NCBI GenBank assembly: GCA_018646625.1
Contig: JABGUJ010000001.1
Location: 131,534 to 195,533, forward strand
Direction: 5' to 3'
Length of the DNA stretch: 64,000 nucleotides
From: Candidatus Woesearchaeota archaeon
GTDB lineage: Archaea > Nanobdellota > Nanobdellia > Woesearchaeales > JABGUJ01
How positions within the stretch are numbered: the stretch's first letter is position 1; each line of letters opens with the position of its first letter. The notes below the pieces were generated by a model that did no database searches, was not told the DNA's origin, and was given only the letters and a program-made list of their open reading frames with translations. Shown piece by piece: positions 1 to 64,000 of this stretch. The translations under genes were made by a program, and so were the position numbers.

Positions 1-2385
1 ATGAACCCTGACAGAGATATCTGCGGCGACCCTTCTTGCGATCAAGAGATAGGGTTTGGATTTATAGGTAACACACCAGCAAAAAAGAAATTATCATACA
101 TAGAAATCTGGCAAGAGTTTGCAAAAATGTTCAAGAACTCTGGCTACACACCAATAGAACGTTACCCCGTTGTTGCGAGATGGAACCCAACAATGGAATA
201 TACTAATGCAAGTATTGCTGCATTTCAACCATTTGTTATCAGCGGAGAAGTTAAACCTCCAGCAAACCCTTTAGTCATCCCTCAATTTTGCATGAGATTT
301 GGGGATATTGACAATGTCGGAATAACACAATCTCACAATACTGGCTTTGTAATGATTGGACAACACATGTTCGTCCCACCAGAAGACTGGAATCAAAACG
401 AAGTATTCAAACACATCCACACATGGAACACAAAAGGATTAGGTCTACCTAACGAAGAAATAACATACCACGAAGACGCATGGGCTGGGGGAGGTAACCT
501 CGGATGCTGTATGGAATTTTTCTCAAGAGGTTGCGAGTTAGGAAATCAAGTTTACATGTTATATGAACAAACACCTTCAGGAGTTAAAGATCTTAATCTA
601 AAAGTTCTCGACATGGGAATGGGTATGGAAAGAAATGCTTGGTTTTCTCAAGGCTGCGCAACAATCTATGACGCAACTTTCCCAGATGTAATGAAAAAGA
701 TGCTTAGTGCAACAGGCTATAAAGTTGATGAAGAATTAATGAAGAAATATACGCCAAATGCGGGACTGCTAAACATTGATGAAGTCGATGACATCAACAA
801 AGCATGGAATACAGTTTCACAGAAAGTAGGCATAGAAACTAAAGAATTAAAGAAATTAATTTTACCATTATCTGGAGTATATTCCGTTGCAGAACATACG
901 AGAGCACTCCTATTCGCACTAAATGATGGCGCCCTACCCTCCAACACAGGAGGCGGATACAACCTCAGAATACTCCTAAGAAGAGCACTAGGATTTATTG
1001 ACAAATATGGCTGGAATGTCGACTTACCAACTGTAGCTAAGTGGCACGCAGATTATCTTAAACCAATATTTCCTGAGTTAAGCAAAAATTTAGATAATGT
1101 TAACAAAATTCTCGATGTAGAAAAAGAAAAGTATGAGAACACTAAACAGAAATCAAGACACGTCGTTGCAAAAATAATTAAAGAAGATATTAACGAAGCA
1201 AAACTTGTAGAACTATACGACAGTCAAGGTATTGCGCCAGAACTTATTGCTGAAGAAGCAGAAAAACTGGGTAAGGAAGTTAACGTTCCTGAAGATTTCT
1301 ACATGAAAGTTGCAGAAAGACACGAAAAAGTTTCTCAAGTTCATGCTACAAAGAAAGAGACAGAATTAGAAATAAAAGAAATACCCGGAACTAAAGCCAA
1401 GTACTTCAATGACTATACACATACAGAATTCATGGCAAAAGTTCTAAGGATAATTGACAACAACATGATAATTCTTGATGAAACGCTTTTTTATCCAACC
1501 TCTGGTGGACAAATAACCGATCTTGGAACAATAAACAGCTCAAAAGTTGTAGATGTATTCAAACAAGGAGAATTCATTGTACACAAACTAGAATCTAAAG
1601 CAGACTTTAACGAAGGGGATGTTATCGAAGGTAAAGTTGACAAAGAACGAAGAAAACAACTAACTCAACATCATACCGCCACCCATGTTATCAACGCAGC
1701 CGCTAGAAAGATTCTTGGCCCTCATATTAATCAAGCAGGTGCAAAGAAAACTACAGAAAAAGCACACCTAGACATAACTCATTATTCTACTTTAACAGAA
1801 AAAGAACTTGAAGACATCGAAACAGAATCTAATAGAATCGTTCAAGAAGATGTTCCTGTTCACAAAATGTTCTTGCCAAGAGATGAAGCGGAACGAAAAT
1901 ACGGATTAGAAATATACCAAGGCGGAGCCGTTCCCGGTCAAGAAATAAGAATTGTTGAGATTCCAGAGATCGACGTTGAAGCATGCGGTGGAACGCACCT
2001 AAACTCCACAAAAGAAATAGAAAAGATTAAGATTATAAAAGCCACAAAGATCCAAGATGGCATTGTAAGATTAGAATTTACTGCAGGAAAAGCAGCAGAA
2101 AAAACAGAGAGTGCAGAATCAGGAATACTAGAAGAGTCTGCAAAACTCCTAAACTGCAAAGAAACTCAATTACCTGGCAGAGCAGAAGAATTATTCACGA
2201 TCTGGAAGAAAGTAGTAAAGAAAAAGAAGAAACTAGCACCAGAAGATCTAATTCCTAAATCAGAAGAAGAATTTGAAGGAGATGTTCTAGGAAAATTAAC
2301 TGAGACTCTAAGAACTCAAGCAGAAAACATCCCAAAGACAATTCAAAGATTTCAACGAGAAATAAAAGAAAAAAGCGAGAAATAA
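1..2385 (+). CDS. alaS: Alanyl-tRNA synthetase (5' end cut by window edge)
   Basis: Charges tRNA-Ala with alanine in the cytoplasm. The reading frame is open from base 1 and begins in the archaeal N-terminal Cys motif (CGDPSC at residues 8-13), which in family members follows about 50 further residues, so the Met at base 1 is probably internal and the true start lies upstream. The class II catalytic core occupies roughly residues 20-400. The editing domain carries HHTATH (557-562) and ACGGTH (661-666), the four zinc-binding positions. Only about 125 residues follow, ending in a charged, coiled-coil-like tail. I see no glycine-rich DHHA1/C-Ala domain, so the protein is shorter than the roughly 900 residues of typical archaeal AlaRS. 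Identity is certain; the C-terminal shortening is a reading of this sequence. Confidence 0.95.
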   Translation: MNPDRDICGDPSCDQEIGFGFIGNTPAKKKLSYIEIWQEFAKMFKNSGYTPIERYPVVARWNPTMEYTNASIAAFQPFVISGEVKPPANPLVIPQFCMRFGDIDNVGITQSHNTGFVMIGQHMFVPPEDWNQNEVFKHIHTWNTKGLGLPNEEITYHEDAWAGGGNLGCCMEFFSRGCELGNQVYMLYEQTPSGVKDLNLKVLDMGMGMERNAWFSQGCATIYDATFPDVMKKMLSATGYKVDEELMKKYTPNAGLLNIDEVDDINKAWNTVSQKVGIETKELKKLILPLSGVYSVAEHTRALLFALNDGALPSNTGGGYNLRILLRRALGFIDKYGWNVDLPTVAKWHADYLKPIFPELSKNLDNVNKILDVEKEKYENTKQKSRHVVAKIIKEDINEAKLVELYDSQGIAPELIAEEAEKLGKEVNVPEDFYMKVAERHEKVSQVHATKKETELEIKEIPGTKAKYFNDYTHTEFMAKVLRIIDNNMIILDETLFYPTSGGQITDLGTINSSKVVDVFKQGEFIVHKLESKADFNEGDVIEGKVDKERRKQLTQHHTATHVINAAARKILGPHINQAGAKKTTEKAHLDITHYSTLTEKELEDIETESNRIVQEDVPVHKMFLPRDEAERKYGLEIYQGGAVPGQEIRIVEIPEIDVEACGGTHLNSTKEIEKIKIIKATKIQDGIVRLEFTAGKAAEKTESAESGILEESAKLLNCKETQLPGRAEELFTIWKKVVKKKKKLAPEDLIPKSEEEFEGDVLGKLTETLRTQAENIPKTIQRFQREIKEKSEK

Positions 2386-2818
2386 CACCATCTAACAGAC
2401 TTAACTTCAAATCTAAAAGACCGGCAAAACTAATCTTCTACGATTCTTAAAAAGATTCTCATCTTCATCGCAGAGTTCAGTCTCTTCTTTTTCCTCTTCC
2501 CACAACCTTATTGATTTCATAATTCACCCCAGAGCTCAAGCTAACAGCAATAGGATCACCTAAAAGAACCTGAGCCACTAACTTAGCTCTTCAAACTACA
2601 AAGTAATATCTTATGAAAATTAGATGAATAAGTATAATTACACACAAAATAAATCCATTCAAAAAGTTTTGAGAACAATGCACGTGTTCTAGCAACCATG
2701 CTAGAATAAGGAGTAACATAATGATCTATATATAATTTTGTATGAAAAGTCCGAAAGAACAACAAAACCGCCTATCATATAAGAAATATTTAAAAAAAGA
2801 CAAGCTATAAAACCCAAT
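2386..2818. other. Intergenic region, 433 nt
   Basis: This gap between AlaRS and the MBL-fold gene is AT-rich. It holds one possible 35-codon minus-strand ORF (2413-2520), then about 260 nt in which I see no coding signal, tRNA or repeat. A TATA-like element (ATATTTAAAA, 2786-2795) lies 28 nt before the ATG at 2819 and suits a leaderless transcript for that gene. Confidence 0.6.
2413..2520 (-). CDS. Possible 35-residue acidic/basic microprotein
   Basis: A minus-strand ATG at 2520 opens 35 codons ending with TAG at 2413. A GGGGTGA sequence a few bases upstream would serve as a ribosome binding site. The product begins MKSIRLWEEEKEE, is very acidic in its first two thirds and basic near the end. 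I do not recognise it. Length alone gives little statistical support, so this is only a candidate. It could equally be non-coding. Confidence 0.25.
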   Translation of the reverse strand: MKSIRLWEEEKEETELCDEDENLFKNRRRLVLPVF

Positions 2819-3913
2819 ATGAGACAAAAAAGGGTAAATAAAATCCTAATTCTTCTATTTACTATCGTGATAATAACAGGATTATTCTTTTTTCTTCCAT
2901 TAAGATGTAATAACTATGCACAGTGTGAGAAAACATGGCATAAAGGATGTAACGGAGACTGGAACTGCTTAGACGGAGAATGCTATTATTTCTGTAATGA
3001 TGAAATAGCCATAGCCAGCAATCAAACCCCTAGCTACCCAGTAAGAGAAGCTATAGAGGCAGCACCTGAAGAAGTAGAACCAGAGCCAGAACCTGTAGAC
3101 CCAGGGCCTGCCGCAGACGAAATATACTCAGGAGATATGCAAGTACACTTTATTGATGTAGATCACGGAAGCTCAGTTCTAATAGAAACTCCAAAAAATC
3201 ATTCAATCATCATAGACGCAGGATCAAAAATTAAAGGTAAAGAAGTTACAAAATACATCATACAAGACTTAAACTACAATCCAAGATGGTTTAGCCCTGA
3301 AGTATTAATCACCAGCGTAATGGAAGAAAACCACGTTGCAGGCATGACCAACGTATTGTTCAACTTTCAAGGTATAGAAAAAGTATTCGATAGCGGAAGA
3401 GAATTACCATATTCATACTACAAAGCCTACAAATCACAAAGAGATCAACTATTTACTAGAAAATTATCGTTTGATAAAGAAATCGATGGCATCGATAATT
3501 CAATACATATCTTCGCATACGTCGCATTCGAAGGTGCGGAAGAAGATAAAGACGAAAATTTCTACTCCGTTGTTTTAAAATTAACATATCTCAACTCTTC
3601 ATTCCTATTTGCATCAAACTGCAACGCCGAATGTGAAGAGATAATATTAGAAGAAGGTCACGATCTTAGTGCAGACATCTTGAAGATTTCTACTTACGGA
3701 GATGAGTCCGCAACAACAGACGCATTCCTCGAAGCAGTAAATCCAAAGGTTGCGGTAATCAGTGTAGGAACTAATGATGAGAACTTACCACACCAATCAA
3801 CAATCGATAAATTAGAAGCCAAAGAGATTACAATTTTACGAACAGACGAAAACGGACATATTGTGGTATCTACAAACGGAAATAAGTACAAGATAAAAAC
3901 TGAGAAATCATAG
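2819..3913 (+). CDS. Secreted/membrane-anchored ComEC-like MBL-fold protein, degenerate active site
   Basis: The 364-residue product starts with a signal anchor (about residues 7-28), followed by a Cys-rich segment with seven cysteines (about 31-61) and a Pro/Glu linker (about 75-100). From about residue 107 it resembles the soluble MBL domain of ComEC/Rec2 proteins: MQVHFIDVDHGSS, then IIIDAG. The canonical HxHxDH metal motif after the LIT strand is replaced by VMEENH, so most zinc ligands are missing. The late part (VISVGTNDENLPHQS) matches the family's GxNxxxHP segment. Outside the cell it may bind rather than cut a substrate. A leaderless promoter (TATA at 2786-2795) fits the ATG. Its 3' end overlaps the convergent Lrp gene by 6 nt. 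Confidence 0.8.
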   Translation: MRQKRVNKILILLFTIVIITGLFFFLPLRCNNYAQCEKTWHKGCNGDWNCLDGECYYFCNDEIAIASNQTPSYPVREAIEAAPEEVEPEPEPVDPGPAADEIYSGDMQVHFIDVDHGSSVLIETPKNHSIIIDAGSKIKGKEVTKYIIQDLNYNPRWFSPEVLITSVMEENHVAGMTNVLFNFQGIEKVFDSGRELPYSYYKAYKSQRDQLFTRKLSFDKEIDGIDNSIHIFAYVAFEGAEEDKDENFYSVVLKLTYLNSSFLFASNCNAECEEIILEEGHDLSADILKISTYGDESATTDAFLEAVNPKVAVISVGTNDENLPHQSTIDKLEAKEITILRTDENGHIVVSTNGNKYKIKTEKS

Positions 3914-4357
3914 AGTTATACATTCTGACTTAATTTGCTTTAAAGAAGTTAATGATTTTATCTTAATTATTCCTTTTCTTGAAATAACCGTCTTAACTAA
4001 CTGATAATATTCATTCTGATCCTTCACCCTAACCTTTAAGATGATTTCACAATCACCAGTACAGATATCTACGCTTTCAATCTGAACATGTTTTGCAAGC
4101 TCTTTAGCAACCTTCTCAGGATTACCATATTCATCAGGAGATAATGAAATCAACACATACACACAATAACCTTCATCAATCTTCTTATGATCAAAAACGG
4201 CCTTGTATGATCTTACCAAACCATCACGTTCTAATTTCTTAATATTATAATGAATAGTGGTAGATGGTTCTTTCAGTTTTTTAGCAATCCTAGATATCTG
4301 AGGAGTACAATAACCTTGCTTAAACAGATCAATCAATTTTGAGGTTATATCCTTCAT
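3908..4357 (-). CDS. Lrp/AsnC-family transcriptional regulator
   Basis: A 149-residue regulator with an N-terminal winged helix (about 1-60; PSTTIHYNIKKLERDGLV is the recognition helix and wing) and a C-terminal RAM ligand-binding/oligomerisation domain (about 65-145, including IILKVRVKDQNEYYQLV). Lrp proteins bind amino acids and act as dimers or octamers. A TATA-like box (GTTTAAATAA read on the minus strand, about 4377-4387) lies about 25 nt before the ATG, which implies a leaderless mRNA. Palindromes flank this box, which suggests autoregulation. The divergent neighbour is an Asp/Glu racemase, a plausible target. Ligand unknown. Confidence 0.92.
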   Translation of the reverse strand: MKDITSKLIDLFKQGYCTPQISRIAKKLKEPSTTIHYNIKKLERDGLVRSYKAVFDHKKIDEGYCVYVLISLSPDEYGNPEKVAKELAKHVQIESVDICTGDCEIILKVRVKDQNEYYQLVKTVISRKGIIKIKSLTSLKQIKSECITL

Positions 4358-4362
4358 AAAAT

Positions 4363-4417
4363 GGAATAATATACAACTTTATTTAAACTTTTTGAAAGAT
4401 AATTGAATAATATTCAA
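4363..4417. promoter_or_regulatory. Palindromic operator candidates between lrp and racemase
   Basis: The shared promoter region contains a 15-bp palindrome, TTGAATAATATTCAA (4403-4417; arms TTGAATA/TATTCAA about a central A), and a related imperfect copy, GGAATAATATACAA (4363-4376). Their centres are about 40 bp apart, close to four helical turns, and they bracket the minus-strand TATA box at 4377-4387. This layout matches autoregulating Lrp-family promoters. The plus-strand TATA for the racemase (AAATATAAG, about 4419-4427) starts right next to the palindrome. Binding is inferred. Confidence 0.6.
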
Positions 4418-4452
4418 CCAAATATAAGAACGAATCAACTCTACAAGAATGT

Positions 4453-5148
4453 ATGAAAGCAACAAGAATCGGAATAATAGGAGGAATAGGGTCCGAAACT
4501 AGTTGCACCTTCTGTTTAAATCTTAATAATGAAATACGAAAAATCACCAACACCCAACCCAGTATAGTTCTGGAGAATTTACCCATATCAGCAGAAGCAG
4601 AGAGAAAAATAATCAATGGACAAGTCACTAATGAACATCTCCAACTAATAAAAGAAGCAATAATAAGATTAAATAAAATAAATGTAGAGTTAATAGTAAT
4701 ACCGTGCAACACCGTACACACATTCATAAAAGACTTAAGATCGACGTCAACCTGCCAGATACTCAGCATAATTGAAGAAACCACTAAACAAATAGCATCA
4801 AAAAAAGTAAGGAAAGTAGGTATTTTAGCATCTACTAAAACAATAAACGAGAAACTATACGCAACACAACTTAATACAGAGAATATTGAATTAGTTCTTC
4901 CCAAAGAACAAGAAAAAATAAGCAAGATAATACTCAGAATACTCAACAACACAAATAATCATAAAGATAAAGACTTCATGAATGAAAAAATCAGAGAACT
5001 AAAAAAAGATGGCGCGGAAGCAGTAATAATTGGATGCACCGATCTTTCGAAAAAACTCAATCAAGAAGACCACCAAATACCCCTCATTCACGCATTATCC
5101 GCACTTCAAGAAGCCACAATAACAAGAATCACCCAAGACCCTTTTTAA
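4453..5148 (+). CDS. Aspartate/glutamate racemase family protein
   Basis: A 231-residue cofactor-independent amino-acid racemase. It opens with IGIIGGIGSE, the family's N-terminal glycine-rich strand, and has both catalytic thiols: Cys85 in PCNTVH and Cys195 in GCTDL. The two-cysteine arrangement supports racemisation of Asp or Glu (or a related hydantoin-type substrate). The full length agrees with the family. The gene is divergent from an Lrp regulator. A TATA-like element about 28 nt before the ATG implies a leaderless mRNA. D-Asp or D-Glu in an archaeon that lacks murein would be of interest given the lytic-transglycosylase protein nearby, but substrate choice cannot be read from sequence. 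Confidence 0.88.
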   Translation: MKATRIGIIGGIGSETSCTFCLNLNNEIRKITNTQPSIVLENLPISAEAERKIINGQVTNEHLQLIKEAIIRLNKINVELIVIPCNTVHTFIKDLRSTSTCQILSIIEETTKQIASKKVRKVGILASTKTINEKLYATQLNTENIELVLPKEQEKISKIILRILNNTNNHKDKDFMNEKIRELKKDGAEAVIIGCTDLSKKLNQEDHQIPLIHALSALQEATITRITQDPF

Positions 5149-5220
5149 ATCTCAGAAACATTTTTAAAGATCGCCGCACAGACTTATTTCTACAAAAAAA
5201 CAAATATTAGGTGAGAAAAC

Positions 5221-5988
5221 ATGAAAAAATATCTGGCCTTAGCCGCCATAATTATGATAACAAGTTTATTCTTAGTGGGCTGCGGAAAAGAATTTGTCTG
5301 CAACCCCCCATATATGCAAATCGGAGAGACTTGCTGTTTGGACAAAGATTCCAATGGTGTTTGCGACAAAGACGAAGTCGTTAAACAAGTAATAGAAGAA
5401 ATGCCAATTCCAGAAGATGAAGAATTAGAAGAAGAAGCTCCAGAAGTAGAAGAAGAGGAAGAAGAAACCGAACCTGAAACTACAGATGATGAAGAAGAAG
5501 AGGAAGAAGAACCTGAAGCAACAGATGAGGACGAAGAAGATGAGGAAGAGGAAGAAGACGATTCCACTTCAACTAGCGATTGGTCAGCATCCACTAGTGG
5601 CGGAGTAAGTTACGAAAAACCAAAAGAACTTCAAAAGACTACGCTAAAGAAAGAATCCTCTGTTGATTGTGAAGGAGATGCATACATTATGCAAAGATCT
5701 GACGGATCATACTATCTTGAGTTTAAAGACTTCAAGACCAAGAGCGCACCAAAACTTTACGCATATCTAAGCAGTAAAAGTAATGTGAGAAAAACTGGTG
5801 ATCTTATTCTTGAAAGCAAAACAACAAAGAGTAAAAATGCATATAAGCTAGAACCTAAAATTTCAAGGTATGACGCAATCAGTATGAAATTTGACATACC
5901 AAGCGAAGTTTCTTTGAGCGAATATGATCTTATTGTTGTTGCAGACACAATGTTCAACAAGATTCATTGCACAGGTAAGTTCTCATAA
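5221..5988 (+). CDS. Lipoprotein with acidic linker and DM13-like domain
   Basis: The 255-residue product has a lipoprotein signal (lipobox LVGC, Cys21), then a short Cys-rich module with a calcium-loop-like stretch (DKDSNGVCDKDE, about 41-52). A long Glu/Asp tract follows (about 60-115). The C-terminal 115 residues (about 140-255) resemble DM13 domains: LEFKDFKTKSAPKLYAYLS, then YDLIVVAD and a closing Cys. DM13 domains are extracytoplasmic and have been proposed to act in redox or electron transfer. The tract probably spaces the domain from the membrane or binds cations. TATA-like ATTTTTAAAG lies near 5158-5167. The last 6 nt overlap nreA tail to tail. Confidence 0.8.
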   Translation: MKKYLALAAIIMITSLFLVGCGKEFVCNPPYMQIGETCCLDKDSNGVCDKDEVVKQVIEEMPIPEDEELEEEAPEVEEEEEETEPETTDDEEEEEEEPEATDEDEEDEEEEEDDSTSTSDWSASTSGGVSYEKPKELQKTTLKKESSVDCEGDAYIMQRSDGSYYLEFKDFKTKSAPKLYAYLSSKSNVRKTGDLILESKTTKSKNAYKLEPKISRYDAISMKFDIPSEVSLSEYDLIVVADTMFNKIHCTGKFS

Positions 5989-7179
5989 GAACTTGCTTAA
6001 TTTTTTTTGACTTTTTCTTTCCTTTATTAATTTACTAACCTTAAGAATATTATCAAGATCATAGCCAAACTTCTTCTTGACTAGATTTTTAGCATAAGTC
6101 ATCATCAACTCTTCAGACCCAAACATCAAAGGTTTGCTTTTCATTGAATTTCTGGATGCTTCTCTAACAACCCACACCCCTAAAGGAGCCCAATATTCAT
6201 CCGTTATAAATCTTAAACAAAGACAAGCACCTTGACGTTTAATGGCATTTAATCCCTCTAATACAGCAATCCTTGCAGCATAATATCCGCCCGCAGTACT
6301 AAATGCATACTTTGTTCTTCCCGCATAAGTTTCATGATCAGTTGTAAATCCTGTATTGCCTTCGACAACTGGCGTCTCAAACAATTCATACTCCCAAATA
6401 TCAGGAAAGAACAATATCAAATAATAATTTCCCAAATAACCCCCGAAGTACGCAGCATAATCACACTCCGCATGTTTCTTAACATCAGAAATAAGATGCT
6501 TACCTAACGTATCATCGACAGCAGTTATACTCCATCTTGTAGGAACTAATCTCCTCTGAGTTTTAACACCCAGATTACCCACACTCAACAATCTTGTCAG
6601 GTAATGTTCATCAAACTTTTTATCATAAAGAGTTTCTAACGCTTCTACAGACTTAAGATCTGTCTGAGATACGATACTATCTACTTTAGTAGGGATCTTA
6701 GGATTTTCAGTAAGCATGGCTTTCTTTAGTTCAACGCTCGGACCATGAGGCATAATATCTTGATTAAAACTCACGTTAAACTGCGGTCTTTTTTGTAGAT
6801 TTATTTCAACATCTACCGGCTTCGACGCCATCGAAATTTCTTGACTCATCTCAAGAAACTTATTGTCAAAACTTTTTACATTCGCACCAAACCTAGAATT
6901 CACTAGACTACTACGCAAGTCTACAATATTATCTATTTGATAATTTTCTTTACTCCATAACAACGGAGCATCATTATCAACATAATTTTCAACACCTAAT
7001 ATGCCAACATTTACATCAGGATAGCCATACTTACCCACAAAAATATTTGGAGCCTCCCCAAAAAAATCTTGTTTAGAAGTTAAATTAACCTTTTTCTGAG
7101 ATGAAATTTTAGAAATAATAGGACAAACTGGTCGATGACACAAGTTGCGACCTTTGCATTGGATACATTTTATATTCAT
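5983..7179 (-). CDS. nreA: Archaeal DNA-repair protein NreA
   Basis: NreA-family protein (about 398 residues) implicated in archaeal DNA-damage repair together with PCNA. It has the N-terminal zinc-finger-like motif CIQCKGRNLCHRPVCP and the family's aromatic-rich conserved core. The very C-terminus, QKKLSKFL, fits the PCNA-interacting (PIP) consensus Q-x-x-hydrophobic-x-x-F-[FL], as in NreA proteins described from haloarchaea. An in-frame ATG exists at 7191, but a TATA box (about 7201-7210 on the minus strand) is about 26 nt upstream of the ATG at 7179. That makes 7179 the likely leaderless start. It overlaps the DM13 lipoprotein gene by 6 nt. Confidence 0.92.
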   Translation of the reverse strand: MNIKCIQCKGRNLCHRPVCPIISKISSQKKVNLTSKQDFFGEAPNIFVGKYGYPDVNVGILGVENYVDNDAPLLWSKENYQIDNIVDLRSSLVNSRFGANVKSFDNKFLEMSQEISMASKPVDVEINLQKRPQFNVSFNQDIMPHGPSVELKKAMLTENPKIPTKVDSIVSQTDLKSVEALETLYDKKFDEHYLTRLLSVGNLGVKTQRRLVPTRWSITAVDDTLGKHLISDVKKHAECDYAAYFGGYLGNYYLILFFPDIWEYELFETPVVEGNTGFTTDHETYAGRTKYAFSTAGGYYAARIAVLEGLNAIKRQGACLCLRFITDEYWAPLGVWVVREASRNSMKSKPLMFGSEELMMTYAKNLVKKKFGYDLDNILKVSKLIKERKSQKKLSKFL

Positions 7180-7230
7180 AATACAACACAAGAAAAGAAA
7201 GATTAAAAAGATTATCTGAAGCTTTAAAAA

Positions 7231-8643
7231 CTAGTCATCAACCATCAATCTACGATAAGCTGCATGAGCGCGCGTTCTCTTGTCGGCAGGATCATCTAAG
7301 TGTTTTCGGATTTTGTCGTCATAATAATGCGGATCCGCTTTAAACTCATCATAATATCTAAGAAGTTTTCCTACATACCTAACAGTTCTCGGAAACTCAT
7401 GATATCTATGTACTCTACTTCCCCCTGCATGATAACCAGCAGCCATTTTCTCAGGATCTCTATCAAAACGTCTAGCCAACTTTTGCAGAACTCTACAGCC
7501 GGCTGTAACACCATATTCAATCTTATACAAATCTTCAGGTTCAACACCAACACCTCTAGATGTTCTAGGCATAACTTGCATTATTCCCATTGCACCTGCA
7601 GTTGAAGTAGACAAAGGTCTAAAGTTAGTTTCAACTCTCATAAAGGACAATATTAATCTATAATCCAGATTATACTCATCAGCTTTATCATGAACGAACT
7701 CCATGAAATTATCAAAATCAGTTAAATTACCATATTCCCCTGTTGATTGAAACCGATCATAACGAGGCCTAGCAACAGGAAACGATCTAGTTCTAGCACG
7801 TTTAGGAACAGCATCAGCCGCCAACGCCCGTTCAAAAGGGGCAAACGCTCTTGCAACATCACCATCAATAGAACCAGACAATTCTAATCTTCTTCCATCA
7901 GATAGCTCTTTACCCAACAAACGTTTTGCCAACACCATGTAAACATGTGGAAAACCATAAAATTTGTCGTCTTCTAAACAATCCAACATAACACTATCAA
8001 GTTGATCATCATCGTCTAACGTTCTGGCCAACCTATCTCGTTCCTTAACTAAATCCACAAATGGAATTCTCATAGGTCCAACCAAACCAAAGTTTTGATA
8101 TGCGTCACCTTTTACGACGGTAAACCCATCATCTTGCATTTCTCTAGTAAACGCGGCAGGATTAAACTGACCATCATAAACTAAAGTTCTAGATAAATCA
8201 TGTTGTATTTCAGCACCATCGAAAACCATATACCCTGGCCTAACCACTAAATCTTTAGTAACATAATCTACATGAAATCCTGTCTGTTTCATTGCAGATG
8301 CAATTCTTTTAGGTAAATTCAAATCCCCTGCTGAAGACGAATTCAAAATATACCACGCATAAGAATAAGACTCTTTTTCTAACATTTCTTGAGAAAGTGA
8401 TGCACTTCTTTTTCTACCCCAAGTAGATGTTCTAACAATCTGTTCTAGTTTTGCAAGAGTTTCTACTTCCGCTTTTTTAACTTGCGGCGCTCTTCTCTTA
8501 GCATGAGCCTCTCTAGAACCTCCAAAAAGCCAACCAAGAATACCCGTTTCAGCCACAACATAAGCTGCACCAACACCTCTAGTGCTAACTCTAAGAAAGT
8601 CTCTCCTGGTTCGTTCTGTTCCGGATGTAGAAATATCAGCCAT
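7231..8643 (-). CDS. Tat-exported lytic transglycosylase-like (SLT domain) protein
   Basis: A 470-residue exported protein. The N-terminus has a twin-arginine signal (TRRDFLRVST, about 12-21) followed by a hydrophobic stretch and an AHA-type cleavage site near residue 48, so it leaves the cell folded. Residues about 320-440 form an SLT/goose-lysozyme-like domain: RVETNF with the catalytic-type Glu338, then AGAMGIMQVMP, and AAGYHAGGSRV matching the family's AYNAG block. The middle about 250 residues are not recognised. SLT enzymes cleave murein, which archaea lack. Targets could be neighbouring bacteria, another glycan, or the fold may be re-used. A TATA-like box near 8678-8689 leaves a short leader. 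Confidence 0.85.
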   Translation of the reverse strand: MADISTSGTERTRRDFLRVSTRGVGAAYVVAETGILGWLFGGSREAHAKRRAPQVKKAEVETLAKLEQIVRTSTWGRKRSASLSQEMLEKESYSYAWYILNSSSAGDLNLPKRIASAMKQTGFHVDYVTKDLVVRPGYMVFDGAEIQHDLSRTLVYDGQFNPAAFTREMQDDGFTVVKGDAYQNFGLVGPMRIPFVDLVKERDRLARTLDDDDQLDSVMLDCLEDDKFYGFPHVYMVLAKRLLGKELSDGRRLELSGSIDGDVARAFAPFERALAADAVPKRARTRSFPVARPRYDRFQSTGEYGNLTDFDNFMEFVHDKADEYNLDYRLILSFMRVETNFRPLSTSTAGAMGIMQVMPRTSRGVGVEPEDLYKIEYGVTAGCRVLQKLARRFDRDPEKMAAGYHAGGSRVHRYHEFPRTVRYVGKLLRYYDEFKADPHYYDDKIRKHLDDPADKRTRAHAAYRRLMVDD

Positions 8644-8794
8644 ATTAAGCTCTAACTACTAATTTAAGAGAAGTTCTAGTTTATAAATCTTTCCCTTTTA
8701 ACCACTTAACAGGGACAAATAGCCCCCTCGAACAACCTTAAAAGCAGGAATTCGAATAAATAAATTTATCTACAAATCCATCTAAGAAGAAGAT

Positions 8795-9727
8795 ATGAGA
8801 TTCATTTTAATATTTATCGTTATTGTCCTTCTAGTAGGCGGCTGCGCTGAAAAAAAATTAATTGCACCAACAAGAGAAAGCAAGATTCCTCAAGATATTC
8901 TAAAAGGAACTCCAGAAAATGATCAACACCCGCCAATATTACATTCCACCGAATATGAACAACCAGTACCTTTAGCCATCATTAGCACAGCAGGCGCAGA
9001 AGATTCACCATTCATCCCAGAAGATAGAGATGAACTATACTTTATGTTTGTCAAAGACGTAAGAGAAGATGTCCACATACAAATAAGAGATTTTGTAAAT
9101 GGAATCTGGGTTTCAAAAAAAATAAACAATGCTTGGCAAGAACCAGAATTTGTTCAATTACAAAATTCAGATAAGCTGGCACTAAACGGATGCGAATTTG
9201 TACAAGGAAATGAAATGTTATTTTGTACTGCAAGAGAAGGATACACAGGACTACACTGGTTTTCTGCAGAATACAAAGACAACAAATGGACCAACTGGAA
9301 AGAATCAGATTTCCCAACAGAATACGACGTTGGAGAATTACACATATGGAAAGATGAACTATACTATCACTCTAATAGAGAAGATGGAAATGGTGGATCA
9401 GATATATGGATGCTAAAAAGAATAAACGATAAATGGTCCAACCCAACCAACATAAAAGCAGTAAACTCAGAAATTGACGAAGGTATGCCATACATCACAT
9501 CCGACGGAAAAGAAATGTGGTTTAATAAATGGCACAAAGGATCACCTGCAGTTTTTAGATCTAAAAAATCAAATGAAGAATGGCAAGAACCAGAGTTAAT
9601 TGTGTCTAGCTTCGCAGGAGAACCAACTCTAGATAAAGAAGGAAACCTATACTTCGTACATCATTATTACAAAGATAATGAAATGATTGAAGCTGATATC
9701 TATATAGCATACAAAATAAAAGAATAA
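8795..9727 (+). CDS. Lipoprotein with WD40-like (PD40) beta-propeller repeats
   Basis: A 310-residue secreted lipoprotein. The signal ends in the lipobox VGGC (Cys17). The body has PD40-type repeats, in which blades show DEGMPYITSDGKEMWF or GNGGSDIWMLKR patterns alternating with Trp-rich strands of the type NNAWQEPEFV, NNKWTNW, NDKWSNP and NEEWQEPELI. This suggests a four- to five-bladed propeller outside the membrane, generally used for binding proteins or glycans. No catalytic motif is visible. It is separated from the convergent binding-protein gene by only 9 nt. Confidence 0.82.
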   Translation: MRFILIFIVIVLLVGGCAEKKLIAPTRESKIPQDILKGTPENDQHPPILHSTEYEQPVPLAIISTAGAEDSPFIPEDRDELYFMFVKDVREDVHIQIRDFVNGIWVSKKINNAWQEPEFVQLQNSDKLALNGCEFVQGNEMLFCTAREGYTGLHWFSAEYKDNKWTNWKESDFPTEYDVGELHIWKDELYYHSNREDGNGGSDIWMLKRINDKWSNPTNIKAVNSEIDEGMPYITSDGKEMWFNKWHKGSPAVFRSKKSNEEWQEPELIVSSFAGEPTLDKEGNLYFVHHYYKDNEMIEADIYIAYKIKE

Positions 9728-9736
9728 GAAAAAAAT

Positions 9737-10960
9737 TTAAGAGAAAATTCCCTTAAAGAAACTAAAGATGCCGTCAAAACCAACCATACCTGTTATCAAG
9801 TTTCCAGAGGCTCTGACCTTCACAAACTTACCATTCTCAACAGTAAAAACATCGTATGGTTTTTCAACTTCTCCAAACAAGTCAAATTCAAAAGTACCTG
9901 ATACGCCCTTAAATTCGCCCATTGAATAAAGATAATCTTTTACAGCATCTGCACTCCCATCAGTATTCCCTAAAGCTTGAATCACAATATTTGCAACATC
10001 ATAAGACTCAGGAGTATACGCATTGTATTCCTTACCAAATTCTTCAAAGTATGAAGAAGCAAATTGTTCCAACTCAGGAGAATCAGGAACACCTGGAAGA
10101 ATTACAAAAAAATCTTGATCTAAACTTTCTACAAAAGGAATTATAGAATCATCCTTAGCACCATCCGCCGCATATATAGGAACATCCAATCCTAATTCCA
10201 TAGATTGCTTAATAATTATTCCAGCCTGCTTAGGAAACGACATCATGTACAAGACATCAGGTTTCATTGCTTTGATTTTAGAAAGTTGAGTTTTAAAGTC
10301 AGCACCATCAACATCAAAGTTCTCAGTTGCAACAATGTTACCTTCAAAAGAACTTTCAAAGGCATTCTTCAATCCAACACCCCAATCATTATTGATGTAA
10401 ATAACTGCAACCCTCTTAAACTCTTCCGCAGCAAACAAATCAGCAGTTTCTTTAGCTTGCCCATTATCTGACGGAACTACTCTGAAAACATAATCACCAG
10501 ATTCTTTGATACTGGGATTTGTAGCCGAAGGACTTATCATAACAACACCAACCTGTTCAGCCATAGGGGCCATCCCCAAAACTTCAGGAGAACAAGTTCC
10601 TCCAATAATAACTTCAACTTTATTTACATTCATCAACTTTTGTGCAGCATTAACTGCATCCTTAGAATTACATCTACCATCTTCATAGATAACATGCAAC
10701 ATTCTACCATTTATGCCGCCATTAACATTGAGATCATTAACAACCATCTCAACAGTCTCTTTCATTGGCACACCAATAGATGCAACATCTCCAGTTAATG
10801 GACCAACATAACCTATAGTAAATGCAGACAAGTCAGATGCCAAATTAATCTGAGAAGGTGCTTGCACTTGCGGTTCAACCGCTTGCTCTCTTTGCTCAAG
10901 AGTACAACCAGAAAACATTGTTAAAACTAAAATTGTAAGTAATACTAGAATCTTCTTCAT
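9737..10960 (-). CDS. LivJ-type branched-chain amino acid ABC substrate-binding lipoprotein
   Basis: A type I periplasmic-binding protein of the Leu/Ile/Val family, about 407 residues, tethered as a lipoprotein (lipobox FSGC, Cys19). Typical blocks are IGYVGPLTGDVASIGVP, VIYEDGRCNSKDAVNAA, VIGGTCSPE, VISPSATNPSI, VFRVVPSD and VAVIYINNDWGVG. The start at 10960 is preferred over the in-frame codon at 10984 because GAGGG lies 8-9 nt upstream and the signal peptide begins MKKILVLL. No permease or ATPase genes lie nearby. It is paralogous to the protein at 30692-31738 and next to another LivJ-type gene. It may feed a distant transporter or act as a receptor; ligand unknown. Confidence 0.9.
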   Translation of the reverse strand: MKKILVLLTILVLTMFSGCTLEQREQAVEPQVQAPSQINLASDLSAFTIGYVGPLTGDVASIGVPMKETVEMVVNDLNVNGGINGRMLHVIYEDGRCNSKDAVNAAQKLMNVNKVEVIIGGTCSPEVLGMAPMAEQVGVVMISPSATNPSIKESGDYVFRVVPSDNGQAKETADLFAAEEFKRVAVIYINNDWGVGLKNAFESSFEGNIVATENFDVDGADFKTQLSKIKAMKPDVLYMMSFPKQAGIIIKQSMELGLDVPIYAADGAKDDSIIPFVESLDQDFFVILPGVPDSPELEQFASSYFEEFGKEYNAYTPESYDVANIVIQALGNTDGSADAVKDYLYSMGEFKGVSGTFEFDLFGEVEKPYDVFTVENGKFVKVRASGNLITGMVGFDGIFSFFKGIFS

Positions 10961-11022
10961 AGAAATCCCTCTTTTTAAGTTCATAAATAAAAAGAAAGAA
11001 AGAGGGTATAAAAGATTTACCC

Positions 11023-12354
11023 CTAATATTCAGCTAAAACTTCAGGTCTTCCGTTATCATAACGAATAACTTGATAATCCCTATAAGGTTCCCTAGTTAC
11101 ATTATCAAACCACAGACCGCCCGTTACACCAGACCGTTGTCCCATGCCTAAAAGATAATCATGGATCCCATTAGCATCATATCCACCAGTCTCTATTGCC
11201 TCTAGCAAAATCATTGTAGTATCATACGCATTAGCCGTATAAAGTTCATGAGGAACATCAGTTACATTGTAATATGCTCTAACCTTCTTCCTAAACATAG
11301 CAGCTTTAACATCTGAAAGATCATAAGCCATTCTAGAAAAAGTCACAGACTCAATACCTACACCCATCTCTCGAATTACTTCAGGTGTGTTAAAGGAATC
11401 AGTTCCAAAAATGTTTTTCCTCACTCCTAATTGAGCTAACTGTTTAACCAACTTAGGACCTTCACCATGTTGAGCAATGAAAACCGAATCAGGATCTCTC
11501 TTTAATGATCTAAAGATTGCATCCTTAAAGAACTGCTCCCCAGGATCAAACGCTTCTGCAATAACGATATCGTTGCCTCTGCCTGCTAACTGCTTCTCAT
11601 AAACACTCTCAAATCTATCATAGAGATAGTTACCATAGTTAGCGTCTCCAACATAGAATACTGCAGGCTTATGCAAACCTAAAGAATCCATATACCTGGC
11701 CATGATTCCAGCACCATAACTATCAAAAGGATAAGTAGTAAACAAGTACTTGTTCATGAACCTTGTTCGAGGATTACTTACTGCAGGAGAAATAACTAGT
11801 GTCTGAGTAAGATTTGTTAAATCGTCTAGGATAAATAGAGACTGTGCACATACAGGTCCAATGATTGCAGGAACATTTCTCAATCCAACAAGTTCAGCAA
11901 AGTTATGTTTTGCAACATTGTAATCGCACTTTGTATCTTTATACACAGCAACCACAGTTTTGTTATTAACACCACCTTCAGCATTAACTTCATCTATTGC
12001 TAAGTTAATACCTCTAGCAATTGCGATACCAACTTTAGAAAACTCTCCAGATGTTGGCAACATAACACCAATAACGACATCTTCATTCTTTGTTCTATCA
12101 ATGTCAGCAATATCTATTATTTTTATTTCTCCATTGGGATACACAATCTCAAACATTGTTTGAGGTTCTTCGGGAGTTACATTTAGAGTGTCATTAGTTA
12201 ACGGTTCAGGATCTGCCTTAAACCAGTCCTTAAAACCAGAAAAATCAAATGTATTAGATAATATAAATCCAATAATTACAATTGCTACTAAAACAAAAAC
12301 AATTTGTTTCCATAAATTATTCTTCTTCGAAATTTTTATCTTCTTTCTTGCCAT
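11023..12354 (-). CDS. Membrane-anchored LivJ-type ligand-binding protein
   Basis: A 443-residue protein with one N-terminal transmembrane anchor (about 16-36), a Pro/Thr linker and a type I periplasmic-binding fold from about residue 85: IGVMLPTSGEFSKVG, VYKDTKCDYNVA, AIIGPVCAQS, LVISPAVSNPRTR. Unlike its neighbour it has no lipobox and keeps an uncleaved anchor. An AGGTGA sequence 5 nt before the ATG at 12354 supports this start over an in-frame GTG at 12363. The 60 nt to the next gene could allow co-transcription with the 9737-10960 gene. No transporter partners are present, so a sensing role is possible. Confidence 0.88.
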   Translation of the reverse strand: MARKKIKISKKNNLWKQIVFVLVAIVIIGFILSNTFDFSGFKDWFKADPEPLTNDTLNVTPEEPQTMFEIVYPNGEIKIIDIADIDRTKNEDVVIGVMLPTSGEFSKVGIAIARGINLAIDEVNAEGGVNNKTVVAVYKDTKCDYNVAKHNFAELVGLRNVPAIIGPVCAQSLFILDDLTNLTQTLVISPAVSNPRTRFMNKYLFTTYPFDSYGAGIMARYMDSLGLHKPAVFYVGDANYGNYLYDRFESVYEKQLAGRGNDIVIAEAFDPGEQFFKDAIFRSLKRDPDSVFIAQHGEGPKLVKQLAQLGVRKNIFGTDSFNTPEVIREMGVGIESVTFSRMAYDLSDVKAAMFRKKVRAYYNVTDVPHELYTANAYDTTMILLEAIETGGYDANGIHDYLLGMGQRSGVTGGLWFDNVTREPYRDYQVIRYDNGRPEVLAEY

Positions 12355-12452
12355 ACATCTCACCTAGTAAATATCATACTTCTAATCCATCTCGATTTAT
12401 TTAAAAATATTGTGAAAGCTTTAAAAGCCTTTGAAACTAACCCCTAAATAGC

Positions 12453-13184
12453 ATGAAATACATGATATCGCTAATCACAATATTATTACTCCTAACAGTA
12501 GGATGTTCCGATTCATCCGAGTATATAATAGAGACACAAGACTCTAACTCCCAAATATCAATAAGCACGCCAAAGCAGCTAGATTTTCAGAAGATATCAC
12601 TTGAAACAGAAGATAGCATTAAAATAATTGCCAACTACTACGCACAATCAAAATCATCACCTTCTATTATTCTATTACACCAATTAGGAAAAGATAAATC
12701 CACATACAAATCATTATCTAAAAAATTATTTGACAAAGGATTTAATGTAATATCATTAGATCTTAGAGGTCACGGAGAAAGTGATGGCCAACTAACGGAT
12801 TTTTCCAATGACGATTTCAGAGCAATGATAAAAGATGTAAATGCCGCGTACAAAATGTTAACTGCAAGCGAAAATGCAAACATCGAAATATCTATTGTCG
12901 GTGCAAGTATCGGCGCCAACACAGCGCTAACATTCGCAGCACAGAATAGTATTTACAAAGTTGTGCTTCTCTCGCCAGGAACTGAGTATAGAGGAATAAA
13001 CATCGCAGATATTAATTATGAAAAACCATTACTAGTAGTGGCATCAAAAGAAGATATGTATTCATACGAATCATCTCAAACATTAAAAGGAATATTCATC
13101 GAACTAGAAGGATCTTCTCATGGAACAAACATGTTCAAAGATACAACATTAGAAGAAGACATTACTGAATGGTTAAGCAATTAA
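12453..13184 (+). CDS. Alpha/beta-hydrolase lipoprotein
   Basis: A 243-residue exported hydrolase-like protein. The lipobox LTVGC puts the lipid-bearing Cys at residue 18. The fold follows the alpha/beta-hydrolase order: IILLHQLG (oxyanion strand), LDLRGHGES, nucleophile elbow GASIGA with Ser as nucleophile, an acidic strand LLVVASKED, and a late His in SSHGTN. Together these give a complete Ser-Asp-His triad candidate. Family relatives are esterases, dienelactone hydrolases and peptidases; substrate not predictable. A TATA-like element (GCTTTAAAAG) about 28 nt upstream suggests a leaderless mRNA. The gene ends 3 nt from a possible convergent small ORF. Confidence 0.87.
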   Translation: MKYMISLITILLLLTVGCSDSSEYIIETQDSNSQISISTPKQLDFQKISLETEDSIKIIANYYAQSKSSPSIILLHQLGKDKSTYKSLSKKLFDKGFNVISLDLRGHGESDGQLTDFSNDDFRAMIKDVNAAYKMLTASENANIEISIVGASIGANTALTFAAQNSIYKVVLLSPGTEYRGINIADINYEKPLLVVASKEDMYSYESSQTLKGIFIELEGSSHGTNMFKDTTLEEDITEWLSN

Positions 13185-13187
13185 TGC

Positions 13188-13346
13188 CTAACTCATTTCA
13201 AGCGGATTCTGCCAGAGTGTAACTGACTTTTCAACTCTCTTTGTGAAACTCATATCTGAGCCATTAATACTACTAACGCTGAAGCAATTCAACAAAACCC
13301 CTAGAATTAAATCTCGATTTTGATCAACCCGCTCTTTCATATCCAT
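13188..13346 (-). CDS. Probable 52-residue small protein
   Basis: A minus-strand ATG at 13346 starts a 52-codon frame ending with TAG at 13188. A GAGGAGA ribosome binding site sits 6-8 nt upstream, one of the stronger ones in the window. The stop lies 3 nt from the convergent hydrolase stop, just as other convergent genes here abut or overlap. The product (start MDMKERVDQNRD, end VTLWQNPLEMS) is soluble and not recognised. The binding site and tail-to-tail geometry make it more likely real than random, but I have no homology evidence. Confidence 0.45.
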   Translation of the reverse strand: MDMKERVDQNRDLILGVLLNCFSVSSINGSDMSFTKRVEKSVTLWQNPLEMS

Positions 13347-13395
13347 ATCACACACTCTCCTCTAGTCAACTACAGAACTCGCCGAACCAATATAC

Positions 13396-13440
13396 ACAAA
13401 GGTATACTAAGGTAATATATATATTAGTAAGTATATAAAT
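13396..13440. promoter_or_regulatory. AT-rich region with 14-bp palindrome
   Basis: This stretch contains a perfect palindrome, TAATATATATATTA (13413-13426), with outer arms ACTAA (13406-13410) and TTAGT (13424-13428), plus several TATA-like sequences such as GTATATAAAT (13431-13440). It lies between the small minus-strand ORF and SerRS and may hold promoters for both. I see no replication-initiator repeats in it. Confidence 0.4.
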
Positions 13441-13492
13441 GTTACGAGCAACCCCTTTTATTTTCAATATAGAAATAAATACAAATTAAGAA

Positions 13493-13540
13493 AGGAATTT
13501 ATATAGAGAACACCTCCAATAGAGGAGGCAGGTGATTTAG
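13493..13540 (+). promoter_or_regulatory. SerRS promoter and inverted repeat over the ribosome binding site
   Basis: A BRE/TATA-like element (AAAGGAATTTATATAG, about 13491-13506) lies ahead of SerRS. CACCTCC (13511-13517) can pair with GGAGG (13524-13528) and GGTG (13531-13534). The second arm is the likely ribosome binding site, so a transcript starting upstream would hide it in a hairpin. If transcription starts near 13526 the first arm is not in the RNA and the repeat would be a DNA element only. Confidence 0.45.
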
Positions 13541-14809
13541 ATGCTTGATATAAGACTAATTAGAGATACACCGGAAATAGTAAAGAAAGACCTCCAGAAA
13601 AGAGAGGACAGCGAAAAACTTGCATGGGTTGACGAAGTTCTTGAGCTTGACAAACAATGGAGAGCTCTAAACGTAGACAAAGAAAAACTCAGAGCTAGCA
13701 GAAACGAAGTTAGTAAAGAGATTGCATCTCTTAAAAAAGAAGGGAAAGACGCATCCTCTAAGTTGAAAGAAGCATCAGAAATCCCTAAGAAGATTGAAGA
13801 AATAGAATCCAAACAAAATGCTCTCAAAGAAAAGATAGACTATTACCTAATGCGTCTACCAAATATTCTTCATGAATCTGTTCCAGTCGGTGCAGATGAT
13901 ACAGAAAATGAATCTGTAAAATTAGTTGGAGAAAAACCAACTTTCGACTTCACACCAAAAAGTCATGTAGATATTATTGAAGAACAGGATCTTGCAGATA
14001 CTTCTAGAGCAGGAAAGATTTCCGGAGCTCGCTTTTGGTTTTTGAAAGGATCACTAGCAATGCTAGATTTCGCACTACAAAAATACGCAATAGATTTTAT
14101 GTTTAAGAAAAAGTATACAATTGTACATCCTCCGTTCATGATGAACAGAGAATCCTATGAAGGTGTTACTGACTTAGGAGACTTTGAAGATGTAATGTAT
14201 AAGATTGAAGATGAAGATCTTTACTTAATCGCAACTAGCGAACACCCACTAACCGCAATGTACATGGGAGAAATCTTAGAAGCAGATAAACTTCCAATGA
14301 AAATGTGCGGAATTAGTTCTTGTTTCAGAAAAGAAGCTGGCGCCCACGGTAAAGATACAAAAGGAATCTTCAGAGGACATCAATTTAACAAGATCGAACA
14401 GATCATATTTTGTAAACCTGAAGAATCTTGGCACTATCACGAAGAACTCATGCAAAACGCATCTGAGTTCTTTGAAAGTCTAGGATTACATTTCAGAATC
14501 GTAAACATTTGCACAGGCGACATAGGAACTGTTGCTGCAAAGAAATACGACATCGAAGCATGGTACCCAGTACAAAATGCATACAGAGAAGTTGTCTCTT
14601 GTTCAAACTGTACAGACTACCAAGCGCGGAGATTAAAAATCCGTTTCAGGACATCCGAAGGAAACGTTATTGCACATACATTAAACTCTACATGTGTTGC
14701 AACATCTAGAGCTTTAGCAGCAATAATAGAAAACTTTCAAAACCCTGACGGCACAGTTAACATTCCAAAAGTCCTTCAACCGTACATGAATGGACTAACT
14801 AAGCTGTAA
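13541..14809 (+). CDS. serS: Seryl-tRNA synthetase (bacterial/common type)
   Basis: Charges tRNA-Ser with serine. The 422-residue product is the common SerRS, not the rare methanogen form. Residues about 25-105 form the long antiparallel coiled-coil arm that grips tRNA-Ser. The class II core follows, with motif 2 around CFRKEAGAHGKDTKGIFR and motif 3 in STCVATSRALAAIIEN near the C-terminus. A GGAGGCAGGTGA ribosome binding site ends about 5 nt before the ATG and lies in a possible hairpin. A zinc-ribbon membrane protein starts 14 nt downstream and is probably co-transcribed. Confidence 0.96.
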   Translation: MLDIRLIRDTPEIVKKDLQKREDSEKLAWVDEVLELDKQWRALNVDKEKLRASRNEVSKEIASLKKEGKDASSKLKEASEIPKKIEEIESKQNALKEKIDYYLMRLPNILHESVPVGADDTENESVKLVGEKPTFDFTPKSHVDIIEEQDLADTSRAGKISGARFWFLKGSLAMLDFALQKYAIDFMFKKKYTIVHPPFMMNRESYEGVTDLGDFEDVMYKIEDEDLYLIATSEHPLTAMYMGEILEADKLPMKMCGISSCFRKEAGAHGKDTKGIFRGHQFNKIEQIIFCKPEESWHYHEELMQNASEFFESLGLHFRIVNICTGDIGTVAAKKYDIEAWYPVQNAYREVVSCSNCTDYQARRLKIRFRTSEGNVIAHTLNSTCVATSRALAAIIENFQNPDGTVNIPKVLQPYMNGLTKL

Positions 14810-14823
14810 AAAGAGGTGAACAT

Positions 14824-15213
14824 ATGGCTGATTTGCCATCAAAGATATTTTTCATCATAGGAGGAGTTATTACAGTCTTCTCCTTTTTGTATAATTTCTT
14901 CTTGAAAACTAATTCTCTAACTTTATTTGTAATTATTGGTGTTTTGTTCATAATTTACGGCGCAATAAAATATTTCTTTTTAGAAAAAAATGGAAGAGAA
15001 CAAAAAAAAAAAGTTGTGCATCAACATAATGTAAGACAACACGCACAAAAACAACAACTACATCATGCGCCTATGCGTCAACAACCACAACAGCACACTC
15101 AACACCACTACACTCGCGCAGATAATGTAATGTGTCCCAGATGTGGAACTAAAGTCGCGTCTTCCGCAAACTTTTGCCCTTCTTGTGGTTTTCGTCGAAG
15201 TCAACGTCATTAG
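14824..15213 (+). CDS. Small membrane protein with C-terminal zinc ribbon
   Basis: A 129-residue protein with two predicted membrane helices (about 8-26 and 34-53), a basic His/Gln-rich linker (about 58-100) and a zinc ribbon, CPRCGTKVASSANFCPSCG (about 103-121). The two CxxC pairs would bind one zinc on the cytoplasmic side. Such zinc-ribbon membrane proteins are common in archaea without defined function. It follows SerRS at 14 nt behind a GAGGTG ribosome binding site. The stop TAG interleaves with the stop of the convergent gene in a 4-nt overlap. Function unknown. Confidence 0.85.
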   Translation: MADLPSKIFFIIGGVITVFSFLYNFFLKTNSLTLFVIIGVLFIIYGAIKYFFLEKNGREQKKKVVHQHNVRQHAQKQQLHHAPMRQQPQQHTQHHYTRADNVMCPRCGTKVASSANFCPSCGFRRSQRH

Positions 15214-16142
15214 TCTTCACCATAATGAGTAGCAACCGCGTTTGCTAAATTAGCATCTCCGCCAGCAATTATTTCTTTCATTCTTGTTGCTAACGCGCCA
15301 TGTTCTTCTAGTCCGTGAACTTTCTGCACAGTAACTGCTACATCGTGCTGCCTGTTATCCAATGATCTCATTACAGATCCAAACATGTATGCTTTATAGA
15401 ACTCACCAAGATCAGTATTAAGTCGATCCGCCCAAGCATTAGCATCATACGATCTAGAACCCTCTACCTCAATCTTAAGATAATCTCGAGAATTGTATAT
15501 GGTGCTAACTGAAAGTAAAGCACGCTCATTACTAACGGAATTAAACTCAGAGGGAAATTTAGAAACATCAACCCAAATTCCTTCAGTACGATCGCCAGAA
15601 GTTCTTTTATACCTCCCATTAGAATCTACAAGAGATAACGAAACCGCCAAACCTGAATCACGATCAAAAATATTGAAATCTGGACGTCTATTCTCATAAC
15701 CCCGTCTTGCAAGTTCATGTAAAAAATAATTTTTTAATCTACCATATCCTTCATCAGCAACATCTGTTGCAAATCCTACCAGGTCATCAAAAGTAACTTC
15801 GCCTTTAGGTTCAACAACTCCACTAACAACACCAGAGCGATCAAGTCTTGATTCAATTCCACCAACTCGCGTTTCAACTTTACCGGCTCGTTCACGTAAT
15901 TGTACCATATCAGCTTGGACCCAACCTCGACCTTCACCATTGGATTTCTTAAGTGCTGTTTCATTTGCAGCCACTCGCGTAGTCAATTTAGTAACAGAAA
16001 CCGCAACCACTTTAACTGCACCTGAAACATAATCTGCAAGACTTAATCGAGTCTCTTGACCGTCATCATCACTTTTAACTAATTCAGGAAATCTTCCTAC
16101 AACATACCTTCTGACATCTTCTAATTTTATAAATCCAAACAT
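15210..16142 (-). CDS. Unknown protein, last gene of seven-gene operon
   Basis: A 310-residue protein I do not recognise. Residues 1-55 are mixed alpha/beta. Residues about 55-110 look like a coiled coil (VAANETALKKSN, then QLRERAGKVETRVGGIESRL). The remaining 200 residues alternate strand-like and helical segments with no catalytic motif that I can see. There is no signal peptide or membrane helix, so it is probably cytoplasmic. It lies 35 nt after the preceding gene, with GAGGT about 10 nt before the ATG. The coiled coil suggests oligomerisation. It differs from the two paralogous families upstream in the same operon. Confidence 0.85.
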   Translation of the reverse strand: MFGFIKLEDVRRYVVGRFPELVKSDDDGQETRLSLADYVSGAVKVVAVSVTKLTTRVAANETALKKSNGEGRGWVQADMVQLRERAGKVETRVGGIESRLDRSGVVSGVVEPKGEVTFDDLVGFATDVADEGYGRLKNYFLHELARRGYENRRPDFNIFDRDSGLAVSLSLVDSNGRYKRTSGDRTEGIWVDVSKFPSEFNSVSNERALLSVSTIYNSRDYLKIEVEGSRSYDANAWADRLNTDLGEFYKAYMFGSVMRSLDNRQHDVAVTVQKVHGLEEHGALATRMKEIIAGGDANLANAVATHYGED

Positions 16143-16177
16143 TTTTCTAATTACCTCAATCTAATTCTTTTGACATT

Positions 16178-17305
16178 TTACTCAGAATCTCCAGACGTTT
16201 TATCATAAATTGGAGTCGCAACTCTTCCAGTATCGTATAATGGAACCACTTCTAATCTTCCTGTCGGAAAATGAGCAATAGCCACACCACATGCGGGAGG
16301 AAGATATCTTATTTCAACACCAGTAGGCGCTCTTGCAATCACAGTACCATCAGGTAGCAATGATTCATCAGGAGTAGCTTCTCTAGTTTCATACTCAGTA
16401 GCAAAAGAAACCTCACCCGCCGGACCTTGTTCAAGCATATCAGAAAGTTCTCCTCCAAGAACATGATCATACAAAACTTCACTTCCAAGACTTCGATCAA
16501 GTTCAACTAAAATTTGTTCAACAGCATCAGTATTCCCTTCATTAGCCATTCCATTATCTAACAATGATTGAAGAAACGCTCTAGAATAATCAGGACTAGC
16601 ACCACCATAAGTAGCTAAACAAACACCTTCAGCATAATCTCCTAACCCCCATTCAGAATCTAATTCTTGTCTTCCAGAAGACCAAAGACCTGCTTTAAAC
16701 TGCGAAGTTTCTCTAACAACAAGATTTCCAACAATTCTCCCTGTTTCATCGTCATAATGGACATCAGTAGCACCAACGTCACAGTTAGTTAAGTTTCTAC
16801 CAGATTGATACGCAAATTTTCCTAATAGATAAAATTTTTCAGACCTAATTCGACCTTCAGGTAAATCTTCAGTCCCACTACCAGAAGCAAAGTCTGCCAA
16901 TTTACCTTCTAAACTAGAAAACAAATCAGCTAAAACTCCACTCTTAGGAACATCAAGACGTTTTTCATCTACCACGTCCGCCAAATCTAGTTTGTAAATT
17001 CGAGTACCTCTATCATTAAAAATAGTAGTCGAATCTCTACCTTCATTCCTGCTAGCATCTAAAGTACTAATAGACCAAACTTCATCATGAACACTTCTAG
17101 GTCCCGGTTTAACACAAGTCAAACTAACAGAACCGGTTGTAATAACATCATCATTCAAAACAAGATCATCTGCTCTAGCAATATAAACCAAACCATCTGA
17201 TTCAATAACAGCAGTTAAAGGATCTACATCCATTTCTCTAACATACGAGTCAGCAACACCCTCAGGCACTGCAACTAATTCCCTTATAGCTTTTTCGTCA
17301 CTCAT
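16178..17305 (-). CDS. Unknown protein, paralogue of the 17307-18689 product
   Basis: A 375-residue acidic protein with no recognised family. It shares an order of blocks with its upstream neighbour: W-S-(I/V)-S-T near residue 80, a DD-x-(T/G)-(G)-x-(I/L)-VG-(N/D)-LVVRET block near 210-225, W-x-LGD, and a C-terminal segment with PDGT and FPTG turns (about 315-360). The start at 17305 (ATG with GGTGA 8 nt upstream) is preferred to an in-frame TTG 15 nt further up. No membrane helix, signal or metal motif is visible. The paralogy shows the operon grew by duplication. Confidence 0.87.
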   Translation of the reverse strand: MSDEKAIRELVAVPEGVADSYVREMDVDPLTAVIESDGLVYIARADDLVLNDDVITTGSVSLTCVKPGPRSVHDEVWSISTLDASRNEGRDSTTIFNDRGTRIYKLDLADVVDEKRLDVPKSGVLADLFSSLEGKLADFASGSGTEDLPEGRIRSEKFYLLGKFAYQSGRNLTNCDVGATDVHYDDETGRIVGNLVVRETSQFKAGLWSSGRQELDSEWGLGDYAEGVCLATYGGASPDYSRAFLQSLLDNGMANEGNTDAVEQILVELDRSLGSEVLYDHVLGGELSDMLEQGPAGEVSFATEYETREATPDESLLPDGTVIARAPTGVEIRYLPPACGVAIAHFPTGRLEVVPLYDTGRVATPIYDKTSGDSE

Positions 17306-17306
17306 T

Positions 17307-18689
17307 TTATTGTTCACCAAACATATCCATCACAGCCGTCTCACACTCAATCAAACGTTCTGCAATTGCACCATCATACTGTGCACTCGCGCTATCAACA
17401 GCACAAGAGCTAACCCTAGGTAAACGAGTACGGGCTCTAAAAATATCATCTGAACTTGCTCTTGCTCTAATAGAACCGTCCGCACCAGTCAACAAATAAT
17501 CTCCAGATTTAGGAAAAGTAACTTGTGTTGACCCATCAGGAAATTTTGCATGAGTGAAAGAATTCTCATCTCCGCTAATCACAGTACCATCAGGAAAACC
17601 AGCATAAATCTCTCCACACCTTACATGACAAGGCGCAACTGCTTCATACTCAACAGAATCATCAGCAACAGAAACATCATCAGCAGATGCAACAAGAGCA
17701 TCAACATCATAAACAGAATCCATCAACCCTTGTCTTTGAACTCTAAAAATTGTTTCTAAACCATACTGAACTTGTAAAGTTACATGATCAATACCAGGCA
17801 AGTTATCAGAAGAGACAAGACCCTTCTCATCCATAGCCGCATACAATGCACCTTGGTAATTAGTTGTAACTCCAGAAGCATTCGCTAAAGAAACATTCTT
17901 AACTCTATCTCCCAAGTCCCATTCTCTTACAGTTCTATCAACAGAAAAATCACCAAAACGACCATCTTTTACCGCTTCAGTTTCACGCACAACTAAATCA
18001 CCAACTAGCTGACCGTCATCATCAATATAAGCATCTCTTACAAGAACTTCACAATCTACGGTGGTTGTTCCAAGTAGGCCTTTTTGTTCATATTGGAAAG
18101 TTGATAGTCTAACATAAAGAGGATCAGTCATACCGGGAGTAACTCCCAATTCAACTTTTTCAGAAGGCAAAGGAGTAGCAACACGAGTTTGCAGTCCTAA
18201 AGTTCCAGCCTTAGGCGAATCATCATACGCAACACCAGTTTGAAACGTAGCAAGCTCTGCCTCAGGCAAATCATCATACGCTCGAGTATTCAAAAAAGCA
18301 TAAAGAGCATCTCCGAAGTTCGCTCTGATCTCTCTAACCAAATCTGCAGATACAAGTCTATTTTCATCACTTAATGCCTCAACTAAATCAAACATATACT
18401 TAGGTCCATTAGTTGAATCAAAAATAATGGGAACATCAGTTATACCGTCGGCAGTACTAACCGACCAAGCAACTCTTCCATCATCTTTAGTAACATAATC
18501 TAAAGTAACCACGCCTCTTAATTCTCGATTAACAAGAAATCTGTCGGGGTCAACAAGAGTCTCAGCTCTTATTCGTAATTGGTCACCCCAATCTAAATCT
18601 ACAACCGCCTCAAGAGAAGGTTCAACACCACCTTCAACAGGAACAAAAAGTTCTCCATTTAAACCTAACACGCTTTTATCAGCACTCAT
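17307..18689 (-). CDS. Unknown protein with repeated PDG turns, paralogue of 16178-17305 product
   Basis: A 460-residue acidic protein of unknown function. The shared core includes VAWSVSTADG, DDDGQLVGDLVVRET and W-DLGD. It has an extra insert in the middle (about 150-190) in which YDDLPEAELATFQTG and YDDSPKAGTLGLQTR look like an internal duplication. Near residues 350-425 there is a run of short strands with turns FPDGTVISG, KFPDGSTQV, FPKSGDYLL and GADGSI. This spacing recalls the PDG/NG repeat sheets of T-complex/CPAP G-box domains, although I would not assign homology by eye. AAGGAGG upstream of the ATG at 18689 fixes the start; the frame is open further up. Confidence 0.88.
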   Translation of the reverse strand: MSADKSVLGLNGELFVPVEGGVEPSLEAVVDLDWGDQLRIRAETLVDPDRFLVNRELRGVVTLDYVTKDDGRVAWSVSTADGITDVPIIFDSTNGPKYMFDLVEALSDENRLVSADLVREIRANFGDALYAFLNTRAYDDLPEAELATFQTGVAYDDSPKAGTLGLQTRVATPLPSEKVELGVTPGMTDPLYVRLSTFQYEQKGLLGTTTVDCEVLVRDAYIDDDGQLVGDLVVRETEAVKDGRFGDFSVDRTVREWDLGDRVKNVSLANASGVTTNYQGALYAAMDEKGLVSSDNLPGIDHVTLQVQYGLETIFRVQRQGLMDSVYDVDALVASADDVSVADDSVEYEAVAPCHVRCGEIYAGFPDGTVISGDENSFTHAKFPDGSTQVTFPKSGDYLLTGADGSIRARASSDDIFRARTRLPRVSSCAVDSASAQYDGAIAERLIECETAVMDMFGEQ

Positions 18690-18690
18690 T

Positions 18691-19278
18691 TTATTTTCCT
18701 CCTTTTGACGCATCTCTACACGCCCTAACAAAACCATCATAAACACCCGCAACATAATCTATAATATCAGCATCTAAAGTCATACTCCCCATATCAAAAC
18801 CATCTCTAACTCTAGTTACAAATTCTTGAACCGCAGGATCTGCAGGTTCTGGTCCGGGCCAAGCACCATCAACCATATGAGACATAGCAAACATAGTAAG
18901 ACGTTGCACATCATAACCAACTGCATCCACATCTTGCACTTCTGAAAGTCTAACCAAATAATCTTCAAAAGGAACTCTCAGAGGTTCACCCTCAAAACGA
19001 ATCCTAGAAGGACCACTATGAATTCCAAAACGTTGATCATAAAAATCGAACAAAACCACACCACTTTCATAAGAAGTTACCGACCTAAGAGAAACATCTC
19101 CAGGAAAGTAATCAAAACCTAACATACCAGGACTTGGAGCTACAAAAGTTGTTTGCCCCAAAGCAGATTCGCCATTCCAGACTAAGAGATCATCATCATC
19201 ACCAGCGGGAAATAATCTAAATCTAATTCCGCATTCCAACATTGACTCTAATCCATCAGGTAAAACTATCTTACTCAT
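18691..19278 (-). CDS. Unknown small protein of a three-member paralogous family (copy 3)
   Basis: A 195-residue protein. It shares with the products at 19782-20465 and 20462-21082 an N-terminal LPxGLExxLxxGxxL pattern, a middle (R)-(L/V)-x-EVxxxxVxxYDxxxLxxFA block and a C-terminal helix with (V)-x-x-x-Y-x-x-F-(V). The N-terminal half is strand-rich, the C-terminal half helical. No enzyme motif is visible. The start overlaps the previous gene by ATGA and the stop sits 1 nt from the next gene, so translation is coupled. GAGG lies 5 nt upstream. Confidence 0.87.
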   Translation of the reverse strand: MSKIVLPDGLESMLECGIRFRLFPAGDDDDLLVWNGESALGQTTFVAPSPGMLGFDYFPGDVSLRSVTSYESGVVLFDFYDQRFGIHSGPSRIRFEGEPLRVPFEDYLVRLSEVQDVDAVGYDVQRLTMFAMSHMVDGAWPGPEPADPAVQEFVTRVRDGFDMGSMTLDADIIDYVAGVYDGFVRACRDASKGGK

Positions 19279-19775
19279 CTTCTTCCTCTCTTTATTTTAT
19301 AACTTACATGATCTGTCCTAGTTCCTGTCGGTCGTTTTTGTTGTTCAAACTCATTAAACATTGCCGCAGTAACTCTCGGACCTAAGTTCTCAGGATTAGC
19401 CAAAACAGCAGTAGTAATCATTTCAGCATACTCACTACAAAACTCACCACCAATTTCAGGACTGGCATCCACCATGGTATTTGTATGAACTTTAGAATAC
19501 CCTAACCTTCCAATAGAACCATCAGCATCACGATGATAAAAGCCAGTTTCATAAAGAACAGGTTCTTCACCTCTAAGATCCAAAACACTCACCACCAAAC
19601 CAGGCAATAAAGGACCAACCGGAGTACGCCTAACTACGTGCTCATTAAAACATGCAGCCACGCCCTCTTCTAATTCCAACTCAGAAACCAAACTATCGTG
19701 ATCACGACCGAACAAATAATTCCGCGCCACCTTACAATCATCAGTTCCTAAAAATTCATCAATTGTAACATCCAT
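19275..19775 (-). CDS. Unknown 166-residue protein in the seven-gene operon
   Basis: Not recognised. It lacks the LPxGLE signature of its neighbours and is the only operon member without an evident paralogue here apart from the last gene. It has an acidic N-terminal half and a basic, probably disordered tail (QQKRPTGTRTDHVSYKIKRGRR covers the end). The middle includes VVSVLDLRGEEPVLYETGFYH, which looks like two beta strands. The basic tail could bind nucleic acid or acidic partners such as the very acidic paralogues in the same operon; this is conjecture. It starts 6 nt after the preceding stop and overlaps the following gene by 4 nt. Confidence 0.82.
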   Translation of the reverse strand: MDVTIDEFLGTDDCKVARNYLFGRDHDSLVSELELEEGVAACFNEHVVRRTPVGPLLPGLVVSVLDLRGEEPVLYETGFYHRDADGSIGRLGYSKVHTNTMVDASPEIGGEFCSEYAEMITTAVLANPENLGPRVTAAMFNEFEQQKRPTGTRTDHVSYKIKRGRR

Positions 19776-19781
19776 TTTTTA

Positions 19782-20465
19782 TTATACCTCTTCACAATAT
19801 CTTCGAAAAACAACCTGTGCGCTACTAAAAGCATCATACGCTCGTCTAAGAGTTTCAGATCCATCAATCGCATCCACTAAACGATCCAAAGCAGCATCAG
19901 TTAAAGTCGCCTTAGCCGGATCCATACCATCTGTCAATCTGAAACCCAAAAGTTTCGATTCAAAAGTAGATGAAAAACCATCAGAAGCAGAATTCAAAAT
20001 GTGAAATCTAGCAAACGCGCCCAATTCACGCTTATTATAATCTAGTACCGAAGGTTTAACTTCACCAGACTCATGCACTTCTTGAACCCTTTCCAAATAC
20101 TTACCAAAACCCACTCTGGTTGGACTATGAAGATGAGCGGACTCATCAGGAGTCTCAGATACGACGAACGAACTATCATCATCAAACCGAAAAGCATGTT
20201 GACCAGGACCATATTCCCTTTTTTGAAGTTTTGCACCACGTGGAGAATACTGAACTTCCAGTCTTCCAGATGTTGGAGAAATAAAATAAGTTAGACCTGG
20301 AGCTTGATTCAATAAAAAAAGAGTAAAAGTACAATCAGGAGGATGGTCTTCACGATAGCCAGAAGGAATTAATTCAACACCATTAGCTAACAACTGTTCT
20401 AAAGGACCAAGGCCCAATCTAAGAGGATAATGGTTTTTTCTATATGTTCTGTCTTCATCACTCAT
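19782..20465 (-). CDS. Unknown small protein of the three-member paralogous family (copy 2)
   Basis: A 227-residue paralogue of the first and fourth operon products. Recognisable blocks are LGPLEQLLANGVEL (about 19-32), RVQEVHESGEVKPSVLDYNK followed by ELGAFARFH (about 125-155) and LTDAALDRLVDAIDGSETLR with AYDAFSSA (about 190-220). The N-terminal domain is likely beta (TYFISPTSGRLEVQYSP), the rest helical. No signal peptide, so cytoplasmic. ATGA overlap with the upstream gene couples translation. No function can be assigned. Confidence 0.87.
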   Translation of the reverse strand: MSDEDRTYRKNHYPLRLGLGPLEQLLANGVELIPSGYREDHPPDCTFTLFLLNQAPGLTYFISPTSGRLEVQYSPRGAKLQKREYGPGQHAFRFDDDSSFVVSETPDESAHLHSPTRVGFGKYLERVQEVHESGEVKPSVLDYNKRELGAFARFHILNSASDGFSSTFESKLLGFRLTDGMDPAKATLTDAALDRLVDAIDGSETLRRAYDAFSSAQVVFRRYCEEV

Positions 20466-21082
20466 TCTTCTTCACCTCTAACAGGTAATCTGTGCCCAGC
20501 CACATAAGCATGATACATACTCCTAAGATTCGGAGTCTCAACAATCTTACGCGAGAAAAGCACCACCATCTCATCGCTTAACAAACCAGTACCAGAATCT
20601 AAAGCACCTCTTACCTCTGAAACTATGAACGCAAATGCAGAATCAACATTAGGATTTGGATGATTCTCAAAATAAGAAGACTTAGCAAACGCAGATAATG
20701 CAACAGGGTCATAAGCAGCAACCTCAGAATTCTTTAATTCCAAAACACGCCTAGCATACAGAATAGGATCAACATTAGAAAAATCAATAAATTCCCTATA
20801 CCCTTCATTACATCTTGAACATAATGTAAAACATGCTCCATCAGAAAAAGGCAACGAATACAGCGAGGACTTACTGGACTGAGTTAGAAGAGGAACTCCA
20901 GTAAAAGTATGCGTCCAACTCATAGAACCAACAAAGGGCATGACAGTAGCCCCAAGAACATCTTCAGAATTGGAATGATGAGTAGAAACACCAAAATCAG
21001 AACCAGAACTGAAACTCAATTCAACTCCGTGTTGTAACAATAATTCTAAACCTTCCGGCAACCTAGTATTTTCATCAGTCAT
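20462..21082 (-). CDS. Unknown small protein of the three-member paralogous family (copy 1), first operon gene
   Basis: A 206-residue protein opening the operon. It carries the family pattern: LPEGLELLLQHGVELS (about 8-23), RVLELKNSEVAAYDPVALSAFA (about 112-133) and LLSDEMVVLFSRK with LRSMYHAYVAG near the end. It has three cysteines, two of them in a CSRC pair in the middle, which the other copies lack. A TATA-like box (minus strand, about 21182-21191) predicts a leader of about 75 nt, and GAGG lies about 8 nt before the ATG. The divergent neighbour is an Lrp regulator, a candidate controller of the operon. Confidence 0.88.
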   Translation of the reverse strand: MTDENTRLPEGLELLLQHGVELSFSSGSDFGVSTHHSNSEDVLGATVMPFVGSMSWTHTFTGVPLLTQSSKSSLYSLPFSDGACFTLCSRCNEGYREFIDFSNVDPILYARRVLELKNSEVAAYDPVALSAFAKSSYFENHPNPNVDSAFAFIVSEVRGALDSGTGLLSDEMVVLFSRKIVETPNLRSMYHAYVAGHRLPVRGEEE

Positions 21083-21180
21083 CTTCTAAACCTCATATAG
21101 TTCGAAAATGACTGTTTTCAGAATTCACATTCCGCGGGTGTTATCAGTCTAAACCAGCTTACTACAAGGTAGTGACAACA

Positions 21181-21257
21181 AGTATATAACTCTTTCTAAC
21201 AAGAATATGACGGAAATCACAAGAAATATGCAAAAAACATATAAATTCTTGCATATT
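21181..21257. promoter_or_regulatory. Divergent promoter with 9-bp inverted repeat around the lrp TATA box
   Basis: AATATGCAA (21225-21233) and TTGCATATT (21249-21257) are exact reverse complements separated by 15 bp. Between them lies CATATAAATT (about 21239-21248), the TATA box of the Lrp gene at 21268. Occupation of the repeat would block TBP binding, as in autorepressed Lrp promoters. A minus-strand TATA for the seven-gene operon (AGTATATAAC, 21181-21190) is about 40 bp away. Nearly the same repeat occurs at 31807-31853. Confidence 0.65.
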
Positions 21258-21267
21258 TATACAACTT

Positions 21268-21726
21268 ATGGCAATAGATGAAAAAGACAGACAAATCTTA
21301 AGAGCCCTAGAACGTGACGCCAAGCTCTCTAGTCAGAAGATTGCAGACTTAACAGGAATCCCAATCACAACAGTACATTACAGAGTCAAGAACCTAAGAA
21401 AAACTGGAGTAATCAAAGGACAAACAATCAAGATAGATTACGAAAAAATAGATAGAGGAATGCTAATTTACGTTACCGTTTTCCTAAACATAGAACGAAT
21501 GAGAGAAAAAAACATAATACAAAAAGACATAGAGAAAGAACTTCTAAAAATAGAAAACATAGAGAAATGCGATCACATAATGTCCACAGGTAGTTTCATG
21601 TTACAAGTAAGAGTAAAAGATCAAAAAGAGTACAGGATTGTACTACAAAGAAAAATTCATGCAGTTAATGGAATAAGAGATACACAATCAGTCATAACTC
21701 TATTAGAAAGTGAAAGAAATTCATAA
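21268..21726 (+). CDS. Lrp/AsnC-family transcriptional regulator
   Basis: A 152-residue Lrp-type regulator. Winged helix: DRQILRALERDAKLSSQKIA then TTVHYRVKNLRKTGVI (about 7-55). RAM domain: about 65-145, ending with VNGIRDTQSVITL. The leaderless start fits the TATA box 25 nt upstream, which is flanked by a perfect inverted repeat. It resembles the 4357-3908 regulator in length and in a VRVKDQKEYR-type RAM segment, so the two may be paralogues. Divergent to the unknown seven-gene operon. Effector unknown. Confidence 0.93.
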   Translation: MAIDEKDRQILRALERDAKLSSQKIADLTGIPITTVHYRVKNLRKTGVIKGQTIKIDYEKIDRGMLIYVTVFLNIERMREKNIIQKDIEKELLKIENIEKCDHIMSTGSFMLQVRVKDQKEYRIVLQRKIHAVNGIRDTQSVITLLESERNS

Positions 21727-22030
21727 AAAAATTCTACATTGGGCCCCAAGAGTATTATCAATACTCTTTGTTCTATTCATCAGTATGTTCGCTTTCGACA
21801 CACCAGGAATTGGATTTCTAATACACTTAATACCAAGCTTCATCCTAATAGCATTAATCATCTTAGCATGGAAATATGAAATAATAGGCGGAATCTCATT
21901 CATAATCCTAGGAATAATTTTTACAATCTTCTTCAAAACATACAAAGACCCAATCACAATACTACTTATATCCCTACCCCCAATAATAACAGGAATATTG
22001 TTTATTCTAAACAAAAGACTCAAAATTTAA
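21710..22030 (+). CDS. Small integral membrane protein (DUF7670-like)
   Basis: A 106-residue protein with four predicted membrane helices (about 13-28, 35-52, 58-75, 80-100). The N-terminal HWAPRVLSILFVLFISMFAFD and the central AWKYEIIGGISFIILGI match a widespread small membrane-protein family without known function. The start is a GTG at 21710, inside the last codons of the lrp gene (17-nt overlap); no ATG is available until the second half of helix 1. It overlaps the convergent regulator gene at 22020 by 11 nt. Confidence 0.75.
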   Translation: MKEIHKKILHWAPRVLSILFVLFISMFAFDTPGIGFLIHLIPSFILIALIILAWKYEIIGGISFIILGIIFTIFFKTYKDPITILLISLPPIITGILFILNKRLKI

Positions 22031-22454
22031 ACCCTTCTTTCTTAATCTCATCAACCAAATAATGTATCTTATGATCCTCTAAACTAAACTTCGCACCAAG
22101 ATCCTCTATAAAAGCATCCAACTCTTTAACACTCTTATGTGCAGTCTCAACTACAAAGTTCCAACCATCATTCAACTTAAACACTGAATTAACATTATCA
22201 TGAAAGTACAAATGTTTCTTTAGCTTATCTCGACTATCAACACCAACTTTCAAAAAAACGTGCGCATGTGTATGATACCCCAACTCAGAAAAATTCAACA
22301 ACACAGTGCTCTTAGTTATCACTCCACCCTGCAAATCCTTAAGAAAATCAAAGAGCGTGGAGATGGGTATGTTTGTTGCTTTGCTGATGGTAGTCAGCTT
22401 TTCCCTGGAATTCTCACGCAAGTGCGAAAGTAGTTGAAAAACTTTAGTATTCAT
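22020..22454 (-). CDS. Lrp/AsnC-like winged-helix regulator
   Basis: A 144-residue regulator with an N-terminal winged helix (LSHLRENSREKLTTISKATN then ISTLFDFLKDLQGGVI) and a C-terminal RAM-like domain containing HAHVFLKVGVDSRDKLKK and WNFVVETAHKSVKELDAF. The RAM domain is divergent from the other Lrp proteins in the window. GAGGGG ends 2 nt before the ATG at 22454, and a TATA-like TTATTAAAG lies about 34 nt upstream, so this start is preferred to an in-frame ATG at 22484. Targets unknown. Confidence 0.82.
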   Translation of the reverse strand: MNTKVFQLLSHLRENSREKLTTISKATNIPISTLFDFLKDLQGGVITKSTVLLNFSELGYHTHAHVFLKVGVDSRDKLKKHLYFHDNVNSVFKLNDGWNFVVETAHKSVKELDAFIEDLGAKFSLEDHKIHYLVDEIKKEGFKF

Positions 22455-22484
22455 TTCCCCTCGCTTAATAGATATAGACAACAT

Positions 22485-22739
22485 CTTTAATAAGGTTGAT
22501 CCAGAAAAAACCGAACCACATCCTACACAATAAGCACATTCTCCGACGAGAACGCAAAAACAAGTACTAACGCCACAAATTCTTCGGGACCAAATTTAGG
22601 TCCTTTATATAGAGAGAAATAAAATATCCGAAAGATTTTCGAACACCCTTCTTTAGTTTAAATAACAACAACCAACGACCGAAACGCTTACGGAAATACC
22701 TCGAAAATTCAGATTAAAACAAAACTCTAACAAACATGC
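22485..22739. promoter_or_regulatory. Divergent intergenic region upstream of nhaC
   Basis: These 255 nt separate a regulator gene from the antiporter operon. A TATA-like TTTATATAG sits near 22606-22614, preceded by the inverted repeat GGACC-N7-GGTCC (about 22588-22604). A second TATA-like TAGTTTAAATAA (about 22655-22666) is closer to the operon, leaving a leader of about 50 nt. I see no ORF with a good ribosome binding site and no tRNA. Confidence 0.4.
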
Positions 22740-24071
22740 ATGAACGAACTAATCAGTTTACTGCCACCAGCAATTGCAATAATTCTAGTAATAATTACAA
22801 GAAAAGCACTAATCTCTTTACTCATCGCAACCATTGTAGGGGCAGGACTAGTAATATATGAAAAAGGAGCAACCACCCTATTAACACTCATATTAGAAAT
22901 AGTTACTGAACCCTTCAACTTAAAATTAATACTAGGCCTAGCACTTCTAGGAGCATTCATAGGAATCATAGACGTCGCACTAAAAAAAAAGAACATAGTC
23001 TCAAATATATTAAACAGTAGAAAGAAAGTTTTAATCAAAAGTTGGATCGTAGGAATGCTACTGTTCATTGACGACTACTTCAACATCCTACTAAATGGTG
23101 TGTTGATGAATTCATTTGTCAAAAAATATCACATATCAAGAGAGAAAGTTGCTTTAATAATACACTCTCTCGGTGTATCAAGTTGCGTATTAGTTCCATT
23201 CTCGACTTGGTCAATATTCATCATCAGCCTGCTCAAGAATTCTCAAGTTCCAAACGCGATGGAAGTATTCGTTGGCTCAATACTATACAACTTCTACAGT
23301 CTAAGCCTAGTACTAATCACATTTGCAATCATATTATTCGAGATAAACGTTCTAAAACTAAAAAAAGTAGAAGAAGATGCTTGCGGAGACTACAAACTAG
23401 AACTTAGAGATGACATCGCACTAAAAGACGCACTTTTTCCCCCAGTAATTCTGCTGATAACTGCAATGTTACTAATCATTGCACTCACCAAAGGAACATT
23501 TGAAGGACTAAAAAGCTTAGATGTCACCGCAGTATTAATCACCAGCTCAGTAATTGGAATTGCGTTTGCAATATTCTATTACAGCAAAAAGATAAAAGCC
23601 AAAAAAATAGAATTGCTAAAAGGAACAATGCACGGCGCATCGGGGATGGCCGAAGCAGTGGGAATTCTGTGCCTCGCATGGTGTTTAGGTTCAATAAGTA
23701 TACACCTAGATACTGCAATTGTCATCCAATCAGTTAGTACCCACATCGGTACCGGTTCAATCTATCTACTAGCGTTCCTAATCACTGCAGGATTGTCCTT
23801 CTTAACATCATCTTGGACTGCTTTTGGAATAGTTATTCCAATACTCATACCACTAGCAAATGCAATCTCTGGAAACTTAGCCATCTTAGTTGCAGCCATA
23901 ATCTCAGGAGGAGTATTCGGAGATCACAACTCCCCAATATCTTCTACAACAATAATCACCAAAGCCGCATCTAAAATCAAAATCATGGATCACTTCCACA
24001 CCCAACTACCCTACAGCATGATTGCCTTTCTGATCTCAACATATTTATTTTTCCTAATGGGGAGAGTGTAA
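22740..24071 (+). CDS. nhaC: NhaC-family Na+/H+ antiporter
   Basis: A 443-residue polytopic membrane protein, about 11-12 helices, of the NhaC/ion-transporter family. Diagnostic blocks are FIDDYFNILLNG (about 108-119), FSTWSIFI, FLTSSWTAFGI and GGVFGDHNSPISSTTI (about 395-410), the last being the family's G-x-x-x-GD-x-x-SPIS-x-T motif. It should exchange Na+ for H+ (or malate/lactate-coupled variants) and help with salt or pH stress. It opens an operon whose next gene starts 2 nt after its stop. This links ion homeostasis with the downstream ligase and peptidases. Confidence 0.92.
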   Translation: MNELISLLPPAIAIILVIITRKALISLLIATIVGAGLVIYEKGATTLLTLILEIVTEPFNLKLILGLALLGAFIGIIDVALKKKNIVSNILNSRKKVLIKSWIVGMLLFIDDYFNILLNGVLMNSFVKKYHISREKVALIIHSLGVSSCVLVPFSTWSIFIISLLKNSQVPNAMEVFVGSILYNFYSLSLVLITFAIILFEINVLKLKKVEEDACGDYKLELRDDIALKDALFPPVILLITAMLLIIALTKGTFEGLKSLDVTAVLITSSVIGIAFAIFYYSKKIKAKKIELLKGTMHGASGMAEAVGILCLAWCLGSISIHLDTAIVIQSVSTHIGTGSIYLLAFLITAGLSFLTSSWTAFGIVIPILIPLANAISGNLAILVAAIISGGVFGDHNSPISSTTIITKAASKIKIMDHFHTQLPYSMIAFLISTYLFFLMGRV

Positions 24072-24073
24072 AA

Positions 24074-24814
24074 ATGAAAATTGAAAGAACAGACGATAAA
24101 AAACTAATAAAATTAACAGAACAACTACAACAACACACACCTAGCCAGAGACTAGAACAAACAATTGAAGCAGGCGGAATAGTAATCGTTGCACACCACC
24201 AACCAGATCCAGACTCAGAAACAAGAGTACTAAGTATTGCAGAACTTTCACCAACAAAAGAAGAAAACGAATTGTATCTCAATCTAATAGCAAGTCATCC
24301 TCAAAATCCTTTTGCCCACACAGGATTTGACGTATTAGCACAGGCAAGAGTCACAGCAATGGCAGAAGGATACACAAAAGTTAGAACTCAATACAACATT
24401 ACCGACCCGCGGCTTGCAAATTTATTCCAAGGAAAGCTAGGATTCAAAGCAGAAGAATTTCTCGACGGATTAGTAAGAGCAACATGGGAAATAACCTCAG
24501 ATAGAGTAGAAGGAAAGATCACTGGAAGATTAAAACAACCAGACATTTCGAAACTAACTCAACAACCACCAGTAATTCCTATCGTCAACTACGATGCAAA
24601 AAACAATTACGCACCAAAAGACCACCCCCAAGATGATCCACCGGTAATCGCCATCGAAGCACCTTGCACAGAAGCAACCACAACACAACAAAGCAACCTT
24701 GCAAAATTATTCTCAACATATTTGCCCAGATACAAAGCACTAGACTTTGTTACGGACTATCAAAAAGGGGTTGAAACACGAACCTGCAGAGGGTTCCACA
24801 TATTAAGTCAATGA
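24074..24814 (+). CDS. GNAT-like protein of unknown substrate
   Basis: A 246-residue protein. Residues about 70-130 match the second half of a GNAT acetyltransferase: ARVTAMAEGYTKVRTQYNI, then DPRLANLFQGKLGFKAEEF, equivalent to the helix-strand-N-x-x-A-x-x-x-Y-x-x-x-GF region. The acetyl-CoA P-loop (R/Q-x-x-G-x-G/A) is replaced by a longer loop without the usual glycines, so acetyltransferase activity is doubtful. The C-terminal 110 residues are Pro/Gln-rich and then mixed; I do not recognise them. It sits between nhaC (2-nt gap) and a GCS2-type ligase (13-nt gap), so a role in amino-acid conjugation is plausible but unproved. Confidence 0.75.
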   Translation: MKIERTDDKKLIKLTEQLQQHTPSQRLEQTIEAGGIVIVAHHQPDPDSETRVLSIAELSPTKEENELYLNLIASHPQNPFAHTGFDVLAQARVTAMAEGYTKVRTQYNITDPRLANLFQGKLGFKAEEFLDGLVRATWEITSDRVEGKITGRLKQPDISKLTQQPPVIPIVNYDAKNNYAPKDHPQDDPPVIAIEAPCTEATTTQQSNLAKLFSTYLPRYKALDFVTDYQKGVETRTCRGFHILSQ

Positions 24815-24827
24815 ACGAGGGACAAAA

Positions 24828-26018
24828 ATGAAGACAGACAAAGTAAAGTTAGTTAGTAACGAACTAGAAGTATGGATTGACGGAATCAGCGCAGAAGACG
24901 CAATAGCTGCAATTAAGAAATTACCTGAACACGGACCAGTTTTTTTCGTAGATCCTGAAGTTAATCTAAGAGATGCTATGGAAATAAATATCTCCAAAGC
25001 TAAAAGTTCCGCAGAATTAAATTCACGAGCACAAGCCGCATTGAGACTGACATCCGATGAAGTAAAACGATTAGGCGGAACCCTATACGCAGGAAGTTAT
25101 GTAGGAAAGTCAACAAAAGGATTAGACTACAGTCCATACAGAACAACAACACTCTCTGTCCCATTAGGACAAGGACTAACTTCCATTGCAGGACACCAAA
25201 TTCTTTTTGGAATGGCAGATACAAAAAGTGCCAGCATCGCTTATGAAACACTAAGACAATTAGGACCTTTAGTTATAGCACTAACTGCGTCGTCACCATT
25301 CAGCGCACATTCTAACGGCGAAACAGTAAACAGTTCACGAATTGCCCACGTATATCCACAAAGTTGTGCCGAACTGCCAGACATAATGCATGGAACACCC
25401 CCAGTACTTGAAGACGTAGAAGATTGGTATGCAGCACACGCTGAAATCAACAAAGAACTTCACAGAAAATTTCGTAACGGAGAACTAACCATAGATGAAA
25501 GATTTCACACCAAAGGATTTGATCAACCTTCACATTTGGCCCCTCACCAAATCTACTGGCACGTAAGACCTAGATTTGATCACGCAACTAACGGAGATGA
25601 TAGCACCATAATGTCATTAGAATATCGAATAGGAGATATGCCAATGAGTGCAAAAAGACTAACTGCACTAAACTCATTCATAATGGGAAGCGTATCTGAA
25701 GCCATACAACAAGGCAAACCGCATTTCTTTGACACACATGTACCAAGAGAAACATTGAAAGGATTAGAATATGCCGCAGCCAAAGACGGATTAGATGCAA
25801 CATATAATGGCGCACCTCTTGCAGAAGTAATAGACTTACATGCAAAAATTGCAGAAAGAGGAATTACTGATGAAAACCACACAGAAATGCATGCAGGAAT
25901 ACAAGATATCTTACAAAACGGAAACGACGCAGCAAGAATGAGAGCTCATTTCGGAGAAGGTCAAATTCCCTCTCACGAACAAATAAGAAAGTACGCTGTT
26001 GAGCAGTTTCAAGGCTAA
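24828..26018 (+). CDS. GCS2-like glutamate-cysteine ligase/carboxylate-amine ligase
   Basis: A 396-residue protein that follows the GCS2 (YbdK/EgtA-like) order: NELEV (11-15; substrate/ATP acidic pair), MEINISKAKSSAEL (51-64), GHQILFG (122-128, where the family has GLHVHVG), LGPLVIALTASSPF (145-158), WHVRPR (244-249) and SLEYRIGD (263-270). This family joins the gamma-carboxylate of Glu or a similar acid to an amine using ATP. The metal-binding His pair is reduced to one His, so the substrate or metal use may differ. Neighbours (GNAT-like, two M20 peptidases, LysRS) suggest a peptide-like metabolite. I am fairly confident of the fold, not of the product. Confidence 0.72.
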   Translation: MKTDKVKLVSNELEVWIDGISAEDAIAAIKKLPEHGPVFFVDPEVNLRDAMEINISKAKSSAELNSRAQAALRLTSDEVKRLGGTLYAGSYVGKSTKGLDYSPYRTTTLSVPLGQGLTSIAGHQILFGMADTKSASIAYETLRQLGPLVIALTASSPFSAHSNGETVNSSRIAHVYPQSCAELPDIMHGTPPVLEDVEDWYAAHAEINKELHRKFRNGELTIDERFHTKGFDQPSHLAPHQIYWHVRPRFDHATNGDDSTIMSLEYRIGDMPMSAKRLTALNSFIMGSVSEAIQQGKPHFFDTHVPRETLKGLEYAAAKDGLDATYNGAPLAEVIDLHAKIAERGITDENHTEMHAGIQDILQNGNDAARMRAHFGEGQIPSHEQIRKYAVEQFQG

Positions 26019-26069
26019 AAATATAAAGACGAAAAACATACCAAAGATAAAAATGAAGAGGAGGACAAA

Positions 26070-27344
26070 ATGAATCCTGTAGAACTAACGAAAGAACTAG
26101 TAAGCATAAATTCAGCCAACCCTTTCAAAACAATAAAGGTTGGAGGACAAACGATAGGAATAGGTAATGAGCAAGAAATTGTGAAATATCTTGAAAAAAA
26201 ACTTATCAGTGCAGGATTCTCTGTTAAAAAACAGCTAGTTCAAGAAGAAGAAATAACTGAAGATGAAAGAGGAAGACGCATCGTCATACCACAAAGGTAT
26301 AATCTTCTTGCAGAAAAAGGAATTGGCGACTCTTCACTTCTTTTCTTTGGCCATATCGATACAGTAGATGTAAAAAATGGTTGGAGCTCAGACCCATTTG
26401 AACCAACAATAAAAATTGTTGACGGAAAAGAAAGAATATATGGACTTGGCTCTAACGACATGAAGGGCGGCATTTCCACAATTGTTGCAGCAACAAGCAG
26501 AATCGATCCAAAAGAATACAAAATAAAAGTTGCATTCTTGGCCGACGAAGAATTTTGGTCGTTTGGCGCAGTTGAACTTCTAAAATCTGATTTTTTAGAT
26601 GATGTAAAAGCAGCAATCGTGCCAGAAATAGGCGAATCAGACAGAAGAACCAACAGTCAAGGAATAATTCTTGGAAGAATGGGAAGAACGGAATACCATT
26701 TTTCAATAACAGGTAAAGCAGCTCACGGCGCATTAGCAAGAGAAAGTAAAGATGCAATAAACGCCATTCACGAATCTGTGAAACTGCAAAAAAAGATAAT
26801 AGAATATTGCGAAAAATGCGAAAAAGAATTCTCTCATGGAAACATTCATCTGAAAAACTCCGCATTCATCAACCATCATGACGGAGGAAAAGGAATACTT
26901 TCAATTTCAGAGAACGCATCCTTCAATCTAGATAGATCATTTGTAATGAATGAGAACATGGATGAAGAAATTAATATTCTACGCAACATCGTTAAAGAAT
27001 GCCATCAAGATGAAACATTAAACCCGAACACGAAAGTTGAGATAAGTGAAAGACGTGCTACGCCTGCCGCAAAACCATACTTTGTCTCGCCAGAACATCC
27101 TTTTGTGAAATTCGTAACAAAGAAGGTTATGGATCATTATGGCAACTACGAATACGGCATAGGATACTCGGTTGCAGATGAAAACAGAATCGCAAACCTA
27201 AACATACCAACCATCGTACTCGGACCAATAGGAAGTGATTGTCACAGCCCAGACGAATGGGTTGACGTAGAGAGTTTAAACACTTTAACAAAAACATACA
27301 TCGACATTTGCGAAAGCTTTCCAAGATACCTTGCAGAACAATGA
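26070..27344 (+). CDS. M20-family metallopeptidase (first of pair)
   Basis: A 424-residue ArgE/DapE/carboxypeptidase-like enzyme with a dinuclear zinc site: FFGHIDTVD (His95, Asp97), GSNDMKGG (Asp130) and ADEEFWSFG (Glu160-Glu161, base and ligand), and a distal His in SDCHSPDEW. A dimerisation domain interrupts the catalytic domain at about 205-320, as usual. Family members remove acyl groups or cleave dipeptides and C-terminal residues. A GAGGAGG ribosome binding site precedes the ATG. Its TGA overlaps the start of a second M20 gene. Together with the GCS2-like ligase it may complete or degrade a conjugated amino acid. Confidence 0.9.
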   Translation: MNPVELTKELVSINSANPFKTIKVGGQTIGIGNEQEIVKYLEKKLISAGFSVKKQLVQEEEITEDERGRRIVIPQRYNLLAEKGIGDSSLLFFGHIDTVDVKNGWSSDPFEPTIKIVDGKERIYGLGSNDMKGGISTIVAATSRIDPKEYKIKVAFLADEEFWSFGAVELLKSDFLDDVKAAIVPEIGESDRRTNSQGIILGRMGRTEYHFSITGKAAHGALARESKDAINAIHESVKLQKKIIEYCEKCEKEFSHGNIHLKNSAFINHHDGGKGILSISENASFNLDRSFVMNENMDEEINILRNIVKECHQDETLNPNTKVEISERRATPAAKPYFVSPEHPFVKFVTKKVMDHYGNYEYGIGYSVADENRIANLNIPTIVLGPIGSDCHSPDEWVDVESLNTLTKTYIDICESFPRYLAEQ

Positions 27345-28603
27345 TATTAGACCTAACGAAAGAATTTATTGAAGAGAGAAGCACTTCATACCACGAGCTT
27401 TCCTTAGTTGAACGAATTGCAAAACTACTAGATGCGAAAGGAATTCCTGCAAAAGTTGACAGATTTAATCCAAGAGACTACAGCCCAAGTGCCCCGGACA
27501 CCGAAACCGCAAATCTATATGTAGATATAGGAGAAGGTAGCGAAACATTATTCCTTTACGCGCACACAGACGTAGTTGAAGCACCAGATTCATTATTCAC
27601 ACCAACAATTGAACACGGAAAACTAAAAGGAAGAGGAACCGCAGACATGAAAACTGCCTTGGCAGGATTAGTCACAACACTCATACGAGATTACGAACAA
27701 CTCAAACACACAGGAAAACGAATTATATTTGGATTCATAGCAGATGAAGAAACCTCGGCTTCAGGAATCAAACGTTTTGTTGATGTATACAAACCAGAAG
27801 AACTAGAACTTAGATGCGTACTTATGGAGCCAACAAATGATTTCAATCAAATAGATGTGGGTGGAAGAGGATACACCTTCCTCAACTTAAGAGGCAGCAT
27901 GAAAGAGACAATCGCTTCATTCAGAAGAATACTCGAACATAAGCAAGAACTTTTAGCACAATATCCAGATCTAAATGATGGCTTCGGACCAGCAACGTTA
28001 GAAATAACTAAAGTGGCCTGTGACTGGAGTCCACCACTATCAACAACAACAATTGTTGAGGGAAAAGCCTGTCACGCCAGCACACCACACGAAGGAGAAA
28101 ATGCATTAGAAAAAGCAATCTTACTATATCCAAACACCACATACATAGTTACATCAGATACAGAAGGACCCAACTCCTTACCATCATCTGCAAGATTACT
28201 CACACACCCTACAAAACTCTCGGAACACCTTTGTGATGCGAATATCGATATCAGAACCAACTTGGCTGCAAGTCAAAACGATGCATTACTACAAGCAATG
28301 AGAAAACTACTCTCGCCAGGAGTTACTTACCAAATTAGAGATAAAGGATGCGCATTCAAAACCAAAGACCGAGCGTTCATTGATGCATGCAAGAACGCAA
28401 CAGATCAAGAAGTAAGAGAAGTTATTGCACAAGGAGGAAGTGATGCACCGTACCTCTTAGAATTAACTGACAAACTAATCCCGGGATTCGGACCAGGGAA
28501 CTTGGCAGTCTGTCACACAGATAATGAGTTTGTTTCACTAAACGCGTTATATCAAACTCCCGAAGTAGTACGAAGAATAATTCGAAACTTCGAAGCAATC
28601 TAG
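27341..28603 (+). CDS. M20-family metallopeptidase (second of pair)
   Basis: A 420-residue enzyme of the same family as its upstream neighbour, with YAHTDVVE (His75, Asp77), GTADMKTA (Asp102) and ADEETSASG (Glu136-Glu137). The end has CHTDNEFV with the closing ligand His. A lid/dimerisation domain lies at about 180-290. The ATG overlaps the preceding TGA (ATGA), so the pair is translationally coupled. Two adjacent but divergent paralogues suggest two steps or two substrates, for example a deacylase and a dipeptidase. LysRS follows after 51 nt. Confidence 0.9.
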   Translation: MILDLTKEFIEERSTSYHELSLVERIAKLLDAKGIPAKVDRFNPRDYSPSAPDTETANLYVDIGEGSETLFLYAHTDVVEAPDSLFTPTIEHGKLKGRGTADMKTALAGLVTTLIRDYEQLKHTGKRIIFGFIADEETSASGIKRFVDVYKPEELELRCVLMEPTNDFNQIDVGGRGYTFLNLRGSMKETIASFRRILEHKQELLAQYPDLNDGFGPATLEITKVACDWSPPLSTTTIVEGKACHASTPHEGENALEKAILLYPNTTYIVTSDTEGPNSLPSSARLLTHPTKLSEHLCDANIDIRTNLAASQNDALLQAMRKLLSPGVTYQIRDKGCAFKTKDRAFIDACKNATDQEVREVIAQGGSDAPYLLELTDKLIPGFGPGNLAVCHTDNEFVSLNALYQTPEVVRRIIRNFEAI

Positions 28604-28654
28604 AATTCAAGATGAAAAAACAAACAATAGCGATAGCTATGCACGGAGGAAAAA

Positions 28655-30136
28655 ATGGCAACAATCGATGGAATTGATCCACTAAGACTAAAAGAAGTTG
28701 AAAGAATCAGAGAACAAGGAGAAAATCCTTATCCATATAGTTACGAAGTTTCAGCAACAACAACCCAAATCCAAGATAAAGGAAAGAAACTAGAACCTGG
28801 AGAATCACTTGAAGATCGAGTTGGCATCGCAGGCAGAGTAATGGCTGTACGAGATATTGGAAAGATCGCATTCCTAGATCTCCAAGATCAACATGGACGA
28901 GTACAACTATGTGTACGAAAAAATCATGTTGGAGCAGAAGCATACAACAGATTAAAGAAAGTCGCAACAGGAGATATAATTGGCGTGGAAGGGAACATTG
29001 CAAGAACACGAAGAGGAGAAGTCAGTGTAGATGTTGACGATCACGCATTATTGGCTAAAGCACTAAGACACCTACCAGAGAAGTTTCACGGATTAAAAGA
29101 TAAAGAAACTCGTTACAGACAAAGAGAATTGGATCTAATTGTCAATCCAGATTCAAAAGCAGTATTTCTAAAAAGATCAAGAGCAATTGCTCTAATGAGA
29201 AATTACTTAGATGCCCAAAGCTTTGTAGAAGTTGAAGTACCAACACTTCAAACAATCTACGGAGGTGCATCAGCAAGACCGTTCACAACACAACTAAACG
29301 CACTGGGCATACCACTATACCTAAGCATCTCACCCGAACTTTATCTAAAGAGACTTATCGTGGGAGGAATCGACAGAAACTACACCATTTGTAAAAACTT
29401 TAGAAACGAAGGCATAGACAAAACCCACAACCCTGAATTTACAATGATGGAATGTTATGCTGCCTTCTGGGACTACAATGATATGATGCGTTTAACTGAA
29501 GAAATGTATGAACATATTTTCCGAGAAGTTAATGGCAAGACCACAGTAACTTATGATAAAAAAGAACTCGACTTTGCAGCCCCATGGGAACGAAGAACCA
29601 TGTACGACGCAATTAAACAAGCAACTGGTGTGGACGTTGCAAACATGGACAGAGATGAAATCATCGCAGCAATAACAGAACACGGTCTAAAAGGTGTCCC
29701 ATATGTCGCAGAAGAAGACACAAGAGGAGAACTAGTCCAAGAAATCTTTGAAGGCAATGTAGAAGATACATTAACTGGACCAATCTTCATCACAGATCAT
29801 CCAAAAGAATCTACGCCGTTATGCAAAGGCCACAGAAAAGATCCTAACTTGATTGAACGCTTTGAACCTTTTGCCGCGGGCATGGAAATTGGAAATGCAT
29901 ATTCTGAATTAAATGATCCAGTACTGCAAAGACAACTCTTTGAAGAACAAGCCGCAAAACTAAGAGATGGAAATGAAGAAGCACACCCAATGGATCATGA
30001 ATTCGTAAGAGCACTAGAATACGGCCTACCACCAACCGGCGGCCTAGGATTAGGAATCGACAGGATGGTAATGTTACTAACAGAACAATACTCCATCAGA
30101 GATGTAATCCTTTACCCATTCATGCGACCAGAATAA
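28655..30136 (+). CDS. lysS: Lysyl-tRNA synthetase, class II
   Basis: Charges tRNA-Lys. A full-length 493-residue class II LysRS with an N-terminal OB-fold anticodon-binding domain (about 55-145; IAGRVMAVRDIGKIAFLDLQD), motif 1 near FVEVEVPTLQ, motif 2 in CKNFRNEGIDKTHNPEFTMMECY and motif 3 in GLGLGIDRMVMLLTEQ. Many archaea use the unrelated class I LysRS, so this is the bacterial/eukaryal type. GGAGG lies 8 nt before the ATG. The stop overlaps the following methyltransferase start by 1 nt. It is a genuine synthetase, not a short EpmA-like paralogue, since the anticodon domain is intact. Confidence 0.95.
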   Translation: MATIDGIDPLRLKEVERIREQGENPYPYSYEVSATTTQIQDKGKKLEPGESLEDRVGIAGRVMAVRDIGKIAFLDLQDQHGRVQLCVRKNHVGAEAYNRLKKVATGDIIGVEGNIARTRRGEVSVDVDDHALLAKALRHLPEKFHGLKDKETRYRQRELDLIVNPDSKAVFLKRSRAIALMRNYLDAQSFVEVEVPTLQTIYGGASARPFTTQLNALGIPLYLSISPELYLKRLIVGGIDRNYTICKNFRNEGIDKTHNPEFTMMECYAAFWDYNDMMRLTEEMYEHIFREVNGKTTVTYDKKELDFAAPWERRTMYDAIKQATGVDVANMDRDEIIAAITEHGLKGVPYVAEEDTRGELVQEIFEGNVEDTLTGPIFITDHPKESTPLCKGHRKDPNLIERFEPFAAGMEIGNAYSELNDPVLQRQLFEEQAAKLRDGNEEAHPMDHEFVRALEYGLPPTGGLGLGIDRMVMLLTEQYSIRDVILYPFMRPE

Positions 30137-30705
30137 TGACTCTAGACCAACGCCTCCTGACAGGCAAGGATAGAAGAGATTACGAAAAGGTCAGGCTATT
30201 TTTTGGGGAAGTAGCCAAACATATTCCCCTTAGTGCCGACACTCCGATTGTCGACCTCTGCTGCGGCAACGGAATGCTCGGCTTTTATTTTTTAGAACTT
30301 TACCCAGAAGGTTATGTGCATTTCTATGATCAACAACAAACAGAAAGATTTAGAGAACTCGCCGAAGGAAAAACCAATTACACCTTCCATCAAGAAGACA
30401 TCAACACTCTAACGCAAACAGAAGAAGGAATACTCCTTTCAATACACGCCTGCTATATTTTAACAGACAAAGTAATTGAGTTAGGGTTACAAGAACACAA
30501 ACCATTTGCAATAATGCCTTGCTGCCACAGAAGAGAAATGATCCAGCAATGCGAAACTCCACCACACGTTCTACACACATATGGCTTGGCCGATTACATA
30601 GACATTACAAGAGCCAACGCAATAAGAGATCAAGGAAGATCATGCACATTAACAGAAATAAAAAGAAATAGAAAAAAGAAAAATAATTTAATTATTGTAC
30701 CTTAA
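30136..30705 (+). CDS. SAM-dependent methyltransferase-like protein (Methyltransf_32/METTL25-like)
   Basis: A 189-residue class I methyltransferase fold. Motif I is VDLCCGNGMLGF (39-50). The LLSIHACYILTDKVI and AIMPCCHR segments match the HaCG-x-LT and PCC blocks typical of the METTL25/GSTCD-like family (Methyltransf_32 in Pfam), whose substrates are proteins or RNA. The C-terminus is very basic. It starts 1 nt inside the lysS stop codon and is probably co-expressed, so a role in translation or tRNA is reasonable but unproved. It overlaps the convergent gene at 30692 by 14 nt. Confidence 0.8.
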   Translation: MTLDQRLLTGKDRRDYEKVRLFFGEVAKHIPLSADTPIVDLCCGNGMLGFYFLELYPEGYVHFYDQQQTERFRELAEGKTNYTFHQEDINTLTQTEEGILLSIHACYILTDKVIELGLQEHKPFAIMPCCHRREMIQQCETPPHVLHTYGLADYIDITRANAIRDQGRSCTLTEIKRNRKKKNNLIIVP

Positions 30706-31738
30706 CAAACGCTCCACCTTCTACAGTAAAAAGATCGTATGGCTTTTCTATGTCGCCGAATGCATCAAACACAACTGTACCTGCAACACCATCAAATGAT
30801 TTTACAAGTTTCATTCCTTCAACAACATCATCTGATTTTTCTGCAGCCAAAGCAACAACATTCATTGTATCGTATGCCTCACCAGAGTATAACTTAGGAT
30901 CTTCTCCAAACTTTGCAAGATACTTAGCTGCAAAATCAGAGTACTTATCACCTTCAGCCATAGGAACCGTTATCAAGATACCCTCACCGAAAGGCAAGAC
31001 TTCACTATCCTTTGCACCTTCAACCGCAACAACCTGCGCTTCAATACCCATTTCTTTAATTTGCTTCAAAGCGAGTGCCGCATCTTTAGGAAACGCAACC
31101 AAATAGATTGCATCCACATCCTTAATCTTTGTAAGTTGAGTTCTAAAGTCTTTAGAGTCCGGTTCAAAACTTTCTGTTGCAAAAATCTTATCACCAATCT
31201 CTGCTTTAACAACATCCCTTAAGCCAACACCATAATCATGGCTAATATGCAATATTGCAATTTCACTAAAACCCTTCTCAACCATCAACTTAGCACCAAC
31301 TTTACCCTGTAATGCATCTGAAGGAGCCAACCTAAACACATGCTCACCGGCATCAGTTATTGAAGGAGCCGTAGCTGACGGAGATATTACCAACACACCA
31401 TCTAATTCTGCAACAGGCGCAATTGCCAGCAACTCAGGTGAACAAACAACAATAATTGCATCAACTTTGTGAACATCTCTTAAAGTTCTATATGCACCTA
31501 GTGCATCTTTACCATTACATCTACCATCTTGATAAAACATTTCAACTTCTAAATCTGAAGCCGCTAGTTCAACACCCTTTCTTATTGGCTCACCAATAAA
31601 AGCAGCATCTCCAGTTAACGGTCCAATGAAACCAACCTTCAATATATCTTCTTTAACAGGTTGACCAGTGATCTTTTCAGCACAGCCTACAAAAACTAAA
31701 CACATAATGATCATAATTAAACATAAAATCTTTCTCAT
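30692..31738 (-). CDS. LivJ-type ABC substrate-binding lipoprotein
   Basis: A 348-residue Leu/Ile/Val-type binding protein with lipobox VFVGC (Cys19). Blocks GFIGPLTGDAAFIGEP, YQDGRCNGKDAL, VVCSPELLAIAP, VISPSATAPSI, VFRLAPSD and VAVEGAKDSEVLPFG align with the 9737-10960 product; the two are clear paralogues. It also ends with the same kind of FDAFGDIEKPYDLFTVE segment. GGAGGTG precedes the ATG. No ABC permease or ATPase is adjacent. The divergent neighbour is a tandem Lrp protein, which may sense the same amino acid and control this gene. Confidence 0.91.
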   Translation of the reverse strand: MRKILCLIMIIMCLVFVGCAEKITGQPVKEDILKVGFIGPLTGDAAFIGEPIRKGVELAASDLEVEMFYQDGRCNGKDALGAYRTLRDVHKVDAIIVVCSPELLAIAPVAELDGVLVISPSATAPSITDAGEHVFRLAPSDALQGKVGAKLMVEKGFSEIAILHISHDYGVGLRDVVKAEIGDKIFATESFEPDSKDFRTQLTKIKDVDAIYLVAFPKDAALALKQIKEMGIEAQVVAVEGAKDSEVLPFGEGILITVPMAEGDKYSDFAAKYLAKFGEDPKLYSGEAYDTMNVVALAAEKSDDVVEGMKLVKSFDGVAGTVVFDAFGDIEKPYDLFTVEGGAFVKVQ

Positions 31739-31806
31739 CTTAGCACCTCCACCAAGTTATTCTTATTCAGTGACAAAACAAATACTTAAAACTTTCAACC
31801 AGTTTT

Positions 31807-31853
31807 TTTGCATATTAGAAATATTTAAATAGAAAATACACCAATATGCCAAA
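31807..31853. promoter_or_regulatory. Inverted repeat around the TATA box of the tandem-lrp gene
   Basis: TTTGCATATT (31807-31816) faces AATATGCCAAA (31843-31853), an almost exact reverse complement with one extra C. Between them is the TATA box ATATTTAAATA (about 31820-31830) of the gene starting at 31856. The half-site TTGCATATT is identical to the one at 21249-21257. The repeat also lies upstream of the divergent LivJ-type gene, so one regulator might govern both. Confidence 0.62.
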
Positions 31854-31855
31854 TA

Positions 31856-32827
31856 ATGACTAAAATCGACACTAAAGACCGTAAGATCATATCCGAACTC
31901 GATATGAACGCCCGCATTCCAACCACAGAGTTAGCCAAGAAAGTAGGGCTTTCAAGACAAGCAGTAGAATACAGAATCAATAGGTTAAGAAAAGAAAATG
32001 TACTTATCGGAGCATTCGCAGTTTTTGATAGCACAGTTGTTGGACACTGCTGGTACAGAGTTGCATTACAATTACTAAACACAACTAAAGAAGAAAAAGA
32101 TCTACTCATACAATATCTACAAGACAAAAAAGAAATCATGTGGATAGGAGAAGTAGGAGGAAACTGGGATTTAGTATTCAACTTCTTAGCAAAAGATAAT
32201 TTTGAATTCAACAAAATCTTTGAAGAAATCATAACCCAGAACAAAAATATAATCAAAAGGTATGAAATTCTAATTTACATTAACGTAATAGATATGGAAC
32301 GAAGCTACATATTTGAGCAACAAAGAGAGCGAAGATCATTCTTCCACAAAATGAAATATAATAACAAGATAAAACTTGACGAACTAGACACAAATATAAT
32401 ACGAGAATTATCTAAAAACGCACTAACTCCCGACTTAGAACTAGGAAGAAAATACTCGGTTTCCGGAAAAACCATAAGAAATCGAATAAAAGATTTAGAA
32501 AAACACAAAATAATCTTAGGTTACAGAATGTTCATAAACCCCTCTGCATTAAACTACCTCTCACACATGTTATTCTTAGGAATAAACAATGTAGATTTAC
32601 AAAAAGAAAAAGCACTACAAGAATACCTAAAAACAATCCCTAACGTCGCATTTATTGTAAAACATATAGGCAGATGGAGAATTGGAATGGAAATAGAAAC
32701 CAAAGACGCAAAAGAATTCCAAGACATATTTGTATCAATACGAGGACAGTTCTCAGACATTATCACCGACTTCGAATCATTCCCGCTATTCAAAGATCAT
32801 ACTGTGAACTACTTCCCTGGCATTTAA
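31856..32827 (+). CDS. Tandem Lrp/AsnC-family regulator (two HTH-RAM units)
   Basis: A 323-residue protein with two complete Lrp-like halves. Unit 1 (about 1-155): winged helix DRKIISELDMNARIPTTELA with SRQAVEYRINRLRKENVL, then a RAM domain including WIGEVGGNWDLVFNF. Unit 2 (about 170-320): DTNIIRELSKNALTPDLELG with SGKTIRNRIKDLEKHKII, then a RAM domain with KHIGRWRIGMEIE. A fused pseudo-dimer could bind asymmetric sites and would have two non-identical effector pockets. It starts 30 nt after a TATA box flanked by an inverted repeat and is divergent from the LivJ-type gene. Ligand not deduced. Confidence 0.9.
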   Translation: MTKIDTKDRKIISELDMNARIPTTELAKKVGLSRQAVEYRINRLRKENVLIGAFAVFDSTVVGHCWYRVALQLLNTTKEEKDLLIQYLQDKKEIMWIGEVGGNWDLVFNFLAKDNFEFNKIFEEIITQNKNIIKRYEILIYINVIDMERSYIFEQQRERRSFFHKMKYNNKIKLDELDTNIIRELSKNALTPDLELGRKYSVSGKTIRNRIKDLEKHKIILGYRMFINPSALNYLSHMLFLGINNVDLQKEKALQEYLKTIPNVAFIVKHIGRWRIGMEIETKDAKEFQDIFVSIRGQFSDIITDFESFPLFKDHTVNYFPGI

Positions 32828-32890
32828 ACTCAAGTAGAAAGACTTATAAACATCCATAAGACCTTTCTAGACACAAGGGGGATTGATCTA

Positions 32891-33964
32891 ATGGGACTCT
32901 TTAAAGACATGCTGAAGGATTCTGAAACACTTTTTAAGAACACAATAGCACTAGATTACGACTACGTACCTAAGCTAATCCCATTTAGAGAAAAACATCA
33001 ACACTTCATTGCAACATGCGTAAAACCATTATTCATGAACAGAAATGCAAGAAATGTAGTGATCCACGGCCTACCAGGTGTAGGAAAAACTGTCGCATGT
33101 AAACATGTTCTAAACGAAATAGAAGAAGAAACTGATGACATCTATGTACTATATGTAAACTGCTGGCAAAAGAATACTAGTTACAAAGTAATTATTGACA
33201 TTTGTGAACAATTAGGATACAAACTAACCCACAACAAAAAAAGCGATGAATTATTTTCAATAGCAAGAAACATGGTCAACAAAAAGGCCGCCGTTTTTGT
33301 GTTTGATGAAGTAGACAAGTTAGAAGATTACGATTTCTTATACTATATCTTAGAAGAAATATACAGAAAGTCAATCATAACTATAACAAATTACAAAGAT
33401 TGGATACAAAATTTAGATCAAAGAATAAAATCACGATTAACTGCAGAGATAATTGAATTTCAGCCTTACGACGAAGCCGAAACAAGAGAAATATTAAGAC
33501 AAAGAATAAAATATGCATTCGTAGATGATATATGGGCTGAGGATGCTATAGAAATTGCAGTAACTAAAACTGCCGAAATGGGAGATGTAAGATCTGGATT
33601 ATACCTTCTAAGAGAAGCAGGGAACTTAGCAGAAGACAGCTCTTCAACCAAAATAACTAAAGATCACATTCTAAAAGCAATTGAAAAACTAGATGAGTTC
33701 AGTATAAAGAAAAAAGAAGAACTCGAAGATGATTTACAAGACATCTTAGAAATAGTAAAAGAAAACTCTGGAAAGAAGATAGGAGATGCCTACAAAGCAT
33801 ACCAAGCAAAAGGTGGAAAAGCCGGCTACAAAACATTTCAAAGAAAGATCAAAAAACTTTCAGAATCTCGATTTATCACAGTTACTAAAACCACGGGTGG
33901 CGCAGAAGGCACAACCAGTATTCTAGAGTACAAGACAGCCACTAAAAAGCTAACTGATTTTTAA
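32891..33964 (+). CDS. cdc6: Orc1/Cdc6 replication initiator
   Basis: Origin recognition and helicase-loading ATPase. The 357-residue product has an AAA+ module with Walker A GLPGVGKT (60-67), Walker B VFDEVD (137-142), a sensor-1 region ITNYKDW and an arginine region QRIKSRL. The C-terminal winged helix (about 275-350) binds origin DNA. A TATA-like ACTTATAAAC (about 32837-32846) and an AAGGGGG ribosome binding site precede the ATG. Archaeal cdc6 genes often lie beside an origin. The flanking intergenic stretches here are only about 60 nt each, and I see no origin-recognition repeats in them. Confidence 0.93.
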   Translation: MGLFKDMLKDSETLFKNTIALDYDYVPKLIPFREKHQHFIATCVKPLFMNRNARNVVIHGLPGVGKTVACKHVLNEIEEETDDIYVLYVNCWQKNTSYKVIIDICEQLGYKLTHNKKSDELFSIARNMVNKKAAVFVFDEVDKLEDYDFLYYILEEIYRKSIITITNYKDWIQNLDQRIKSRLTAEIIEFQPYDEAETREILRQRIKYAFVDDIWAEDAIEIAVTKTAEMGDVRSGLYLLREAGNLAEDSSSTKITKDHILKAIEKLDEFSIKKKEELEDDLQDILEIVKENSGKKIGDAYKAYQAKGGKAGYKTFQRKIKKLSESRFITVTKTTGGAEGTTSILEYKTATKKLTDF

Positions 33965-34023
33965 AAAGTTTTATATACCCTCAGAGGCTAATTTTCTATA
34001 ATCTCACAAAAGGAGGGGTTGAC

Positions 34024-34269
34024 ATGTATAAAGGAATCATAGCAATTCTAGCAATATTAGTTCTTGTATTAGCAGGGTGCGGAGCTACAGGAAACGTTGT
34101 ATTAGACACAGATACACAAGATAGCGGAGAAACACAATTAACTAAAGCAGGAGAAACTAGAGTATCAAAAAAAGCAGTGTGTGATAACACATTCGATGAC
34201 GCAAGAGTAAAAAAATGTTACAAAATGTTTGGAGTAACTCAAATCATCGGTGGCGACGTAGCAGAATAA
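34024..34269 (+). CDS. Small lipoprotein of unknown function
   Basis: An 81-residue secreted protein. The signal ends in lipobox VLAGC (Cys19), followed by a Thr/Asp-rich spacer and a C-terminal segment with two cysteines about 13 apart (AVCDNTFDDARVKKCYK), which may form a disulfide. TATA TTTTATATA (33969-33977) and a strong AAAGGAGGGG ribosome binding site precede it. The stop is 1 nt before the next gene. The GCGATGNV start of the mature part resembles other short archaeal lipoproteins of unknown role. Confidence 0.8.
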   Translation: MYKGIIAILAILVLVLAGCGATGNVVLDTDTQDSGETQLTKAGETRVSKKAVCDNTFDDARVKKCYKMFGVTQIIGGDVAE

Positions 34270-34270
34270 G

Positions 34271-35038
34271 ATGAGTATTAGAGACACAGCAGAGAAAGCA
34301 ATAGAAAAATCTCGCCAAATCATCTTAGATTATTATAATAAAGAATTTAATCTAAAACACAAAGTAGGTAGAGATATAGTCACACAAGCAGATCTAGACT
34401 CAGAAAAAGCAATCATCGATCAAATAAAAAAAGACTTTCCAGATCATAGAATTCTATCAGAAGAATGCGGAGACAAAAAAGAAGTCTCAGACTACATGTG
34501 GATCATCGACCCAATAGATGGCACAATGAACTTCGCAAAAGGCATGGAGGAATATTGTATTTCAATAGGTGTAGAACACAAAGGAGAATTAGTATTTGGA
34601 ATAATTCATAAACCTAAGACTAATCAAACATACTTCGCAGAAAAAGGTAAAGGCGCATTCCTAGACGGAAAACAAATAAAAGTATCACACGAAACAGAAT
34701 ACAAAGACATGACCTTGGGCACAGATTGTAGTCATGTAGATGAAGTTCAAAAAGAAAACTTTGAGAAATTAACAAATATGTGTACAGACTTTAGAACAAT
34801 CAGAATAATGGGTAGCACCGCATTACACCTTGCAAGACTTGCAGAGGGACATCTTGATCTATACTACAAAAACAGATTTCACTATTGGGACTTTGCCGCA
34901 GGAACACTCATACTGCAAGAAGCAGGTGGGAAAATAACAGATTTTGATGGCAACCCAATCAACAAAGATTCAAAAAACGCAGTTGCAACAAACGGAATAA
35001 ACCACGAAAAATTTCTAGAACTAGTCAATAGAGTCTAA
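34271..35038 (+). CDS. Inositol monophosphatase-family phosphatase
   Basis: A 255-residue Mg2+-dependent, lithium-sensitive-type phosphatase. Motifs: ILSEECG (metal ligand Glu), WIIDPIDGTMNFAKG (the DPIDGT signature) and HYWDFAAGTLILQEAGG (second signature). In archaea this family dephosphorylates inositol 1-phosphate and often fructose 1,6-bisphosphate, serving phospholipid head groups or gluconeogenesis. It starts 1 nt after the small lipoprotein gene and is probably co-transcribed. Its 3' end overlaps a convergent unknown gene by 18 nt, the longest such overlap in the window. Confidence 0.93.
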   Translation: MSIRDTAEKAIEKSRQIILDYYNKEFNLKHKVGRDIVTQADLDSEKAIIDQIKKDFPDHRILSEECGDKKEVSDYMWIIDPIDGTMNFAKGMEEYCISIGVEHKGELVFGIIHKPKTNQTYFAEKGKGAFLDGKQIKVSHETEYKDMTLGTDCSHVDEVQKENFEKLTNMCTDFRTIRIMGSTALHLARLAEGHLDLYYKNRFHYWDFAAGTLILQEAGGKITDFDGNPINKDSKNAVATNGINHEKFLELVNRV

Positions 35039-35434
35039 CACCACCCTTCTAACAGTATATTTTCTACACAACCTTGCTAAACTTCTAGGAAACAAATCGC
35101 CGCCTGAATTAGTAAACTGAACGACCGCGGTTGCAGGTCCTATAGGTATATCGGCAAAAGCTACACACTCCAAATGCCTCCTTATAACATCATCAATAAA
35201 ATCAGGCTCATGATCAAAATTACCAAATTCAGAATCTATAGGCGAGGCAGGAACTTGATAACTACCATCAGAAAACATCGCAAAATATGGGAAGCCAAAA
35301 CCAGAATAACGTCTTTGAACCACCTCAATAAACCTTTGATGATTTAACAAATCCGACTCAGTCAATTGAAGACCTGGACTAAGAAAAGTTGGTAAATCGC
35401 CCTTAACTGTAACCAAATACAAGTCTTCCCCCAT
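35021..35434 (-). CDS. Unknown 137-residue protein
   Basis: I do not recognise this protein. It is soluble and mixed alpha/beta: strands at the start (EDLYLVTVKGD), an aromatic middle with FGFPYFAMFSDGSYQVP, and a basic end with LARLCRKYTVRRVVLD. No catalytic motif is visible. A TATA-like GTTTAAATAA (minus strand, about 35471-35480) and GGAGG ahead of the ATG support expression. It is convergent with the phosphatase gene and overlaps it by 18 nt. Confidence 0.75.
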   Translation of the reverse strand: MGEDLYLVTVKGDLPTFLSPGLQLTESDLLNHQRFIEVVQRRYSGFGFPYFAMFSDGSYQVPASPIDSEFGNFDHEPDFIDDVIRRHLECVAFADIPIGPATAVVQFTNSGGDLFPRSLARLCRKYTVRRVVLDSID

Positions 35435-35529
35435 CTACTGCTCCTCCATAGAACACAGCCACACAACAACACTTTATTTAAACATTTCGCAACCAAAAAT
35501 AGTTAAATCAAACAACCAAACAATAAATC

Positions 35530-36024
35530 ATGTATCCATTAACACACTTCCTATTACCATTCTTAATATCATCTGTATTAGAAATATTCAATGTAGTAGA
35601 TTTTCAAACAACATTAATCATATCGATCTTAGCAGTAGCCATTGATCTAGATCATTTAATTGCACATTACAGAAATCACAAAGAACTCAGCATAAAAAAC
35701 ACATGGAACAATCAATTTGTTCATAAAACAGAAAACCAACGCTCACCCATTCACAGACCAGTTGGATTCAAAGCAGTTACCGCACTAGCCGCCGCAGTTC
35801 TAATAATTCACCCAACAACCGCATTAATTATCACAATTGCATACTACACACACTACTTCCTAGATCATTTTAACTTCCACATCAAATCCAGCAAACTTCA
35901 ACTAAAAGTTTTTGGCTTTATGACACACATTTCTATCACAGAAATAGCACTAGACATCATACTAATTCTTCTTGCAACAGTCACAAGTCCGGTGATTAGA
36001 ACAACCCTAACTATAATATTCTAG
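35530..36024 (+). CDS. Membrane-bound metal-dependent hydrolase-like protein (YdjM/DUF457-like)
   Basis: A 164-residue polytopic protein with four likely helices. The N-terminal THFLLPFL, central IDLDHLIAHYRNHK, HRPVGFKA and YYTHYFLDHFNFH segments supply the conserved His and Asp residues of the YdjM-type family, which face the membrane and bind metal. The family is broadly distributed with little biochemistry; lipid hydrolysis has been proposed by analogy with other membrane-embedded hydrolases. The ATG at 35530 follows TATA-like sequence by about 30 nt. The assignment is to a family, not to a reaction. Confidence 0.72.
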   Translation: MYPLTHFLLPFLISSVLEIFNVVDFQTTLIISILAVAIDLDHLIAHYRNHKELSIKNTWNNQFVHKTENQRSPIHRPVGFKAVTALAAAVLIIHPTTALIITIAYYTHYFLDHFNFHIKSSKLQLKVFGFMTHISITEIALDIILILLATVTSPVIRTTLTIIF

Positions 36025-36075
36025 CTTTGATGCTATTATCACAGACCACTGGACACTGGACATCTGTTCAAGTGA

Positions 36076-36195
36076 GGTATATAAAGCAAACAGGACTATT
36101 TTCTATTATCAAAAAATAAACATGGCAGGCATAAGGTGACAAAACCGTGTCTCCTGCCACCCTTTCCAATGACAGAGAAAAAAGAGGTACAGAAA
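36076..36195 (+). promoter_or_regulatory. Promoter and structured leader of a microprotein operon
   Basis: TATA box GTATATAAAG (36077-36086) predicts a transcript from about 36108. The leader contains TGGCAGG (36123-36129) pairing exactly with CCTGCCA (36153-36159), and inside it GACA (36138-36141) can pair with TGTC (36148-36151). This forms a 37-nt two-stem hairpin with an asymmetric internal loop. It lies about 35 nt before the ribosome binding site AGAGGT of the first small gene. I cannot match it to a known riboswitch class. Confidence 0.5.
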
Positions 36196-36327
36196 ATGAT
36201 GCACTACGAGACTTACCCAAACAAAGCCATCGAAGACTTGTTCTATAATCAAATAAGAGCATTATCTACAGGAATCAAAAACACAAACACATTCGATCTA
36301 CAATTCAGCGACAGGTGGCTAAAATGA
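36196..36327 (+). CDS. Coupled microprotein A (43 residues)
   Basis: A 43-codon gene starting MMHYETYPNKAIEDL and ending DRWLK. AAGAGGT ends 7 nt before the ATG at 36196; a longer in-frame start at 36136 would fall in the hairpin leader and is less likely. The TGA overlaps the next ATG in the tetranucleotide ATGA, typical of coupled genes, which supports both. The sequence is hydrophilic and probably helical. No family recognised. It could be half of a small two-component pair, but I see no toxin or antitoxin motif. Confidence 0.6.
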   Translation: MMHYETYPNKAIEDLFYNQIRALSTGIKNTNTFDLQFSDRWLK

Positions 36328-36500
36328 ATGCAATACTAAACATCTCAGCAGAAATAGAAATCCTTAGAGAAAAAGAAAAGATAAAACAATCGCACTTAAT
36401 GAGCAAAGCCAAAAGATATGGCTTAAACATTTCAGATTCATACCATGATTTTGAGTACGCTTGGAGCAAAGGACTTTTGTCTCCTAACCCTTTTTCTTGA
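36324..36500 (+). CDS. Coupled microprotein B (58 residues)
   Basis: A 58-residue product starting MNAILNISAEIEILREKEKI. It looks like an amphipathic helix followed by a basic region (KAKRYGLN) and an aromatic end (SYHDFEYAWSKGLL). It is translationally coupled to the preceding small gene by ATGA and is followed after 23 nt by a hairpin with a pyrimidine tail (36524-36550), so the two form a short operon. Size and helix-basic pattern would suit a nucleic-acid or ribosome-binding microprotein; that is a guess. Confidence 0.6.
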   Translation: MNAILNISAEIEILREKEKIKQSHLMSKAKRYGLNISDSYHDFEYAWSKGLLSPNPFS

Positions 36501-36523
36501 ATTGTTTGCCGCCCTTTTTCACC

Positions 36524-36550
36524 CCCTCCCATAAGGAGGGCCCTCTTTCT
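36524..36550 (+). terminator. Hairpin with pyrimidine tail after the microprotein pair
   Basis: CCCTCC (36524-36529) pairs with GGAGGG (36535-36540) over a five-base CATAA loop, followed by CCCTCTTTCT. It resembles an intrinsic terminator, though archaeal termination usually depends on the T run alone and the tail here is not pure T. Confidence 0.45.
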
Positions 36551-36667
36551 ATACCTGACAAGATTGACCTAAAACACACAATTTGCCAGAATTCATGCCA
36601 CACAACCCCCAAAACACCCTAATCTCCAACCAAATGTTTTATATAGGACCTGCTGTACCTTGGATAT

Positions 36668-37225
36668 ATGGACGTATTAAACAAGGATGAATACTTCATC
36701 CGAATGGACGAAATCAAAGAGAAGATTGCACTAGGAGCCCTTTTCATCTATCCTACTGATACGATTTATTCTATTGGCTGCGATGCAACTAATCCTACAT
36801 CTGTTAAGAAAATCAGAGAAATAAAAGAAAAACCAGATGGCGGCTTTTCCGTAATACCTCCGCACAAACAATGGATTTATGATAATTGCGTAATTGATGA
36901 CCAAGCAAAAGATCACATTGAAAATAATTTACCATCTACTGATACTTTAAGACTTACTTTAGCTAACAAAAACGCTGTTTGCAAAGAAGCAACTTCTGGT
37001 GAAGAAGTTATTAACGTTAGAATACCAAAAAGTTGGATAAGAGGAATTGTAAGACAAGTTGACAAACCAATAGTAATTACCGCAGTAAACAAACTTGGAA
37101 GAGTTCCAATGACTAACGTAGAAGATCTTGATCCTGAAATTAAAAGTCGAGTTGATTTAATAATTGAAGAAGGCTCAATAAAAGGTATGCCTTCCAAACT
37201 TATACATCTCGAAGCTAAACCATAA
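36668..37225 (+). CDS. YrdC/TsaC-domain protein (divergent copy)
   Basis: A 185-residue YrdC-domain protein without the C-terminal Sua5 extension. The core FIYPTDTIYSIGCDATNP is clear, but the usual Lys before the P-x-S segment is lost (EKPDGGFSVIPP where the other copy has FDKPMSVIAP). YrdC/TsaC makes threonylcarbamoyl-AMP for the t6A37 modification of ANN-decoding tRNAs. A second, more canonical copy is at 59334-59891. The two share the same layout to the end (V-DLDP-IKS-VD-II-EG), so they are paralogues. This copy may have an altered role. The next gene starts 2 nt after the stop. Confidence 0.85.
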   Translation: MDVLNKDEYFIRMDEIKEKIALGALFIYPTDTIYSIGCDATNPTSVKKIREIKEKPDGGFSVIPPHKQWIYDNCVIDDQAKDHIENNLPSTDTLRLTLANKNAVCKEATSGEEVINVRIPKSWIRGIVRQVDKPIVITAVNKLGRVPMTNVEDLDPEIKSRVDLIIEEGSIKGMPSKLIHLEAKP

Positions 37226-37227
37226 AA

Positions 37228-37830
37228 ATGAGAATTCTTGCCACGGGAGATTTCCACGGCGATACCTCCCTTGTAGAAAAGCTTGCTGAGAAGGCAGAAA
37301 AAGAAAATGTTGACTTAGTTATTATTACAGGCGATATGACTATGGCCGAAAAAAGCACAGACAACCTCATAGGCCCATTTGTAAAAAAGAATAAAAAAGT
37401 TCTTCTCATACCTGGCAATCACGAAAGTTTTGCAACTGCAGACTTCATGGCTAAACTCTACGACGTAAAAAACATTCACGGTTATTCTGTAAGATACCAC
37501 GACGTAGGCATTTTTGGTTGTGGCGGTGCAAACATCGGAGTACATCAAATCTCAGAAGACGAAATTTTTGGTTTACTAAAACAAGGTTTTGACCAGATAA
37601 AATATTTAGAACAAAAGATAATGGTAACTCATCTTCATCCAACAGGTTCAGTGGTTGAAAAATTCTCACAGTTTGTACCAGGCAGTGAAGGTGTTAGAAA
37701 AGCAATCGAAAAGTTCAAACCAAAATTCTTACTTTGCTCTCACGTTCATGAAGCAAAAGGTATTGAAGAAATGATTGGCGACACAAAAGTTATCAACGTA
37801 GCTAAACACGCCAGAATTATTGACATTTAA
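37228..37830 (+). CDS. Calcineurin-like metallophosphoesterase
   Basis: A 200-residue phosphoesterase with the dinuclear-metal motifs in order: TGDFHGD (7-13), ITGDMTMAE (GDxxx), LIPGNHES (GNHE), VTHLHPTG (a late GH-like element) and LCSHVHEA (the second GHxH-type element). The length suits a stand-alone YfcE/MJ0936-like enzyme hydrolysing phosphodiesters. It follows the TsaC-like gene after 2 nt. Its 3' end overlaps the convergent HIT gene by 14 nt. Physiological substrate unknown. Confidence 0.9.
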   Translation: MRILATGDFHGDTSLVEKLAEKAEKENVDLVIITGDMTMAEKSTDNLIGPFVKKNKKVLLIPGNHESFATADFMAKLYDVKNIHGYSVRYHDVGIFGCGGANIGVHQISEDEIFGLLKQGFDQIKYLEQKIMVTHLHPTGSVVEKFSQFVPGSEGVRKAIEKFKPKFLLCSHVHEAKGIEEMIGDTKVINVAKHARIIDI

Positions 37831-38260
37831 ATTTTAATTCTTCAGCCATTTTAGCTTTATCTTCTTTAGACAAATCTAAGTACTGTTCCCAAGATTCCCA
37901 CTCGGGTTTAGGATCTGCATCCAACCATGCCTGAAGAAGATTCCAGACACCAAACTCGCCCGGTGCAATCTGATAATGAATATGATCTTGACTAATATGT
38001 TTAAAGCCATTCAATAAAGCCACAGCCGACAACCCAGTAACATCAAATATATGTTTACGAACAGAAGACAACATTTTATGCAAAGACAGTGATTCTTCAG
38101 CAGTTAAATCCTTAAAATCTTCAACATGACGTATAGGAGAAATTAAAATATGATATTTAACTTGTAAATCTCTTTTAATCATGGCATAAGAATACTCATC
38201 TTTACAAATTATTCTATAAGAATCTTCTTTTGCAGCCTTACACAACGCACAATCTGTCAT
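37817..38260 (-). CDS. HIT-family nucleotide hydrolase/transferase
   Basis: A 147-residue HIT protein. An N-terminal zinc-knuckle-like CALCKAAKE is followed by the beta core (KYHILISPIRHVEDF) and the active loop QDHIHYQIAP. The loop reads H-x-H-x-Q, the arrangement of galactose-1-phosphate uridylyltransferase-like members, not the H-x-H-x-H of Fhit and Hint. The central His would form the nucleotidyl intermediate. A Trp-rich C-terminal helix follows. Possible reactions are dinucleoside polyphosphate or adenylate hydrolysis or nucleotidyl transfer. Confidence 0.88.
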   Translation of the reverse strand: MTDCALCKAAKEDSYRIICKDEYSYAMIKRDLQVKYHILISPIRHVEDFKDLTAEESLSLHKMLSSVRKHIFDVTGLSAVALLNGFKHISQDHIHYQIAPGEFGVWNLLQAWLDADPKPEWESWEQYLDLSKEDKAKMAEELKFKCQ

Positions 38261-38295
38261 AGAAAATCAAATTAAGAACTAAGATTTAAAACTAT

Positions 38296-38943
38296 CTACA
38301 AATCCTTAAGATAACATACCAAGTCTATATTCTCATCAGGATACTGATCTACCCAAAACATTGTCCTTACCTTAGAAAACTCACTAAATCCATTCTTAAA
38401 CCAGAAATTGTCATTAGGATTCAAAGATGTACAATAAGAACAAGCATAAATCCTATCAACACCCTTAGATTTCGCATTAGAGAACAACCGTTTTAAAAGT
38501 TTAGAACCCAAACCACCACCTCGGGCTTCAGGCAATAAATTAATATGCAAATGCGCAGCACCCTTTGGCAATTTAAAACTTCTTTCGGAAGAAATTCCAG
38601 TTATTATTTTTAGATACGCTTTGATTTTACCCTTCCAAAAAATCTTATCTTTCTCAGGCAGAAAAATCAACCTAAATATATTCAAAATTGAATATTTTAT
38701 TGTAGGAAGAACCACATCACGTCTTGTACCCTGAAAACAACCAAGAGCATAACCAACAATCTCGCCTTTATCTTCTAAAACCAGAATATTCTTCGACTCT
38801 TTATCTAAATAATAATATATTTTCTCATTCCACATGTGAGGTATAGATATTAATTCGGCCATGGACTTACCGATAAAACCAGTTTCAAATTGAACTTTTT
38901 CAACTCCAGACCTATCGGAATATTTATATTGCCTTATGTTCAT
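38296..38943 (-). CDS. GNAT-family N-acetyltransferase
   Basis: A 215-residue GNAT enzyme. Acetyl-CoA-binding motif A is HLHINLLPEARGGGLGSKLL (strand, R/Q-x-x-G-x-G loop and helix), followed by NDNFWFKNGFSEF (motif B, N-x-x-F-x-x-x-GF). The full-length N-terminal half includes DKGEIVGYALG, which is motif D-like. The HLHINL lead-in resembles a subgroup acting on small amines or amino sugars, but substrate cannot be stated. It lies 4 nt downstream of rtcB on the same strand and may be co-transcribed. Confidence 0.9.
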   Translation of the reverse strand: MNIRQYKYSDRSGVEKVQFETGFIGKSMAELISIPHMWNEKIYYYLDKESKNILVLEDKGEIVGYALGCFQGTRRDVVLPTIKYSILNIFRLIFLPEKDKIFWKGKIKAYLKIITGISSERSFKLPKGAAHLHINLLPEARGGGLGSKLLKRLFSNAKSKGVDRIYACSYCTSLNPNDNFWFKNGFSEFSKVRTMFWVDQYPDENIDLVCYLKDL

Positions 38944-38947
38944 AATC

Positions 38948-40411
38948 TTACCCTTTAATGCTGATCAAAGGTAACACACTTACAACTTTTTTTGCAATAC
39001 CTGTGTTGTGCATAACATCTACAACCTCTTCTACAGGCTTATATGCCTTAGGAGCCTCTTCAGCTATCCCCTTAATAGAATGTCCTCGCACAAGTATGCC
39101 TTTATCTCTTAATTCTCTAAGCACATCATTACCTCTGCAACAACTCAAAGCACCTTTTCTTGACATCGCCCTTCCAGCACCATGAATTGCAGAACCAAAT
39201 GTATCTCGCATACCTTTTTCAGTTCCATGAAGAATGAAAGAATGTGTACCCATCGTACCACCAACCAGAACCGGTTGACCTACTGCGCGATACTGTTCAG
39301 GAACTTCATCTCTTCCAGGACCAAACGCCCTTGTTGAACCTTTTCTATGAACAATAAGCTTCTTCAATTCACCATTAACATCATGTTTCTCAAGTTTTGC
39401 ATTATTATGACCAATTTCGTAAAATGTTTTGATATCATCACCACTTCCACCTAAGACAGAAGTAAATGCCTTACGAGCAAGATGCGCTATCGCCTGTCTG
39501 TTTGCAAAAGCACAATTGATTCCTGCATTAACAGCAGAAAAATACTTTTGACCTTCTTCAGAACTAAAAGGAGCGCAAACCAATTCCCGTTCACGAATAG
39601 GAATATTATACTTCTTACTAGCAGCTTCCAAAGTTTTCAAATAATCAGTTCCGATCTGATGACCTAACGCTCTACTCCCACAATGAATAGAAACTAAAAC
39701 TTGGCCTTCGCTTAATCCATAAGCTTTAGCCGCAGCTTCATCATACACTTTGTCAACATACTGAACTTCAAGATAATGATTACCCGCACCTAACGTACCA
39801 ATTTGTTTAAACTGACGTCTTTTAGCAACATCACTAACCGCTTCAGGATCTGCTCCAGAAATAAAACCATTTTCTTCTATAAAATCAAGATCTCCTTTTG
39901 TTCCATACCCTCGTTCCATTGAAAACTTAGCACCACGTAACAAAACTTCATCAATCTCGTCTTTGTCTAATCTAATATCTCCAGTCGAACCAACACCCGC
40001 AGGTACTGTATTGTACAAAGAATCTGCCAACTGTTCTTGAACCTTTAATATTTCATCTTTAGTAAACGGCGTAGACATAGTTCTAACACCGCAATTAACA
40101 TCAAAACCAACTCCTGCAACACTAATCACTCCTTCATTAACATCAAACGCACCCACACCACCTATACAAAAACCATAACCAGGATGAACGTCGCTCATTG
40201 CGAGAGATGCTTTCTGTATTCCTGGTAAGCAAGCAACATTCTTTATTTGCTTTAACGCATTCCATTCCTTCCCCTGTTTAACATCATCAAGAAGATGTTG
40301 AATAATATCTTTATCACCGTATACCCTACCAGGAACTAACATGTCTCCTTCTTTGTTGATCTCCCAAACATACGGTTCAACTTCATTCAACTTTATTTCT
40401 TCCATCTTCAT
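38948..40411 (-). CDS. rtcB: RNA-splicing ligase RtcB
   Basis: Joins 2',3'-cyclic phosphate and 5'-OH RNA ends using GTP and Mn2+, as in archaeal tRNA splicing. The 487-residue product has the expected blocks: PGYGFCIGGVGAF, GVGFDVNCGVR (metal Cys and Asp), GTLGAGNHYLEVQ, SIHCGSRALGHQIG (two metal His), NAGINCAFANRQ and AIHGAGRAMSR near the GMP-bearing His. The ATG at 40411 overlaps the archease TGA (ATGA). A longer in-frame start exists at 40426 but would deepen the overlap. It forms a classic operon with archease. Confidence 0.97.
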   Translation of the reverse strand: MKMEEIKLNEVEPYVWEINKEGDMLVPGRVYGDKDIIQHLLDDVKQGKEWNALKQIKNVACLPGIQKASLAMSDVHPGYGFCIGGVGAFDVNEGVISVAGVGFDVNCGVRTMSTPFTKDEILKVQEQLADSLYNTVPAGVGSTGDIRLDKDEIDEVLLRGAKFSMERGYGTKGDLDFIEENGFISGADPEAVSDVAKRRQFKQIGTLGAGNHYLEVQYVDKVYDEAAAKAYGLSEGQVLVSIHCGSRALGHQIGTDYLKTLEAASKKYNIPIRERELVCAPFSSEEGQKYFSAVNAGINCAFANRQAIAHLARKAFTSVLGGSGDDIKTFYEIGHNNAKLEKHDVNGELKKLIVHRKGSTRAFGPGRDEVPEQYRAVGQPVLVGGTMGTHSFILHGTEKGMRDTFGSAIHGAGRAMSRKGALSCCRGNDVLRELRDKGILVRGHSIKGIAEEAPKAYKPVEEVVDVMHNTGIAKKVVSVLPLISIKG

Positions 40412-40818
40412 ATATCCAGCACACATCTAATATAATAATCTTTATCTTTCTTCTCTAATCTTAAACCATGATAAGTTGCAGCTTTAACGTCGTTAAGTAC
40501 TTCTTGCTTATCTAAATCGAAGCTACAACCCCAAGCTTTACCTACCAACTTATGATCTTCAATCTTAACTTCAAACTTAACAAAAAACAGTTCTTCAATA
40601 TCTTTCTGAGCCAATAAAGCATTTAACCATTCTACAAACAAAGATTCATCATCAACTGCATCACACTCTACTCGCACCATTTTATCAGGCGATAAATCAT
40701 CTAAGTTGACCATCACAGAAAACATTGCTTTGGCACCTTCTTGAAAAGCTTCTTCAAGAGTTTTACCAATACCCAAAACACCTACATCAGCTTCATGTTC
40801 TAATAATTCAAATGCCAT
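40408..40818 (-). CDS. Archease, RtcB activator
   Basis: A 136-residue archease, which speeds RtcB guanylylation and turnover. Signatures are FELLEHEADVGVLG at the N-terminus (with the conserved metal-site Asp), ALLAQKDIEELFFVKFEV and the C-terminal KAATYHGLRLE followed by acidic DI at the very end, which supplies a metal ligand. The gene is immediately upstream of rtcB with a 4-nt overlap. An A/T-rich stretch of 36 nt separates it from the MFS gene, and both may be read from the same promoter. Confidence 0.94.
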   Translation of the reverse strand: MAFELLEHEADVGVLGIGKTLEEAFQEGAKAMFSVMVNLDDLSPDKMVRVECDAVDDESLFVEWLNALLAQKDIEELFFVKFEVKIEDHKLVGKAWGCSFDLDKQEVLNDVKAATYHGLRLEKKDKDYYIRCVLDI

Positions 40819-40854
40819 AACATTCTAAAGAAATACATCATTTAAAAAGCTAAC

Positions 40855-42039
40855 TCAAGATCTAACGCTCTTAGCCGTTCCTGCAGAACGTATCAAAAAC
40901 AACAGTACACCGCCCAAAACTAACCCTAAAACCCCATCAATAAGAAAAGCAGTCGTAACAGAGTACAAATCTGCCACATAACCAATGAAAGGGGCGATGA
41001 TAATTATAAACACGCTACCCATAAATCCCCCTAAAGATAACACGGTGGCTCTATGATGAGAATCAACTTCTTTGTTAATATAATCAGTAATGACAGGACG
41101 AATAAAACCCCAAGCAAATTGACCAAACAGAAACAAAACAACCGCAGATGCAAAAACATACATACCGACAACAAGTAAAGGCAAACCTACAAACAACACA
41201 ATCAAAGTCAACGACCCTATACGCCCTAACTTATTTTCTAAAACATGAGCAAATCTAGAACTAGCAGCCGAAAGCAACAACCAGACTACATAGATATAAC
41301 CAAAGAAAACCACATCTATGTCCGCCAACATCATATAAGGTTGATGAAATTTATGAGTCATCACCAAAACACCCACCATCACTCCTTCAAAAACTAACAA
41401 CCATCTTACTAAAGGATGTCTCCATGAAAACTTCGCAGCTTTAATCAAATGAGTAAAATAAGCTTTATCATCTGATGCTTTGTGGTGCTTTGGCTCTTTA
41501 AATAATAATGCAACAGGAACAGCCACACTAAATGCAATCCAAGTCAGCACAACAGGTAAATCATAACCAGCACTAACTAACCAACCACCAATCAATGAAC
41601 CTGTAGCCATACCAATTAACTTAAAAGAAAATCCTATTCCCTCTGTCCTTTTATAGTCTTTTTCTCTCTCAAGATCTCTAAGCGTATCATAAATAAATGC
41701 AGAATCTGTCCCGGACTCAAAAGCCAGACTAATTCCAAAGAAACTTGCCGCAACACAAAGCACCCAAAAGTCTTGTCCAAAAAAGTAAAATCCTAAACAA
41801 ACAGACTTGGCAACAGCAGAAACAATTAAAGCACTTTTTCGACCAAAGAAATCAGCATAGACTCCACTTGGAACTTCAAAAGCAATTTGAAAAAGGCCTG
41901 CAACAACAGACAACATTAACAACTCAGTATAATTCAATCCCTTGGACAACAAATAAATAAACACAAACGGAAGCCAAAAGCTAAACGTTTTGAAAAAGTT
42001 GTGTAAATAATACAAGTAAATATTTCTCTCAATCGACAT
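40855..42039 (-). CDS. MFS transporter
   Basis: A 394-residue major-facilitator protein with about 12 helices. The loop between helices 2 and 3 reads GVYADFFGRKSA, matching G-x-x-x-D-x-x-GR-R/K. The family includes drug and sugar exporters; substrate is not clear. It resembles the MFS protein at 57368-58555 in order of blocks (LFEVPSG-type helix 2 end, FLWGVAH-type helix 4). GAGG six bases before the ATG at 42039 is better than an in-frame TTG upstream. It follows a small unknown gene by 8 nt. Confidence 0.88.
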   Translation of the reverse strand: MSIERNIYLYYLHNFFKTFSFWLPFVFIYLLSKGLNYTELLMLSVVAGLFQIAFEVPSGVYADFFGRKSALIVSAVAKSVCLGFYFFGQDFWVLCVAASFFGISLAFESGTDSAFIYDTLRDLEREKDYKRTEGIGFSFKLIGMATGSLIGGWLVSAGYDLPVVLTWIAFSVAVPVALLFKEPKHHKASDDKAYFTHLIKAAKFSWRHPLVRWLLVFEGVMVGVLVMTHKFHQPYMMLADIDVVFFGYIYVVWLLLSAASSRFAHVLENKLGRIGSLTLIVLFVGLPLLVVGMYVFASAVVLFLFGQFAWGFIRPVITDYINKEVDSHHRATVLSLGGFMGSVFIIIIAPFIGYVADLYSVTTAFLIDGVLGLVLGGVLLFLIRSAGTAKSVRS

Positions 42040-42047
42040 TAAGAACC

Positions 42048-42536
42048 TCAATAATGTATAATCCTAACTGGTGCAGGTTTATCTTCTTGCCTGGTTAGAT
42101 TATCACTAGTATTTTCCGTGCTTTTCTCAGTATTGAATATATCAAATACAGTTCCAGGAGCTTGAGTAGCTGGCTGTGCAGGAGTACTCTGCGTTGGAGC
42201 ATCAAACATACTCATCACATTGTTAGATGGAGTAGAAGTTGTTGTTTGAGTTGCTTGCCTAACTTCAGGAAAATCCATAGGATTTGTACTATAAGTATGA
42301 GGACGAGTTTCTGGCTTTGGCTCTTCTCGCGGAGCAGACAAGATATCCATATGATTGTAAGATTCCTGCCTTGGTGCTTCTCTTTGAACTGAAGGAGTCA
42401 CAGGAGGAGGAGAATAACTATGCACTTGCTCTGGTGCATTGCTTACCACATTATGTCCAACAATAGTTTGCAAAAAACCAATGGTTTTCTTAATATGATC
42501 ATGAGAATCTGCTTGAGTATCTATAGTAATCTTCAT
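42048..42536 (-). CDS. Hypothetical protein with disordered Pro/Gln/Thr-rich body
   Basis: A 162-residue protein. The first 30 residues (MKITIDTQADSHDHIKKTIG) look folded and resemble the opening of a group of small proteins common in DPANN genomes; I know no function for them. The rest is low-complexity, rich in Pro, Thr, Gln and Ser, with short MFD or IFN motifs, and is likely disordered. It begins a minus-strand group with the MFS, archease and rtcB genes. GAGGTGAG ends 3 nt before the ATG. Confidence 0.78.
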   Translation of the reverse strand: MKITIDTQADSHDHIKKTIGFLQTIVGHNVVSNAPEQVHSYSPPPVTPSVQREAPRQESYNHMDILSAPREEPKPETRPHTYSTNPMDFPEVRQATQTTTSTPSNNVMSMFDAPTQSTPAQPATQAPGTVFDIFNTEKSTENTSDNLTRQEDKPAPVRIIHY

Positions 42537-42587
42537 TTACTCACCTCTGAGTAAACAAGCTAAAAGAACTTTTTAAATGTTTCTACC

Positions 42588-44864
42588 CTAAAGATGCTTA
42601 TATTTCAACAGCAGAGAATTCGTAACCACACTCACAGAGCTCAAAGCCATCGCTCCACCAGCAATTACTGGAGATAACAACCAACCTGTAAAAGGATATA
42701 ATATTCCTGCAGCAATTGGAATGCCCAAACAATTATAGAATAATGCCCAAAACATATTCTGCCTAATCTTGGCCATAGTTAGTCTACTAAGTCTAATAGC
42801 TCGCGGAACATCTAAAAGATCATTCTTCATCAGCACAATATTTCCAGACTCCATCGCAACATCCGTACCGGAACCCATTGCAATACCTATATCTGCTTGT
42901 GCAAGTGCAGGAGCATCATTAATTCCATCACCAACCATCGCCACCTTCATGCCTTTTGCCTGTAGCTTCTTGACATAATTTGCTTTATCTTCAGGCAAAA
43001 CTTCAGAAAAAACATTCTTAATTTTTGCAACCTTAGCAATAGCTTTAGCTGTACGTTCATTGTCACCAGTAATCATATACACTGCAACACCCAAATCTTC
43101 CAATATCTTAACTGCTTGAGCGGAAGTTTCCTTAATAGTGTCGGCCACAGCAACAATACCTAAAACTTGCTTTTTGTTTGCCAAAATCATTGCAGTCTTT
43201 CCTTGATTCTCCAAGGCATGCAAATCCTTATGGAATTTAGTCATACTAATCTTATGATCACTCATTAATTTCGCATTACCAAAATAATAAACTACTTTAT
43301 CCAAGGTGGCCGTTATACCGTGACCTGGAACTGCTTTAAACTGTGTAGCCTTACCTAACTTTAACTTCTTAATCTTGGCACATTCCACAATTGCCTCAGC
43401 AAGAGGGTGCTCCGAATCTCGCTCGACCGACGCCACTAATTTCAACAGATCGTTTTCAGATTTCTTAGAATAAGATAAAATATCCGTAACTTCTGGAGCG
43501 CCTTTAGTAATTGTTCCCGTTTTATCAAAAATAACCGCACCTAGTTTATGCGCCGTTTCAAGTGCATCACCGCCTTTTATCAGAATCCCATTTTTAGCGC
43601 CTTTACCTGTACCAACCATGATTGCGGTAGGAGTAGCCAACCCCAATGAACAAGGACAAGCAATAACAAGTACTGCCACCGATACCAATATTGCAAAACC
43701 TAACTCGGCACCAAAGAATACTCTCCACACAACAAAAGTCAGTATAGCAATAAGAATGATTGCAGGAACAAAATAAGATGAAATCACATCAGCAAATCTT
43801 TGTATTGGCGCTTTTTTACCTTGTGCGTCTTCTATTAATTTAATTATTTGAGAAAGTGTAGTGTTTGCACCAACTTTGGTGGCTTTCAATCTGAAACTAC
43901 CATGTTTATTTATTGTCGCACCGATAACCAAATCTCCTTTTTTCTTTTCAACAGGAATACTTTCACCAGTCACCATACTCTCATCGACAAAAGAAGTTCC
44001 CTCTACAAGTTCTCCATCAACAGGAATCTTCTCACCAGGTTTTACAATAAGCACATCACCAACTACAACATCATCAACAGGAATCTTCACTTCAACCCCG
44101 TTTCGTACAACGGTAGCGATTTTAGGAGACAACCCAATTAATTTCTTAATTGCCTCACTTGTTTTTCCCTTAGCCCTAGCTTCTAGTAACTTACCCATAA
44201 GTACAAGAGTAATAAGCGTGGCAGAAACCTCAAAATATTGTCCTGTTTGTTCAACGGCCCAAAAAACCACATACAAACTATACAAATAAGACGCAGAAGT
44301 TCCTATTGCAATAAGAGAATCCATATTCGCTGAACGATTCTTCAAAGCAACCCATGTTCCTTGATAAAATTGCCAACCAACTACAAATTGAACAGGAGTT
44401 ACCAAAGCAAACAACAACACCATCGCCATAGGCATCTCATATCCTATATAGAACAAACCATCTTGCATCAGGAACATTCCAACAACAAACGCAGGAACAG
44501 AAAATAACAAACTTAGTTTAAACAATTTAGTAAGCTTATCAATTTCTTTCTTCTCTCGCTGTGCTTTAATCTCATGAATATCTTTTGGCTTCTTTGAAGT
44601 CAGATTAGAAGATTCTTTATTTTCTTTATACGGATCCTCAGAAGGCAAATCTAAAAGAATAGGATCATATCCTTTTGATTTTATAGAATCAGCCAAAACT
44701 TCCAAACCAACTTTATCTGAATCATAGGTAATTGTCGCCGTCTCAGTAGAATAATTCACATCAGCTTCATTAACACCATCAACCTTCATCAAAGTTCTAG
44801 AAATTATATTAGCACAACTAGCGCAATGCATTCCACCAATAGATATGTCAGTTGTTTTATTCAT
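42588..44864 (-). CDS. copA: Copper-exporting P1B-type ATPase CopA
   Basis: Exports Cu+ (or Ag+) from the cytoplasm with ATP. The 758-residue product has an N-terminal HMA domain with GMHCASC (Cys14, Cys17), eight membrane helices, the transport-site CPC (403-405), phosphorylation motif DKTGT (Asp447), the nucleotide-binding SEHPLA and the hinge [11 protein letters not shown]. Helix 7 and 8 regions (YNCLG, then [12 protein letters not shown]) carry the Tyr/Asn and Met/Ser residues of Cu+-type pumps. It lies 7 nt after the COG1361-like gene and below an ArsR regulator, forming an operon 46609 to 42588. Confidence 0.96.
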
Positions 44865-44871
44865 CTAACTT

Positions 44872-46278
44872 CTACTCCTTGTTCTTAAAATGTGCCCTAA
44901 GATACAATGCCACTAAAATTGTCATAACAACTCCAATAATTAGCCAAGCATACAAACTTTCAAGCTTGGGATCTTTATAGAAATTTTGATTAATAACTTT
45001 AAATGGAATAGAGACATCAGTTACCTGTTTTTCGTTAAATGCGTCTCGATATTCTACAGAAAATAAAAAATCCACCTCATCATCATTAGGAACCACACTA
45101 AATGTACTAGTTTTAGACTCGCCAGGTTTAAGCTCACCCAAATATGAAGATCGAGGAGCAGTTACTAATTCATAATCATCGGATTCAAGAAGAACTAACT
45201 CAACAACTTTTAAGTTAGTTAAACCTTTATTAGCTACAATAACAGATACTTCGCCGAAAAAATCGACAGTCCTTAAAGAACTACTCTCAAGCTCAACATA
45301 CAACTCAGGCAAATCATTTACAATAATTCCCAAATGAGATTGAATGTGAAAAGGATTGTTATCGTCATCATTATAATTAACAAAAACTGGAACCGAATAT
45401 ATATCCGCACCAATATTTGGTCTAGCAATAACTTTAAAAACAATATCCTGAGATTCTCCAGGATTCAAAACGCCAATTCTTTTTTGAGTTACTGAACCAA
45501 CCGGAGCAAAAGCAGAAAAATCTTGAGTATCACTAGCCATCTCTCCAGAACCATCACCAGCCATCATAGGTGTTGCCCCACCAAGAGGCGATAGCCCGCT
45601 AGCAACTCGTCTATTAATTTGTTCAAGCCGAGAATTAATCATTGCCTGCATAGATATTAAGTTGTTCATGTTAGAGTATGCGTCCAACGTATGTGTAAAG
45701 TCCAATATCACATCAATATTCCTTAAAGGCTTATCATCATTATTTCTCACGGAAACTAAGATTTCACCTTCTTTACCAGGCACAATTTCAACAGGATTTT
45801 GCGTAACAGATTCAATACTTATATGCGCATCAAAAGTTTCAACATTTATATCAAAAGTTTCTTCGTAAAATTGCGTCTTATCATCACCAGAACCAAATTT
45901 AACAATCAAAGGATAAATTCCATCTTTAGCATCATCTTTAACACCAATCCTAAACTGCAATTCTTGAGCAAAAGCCACATTGCCTAAAGAATCCAATCTA
46001 TCGATATCTTGACTCCATTCAAGATTGAAAGGATAATCTTCCACAATCTCAATCCAAGGCTTATCAACATAACTAGAACGTTCTAAGTCTGTACTAGATA
46101 ATGGATCAGCACTCTTTGTAACTTGTAAATATAAGTCCATAACCTGTCCTGGTTGCACAGGACTAGGAGAATAACTAGTAAGCACAACATCGATGTTACG
46201 AGTAGATGCACCAAAAACAGGAAATACTAAAACTAAAAGTACTAAAAACATAAATGATAGTGATTTTGTAAGATTCAT
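44872..46278 (-). CDS. Secreted COG1361/CARDB-like S-layer-type protein with C-terminal anchor
   Basis: A 468-residue exported protein: Sec signal (about 1-22), three or four immunoglobulin-like beta domains (blocks such as SPVQPGQVMDLYLQV, VPGKEGEILVSVRNND, GVLNPGESQDIVFKV and ELKPGESKTSTFSV) and one C-terminal membrane helix (about 440-460) with a basic tail. The G-E-S spacing is typical of COG1361 proteins. The linker around residues 210-240 is Met/Gly-rich (MAGDGSGEMASD), which could touch Cu+. GGGAGG upstream fixes the ATG at 46278. Sitting between the ArsR gene and copA suggests a cell-surface role in copper handling. Confidence 0.82.
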   Translation of the reverse strand: MNLTKSLSFMFLVLLVLVFPVFGASTRNIDVVLTSYSPSPVQPGQVMDLYLQVTKSADPLSSTDLERSSYVDKPWIEIVEDYPFNLEWSQDIDRLDSLGNVAFAQELQFRIGVKDDAKDGIYPLIVKFGSGDDKTQFYEETFDINVETFDAHISIESVTQNPVEIVPGKEGEILVSVRNNDDKPLRNIDVILDFTHTLDAYSNMNNLISMQAMINSRLEQINRRVASGLSPLGGATPMMAGDGSGEMASDTQDFSAFAPVGSVTQKRIGVLNPGESQDIVFKVIARPNIGADIYSVPVFVNYNDDDNNPFHIQSHLGIIVNDLPELYVELESSSLRTVDFFGEVSVIVANKGLTNLKVVELVLLESDDYELVTAPRSSYLGELKPGESKTSTFSVVPNDDEVDFLFSVEYRDAFNEKQVTDVSIPFKVINQNFYKDPKLESLYAWLIIGVVMTILVALYLRAHFKNKE

Positions 46279-46291
46279 TTTATTTTCCTCC

Positions 46292-46609
46292 CTAAGTTGC
46301 ATCATTACAACACAAATGTTTACAATACTGATCCATGTGTTTATCCATCAAATCCAGTAATGGTTTAATCGTTTTCTTATTCAATGAATATATGCGCGTT
46401 TTACCTTTTTGTTCTACAAATACAAAACCACATCTTTCAAGAACACCCAAATTCAGAGAAACTGTGGGTTGCTTAAAATTTAGTTTCCTCCCAATATCTG
46501 TAACATTTAGCGGCCCTTCACATTTTAACAGATTGATTATATCTAATCTATTTTGATTCGCCAGCGTCCCAAAGAAACGACTGAATGGAGGTCTTAGTGC
46601 TTTCTTCAT
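46292..46609 (-). CDS. ArsR-family winged-helix regulator with C-terminal Cys cluster
   Basis: A 105-residue repressor-type protein. The winged helix runs over residues 15-85 (ANQNRLDIINLLKCEGPLN, then KFKQPTVSLNLGVLERCGF). The end (MDQYCKHLCCN) has three cysteines and a His, a plausible soft-metal site, with two more cysteines in the body. Such regulators release DNA when metal binds. It opens the operon with the COG1361-like protein and copA, so Cu+ is the likely signal. A palindrome TAATATGATATTA overlaps the predicted start of transcription. Confidence 0.9.
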   Translation of the reverse strand: MKKALRPPFSRFFGTLANQNRLDIINLLKCEGPLNVTDIGRKLNFKQPTVSLNLGVLERCGFVFVEQKGKTRIYSLNKKTIKPLLDLMDKHMDQYCKHLCCNDAT

Positions 46610-46621
46610 ATTACGTCAATC

Positions 46622-46650
46622 TAATATGATATTAATGAAATATATAAATC
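46622..46650 (-). promoter_or_regulatory. Promoter and palindromic operator of the copper operon
   Basis: The minus-strand TATA is GATTTATATA (46641-46650 on the plus strand). The 13-bp palindrome TAATAT-G-ATATTA (46622-46634) lies between it and the ATG at 46609, covering the expected transcription start near 46620. This is where an ArsR-type repressor would block transcription. Assignment to the ArsR protein is inferred. Confidence 0.6.
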
Positions 46651-46686
46651 TTTCGCTTAACAACCAATAAAGAAGAAATAAAGTGC

Positions 46687-47031
46687 CTATTCGACACTAA
46701 AAGTCCCAGTACCCATGTTCATGGAACAAGCAATTCCAAAAGTTCCAGTTTTATCAGGCGTAAAACTAATCACATTATCCGTCTCAGATACCAATTTTCT
46801 AACATCAAACTCAGAAATAACTACATCCCTCATACAGCCATGCAAACTACCAAGATCTGCTTCAAGCTCAACAGGAACATCTTTCATAAGTACTGACGGT
46901 TTAAGCACATAAGTACCACCATCCATGGTAAGCTGTACCTTTTGAACATTATCAAAAGTAAACAAACCAGTCGTACCACAACCAGCCACAAAAGCTAGTA
47001 AAAAAATTAGTAAGAACTTTATTGATTTCAT
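46687..47031 (-). CDS. Cupredoxin-like lipoprotein
   Basis: A 114-residue lipoprotein (lipobox VAGC, Cys18). After the signal comes a cupredoxin-type beta sandwich: DVPVELEADL, then VVISEFDVRKLV, NVISFTPDKTGTFGIACSMNMG and a final TFSV strand. The C-S-M-N-M-G end resembles the Cys/Met ligand loop of small cupredoxins found beside copper pumps. The early Cys in LHGCMRD is in the place of a second ligand. Last gene of a three-gene operon; its ATG overlaps the previous stop by 4 nt. It likely binds copper outside the cell. Confidence 0.78.
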   Translation of the reverse strand: MKSIKFLLIFLLAFVAGCGTTGLFTFDNVQKVQLTMDGGTYVLKPSVLMKDVPVELEADLGSLHGCMRDVVISEFDVRKLVSETDNVISFTPDKTGTFGIACSMNMGTGTFSVE

Positions 47032-47822
47032 AGTTTACCCCCGCAACTTCCAGAACCACCACAGCTCCCACCACAACTACCGCCGCAACTAGAACCACAT
47101 CCGCCGCCGGATCCACCGCAGCCTCCGCCACAACTAGATGTAGGTGTAGACGCAACAGGTTCAATTGATGAAGATAAAGCAGCTTCCAAACCGCCAACAA
47201 CTGTCGCAGGATATTCATCAAAAACTTCTAATGACAACATCTCGGATTTAGTAGTCAAAGAAGCATCATACTTAACATCAAATTTATTTGGAAAACTAAA
47301 CTCAATATCAGCAACTCCCGGCAAAGTTTTTAACTCAGTAGAAATCAAAGGAGCATGCCCCGAACAAGGAATATCAACTTTCATAGCTAATGAAGATAAA
47401 CTATCAACATCACCTACAAACATACCAGTTGCACTAGACGCAATGCTAACGTTCGCCAACATAGGAAAGATCAATAAGAACAATACCAAATTAATTCCAA
47501 TTGTTGAACCGTACATTGTTGCTAAATATTTCCATTTTGTTCTAGCACCGGACAAAGATAACATGCCGTGCTTTCTCAAGTACAAAACAGAAGACAAAGT
47601 AGCAAATCCAATTGATATCAAAATCAACGCATGAAAGAAATATCTATTCATCAACAAAGGTTTGAAAAACTGCATTAATACAGTTACGCCTAAAATCGAT
47701 CCAATAATAAATGCAATACAACCAATATGGGGAATTAAACCATACATAAGACCCTCCCATAAACCGTTTGCTTTTTTCTTAGGGCCACAACAATTTTTTC
47801 GTTTAGTAGTTTTTTTAGTCAT
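47028..47822 (-). CDS. Membrane protein with HMA-like domain and Cys/Gly-rich tail
   Basis: A 264-residue protein. The basic N-terminus contains a CC pair (NCCGPKKK), then three or four membrane helices (about 25-52, 60-80, 95-120) are followed by a domain at about 145-200 (KVDIPCSGHAPLISTELK, then GVADIEFSF) that copies an HMA fold with CSGH in place of MxCxxC. The last 40 residues are repeats of CGG/CGS, about ten cysteines. The architecture suggests a metal-relaying membrane protein. It overlaps the HMA chaperone gene upstream and the cupredoxin gene downstream by 4 nt each. I know no characterised example of this layout. Confidence 0.8.
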   Translation of the reverse strand: MTKKTTKRKNCCGPKKKANGLWEGLMYGLIPHIGCIAFIIGSILGVTVLMQFFKPLLMNRYFFHALILISIGFATLSSVLYLRKHGMLSLSGARTKWKYLATMYGSTIGINLVLFLLIFPMLANVSIASSATGMFVGDVDSLSSLAMKVDIPCSGHAPLISTELKTLPGVADIEFSFPNKFDVKYDASLTTKSEMLSLEVFDEYPATVVGGLEAALSSSIEPVASTPTSSCGGGCGGSGGGCGSSCGGSCGGSCGGSGSCGGKL

Positions 47823-48025
47823 AAGATCACCTTATATCCTTCTTTAGTTATTGAATCAACAATAACTTCCTTTGAAACAACAGAATCATCAAACTCTACA
47901 ACAGCGCTACCCTCCGCATGATCAAATTTTGCAGACTTAACGCCCTTAATTTCGTCTACCACATCTTTAAGAAGCATACTACAGCTGCTGCAATGCATTC
48001 CTTCAACTGTTAAATTTAGTTTCAT
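47819..48025 (-). CDS. copZ: HMA-domain copper chaperone
   Basis: A 68-residue stand-alone HMA domain (beta-alpha-beta-beta-alpha-beta) with GMHCSSC (Cys12, Cys15 approximately), the Cu+ site of CopZ/Atx1 proteins. It should deliver Cu+ to CopA or to the membrane partner encoded next. First gene of a three-gene operon, with AGAGGTGG about 7 nt before the ATG and TATA-like TATTTAATAAAGG near 48060-48072. The gene name reflects similarity only. Confidence 0.88.
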   Translation of the reverse strand: MKLNLTVEGMHCSSCSMLLKDVVDEIKGVKSAKFDHAEGSAVVEFDDSVVSKEVIVDSITKEGYKVIL

Positions 48026-48047
48026 ATTTATCCACCTCTAATAATCA

Positions 48048-48140
48048 AATAGTAAACACAACCTTTATTAAATACATTCCACAAAAAAAACACACTCAAA
48101 ACGTTTACAGACGACAAATTATTGTCCCAGAACGTTTACA
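48048..48140. promoter_or_regulatory. Repeats in the divergent promoter between copZ-like and rhodanese genes
   Basis: AACGTTTACA occurs twice in direct orientation (48100-48109 and 48131-48140), 31 bp apart, about three helical turns. A related inverted copy (TAGTAAACAC, about 48048-48057) sits nearer the HMA operon. The minus-strand TATA lies between the sets. These may be operators for a copper- or sulfur-responsive factor serving both operons. Confidence 0.5.
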
Positions 48141-48153
48141 AATGGTTTCCAAC

Positions 48154-48546
48154 ATGAAAACAAAATATTCGCTGTTAATTATTTGCATTCTAATACTAAT
48201 GACTTCCTGCACCACAAATACAATTCAACCACACTTAGTAGATAGCGACGAATTTGAAAGACTAATGGCCCAAGAAAATGTATTTCTTCTAAACACTCAT
48301 ACACCTTACGAAGGAGACATAGAAGGTACTGATGCCACGATAGAAGATTGGGAAAACATTGCCCTACACCAAGATGTTCTACCAGAAAACAAAGACGCAA
48401 TGATCTTACTCTATTGCAGAAGTGGAAGAATGTCAGAATCATCGGCACAACAACTTGTAGATCTAGGATATAAAAACGTGTATGATCTTGATGGCGGGTT
48501 CAAAGCATGGAAAGCTAGCGGAAGAGAATTAATCTATAAAAATTAA
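48154..48546 (+). CDS. Rhodanese-domain lipoprotein
   Basis: A 130-residue exported rhodanese. The signal begins MKTKYSLLI and ends in lipobox MTSC; an in-frame ATG at 48142 is an alternative start, but it would place extra residues before the charged n-region. The single rhodanese domain has the active loop YCRSGRMS with the persulfide-forming Cys, and DGGFKAWK at the end. It could transfer sulfane sulfur outside the membrane, perhaps linked to soft-metal detoxification given the neighbouring copper genes. The stop interleaves with the convergent gene's stop (4-nt overlap). Confidence 0.88.
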   Translation: MKTKYSLLIICILILMTSCTTNTIQPHLVDSDEFERLMAQENVFLLNTHTPYEGDIEGTDATIEDWENIALHQDVLPENKDAMILLYCRSGRMSESSAQQLVDLGYKNVYDLDGGFKAWKASGRELIYKN

Positions 48547-49073
48547 AACTTTTTTCTAAGAAATACTTGATTAGTTTTACCAGATGGTTTACGAGAAACA
48601 ATATCTTTTTTCTCTAATGCTTTCAAAAGTAAAGACAAAGAACTTTTAGTTAATCCAGTCTTATATCTCAAAGTTGACTGTTTAATTCCATCTTGCTCAT
48701 AAACAGATTTCAAAACCTTTTGTTCATTCTCTTCAAAACCTGATAAGAATGCAGTAAACTCATCTTTTTTCTTAGCCCCTTCCAATGCAGAAGACACCAT
48801 AAGATGTTGCTCAGCCAAAACCTGTTGTGTTTTATCAAAAACCAATAAGTAAATTCCTAGAATCAACAAAGCTGCCGAGAGAACCCATCCAAATATGTAC
48901 AATACAAAACTTCGTTCCTCATGTAAACAAGTTCCATCATCTAAATAACAAGAACCCAGCTCCTCTATGACCATACTAAGTTGAGCATCATCGTTTGCTT
49001 TAATCATAAATACAAGAACTGATAGTAAAACTGCTATTACAATCAATACAATTCCAATATATTTTTGATTCAT
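48543..49073 (-). CDS. Membrane-anchored winged-helix regulator
   Basis: A 176-residue protein with two N-terminal membrane helices (about 5-24 and 58-80) separated by an extracytoplasmic loop with two cysteines (GSCYLDDGTCLHEE). A cytoplasmic MarR/TrmB-like winged helix follows (about 115-175: SVYEQDGIKQSTLRYKTGLT, then LSLLLKALEKKDIV). This topology suits a one-component sensor that reads a redox or metal signal outside through the Cys pair and acts on DNA inside. It is downstream of the MerT-like gene (42-nt gap) on the same strand. Confidence 0.82.
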   Translation of the reverse strand: MNQKYIGIVLIVIAVLLSVLVFMIKANDDAQLSMVIEELGSCYLDDGTCLHEERSFVLYIFGWVLSAALLILGIYLLVFDKTQQVLAEQHLMVSSALEGAKKKDEFTAFLSGFEENEQKVLKSVYEQDGIKQSTLRYKTGLTKSSLSLLLKALEKKDIVSRKPSGKTNQVFLRKKF

Positions 49074-49115
49074 AACCCTCTACATCCTACTCTAATTTAT
49101 ATCTCTTGCGATAAT

Positions 49116-49481
49116 CTACCAAATACCGTACAATTTGCCAATCCATTCGACAATAACATAGAGAAATATAACATAACCAATCACAAAAGAAACCAAAGCA
49201 ATCAAAACTGTATTTATTACCTTGTTCCTCTTACGTTTATACTGATCTAAAGTGCATATACCTTGTTTTCTAAAGTAAAAGAACAACGCAACTAGCAAAA
49301 ACAAAAAGCCCCCAAGTCGAAATAACCACCTATAGGTTCCATAAAATACATCGCTTAACGAGGCCGCGAAACCAACCGAAGCCAGACCCACCATAACTAA
49401 TATCAAAGGAGACAAACAACAAAGCGAAGCTAACACTGCACCTATGCCGCTAATAGTTAATACAGATTTATCAATTTTCAT
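49116..49481 (-). CDS. MerT-like heavy-metal transport membrane protein
   Basis: A 121-residue protein with three membrane helices. The first has ASLCCLSPLILVMVG, whose adjacent cysteines match the metal-accepting CC pair of MerT. The loop KQGICTLDQYKRKRNK provides another Cys and a basic stretch, as in MerT-like proteins of bacteria and archaea. No MerA or MerR is present, so mercury may not be the substrate. Its ATG overlaps the flavodoxin-fold gene by 4 nt, putting it in the pentose-phosphate operon. Confidence 0.8.
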   Translation of the reverse strand: MKIDKSVLTISGIGAVLASLCCLSPLILVMVGLASVGFAASLSDVFYGTYRWLFRLGGFLFLLVALFFYFRKQGICTLDQYKRKRNKVINTVLIALVSFVIGYVIFLYVIVEWIGKLYGIW

Positions 49482-50056
49482 TTCAAAAAACTCCTTAAAC
49501 GCAAAGGCACAACCTTTTGAATCTTAATTTTTTGAGCATCAGTTAATTTAGTACACCCACCAATCTGACAAACTTTGGCTTTCACACCACAAAATCCTAA
49601 AATATCATTCTTAATCAATTTAACAGCACGATTACTCATAATTAACTTGTAGATCCATGATGCAGAACCCGTAGTCAAAAACACCAATGCCTTCTTACCT
49701 TTCAATAAACCAACAGGAATTTTGCCTCTAAACTTGAAAGCAAAACGTCCAACAAAAACTCTATCAATAAAACCTTTCAACACAGCAGGCATTGAACCCC
49801 ACCAAACAGGATAAATAAAAATCAATTTATCTGTAGCCAGAATCATTTTCTGAATCTCTTTGTTTCGTTTACTAACAGAATATCCGCCAGCAGTGTAATG
49901 CTCTTTCTCATGCAACAATGCATCGTACTTTTCAGCGTAGAGGTCAATAAGATCATATTTAATTTTATGAGACTTGAAATACTTCTTAACCTCACCCAAA
50001 ATAGTAGAACAATGCCCATTGGTTTTAGGATGTGCATAGATTACCAAAGGTTTCAT
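49478..50056 (-). CDS. Flavodoxin-fold NAD(P)H oxidoreductase (NQO1/KefF-like)
   Basis: A 192-residue flavodoxin_2-type enzyme. The N-terminal LVIYAHPKTNGHCS is the FMN/FAD phosphate loop, FIYPVWWGSMPAVLKGFIDRV the conserved isoalloxazine-binding helix, and TTGSASWIY the second flavin loop. Such enzymes reduce quinones by two electrons or act with K+ efflux systems. The ATG overlaps the transketolase stop by 4 nt, so it is co-expressed with the pentose-phosphate genes. A link through NADPH is attractive, but no oxidative-branch enzyme is in the window. Confidence 0.87.
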   Translation of the reverse strand: MKPLVIYAHPKTNGHCSTILGEVKKYFKSHKIKYDLIDLYAEKYDALLHEKEHYTAGGYSVSKRNKEIQKMILATDKLIFIYPVWWGSMPAVLKGFIDRVFVGRFAFKFRGKIPVGLLKGKKALVFLTTGSASWIYKLIMSNRAVKLIKNDILGFCGVKAKVCQIGGCTKLTDAQKIKIQKVVPLRLRSFLK

Positions 50057-51831
50057 CGCACTAACCTCTTTACTGCTCTAACAATAGCAGAAGAATCAAT
50101 GCCGAACATTTTCCTCAATTGCTCAGGTTTACCGGACCTAGGAATCTTCTTAACATAAAGATGTTCAATCTTACCAACAACAGACATAACAACAGAACCT
50201 ATGCCGCCAAAGTAATGATCTTCAACAACTACAACTCGACCTTTACACTCCTTAGCATTTTTGAGCAAAGCCTTACGATCAACCGGCTGCACAGAATATA
50301 AATCAATCACTCTAACATCAACACCTTTAGCCTTCAACAAATCATACGCGTTCAAAGCCTCGTGCAAAGTCTCGCCAGCACCAATCACTAAAACTTTATC
50401 TCGTTTACTTTTTCTCAAAACCTTCAAACCACCAATCGGAAACTTCTCATTATTAGGATACACCACCGGGGTCTTTCCTCGTGTGGTTCGCAAGTAAGAA
50501 ACTCCTTTATGCTTTCCTAATTCTTTAACTAAATGTTCCGTGGAAACAGCATCACTAGGATACAAAACTAAAGCACCAGGCACACTAAGAAACATAGATA
50601 AATCTTCTAAACCCATCTGAGAGGCACCATCTTCACCTATACTTACACCAGCATGGGAACCTACAAATTTAACATTTGCTTCAGAATAGGCAGCCATTCT
50701 AATAAAATCATGCGCCCTCGTCCAAAACGCTGCAAACGTCGCAACAAAAGGAACATAACCAACTTTACTCAAACCTAAAGACGCACCGGCCATATTTTGT
50801 TCAGCAATAAACGATTCAAAACTTCGTTTAGGAAAATTATCAAAGAACGCCTGAGTCATAGTAGAGTTTCTAACATCACCATCGACTGTAACAACAGTTT
50901 TATTGGCCTTACCTAACGCAACAAAAGCAGTTCCAAACGCTTGTCTTGTAGATACCATTTCACCAAGTTTATACTTATTACAAGAATAATTTTTGAAACT
51001 ATGCTTCACAGAATTACGACAAACTTTAGATTTCAACTTAACATTAGAACAATCTAACATCTCAACCGCTTTATCAAACACACCACCCTTAAACGGTTTA
51101 CCGTGCCAACCCAATTTATTTTCAACTAAAGACAACCCATGACCCTTAAAAGTTTTAGCCAAAATAGCCAAAGGTTTCTTACTTTTTCCTAATTTACTAA
51201 ACGCAGATTTCAACTTTTTAACATCATGCCCATCAACAACAAGTGTCCGCCAACCAAACGCCTTAAACTTTGCTTCATAAGCTTTCAAATCATGACCATG
51301 CATAGTTTGTTGAGACTGTCCAAGTCTATTAACATCAACAACAGCACAAAGATTATTCAAAGAATAATAAGATGCACAATTAGCGGCCTCCCATACGGAA
51401 CCTTCTGCACACTCTCCATCGCCTAACAAAACAAACACTCTTCCTTTATTCTTGCTCAGTCTTTGCCCTAAAGCCATACCAACTCCCGCACTCAATCCTT
51501 GACCAAGGCTACCAGTAGCAACTTTAATCAAAGGAACTTCAGGCGTAGGATGTCCCTCTAAAGAACTATCAATCTTACGCAAAGTCTTCAACTTACTCAA
51601 AGGAATTAACCCTGCTTCAGCATATGCTGCCCAAAGTATAGGTGCTGCATGACCTTTCGATAAAATAAACTCATCTTTATTCTTTAACTCTGAAAAAAAC
51701 AATACGCTCATCACTTCAGCACAAGACATACAAGATGTCGGATGACCAGATCCTGCAACAGTTGTCTCTTTAATAGAATGTAACCTTAACTTATCAGCCA
51801 TTAATTTTAATTTATCAACCAACCTAATCAC
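50053..51831 (-). CDS. tkt: Transketolase, fused full-length
   Basis: Transfers two-carbon ketol groups in the non-oxidative pentose phosphate pathway using thiamine diphosphate. At 592 residues it joins both halves that many archaea encode as separate subunits. The ThDP motif is GDGECAEGSVWEAANCAS then VVDVNRLGQ, the N-terminal GSGHPTSCMS and the C-terminal half FIAEQNMAGASLG and SHAGVSIGEDGASQM are present. An alternative start 11 codons in cannot be excluded. It overlaps rpe by 8 nt and the oxidoreductase gene by 4 nt. Confidence 0.95.
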   Translation of the reverse strand: MIRLVDKLKLMADKLRLHSIKETTVAGSGHPTSCMSCAEVMSVLFFSELKNKDEFILSKGHAAPILWAAYAEAGLIPLSKLKTLRKIDSSLEGHPTPEVPLIKVATGSLGQGLSAGVGMALGQRLSKNKGRVFVLLGDGECAEGSVWEAANCASYYSLNNLCAVVDVNRLGQSQQTMHGHDLKAYEAKFKAFGWRTLVVDGHDVKKLKSAFSKLGKSKKPLAILAKTFKGHGLSLVENKLGWHGKPFKGGVFDKAVEMLDCSNVKLKSKVCRNSVKHSFKNYSCNKYKLGEMVSTRQAFGTAFVALGKANKTVVTVDGDVRNSTMTQAFFDNFPKRSFESFIAEQNMAGASLGLSKVGYVPFVATFAAFWTRAHDFIRMAAYSEANVKFVGSHAGVSIGEDGASQMGLEDLSMFLSVPGALVLYPSDAVSTEHLVKELGKHKGVSYLRTTRGKTPVVYPNNEKFPIGGLKVLRKSKRDKVLVIGAGETLHEALNAYDLLKAKGVDVRVIDLYSVQPVDRKALLKNAKECKGRVVVVEDHYFGGIGSVVMSVVGKIEHLYVKKIPRSGKPEQLRKMFGIDSSAIVRAVKRLVR

Positions 51832-52456
51832 CTACCGCGTTCATCAAATCACAAACCGCCTTACCAACATCGTCAGACATCATAATATAAGATCCAGAAG
51901 CTAAAAAGTTTGCTCCAGCATCAGAAACAAGCTTAACCGTATCAAGACTTACTCCCCCATCCACTTCAATATCCAATTCAGGATGCTCTTTTCGCAATTT
52001 TTTAACCCTATCAACTTGATCAATCAGAAACTTACCACCATAAAATCCAATCTGTACTGTCATCAACAACACTTGATCAATCTTATCAAAATAAGGCTCC
52101 AAAACATCTAACGAAGAAGTAACCTTCAATGCCAAACCAACTTTCTTACCTTTACTCTTAACAAACTCAATCACTCCATCTAAATCATCTCTACTTTCAA
52201 CATGAATTAGAAACGTATCAACTTCATCAATATGCTTTTTAATCCACTCTAAAGGATGATCCATCATCAAATGTGCTTCAAACCTACATTCAACATCAGG
52301 CAAACTAAAATCAAAGTCTAAAGACTTATTCGGAGCAAAAGTTCCATCCATAACATCAAGTTGTATCCAATCCACGCAATCTTTCACTTTGTAGATAGCA
52401 TCCAGTAATTTTTCAGGAGACTTTGCAATAACTGTTGGAACAATTCTTCTCATCAT
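51824..52456 (-). CDS. rpe: Ribulose-phosphate 3-epimerase
   Basis: Interconverts ribulose 5-phosphate and xylulose 5-phosphate. A 210-residue TIM barrel with LDVMDGTFAPN (metal Asp and catalytic base), AHLMMDHPLEW, FLIHVES and EVDGGV (second Asp). The MTVQIGFYGGKF segment differs slightly from the usual MTVNPGFGGQ, so activity on another 6-carbon ketose is conceivable. ATGA-type overlap with rpiB upstream. Confidence 0.93.
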   Translation of the reverse strand: MMRRIVPTVIAKSPEKLLDAIYKVKDCVDWIQLDVMDGTFAPNKSLDFDFSLPDVECRFEAHLMMDHPLEWIKKHIDEVDTFLIHVESRDDLDGVIEFVKSKGKKVGLALKVTSSLDVLEPYFDKIDQVLLMTVQIGFYGGKFLIDQVDRVKKLRKEHPELDIEVDGGVSLDTVKLVSDAGANFLASGSYIMMSDDVGKAVCDLMNAVGD

Positions 52457-52899
52457 TTTCGTTCTAACTTCTTCAATTCAGAAACTCGTCTTTTATGTCT
52501 GGCCAAACCACTAAACTTACTCTTCAACCAAACTGAAACAATATCGCGTGCTTTATCATGTGGAAAGAACCTCCCTCTCAAACAAAGCACATTAGCATCA
52601 TTATCATGTCTTGACATTTTTGCAGAAAATTTATCATAACAAACTACTGCTCTAACCCCTTTAAACTTGTTTGCAGCAATAGCCATTCCCGTACCAGAAC
52701 CACAAATCAACACACCTTTCAACAATTTATCTCTGGCAACCTTTTTAGAAACTTTCTCAGCATAAACAGGATAATCATCTTTATCATTTTTAGAAAATGC
52801 ACCAACATCTTCATACTTGATCTTAGCCTTATCAAAATAACTCTTTAATCTCTCTTTAAGAGCATACCCTGCATGATCAGAACCAATAATCACCTTCAT
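52453..52899 (-). CDS. rpiB: Ribose-5-phosphate isomerase B
   Basis: Interconverts ribose 5-phosphate and ribulose 5-phosphate. A 148-residue RpiB/LacAB-family enzyme with IGSDHAGYALKE at the N-terminus, LICGSGTGMAIAANK (catalytic Cys and phosphate-binding loop) and SRHDNDANVLCLRGR. Archaea usually carry RpiA, so the bacterial-type RpiB is notable. First of a tightly overlapping operon rpiB-rpe-tkt-oxidoreductase-merT-like. No transaldolase occurs in the window. Confidence 0.94.
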   Translation of the reverse strand: MKVIIGSDHAGYALKERLKSYFDKAKIKYEDVGAFSKNDKDDYPVYAEKVSKKVARDKLLKGVLICGSGTGMAIAANKFKGVRAVVCYDKFSAKMSRHDNDANVLCLRGRFFPHDKARDIVSVWLKSKFSGLARHKRRVSELKKLERK

Positions 52900-52963
52900 A
52901 CTACTATAAACACCTCAGCCATTTATAAAAAAATCTATTATAATAAATAAAAAAAGAAAGAAC

Positions 52964-53383
52964 TTAGAAAAACTCTTTCTTCAAGATTGCCTTCTCCAAG
53001 CACCATACTTTTGCCCCGTATGCTAAAATAACCAGCAAAGCCACAAAGTAAACTAGAGAAAGTTCTCCGCCGTTCGACATCGGATTCCAACCTTTTGGTA
53101 CATGTGCTAGAAACCAAGCTCCAAACATTACGATTGCATTTCCTAATGCAGCCAGTCTAGTAAACAAACCAAACAGAATTGCCAATCCGCCGACCAACTC
53201 AACTAATGCAACTAAAGAAGCGACCCAAAGAGGAAATCCAAACATACCAGCAAATCCGCCAATGTTCATTTCACCAATTAAACCAAACTTTCCTGCTCCA
53301 TGCATAAAGAGCAACAAACCTAGGACTACTCTAAATGCTAAATAGAAGTAATCGCCATTTTTTTTGAAAAATTTATCAAACAT
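52964..53383 (-). CDS. DoxX-family membrane protein
   Basis: A 139-residue protein with four helices: YLAFRVVLGLLLFMHGAGKFG (N-terminal DoxX block), then PLWVASLVALVELVGGLAILFG, LGNAIVMFGAWFLAH and a final helix before a charged tail. DoxX proteins accompany thiol- and quinone-related redox enzymes. GGAGG precedes the ATG, with a TATA-like GATTTATATATC upstream, and between them the small palindrome TAAC-TATT-GTTA (53405-53416). It is monocistronic here but next to the flavin-oxidoreductase operon. Confidence 0.9.
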   Translation of the reverse strand: MFDKFFKKNGDYFYLAFRVVLGLLLFMHGAGKFGLIGEMNIGGFAGMFGFPLWVASLVALVELVGGLAILFGLFTRLAALGNAIVMFGAWFLAHVPKGWNPMSNGGELSLVYFVALLVILAYGAKVWCLEKAILKKEFF

Positions 53384-53467
53384 ACCTTAACACCTCCGAT
53401 AAGATAACTATTGTTAATATAACCATCAAAGATATATAAATTTATCCTTTAATCACCTGAGAAATAG

Positions 53468-54598
53468 CTAATTCAACCATTCAAGCTCTACAATCATATG
53501 ATCCTGAGTGGGATATTCTTGCACTAACGCACATTTGAATATTAATTCTTTACTTATCTCTTCCAAAACCCATGGAGCCACTAAAATTCTTAATCTATCT
53601 TTGTCAACTTCCATCAACTCAGAAGGAACCTCAAATCGACTCATAATTTTTCTGCGCAATCGACCTAAATCACTTAACACTTCTTTCTGATCTGCTTTTA
53701 CTAGCCGTTTTTCATAATCAAACCCAGGCATCAACTCATCTAAATACACCACACCGCGCAACAAAGTACCATCTTCTTGCACAACATCGTATTTCTTTGC
53801 AACACCCTTCGCTCTTAATTGTATTCTTTTAGAAAGCTGAACTTTATCCTTCAACTTACAAGTACAATAATGTACTCTGAATTTTTTCTTTAAACAATAC
53901 TTCAACAGCCTTTTAGCTAGCTTCTCACTATCTTTAACTGCATACGAAATTGAATCTTTAGGCATAAAACCTTTATCAACCAATTTGTTAGCATTACTAT
54001 CTGCAATCTCTAACTCATTCAAATTAAGAAACTTGATCTTACCATCTAAATAATCAATCAATTTTTTTGTCTCTTTTTCCCAACCAGGAACCACAGGAAT
54101 CTCAACGCCGACATCCCATTTAAACTTCTTAGCCAATTCCAATCTACTCCAATGTTTATTGTCCATAACATCAGGATGAAACCGAATCTCATCTAATCCA
54201 GCAGAATGCAACTTCTTCAAACTCTTCTCGTTAACTAACAATAACGGAGTATACAAATGAACATGAAACTTATCTCCAAACCTTTTCTTCAACTGCTTGA
54301 TCCAACTACAAGTTCTACTCAACTTAACTAAAGGATCGCCTCCAGTGATTCCAACACCTTTAGAACCACACAACTCAATTTCTTTAAACAAATCCTTGAT
54401 AGAAGATACTTCCCACTCATTCGCATAAGTAACATCTTTCTGATTCTTTTTATCAGAAATAGGACAATAAAAACAGTTCATACCGCAGATTCCTGTGATG
54501 AACAACACAGTCTTTCTTCCTTGCACACACTGTTTACATCCTTTAGGCAACCCACCTATTTTCAAAGAATAATATTCCGTTTTATTGATACATTTCAT
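53468..54598 (-). CDS. Radical SAM protein (COG2108-like)
   Basis: A 376-residue radical SAM enzyme. The cluster motif is GICGMNCFYCPIS (CxxxCxxC), preceded by a CxxC pair in LPKGCKQCVQG that may bind zinc or another iron-sulfur cluster. GVGITGGDPL matches the SAM-binding GGE-like motif. The C-terminal third has CLKKKFRVHYCTCKLKD, giving more cysteines. The family is widespread in archaea with unknown substrates. GGTGAG lies before the ATG at 54598, favouring it over an in-frame ATG at 54616. Confidence 0.87.
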   Translation of the reverse strand: MKCINKTEYYSLKIGGLPKGCKQCVQGRKTVLFITGICGMNCFYCPISDKKNQKDVTYANEWEVSSIKDLFKEIELCGSKGVGITGGDPLVKLSRTCSWIKQLKKRFGDKFHVHLYTPLLLVNEKSLKKLHSAGLDEIRFHPDVMDNKHWSRLELAKKFKWDVGVEIPVVPGWEKETKKLIDYLDGKIKFLNLNELEIADSNANKLVDKGFMPKDSISYAVKDSEKLAKRLLKYCLKKKFRVHYCTCKLKDKVQLSKRIQLRAKGVAKKYDVVQEDGTLLRGVVYLDELMPGFDYEKRLVKADQKEVLSDLGRLRRKIMSRFEVPSELMEVDKDRLRILVAPWVLEEISKELIFKCALVQEYPTQDHMIVELEWLN

Positions 54599-54649
54599 TC
54601 TACTCACCAAATACAAGTTCTAGAATATAAAATAGCATGGAAAAATCAC

Positions 54650-55837
54650 TTAGAATATTTCATTAACCAACTCTTCATTACTCTTTCTCTTAGTAACCAA
54701 TTCATCCACACCATCATCCAATACAACTTCGGAAGGCATAGGTCTAAGATTATACACGCCACCCATAGAATAACAATAAGCCCCCGCATCATGAATACAA
54801 AGAAAGTCTCCTTCACTAATCTCAGAAATTTCTCTGCGAGATGCAAAATAATCACCAGTTTCACAAATATTACCTGCCACGTCATACCGCTTGGATGAAC
54901 CACCAAGATTTGACAAGTTAGTTATCTCATGATGAGCTTCATAAAACATAGGTCGTATCAACTGAGGAAAGCCAGAATCGGTACCAACAATCACCTTACC
55001 ACAATTTTCCTTTATGGTCGTTGCCCGTACCAATAAACAACCACACTCCGCAGCCAAATACCTCCCCGGTTCAAAAAAAATCTCTAACTGAGAATACTTT
55101 TCACGAACAGCACTAAACAATTCATTAACTTCTTTACCAAACTCAGAATAATTAGGAGGCTCTTCATCATGATAATAAGAGATCTTAAACCCACCACCAA
55201 AATCAACAAACCTCAAGTCTGGAAAATTTTCAGGAGACACGATAGCCAATATATTTCTCATTCCTCCGACCATATCAACCGTCTCAGGAATACCAGAACC
55301 AGTATGCTCATGTATACCAACAACTATTAAACCAAACTCAGAAACAACCGCTTTAGCCTTTTCTAAATCTTCTAAAACAATACCAAACTTAGTATCCTTA
55401 CCACCAGTTCGAACTTTACGGTGATGCCCCGCAACAATATCAGGATTAAAACGTAAACAAACCTCACTACCAGGATACAACTGTCCAAATCGTCTCAGCT
55501 CAGACAAAGAACCTATATTAAACAAAACATTACGTTTCTTAACTTCGCGCATTTCATCATCCGTCACCATATTTGCAGTAAACAAAATCTGATCTGCACT
55601 AAAACCAATTTTAAGTGCCAATAAAACCTCTGCAACAGATACTGCATCAATACTAGCCCCCTCATCCAACAAACATTTTAGAATACGAGGATTATAATTA
55701 GCTTTCATAGCATAAAAAAATTTAGCACCCGGCACCCATGTTTTTAAGTTTCTATACCGTTCTCTAACAACATCCAAATCATAAACATACAACGGAGTTC
55801 CATACTTCCGAGCCAACTCAATCTTTTCAACAGTCAT
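54650..55837 (-). CDS. lysA: PLP-dependent decarboxylase, fold type III (LysA-like)
   Basis: Probably converts meso-diaminopimelate to lysine. The 395-residue product has the PLP Lys45 in FYAMKANYNP, FFEPGRYL (PLP-phosphate Gly region), GNICETGDYF (dimer-active-site Cys, typical of DAP decarboxylase) and GAYCYSMGG. The glycine loop reads GIHEHTGSGIP where LysA usually has GLHxHIGS, so substrate choice could differ (ornithine or another diamine acid). It follows an aspartokinase by a 4-nt overlap. The intermediate enzymes of the DAP route are not in the window. Confidence 0.85.
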   Translation of the reverse strand: MTVEKIELARKYGTPLYVYDLDVVRERYRNLKTWVPGAKFFYAMKANYNPRILKCLLDEGASIDAVSVAEVLLALKIGFSADQILFTANMVTDDEMREVKKRNVLFNIGSLSELRRFGQLYPGSEVCLRFNPDIVAGHHRKVRTGGKDTKFGIVLEDLEKAKAVVSEFGLIVVGIHEHTGSGIPETVDMVGGMRNILAIVSPENFPDLRFVDFGGGFKISYYHDEEPPNYSEFGKEVNELFSAVREKYSQLEIFFEPGRYLAAECGCLLVRATTIKENCGKVIVGTDSGFPQLIRPMFYEAHHEITNLSNLGGSSKRYDVAGNICETGDYFASRREISEISEGDFLCIHDAGAYCYSMGGVYNLRPMPSEVVLDDGVDELVTKRKSNEELVNEIF

Positions 55838-56625
55838 TTTAGAATAAGTGTACCCCCATCACATCTTCCAGGTAAAGTTATTCTAATATCGCCACGAAAA
55901 TCATAAACTCTAGAATCTAAAACTTTTTCATCAGATCTGGCTCTTGCTTCATCTCTAGTCATAGTTTCAAGAATTCCATCAGCCGCAGTTCCAGGAGTTC
56001 TCCAAAAACCTCCAGCATCTTTACCTTTCCAATAAACTATCTCAGGCAAACCATAAACTTGAGCAATCTGTACCAAAGTTAAATCAGAAGATCCTCTTCC
56101 AGTACACATAACTTCGCCATCACTATTACGCACACCAAAACCTGGAACCACAACAACTTGTGAGTCATAAGCAACCGAATGAGATGCAATAAGATCTGGA
56201 GTCGCATATAAATATTGGCCATTATTCAAACCCACTAAAGGATAGTTTGGACCATGCTCCATAGTTGCCACAGATACACCCAAGGATTCCAGTTCCGAGG
56301 CAATATTTCTTACAGAATTTCCTTCGGGTGTAACAAGCCTTGAAGCAACATCAGTAGTATTAAACTCACCATCATACGGTGTAGGATTACCTCTTAAAGC
56401 ATTATCAAGTTCAGCCCTCAACACATCAGAATCAGCTTTTAAACGTTTGGCAAAATCAGCAGCAATACTATCTATCGTACGGTCCGTTTCTCCTTCCAAA
56501 GCGGAGACCACAAAAAAAATCCGTTCATAGCTTTCGGTTAATAAAGCAAGCATACCTGCAACTTCAGAATAGCACGCCTCATCACGAAATACTGAACTTC
56601 CTGCCTTTATACCAATCGATCTCAT
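55834..56625 (-). CDS. Aspartokinase-like amino acid kinase without ACT domain
   Basis: A 263-residue amino-acid-kinase fold. The N-terminal IGIKAGSSVF corresponds to the aspartokinase V-x-KFGGTSV loop but with changes, and VVVPGFGVRNSDGEV with CTGRGSSDLTLVQIA matches its GF-x-G-x-x-x-G-x-x-T-x-GRGGSD block. The 180 extra residues of ordinary aspartokinases, with two ACT domains, are missing. It heads an operon with the LysA-like gene, so it probably phosphorylates Asp or an analogue for a lysine-related route. The divergent gene encodes a lone ACT-like domain. Confidence 0.8.
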   Translation of the reverse strand: MRSIGIKAGSSVFRDEACYSEVAGMLALLTESYERIFFVVSALEGETDRTIDSIAADFAKRLKADSDVLRAELDNALRGNPTPYDGEFNTTDVASRLVTPEGNSVRNIASELESLGVSVATMEHGPNYPLVGLNNGQYLYATPDLIASHSVAYDSQVVVVPGFGVRNSDGEVMCTGRGSSDLTLVQIAQVYGLPEIVYWKGKDAGGFWRTPGTAADGILETMTRDEARARSDEKVLDSRVYDFRGDIRITLPGRCDGGTLILK

Positions 56626-56677
56626 CCGAAAGATCTACGGGAGCTAATACTTTAACATGATGTTATTATTATAACAA

Positions 56678-56690
56678 AAAAGTTTAAATA
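56678..56690 (+). promoter_or_regulatory. TATA box of the ACT-domain gene
   Basis: AAAAGTTTAAATA lies 22-34 nt before the ATG at 56712, the classic distance for a leaderless archaeal transcript. It argues against an in-frame GTG at 56691, which would sit between the TATA box and the transcription start. The 65-nt divergent gap also serves the aspartokinase operon. Confidence 0.6.
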
Positions 56691-56711
56691 GTGTTATCAC
56701 ATCCAAAATCC

Positions 56712-57371
56712 ATGGTAAACGTATCAACAATAGTACGACAGATCTTAGAAAAGCGACCGATAATACAGGCAGCATTAATTCAAAACATAATCAACTATGC
56801 AAACCTTGCAGAAAATCTCAAACCAAGCATAGAGAAAAATCTGGGAGAAGAAGTAAAAGAAACCGCAATCATAATGGCCTTAAGGCGTTATCAAGAAAAA
56901 TTATCTCAAAAAGAACACATAGATCCTAAATTCGAATTCTATTCAGAAATAATTTTAAAAAGCGGACTTTGTGATGTTGCATTTGTAAAGTCGCCATCAC
57001 TTCTAAAATCATTAAGAAAAATATACGAACTAGTTGACTTTGATAAAGGCGATACTTTAAACATAATACAAGGAAATTATGAAATCAACATAGTAATGAG
57101 TGAGAAATATCTAAAAGACACACTAGATCTTCTTTCTGATGAGAAAAAGTTAAATGTCGATAAGAATTTAGTCTCATTAGCGATGGGTTTCTCAAAAGAT
57201 TTCTTCTACACACCAGGAATATTAGCAAAAGCCACAAGAAAACTACATTGGCACAACATAAACGTTTATGAAAACATCTCCACACTAACAGAATTAATAT
57301 TTATAGTAAACAAAAAAGATGCCACAAGAGCATACAACGCTTTAATGGAAATCGTCGACTGTAACGATTAA
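56712..57371 (+). CDS. Stand-alone ACT-domain protein with helical N-terminus
   Basis: A 219-residue protein. The N-terminal 70 residues are helical with an HTH-like look (VRQILEKRPIIQAALIQNII). The C-terminal segment FYTPGILAKATRKLHWHNIN, then VYENISTLTELIFIVNKKDATRAYNAL is close to the ACT repeat of aspartokinases. Related archaeal proteins combine such an N-terminal region with an ACT-like domain. Divergently adjacent to an ACT-less aspartokinase, it could act as the missing regulatory subunit or as a transcription factor sensing lysine. Ends in a 4-nt overlap with the MFS gene. Confidence 0.8.
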   Translation: MVNVSTIVRQILEKRPIIQAALIQNIINYANLAENLKPSIEKNLGEEVKETAIIMALRRYQEKLSQKEHIDPKFEFYSEIILKSGLCDVAFVKSPSLLKSLRKIYELVDFDKGDTLNIIQGNYEINIVMSEKYLKDTLDLLSDEKKLNVDKNLVSLAMGFSKDFFYTPGILAKATRKLHWHNINVYENISTLTELIFIVNKKDATRAYNALMEIVDCND

Positions 57372-58555
57372 TGTTTATACTTACCAATACCATAATAGAG
57401 AACTATCGCAGGAATTAAGAAAGCCCCAACCAAAGCCATCGCATACTTAGGTCCAACTAAATCTGCAACATACCCGATAAACAACATCGCAATTGCTGCA
57501 CCCAAAGTTCCCGCCATCGATTTAAACGAGCCAATAGTCGCCCTCATCTTTTCCGGCAAAAATTTCTGAAACAAAGGACGTTCAACAGGACTAATAAATT
57601 GCATGGCAAGAAACATTACCGAAACTACAGCCATAGCCAAAAACATAGAATCCACAAATATAACTGAAAGTAAAACTAAAAAAACCACAAACGCAATCAA
57701 AGAGAGATAACAACTTCGTCTCTTAAACTGTTTTGCCAAATGAGCAGAAAGATAAGGTATCAACACCGCCAAGAAAGCCATGCCAGTTAACAAATAACCT
57801 AAATAGCTTAATGGCACATTTAATTCTATAAGATAAGGTTGCCACAACAAACCAGTCCCTCCAAAAAAGAACGACATAAAAACAGATGCAAAAACCAACC
57901 TAAAGACGACAGGGTGTTTTGAACCATAATTGAATGATTTCTTTGTTTGTTGCATCAACGAAGAAAAAGACTTATCGGTCGGCACTTTGTGAGTCTCAAC
58001 AGCAAAAAGCAGAATAAATGCAGAGATAAAAACTAGAATACCTTGAAAGAGCCAAAGATACTCCATGCCAATTGTAGAAACAGTAATCGCAGCCAAAACT
58101 GGACCAACGGCCACACCCAACGCCCCAATACTTGGCAATCTCGCATAACATATATCTATCAATCGCGATCTCTTAGCACACTTCAGATTAGAAACTATCC
58201 ACGCCTCATCCGCACCAGTTTGTAAAGTATGCGCCACACCCCAAAGAATAAAAACAACTAACAGAAGATAAAAATTAGTAATAAACGCAATAGATATTAA
58301 AGCAATGGCAGAAATAATATGACTCAGAATAACAGATACTCTTCGCCCAAACACATCCGCAACAGCTCCTGTTGGAATGTCAAACAAAACACTAGTGATG
58401 TAAGACATCGATAACAACAAGGAAACTTGAAAATAGCTCAGACCCAAACCCTTAAGATAAATAACAGCATAAGCAGCAATGAATCCAAAACTATAGAAAA
58501 ACTTAGACAAATAAAAAGGCCAAAGCAACTTCAACTCATTTTTCTCAAATTTCAT
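57368..58555 (-). CDS. MFS transporter
   Basis: A 395-residue, 12-helix major-facilitator protein. The loop after helix 2 is TGAVADVFGRRVS. Helix 4 has ILWGVAHTLQTGADEAW, close to FGISLAFESGTDSAF in the MFS protein at 40855-42039, so the two belong to the same subgroup. Substrate unclear; the subgroup includes exporters of drugs and metabolites. The start overlaps the tatD stop by 4 nt, making it the last gene of a four-gene operon. Confidence 0.88.
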   Translation of the reverse strand: MKFEKNELKLLWPFYLSKFFYSFGFIAAYAVIYLKGLGLSYFQVSLLLSMSYITSVLFDIPTGAVADVFGRRVSVILSHIISAIALISIAFITNFYLLLVVFILWGVAHTLQTGADEAWIVSNLKCAKRSRLIDICYARLPSIGALGVAVGPVLAAITVSTIGMEYLWLFQGILVFISAFILLFAVETHKVPTDKSFSSLMQQTKKSFNYGSKHPVVFRLVFASVFMSFFFGGTGLLWQPYLIELNVPLSYLGYLLTGMAFLAVLIPYLSAHLAKQFKRRSCYLSLIAFVVFLVLLSVIFVDSMFLAMAVVSVMFLAMQFISPVERPLFQKFLPEKMRATIGSFKSMAGTLGAAIAMLFIGYVADLVGPKYAMALVGAFLIPAIVLYYGIGKYKH

Positions 58556-59337
58556 AAAAACAACCGTTGGTAATTCATAAAAATAATATCTGCAACTTCA
58601 TTAGCATCCATCTTCTTGATCTCAGCAATCTTCTTCACAGTTTCACTAACAAAAGTTGGCTCATTTCTCTGATCCTTGCCAGGAGCTAAATAAGGAGCAT
58701 CAGTCTCAGTCAATAAATTAGAAACATTAACTTCTTCAACAATTCTTTGAAAATGTGAACTTCTAACAATAGAAGGAGGAATCGATAAATACCATCCATT
58801 ATCCGCAGCACGTTTAGCTAAATGAAGACGACCACCAAAACAATGTAGCAATACTTTATTCATCTCATTCTTCTCCAACATTTCAACACATTCCAACTCA
58901 GCTTTTCTAGTATGAACAATAATTGGCTTCTCAATTCTCTTAGCCAAATCAATCATTTTCTGAAACAACACTCGTTGTTTATCTTTACCTTCTTGAATCC
59001 AATAGAAATCCATGCCGCACTCACCCACAGCAACAATCTTATCCTTCTGAGATTCAATAAAAGCAATTTCCTCGTCTTCATCAAACTTTTCAACAACTTC
59101 TCTTTGAGAACCTTCTTCTACTTCAGCCACCAATACTTCAGTAGGATATATTCCTAACGCAACCTTAACTTCATCGTACACTTCACCATATTTCAAAGAA
59201 ATTCTGTTAGTTCTTGGATTAATACCGTTAGTAACCATAACCTTCACTCCAGAATCAACTGCGCGCTTTACAACATCATCCCTATCTTTATCAAACAAAG
59301 GATGATCTAAATGTAAATGCACATCAAGTAATCTCAT
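58552..59337 (-). CDS. tatD: TatD-family metal-dependent deoxyribonuclease
   Basis: A 261-residue TIM-barrel hydrolase with the family's metal ligands: DVHLHLDHP (HxH), VGECGMDFYW (Glu bridging two metals), PIIVHTRKAE and LLHCFGG (His residues), and TETDAPYL (final Asp). TatD proteins act as 3'-5' exonucleases in DNA or RNA processing. In this window it is coupled by 4-nt overlaps to a TsaC-like gene and to an MFS gene. Confidence 0.92.
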   Translation of the reverse strand: MRLLDVHLHLDHPLFDKDRDDVVKRAVDSGVKVMVTNGINPRTNRISLKYGEVYDEVKVALGIYPTEVLVAEVEEGSQREVVEKFDEDEEIAFIESQKDKIVAVGECGMDFYWIQEGKDKQRVLFQKMIDLAKRIEKPIIVHTRKAELECVEMLEKNEMNKVLLHCFGGRLHLAKRAADNGWYLSIPPSIVRSSHFQRIVEEVNVSNLLTETDAPYLAPGKDQRNEPTFVSETVKKIAEIKKMDANEVADIIFMNYQRLFL

Positions 59338-59891
59338 TCTCTCAAAACCTTCTCAGCACCACCACGATAATCAATAATGGTAGAAGCTTTCCCCTCTTTA
59401 ACGCCTTCATCAATAATAAAATCTACTTTTGACTTTATAGAAGGATCCAAATCATCAACCGAAGTCATGTTAGGCTTTCCAGTAACATTCGCACTTGTAG
59501 TAATCAACGGAATACCATACTCAGAACACAATTTACTACACCAATGATCAGGAATTCTGACACCCAACGCATCGGAGCCATTATTCACTTCAAAACTAAC
59601 ACAACTTTTATTGTGCAATGGAAGAATAAACGTATACGGCCCGGGCAACTTGTCAAGAGAAGAAACTAAACAATTTTCTTTAATCCATTCTTTGGATGGC
59701 GCAATAACCGACATAGGTTTATCAAAACCCATCCCTTTAAGCTGGCGTAATTTCAGAACAGCAGCAGGATTAGTTGCATCACAACTCAAACCATAAATGG
59801 TATCTGTCAAAATAATAAAAACTGCCCCGTCTTTAATTAAAGACAAATACTTATCCTTTTCCCCAAAGAACTCTCCTCTACTTACGATCAT
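59334..59891 (-). CDS. tsaC: Threonylcarbamoyl-AMP synthase, YrdC/TsaC type (canonical copy)
   Basis: Forms threonylcarbamoyl-AMP for t6A37 of tRNA. The 185-residue YrdC-only form has ILTDTIYGLSCDATNP, FDKPMSVIAPS (with the Lys missing from the copy at 36668), LGVRIPDHW and TSANVTGKPN (S-A-N substrate loop). It is the better candidate for the true TsaC in this genome, judged by conserved residues. It lies between DUF362 and tatD with 4-nt overlaps at both ends. Confidence 0.9.
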   Translation of the reverse strand: MIVSRGEFFGEKDKYLSLIKDGAVFIILTDTIYGLSCDATNPAAVLKLRQLKGMGFDKPMSVIAPSKEWIKENCLVSSLDKLPGPYTFILPLHNKSCVSFEVNNGSDALGVRIPDHWCSKLCSEYGIPLITTSANVTGKPNMTSVDDLDPSIKSKVDFIIDEGVKEGKASTIIDYRGGAEKVLRE

Positions 59892-60874
59892 ATTAACTCA
59901 TACTCTAATGTACCAATACCATAATCTTGAGAATAACCTAACTGCAATTTAGGATCTTTGTGATTTTCATCATTAAACAGATCTCGACCCTCTGCTTTGT
60001 CAAGTAAATCAACCGAGGCATTATCTATTGAAACAGGATCGGCACTAAACAATACACCAACGTCCTTTGCAACAATAGGGTTCTCGCCAGCCTGGCAATC
60101 ACAATATTTTGAAACGTTCTTAATAACATTAACACAGAAAACTTTTTTAGATGCTTTAACAGTAGCATAAGCGCCTTGCGCAAGTAAATCATCGAACAAT
60201 GCAACCTTAGGACTTAATGCTCTCTCAGGACATTGCACTATACAAATACTACAACCCCAACATGCATTTTCATCATTAACAAAATTTCCAGACTTAACTG
60301 TACATGACTTCGCAGGACACAACTTCTCACACGTGCCGCAAACAGTGCACTTACCAGTCAAATTGGGTTTACAACCATTATGCATATCTCCTTTACTCTT
60401 TTTAGTAGCGCCACCCATACTCAAATTCTTAATAGCACCACCAAAACCAGCACAAGGATGACCTTTAACATGACTTAGAACTAAAACACCATCTGCTCCC
60501 GTAAGTGGTTTACAAACTTGAAATTTCATATCTTGTGTTTCAACTTCAACAAAATCATCACTGACCACAATCGGACAACCAATCGCTTCTTCAGTATAAC
60601 CATGCTCTTCAGCAGTCTTCAAATACTTTTCAACAGTATCCCTCCCACCAGAATAAATTACAATAGAATCAAATAAAAATGGCTCAGCACCTAAATCCTT
60701 CAATACATCAACAAACGGCTTAACATCTTTAGGACGCAAATAGTGCAAATTACCCTTCTCACCCATATGCATCTTGATAGCTACTTTATCTCCTTTAAAG
60801 AAACAGCTTGCAAACTGCGTTCTAGCTTCATTAGCCGTTTCAGCAAAATCCTTAATAAATCGCACCTTACCCAT
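59888..60874 (-). CDS. DUF362 protein with two [4Fe-4S] ferredoxin motifs
   Basis: A 328-residue protein. The DUF362 part includes GDKVAIKMHMGEKGN and VLSHVKGHPCAGFGGAIKNL. Then come two ferredoxin motifs: CTVCGTCEKLCP and CWGCSICIVQCP, each able to bind a cubic [4Fe-4S] cluster. A late CDCQAG adds two cysteines. The family is common in archaea and anaerobic bacteria and is thought to be a redox protein; its reaction is not known. It heads the operon DUF362-tsaC-tatD-MFS. Confidence 0.9.
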   Translation of the reverse strand: MGKVRFIKDFAETANEARTQFASCFFKGDKVAIKMHMGEKGNLHYLRPKDVKPFVDVLKDLGAEPFLFDSIVIYSGGRDTVEKYLKTAEEHGYTEEAIGCPIVVSDDFVEVETQDMKFQVCKPLTGADGVLVLSHVKGHPCAGFGGAIKNLSMGGATKKSKGDMHNGCKPNLTGKCTVCGTCEKLCPAKSCTVKSGNFVNDENACWGCSICIVQCPERALSPKVALFDDLLAQGAYATVKASKKVFCVNVIKNVSKYCDCQAGENPIVAKDVGVLFSADPVSIDNASVDLLDKAEGRDLFNDENHKDPKLQLGYSQDYGIGTLEYELI

Positions 60875-61003
60875 AATCCAATAAATATCCGAAATACTAT
60901 ATAAAACATACCTCGAAGGCCCCTATAAACACTTAAAAAGGCAATTAACGGCCTTCATAATCTTTAAATAGTACTTCTTTATCCTGAAGAGTGGTGATAT
61001 AAC

Positions 61004-61429
61004 ATGGCAATAGTGAGTTTTAATTTCACAAAAATTGTAGCAGAGAAAAAAGCACCTATCAAAGGTAAAATCCAAATTCAAAATAACATCGCAATCAAGG
61101 ATGTATCCGAGACAGATCTTTCTCTTGGCAAGACTAAGCAGAAAGCTCTAAAATATGTATTCCAGTACATCTCGACGTACGAACCAAAGATTGGTGAGAT
61201 CGTTCTTACTGGCGAAGTCATTTCTATCGAGGACGAAAAGAAAATGACAGAAGTCTCAGAGAACTGGAAAAAGAACAAAAAGCTTACAAAAGATGTTCTA
61301 GACACACTTCTCAACAACATACTTACAAAAGCGAACATCCAAGCACTTATGCTAGGTAAGGAAGTTAACCTTCCACCATCAATACCTCTGCCAAAAGCCA
61401 AGCTTGGAACTCCTGTGGTTAAGAAATAA
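61004..61429 (+). CDS. Conserved archaeal protein, possibly SecB-like fold
   Basis: A 141-residue soluble protein beginning MAIVSFNFTKIVAEKK. The pattern of a strand-rich first half (VFQYISTYEPKIGEIVLTGE) and a helical second half ending in NLPPSIPLPKAK is one I associate with a conserved archaeal family. The strand order recalls the chaperone SecB, but that is only an impression. TATA CTTTAAATA (60962-60970) and GTGGTGA before the ATG support expression. A T-rich terminator follows. Confidence 0.78.
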   Translation: MAIVSFNFTKIVAEKKAPIKGKIQIQNNIAIKDVSETDLSLGKTKQKALKYVFQYISTYEPKIGEIVLTGEVISIEDEKKMTEVSENWKKNKKLTKDVLDTLLNNILTKANIQALMLGKEVNLPPSIPLPKAKLGTPVVKK

Positions 61430-61433
61430 ACCA

Positions 61434-61456
61434 CTCTTTCTTTCTTTTTTCTTATA
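61434..61456 (+). terminator. Oligo-T terminator
   Basis: CTTTCTTTCTTTTTTCTT-type run (61436-61453) directly after the gene ending at 61429. T-rich stretches on the coding strand are sufficient for archaeal RNA polymerase termination. Confidence 0.65.
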
Positions 61457-61502
61457 ACACCAAAAAGTTTATTAATCGAACTGAGCTTAAAAATCCTGAA
61501 AA

Positions 61503-63788
61503 ATGGCTAAAGAAACCAGTTTAAAGGTTGCAGAAGCAATCCAAGATGATGTTAACAAAGGTATTGTTAGAATTGATTCTAACACAATGAAAGAATTAGG
61601 AGTAAGAGTCGGAGACGTTCTAGAAATACAAGGCGAAAGACAAACAGTAGCCCTTGCAGATAGAGCGCTACCTGGAGATATTGGATTAAACATCATCCGT
61701 ATGGATGGACTTATCAGAAGAAATGGAAAGACTGGTATTGGCGAAGTTGTAAAAGTCAGAAAAGCCGACATCAAAGAAGCTAAAAAAGTTATAATCGCAC
61801 CTGCAAAAGAAGGCGTTCACATTAGAGCACCTCCTAACTTGTTTAAACAAAATCTTTTAGGACGAGCTGTCGTAAAAGGAGATTTAATATCATTAGGCGG
61901 TTCAAGAAGAAGAAGAACTACCTTAAGCGACAACCCTTTCTTTGAACAAATAGAAAGCATGTTTGATTCTCCTGAAGGAATACTAAACTTCGGATTTGGA
62001 GATATTAAGTTTGTAGTTGTTTCAACAACTCCTGCAAAATGCCCTACAATCATAACAGACGCTACTGAAGTTGAATTTAATCCTCAAGCTGCAGCATTAG
62101 AGGAAGAAGAAAAAGTTCCTGAAGTTTCATACGAAGACGTCGGCGGATTAAAAGAAGAAATCAAGAAAGTTAGAGAAATGGTAGAACTACCATTAAAACA
62201 TCCTGAAATCTTCGAACATCTCGGAATAGAACCACCAAAAGGTGTATTGTTACACGGCCCTCCGGGTACTGGTAAAACATTGCTTGCAAAAGCTGTTGCC
62301 AGCGAAACCAATTCAAACTTTTTCGTAATTAATGGTCCAGAAATAATGAGTAAATATTATGGACAATCAGAAGAGAACTTAAGGAAAAAATTCGAAGAAG
62401 CAGAAAAAGAATCACCATCAATCATATTTATTGATGAAATTGACGCCATCGCACCTAAGCGAGAGGAAAGTAAAGGTGAAGTAGAACGAAGAGTTGTTGC
62501 TCAACTTCTCTCACTAATGGATGGTTTAGTATCCAGAGGAAAAGTTGTTGTGATTGCTGCAACTAACATCCCTAACGCTATCGATCCAGCGCTAAGAAGA
62601 CCTGGAAGATTTGATAGAGAAATTGTAATTGGCGTTCCTAACAGAGACGGTAGAGTTAACATTCTGAAAATCCATACTAGAAACATGCCATTATCAAAAG
62701 ATGTAGATCTTGAAGCGATCGCAGACATCACTCATGGTTTTGTTGGTGCAGATTTAGAATCAGTTGCTAAGGAAGCCGCAATGATTGTATTAAGAAAAAT
62801 ATTTCCAGACTTAAAACTTAATGAAGAAGAAGCAATTTCAGAAGAAACGCTAAAGAAACTTCAAATAACTCAAGCAGATCTCTTTGACGCTTTGAAAACA
62901 GTTAAACCATCCGCACTAAGAGAAGTTCTAATAGAAATTCCAAACGTTTCATGGAGTGATGTTGGCGGACTAGATGATGTTAAACAAGAACTTCAAGAAG
63001 CTGTTGATTGGCCATTAAAAAATCCTGAAGCATTCAAACGTTTAGGAATTGCTCCGCCGAAAGGAGTTCTACTGTACGGCGCACCAGGAACTGGTAAAAC
63101 TATGCTTGCAAAAGCTGTCGCACATGAATCTAAAGCAAACTTCATACTTGTAAAAGGCCCAGAACTATTGTCAAAATGGGTAGGAGAATCAGAAGCAGGA
63201 GTGCGAAAAGTTTTTGAAAAAGCAAGACAGACCGCACCGTGTATCATTTTCTTTGATGAAATTGACGCTCTAGCTCCAAGAAGAGGATTATCATCCGACT
63301 CTCATGCAACTGAACGAGTTGTTAATCAACTATTGACAGAAATAGACGGCCTAGAGGAAATGCACGGCGTTGTTATTATTGGTGCAACCAACCGTCCCGA
63401 TATTGTTGATACGGCAATGCTAAGACCTGGAAGATTCGACAGAATCATACTGACTCCTGTTCCAGAAAAAGCAACTCGAAAAAAAGTATTCCAAATACAC
63501 ACTAAGAACATGCCATTAAAAGGCGTATCTCTTGATAGTCTTGCAGAAAAGACAGACGGCTATGTTGGCGCAGACATACAATCGGTATGTAGAGAAGCAG
63601 CAATATTGGCACTAAGAAAAAACATGAAAGCCAAAGAAGTTACGTCAAAGAACTTTACAGACGCATTGAAAAAAGTAAGACCTTCAGCAAATCAAGAAAT
63701 TCAAAAAGAATACGAAGAGCTACAAGATCATTTCACTGCAGCCAAAGCTAGAGAGATGTTAAAATCCAAGCCTAATTATTTCGGATAA
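61503..63788 (+). CDS. cdc48: Cdc48/p97 (VAT) AAA+ unfoldase
   Basis: Hexameric protein unfoldase that feeds the proteasome and remodels complexes. The 761-residue product has the N-terminal double-psi barrel plus four-stranded beta domain (about 1-185), the D1 ring with Walker A GPPGTGKT (252-259) and Walker B IIFIDEID, and the D2 ring with GAPGTGKT (526-533) and IIFFDEID, each followed by second-region-of-homology arginines (RRPGRFDRE and LRPGRFDRI). The C-terminus reads PNYFG, not a clear HbYX proteasome-docking motif. TATA AGTTTATTA about 33 nt upstream gives a near-leaderless mRNA. Confidence 0.97.
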
Positions 63789-63789
63789 G

Positions 63790-64000
63790 ATGGTTGACAA
63801 ATTATTTGCCGCGACGAAAGCATTCATTGTTCACGACGGCAAGATTCTCCTTCTTAAAGAATCAACCAACTATAAAGATGGCGCCAATGCAGGAAGATAT
63901 GATGTAGTGGGTGGCAGAGTTGAACCAGGACAACGTTTTGATGACAGCCTAATAAGAGAAATAAAAGAAGAAACCGGATTAACTGTGAAAATTGGACGAC
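63790..64000 (+). CDS. Nudix hydrolase (3' end beyond window)
   Basis: The first 70 codons of a Nudix protein that runs off the right edge. It opens MVDKLFAATKAFIVHDG. The Nudix box reads GGRVEPGQRFDDSLIREIKE followed by ETGL: the catalytic REIKEE core is intact, while the first conserved Glu of the box (GG-x-x-EPG-E) is Gln. Such enzymes hydrolyse nucleoside diphosphate derivatives. The start is 1 nt after the cdc48 stop, so the two are probably co-transcribed. Confidence 0.88.
   Translation, partial: MVDKLFAATKAFIVHDGKILLLKESTNYKDGANAGRYDVVGGRVEPGQRFDDSLIREIKEETGLTVKIGR

Follow-up and report, generated by a model that had tools for sequence, protein, structure and literature searches.

In the window, a 64,000-nucleotide stretch of contig JABGUJ010000001.1 from a Candidatus Woesearchaeota archaeon, seven open reading frames (ORFs) lie head to tail on the minus strand between positions 15210 and 21082, and are referred to as P7, P6, P5, P4, P3, P2 and P1 in their order from the upstream gap (Table 1). 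Successive genes from P7 to P1 are spaced by -4, +6, -4, +1, +1 and +35 nt, so that P7/P6 and P5/P4 overlap by 4 nt and the other junctions are gaps of 1-35 nt, and Shine-Dalgarno-like motifs (GAGG, GGTGA or GGAGG) stand ahead of all seven starts (7/7), as expected from the original prediction of seven head-to-tail genes with their own ribosome binding sites. A divergent Lrp/AsnC gene flanks the run upstream, and downstream lies a convergent zinc-ribbon gene (14824-15213) preceded by serS; the 3' end of P1 overlaps the zinc-ribbon gene by 4 nt, so that both ends of the unit are closed. One shared strand, overlaps or very short gaps and individual ribosome binding sites are the hallmarks of an operon, and we infer that the seven genes are probably co-transcribed as one unit.

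Table 1. Features of the seven-gene operon and its upstream region (window coordinates).
Feature	Position	Strand	Length	Description
Lrp/AsnC-family gene	21268-21726	+		Pfam HTH_AsnC-type (1.7e-12) and AsnC_trans_reg (1.5e-10); divergent, candidate local regulator
lrp-P7 intergenic region	21083-21267		185 bp	Palindrome, three direct repeats, TATA-like element
P7	20462-21082	-	206 aa	First gene, family A; GAGG ribosome binding site; P4-P7 27% identity, E 3e-6
P6	19782-20465	-	227 aa	Family A; P4-P6 29% identity, E 2e-10
P5	19275-19775	-	166 aa	Single-copy orphan; basic tail KIKRGRR, tail charge +5 over the last 25 aa
P4	18691-19278	-	195 aa	Family A; model with beta strands at 18-103, then helices
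P3	17307-18689	-	460 aa	Family B; strongest ribosome binding site (GGAGG)
P2	16178-17305	-	375 aa	Family B, shorter C-terminus
P1	15210-16142	-	310 aa	Last gene; predicted coiled coil at ~34-103 and C-terminal region of ~200 aa

The seven ORFs are real genes. Their synonymous codon usage correlates with that of the neighbouring minus-strand genes of the window at an RSCU r of 0.93, compared to 0.42 for the plus-strand genes, and the former value falls inside the range of single known genes; such native-like usage is what real genes would show, and the paralogy among the products, at 25-29% identity, indicates that the reading frames have long been maintained. Hydropathy maxima did not exceed 1.37 over 19 residues and no membrane segment or signal peptide was evident in any of the seven products, consistent with the earlier claim that both are absent and supporting the view that the products are soluble.

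The products fall into four families, namely family A (P4, P6 and P7), family B (P2 and P3), P5 and P1. Paralogous pairs share 25-29% identity with E values from 3e-6 to 6e-13 (for P2 and P3, 25% identity over ~320 aa at E 6e-13), and P6 and P7, for which direct comparison was not significant, are linked through P4. The predicted arrangement of three paralogues of a small family and two of a larger one was therefore recovered, and the finding of the paralogues within the operon agrees with the proposal that it was built by duplication. Comparison with hhalign revealed no ancestry shared between family A and any of B, P5 and P1. Within the own genome, only operon proteins passed in the searches with profiles A1 and A2, and profile searching at maximum sensitivity through the ORFs in ~310 kb of the own contig, thirteen 20-kb stretches of which were sampled, yielded no additional copies of the operon families; as far as searched, the paralogy appears to be confined to the operon. 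Judged by sequence comparison, five of the seven genes are thus old duplicates of two ancestors. Conservation in family A falls mostly on G, L, F, Y, A, P, D and E columns, and His, Cys and Lys are nowhere conserved, a pattern better explained by a constraint on the fold than by catalysis. The core of family B retains the charged residues R235, E236, D219 and D261 (P3 numbering), and an enzymatic role could therefore still apply to this family. With respect to the single-copy products, P5 has the basic tail ascribed to it, and the coiled coil ascribed to P1 stands as a crude prediction by heptad-count scan.

None of the seven proteins had a convincing match in Pfam, PHROGs, NCBIfam or PADLOC, in line with their initial description as unrecognised: the best PHROGs match (E 0.012) was to a family of unknown function, and no operon protein matched a PADLOC family of known anti-phage defence. 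Searches against PDB sequences with P1, P3, P5, A1 and A2 returned weak, mutually unrelated matches alone. Those to titin, serine-protease and antibody light-chain sequences were put down to chance, as was a Rhodococcus plasmid match to P1 (E 0.1) that lay within lnt, and a WD40 match at E 0.02 failed the cut-off. The PDG repeat of P3 suggested the G-box (Tcp10_C) beta repeat of CPAP/SAS-4, since two PDG turns at residues 361-395 are alike; however, the likeness to CPAP is not significant (phmmer E 0.62), there is neither a profile match nor a repeat array, and Pfam Tcp10_C has no match in the genome. AlphaFold2 modelling of family A on P4 (profile A1, three sequences) gave a mean pLDDT of 62 and a pTM of 0.53, and the P3 model had a pLDDT of 41, better just at ~192-312. 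The suggested Foldseek comparison returned no match at E<=0.001 for either model, but models this weak say little in favour of a new fold.

Since such models are too weak to exclude known folds, and since DPANN genomes encode many proteins without predicted function (PMC9258230), we considered whether the operon could be a known system that has evolved fast, such as a surface or interaction system or one for defence, whose families have become unrecognisable by sequence. We consider this rather unlikely, given that the family collections are empty at significance, that the PDB matches are unrelated to one another, that signal peptides and membrane segments are absent and that the searches recovered paralogues at 29-30% identity, so that only deeper divergence could hide a relationship. 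At the level of sequence, the families would count as categorically new in that nothing matched in the collections searched, which says nothing on demonstrated function.

To what extent the operon occurs elsewhere can be judged from samples of related genomes, although the GTDB family of the source organism consists of a single genome. In order samples of 145-288 genomes per query (P1, P2, P3, P5, P7 and profile A1, within which alone P4 was searched in related genomes) convincing matches were found in the own genome alone, with no relative of P2 in 145 order genomes, and the same held at the convincing level for profile A2 in 281 class genomes and for P6 in 252 phylum genomes. Matches in other genomes at E 0.001-0.1 were weak, and those read or interrupted by stops look like chance: five read by eye fell on a beta-helix-type protein, an SRP54 neighbourhood, a CheR-like methyltransferase, a DHH-type phosphoesterase and a coiled-coil repeat, and, of the others, some were short and some broken by stops, the two P7 matches containing several stops each. 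Because the searches did recover the operon paralogues at 29-30% identity, most relatives that divergent would have shown up. In this respect, the operon resembles the archaeal lineage-specific blocks of hypothetical proteins, which are also co-occurring proteins without functional prediction, but such blocks occur almost throughout major groups (PMC9258230), whereas the operon was seen in a single genome. The best named matches of the SerRS are mostly from Woesearchaeota (63-65% identity), with one at 68% labelled Methanomicrobia, and place the organism in this group of archaea, the Woesearchaeota. Several relatives retain serS and the zinc-ribbon gene, the serS region holds different genes in the 4 relatives whose flanks were read, and tblastn detected an operon homologue at 0/80 serS loci. 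The gene order, which the original prediction had proposed to look for in related genomes and whose lack of conservation there it had named as refuting, is thus absent from the order, class and phylum samples, an outcome that is not decisive as the GTDB family holds one genome. Of the claim of an undescribed system, a real and unexplained operon is upheld, and the word 'system' is weakened by a gene order that is not conserved in related genomes.

Archaeal viruses often carry orphan genes duplicated in tandem. Genes of this kind, set as a block between the conserved serS-zinc-ribbon unit and lrp where the relatives read hold others, might represent a module, domesticated or degraded, that derives from an unknown archaeal virus or mobile element, with A and B as virion or particle proteins and P1 as a fibre-like or scaffold protein. 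However, apart from the PHROGs result, no relatives were found in IMG/VR (P1, A1, A2 and P5, with P4 and P7 covered by profile A1) or in phage records (P1, P2, P3, P5 and P6), the window contains no tRNA, no integrase or packaging ATPase was recognised by eye near the operon, ten neighbours of which were scanned with Pfam, and the synonymous codon usage is native; a viral origin is therefore improbable in our judgement. The window also contains no regularly spaced repeat family of the CRISPR-array type. The combination of several small and several larger paralogues is a size pattern superficially shared with contractile injection systems and tailed-virus particles, but neither Pfam nor PHROGs matched any operon protein to a sheath, tube, baseplate or AAA family.

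Relative to a sample of 280 ORFs of the own contig, the K/(K+R) ratio of all seven proteins lies within the lowest 1-5%, so that they behave as one cohort in this measure, and their pI is 4.2-5.6. GC3 of the genes is 0.16-0.26, equal to or below that of the neighbours, and GC1/GC2 are mostly raised. Seven lysine-poor proteins with raised GC1/GC2 could point to recent horizontal transfer of the whole operon from a lysine-poor, GC-richer donor; against this, the genes share the low GC3 and the synonymous codons of their neighbours, which makes a recent foreign origin unlikely, no P3 relative was found among GTDB r220 contigs, in a search that reaches close relatives only, and none of P1 or P3 among PLSDB plasmids. 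Taking these points together, we regard recent transfer as very unlikely.

The lysine-poor bias is also shared by some enzymes and by single unannotated minus-strand genes of contig C2 at 166554-166967 (window 35021-35434; with no Pfam match), 208613-209113 and 219526-220434, the last two each sharing 4 nt with the end of a plus-strand gene. In the relative WJJV01000064.1 an unannotated 250-aa gene (L021, 7103-7855, minus strand), lysine-poor by eye and unrelated to the operon by tblastn, is encoded immediately ahead of serS on the other strand. The window as a whole (1-64000) displays strong strand asymmetry, with a mostly negative GC skew and an A-/C-rich plus strand, and this shapes the codon use of minus-strand genes. 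Elsewhere in the window, the minus-strand gene at 7231-8643 encodes, in an archaeon, a protein with a twin-arginine-like N-terminus and an SLT lytic transglycosylase domain (Pfam E 2.7e-17), which fits the murein transglycosylases and possible predatory lifestyle reported in Woesearchaeota (PMC9723730). Three further minus-strand genes (9737-10984, 11023-12363 and 30692-31738) resemble, by eye, LivJ-type branched-chain amino-acid substrate-binding proteins, with no adjoining permease genes seen, and the gene at 47028-47822 (minus strand) encodes a protein with a Cys/Gly-rich tail (SSCGGGCGGSGGGCGSSCGGSCGGSCGG).

Upstream of P7, the divergent gene encodes an AsnC-type HTH and an AsnC_trans_reg domain, which assigns it to the Lrp/AsnC family. 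The intergenic region contains a palindrome, AAATATGCAA-N15-TTGCATATTT, at 21224-21258, whose core has a single perfect match (0 mismatches) in the genome; three direct repeats of ~12 bp that proceed towards the operon in exact 21-bp steps (minus-strand starts 21230, 21209 and 21188); and a TATA-like element, GTTATATAC, at 21190-21182 on the minus strand. In a shuffle test the repeat period gave p 0.007 for 20-22 and p 0.049 for any period of 10-32, values that flatter a pattern noticed before testing and are of modest significance. Since archaeal Lrp-type regulators often adjoin their targets, also divergently, and have sites spaced by two or three turns of the helix (PMC2995911, PMC10201364), control of the operon by Lrp is plausible by analogy. 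The arrangement resembles that of BarR of the Sulfolobales and of Ss-LrpB, in which a divergent Lrp gene shares a common intergenic region with its target and several sites lie two helical turns apart (PMC10201364, PMC2995911), but here the target is an orphan seven-gene operon with putative sites and not an amino-acid enzyme.

Overall, the best explanation of the locus, which we hold tentatively and with rather less than even confidence, is a lineage-restricted, possibly Lrp-controlled operon for a soluble hetero-oligomer made by duplication. A promoter in the lrp-P7 gap would drive transcription, and the divergent Lrp/AsnC protein, bound to the phased sites of the gap, would probably control it. 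Two ancestral genes would have been duplicated in place long ago, and the resulting soluble, mostly acidic and lysine-poor proteins of families A, B, P5 and P1 would most likely assemble in the cytoplasm, with the A and B paralogues filling related yet distinct positions and P1 supplying an oligomerising coiled coil. Cytoplasmic assembly into a hetero-oligomer is the most parsimonious picture, though still short of an even chance, because there is no membrane segment and no catalytic signature in family A, and because the subunits are duplicated and a coiled coil is predicted. From these features we infer regulation, the formation of a complex and a role in structure or binding, not in enzymatic catalysis; against this, no homologue was found in another genome, so a conserved function appears to lack support. 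More speculative, and in our estimate quite unlikely, is that the four families without known relatives form one heteromeric particle or scaffold of an undescribed kind, belonging to a deep Woesearchaeal branch and placed under a dedicated Lrp switch. The operon is interesting dark matter and not yet a demonstrated system. If its products do assemble, they would constitute a protein machine none of whose parts is recognised, in a lineage regarded as mainly symbiotic; as it stands, the operon is a compact case in which to study how local duplication gives rise to sets of orphan genes that retain a common amino-acid bias.
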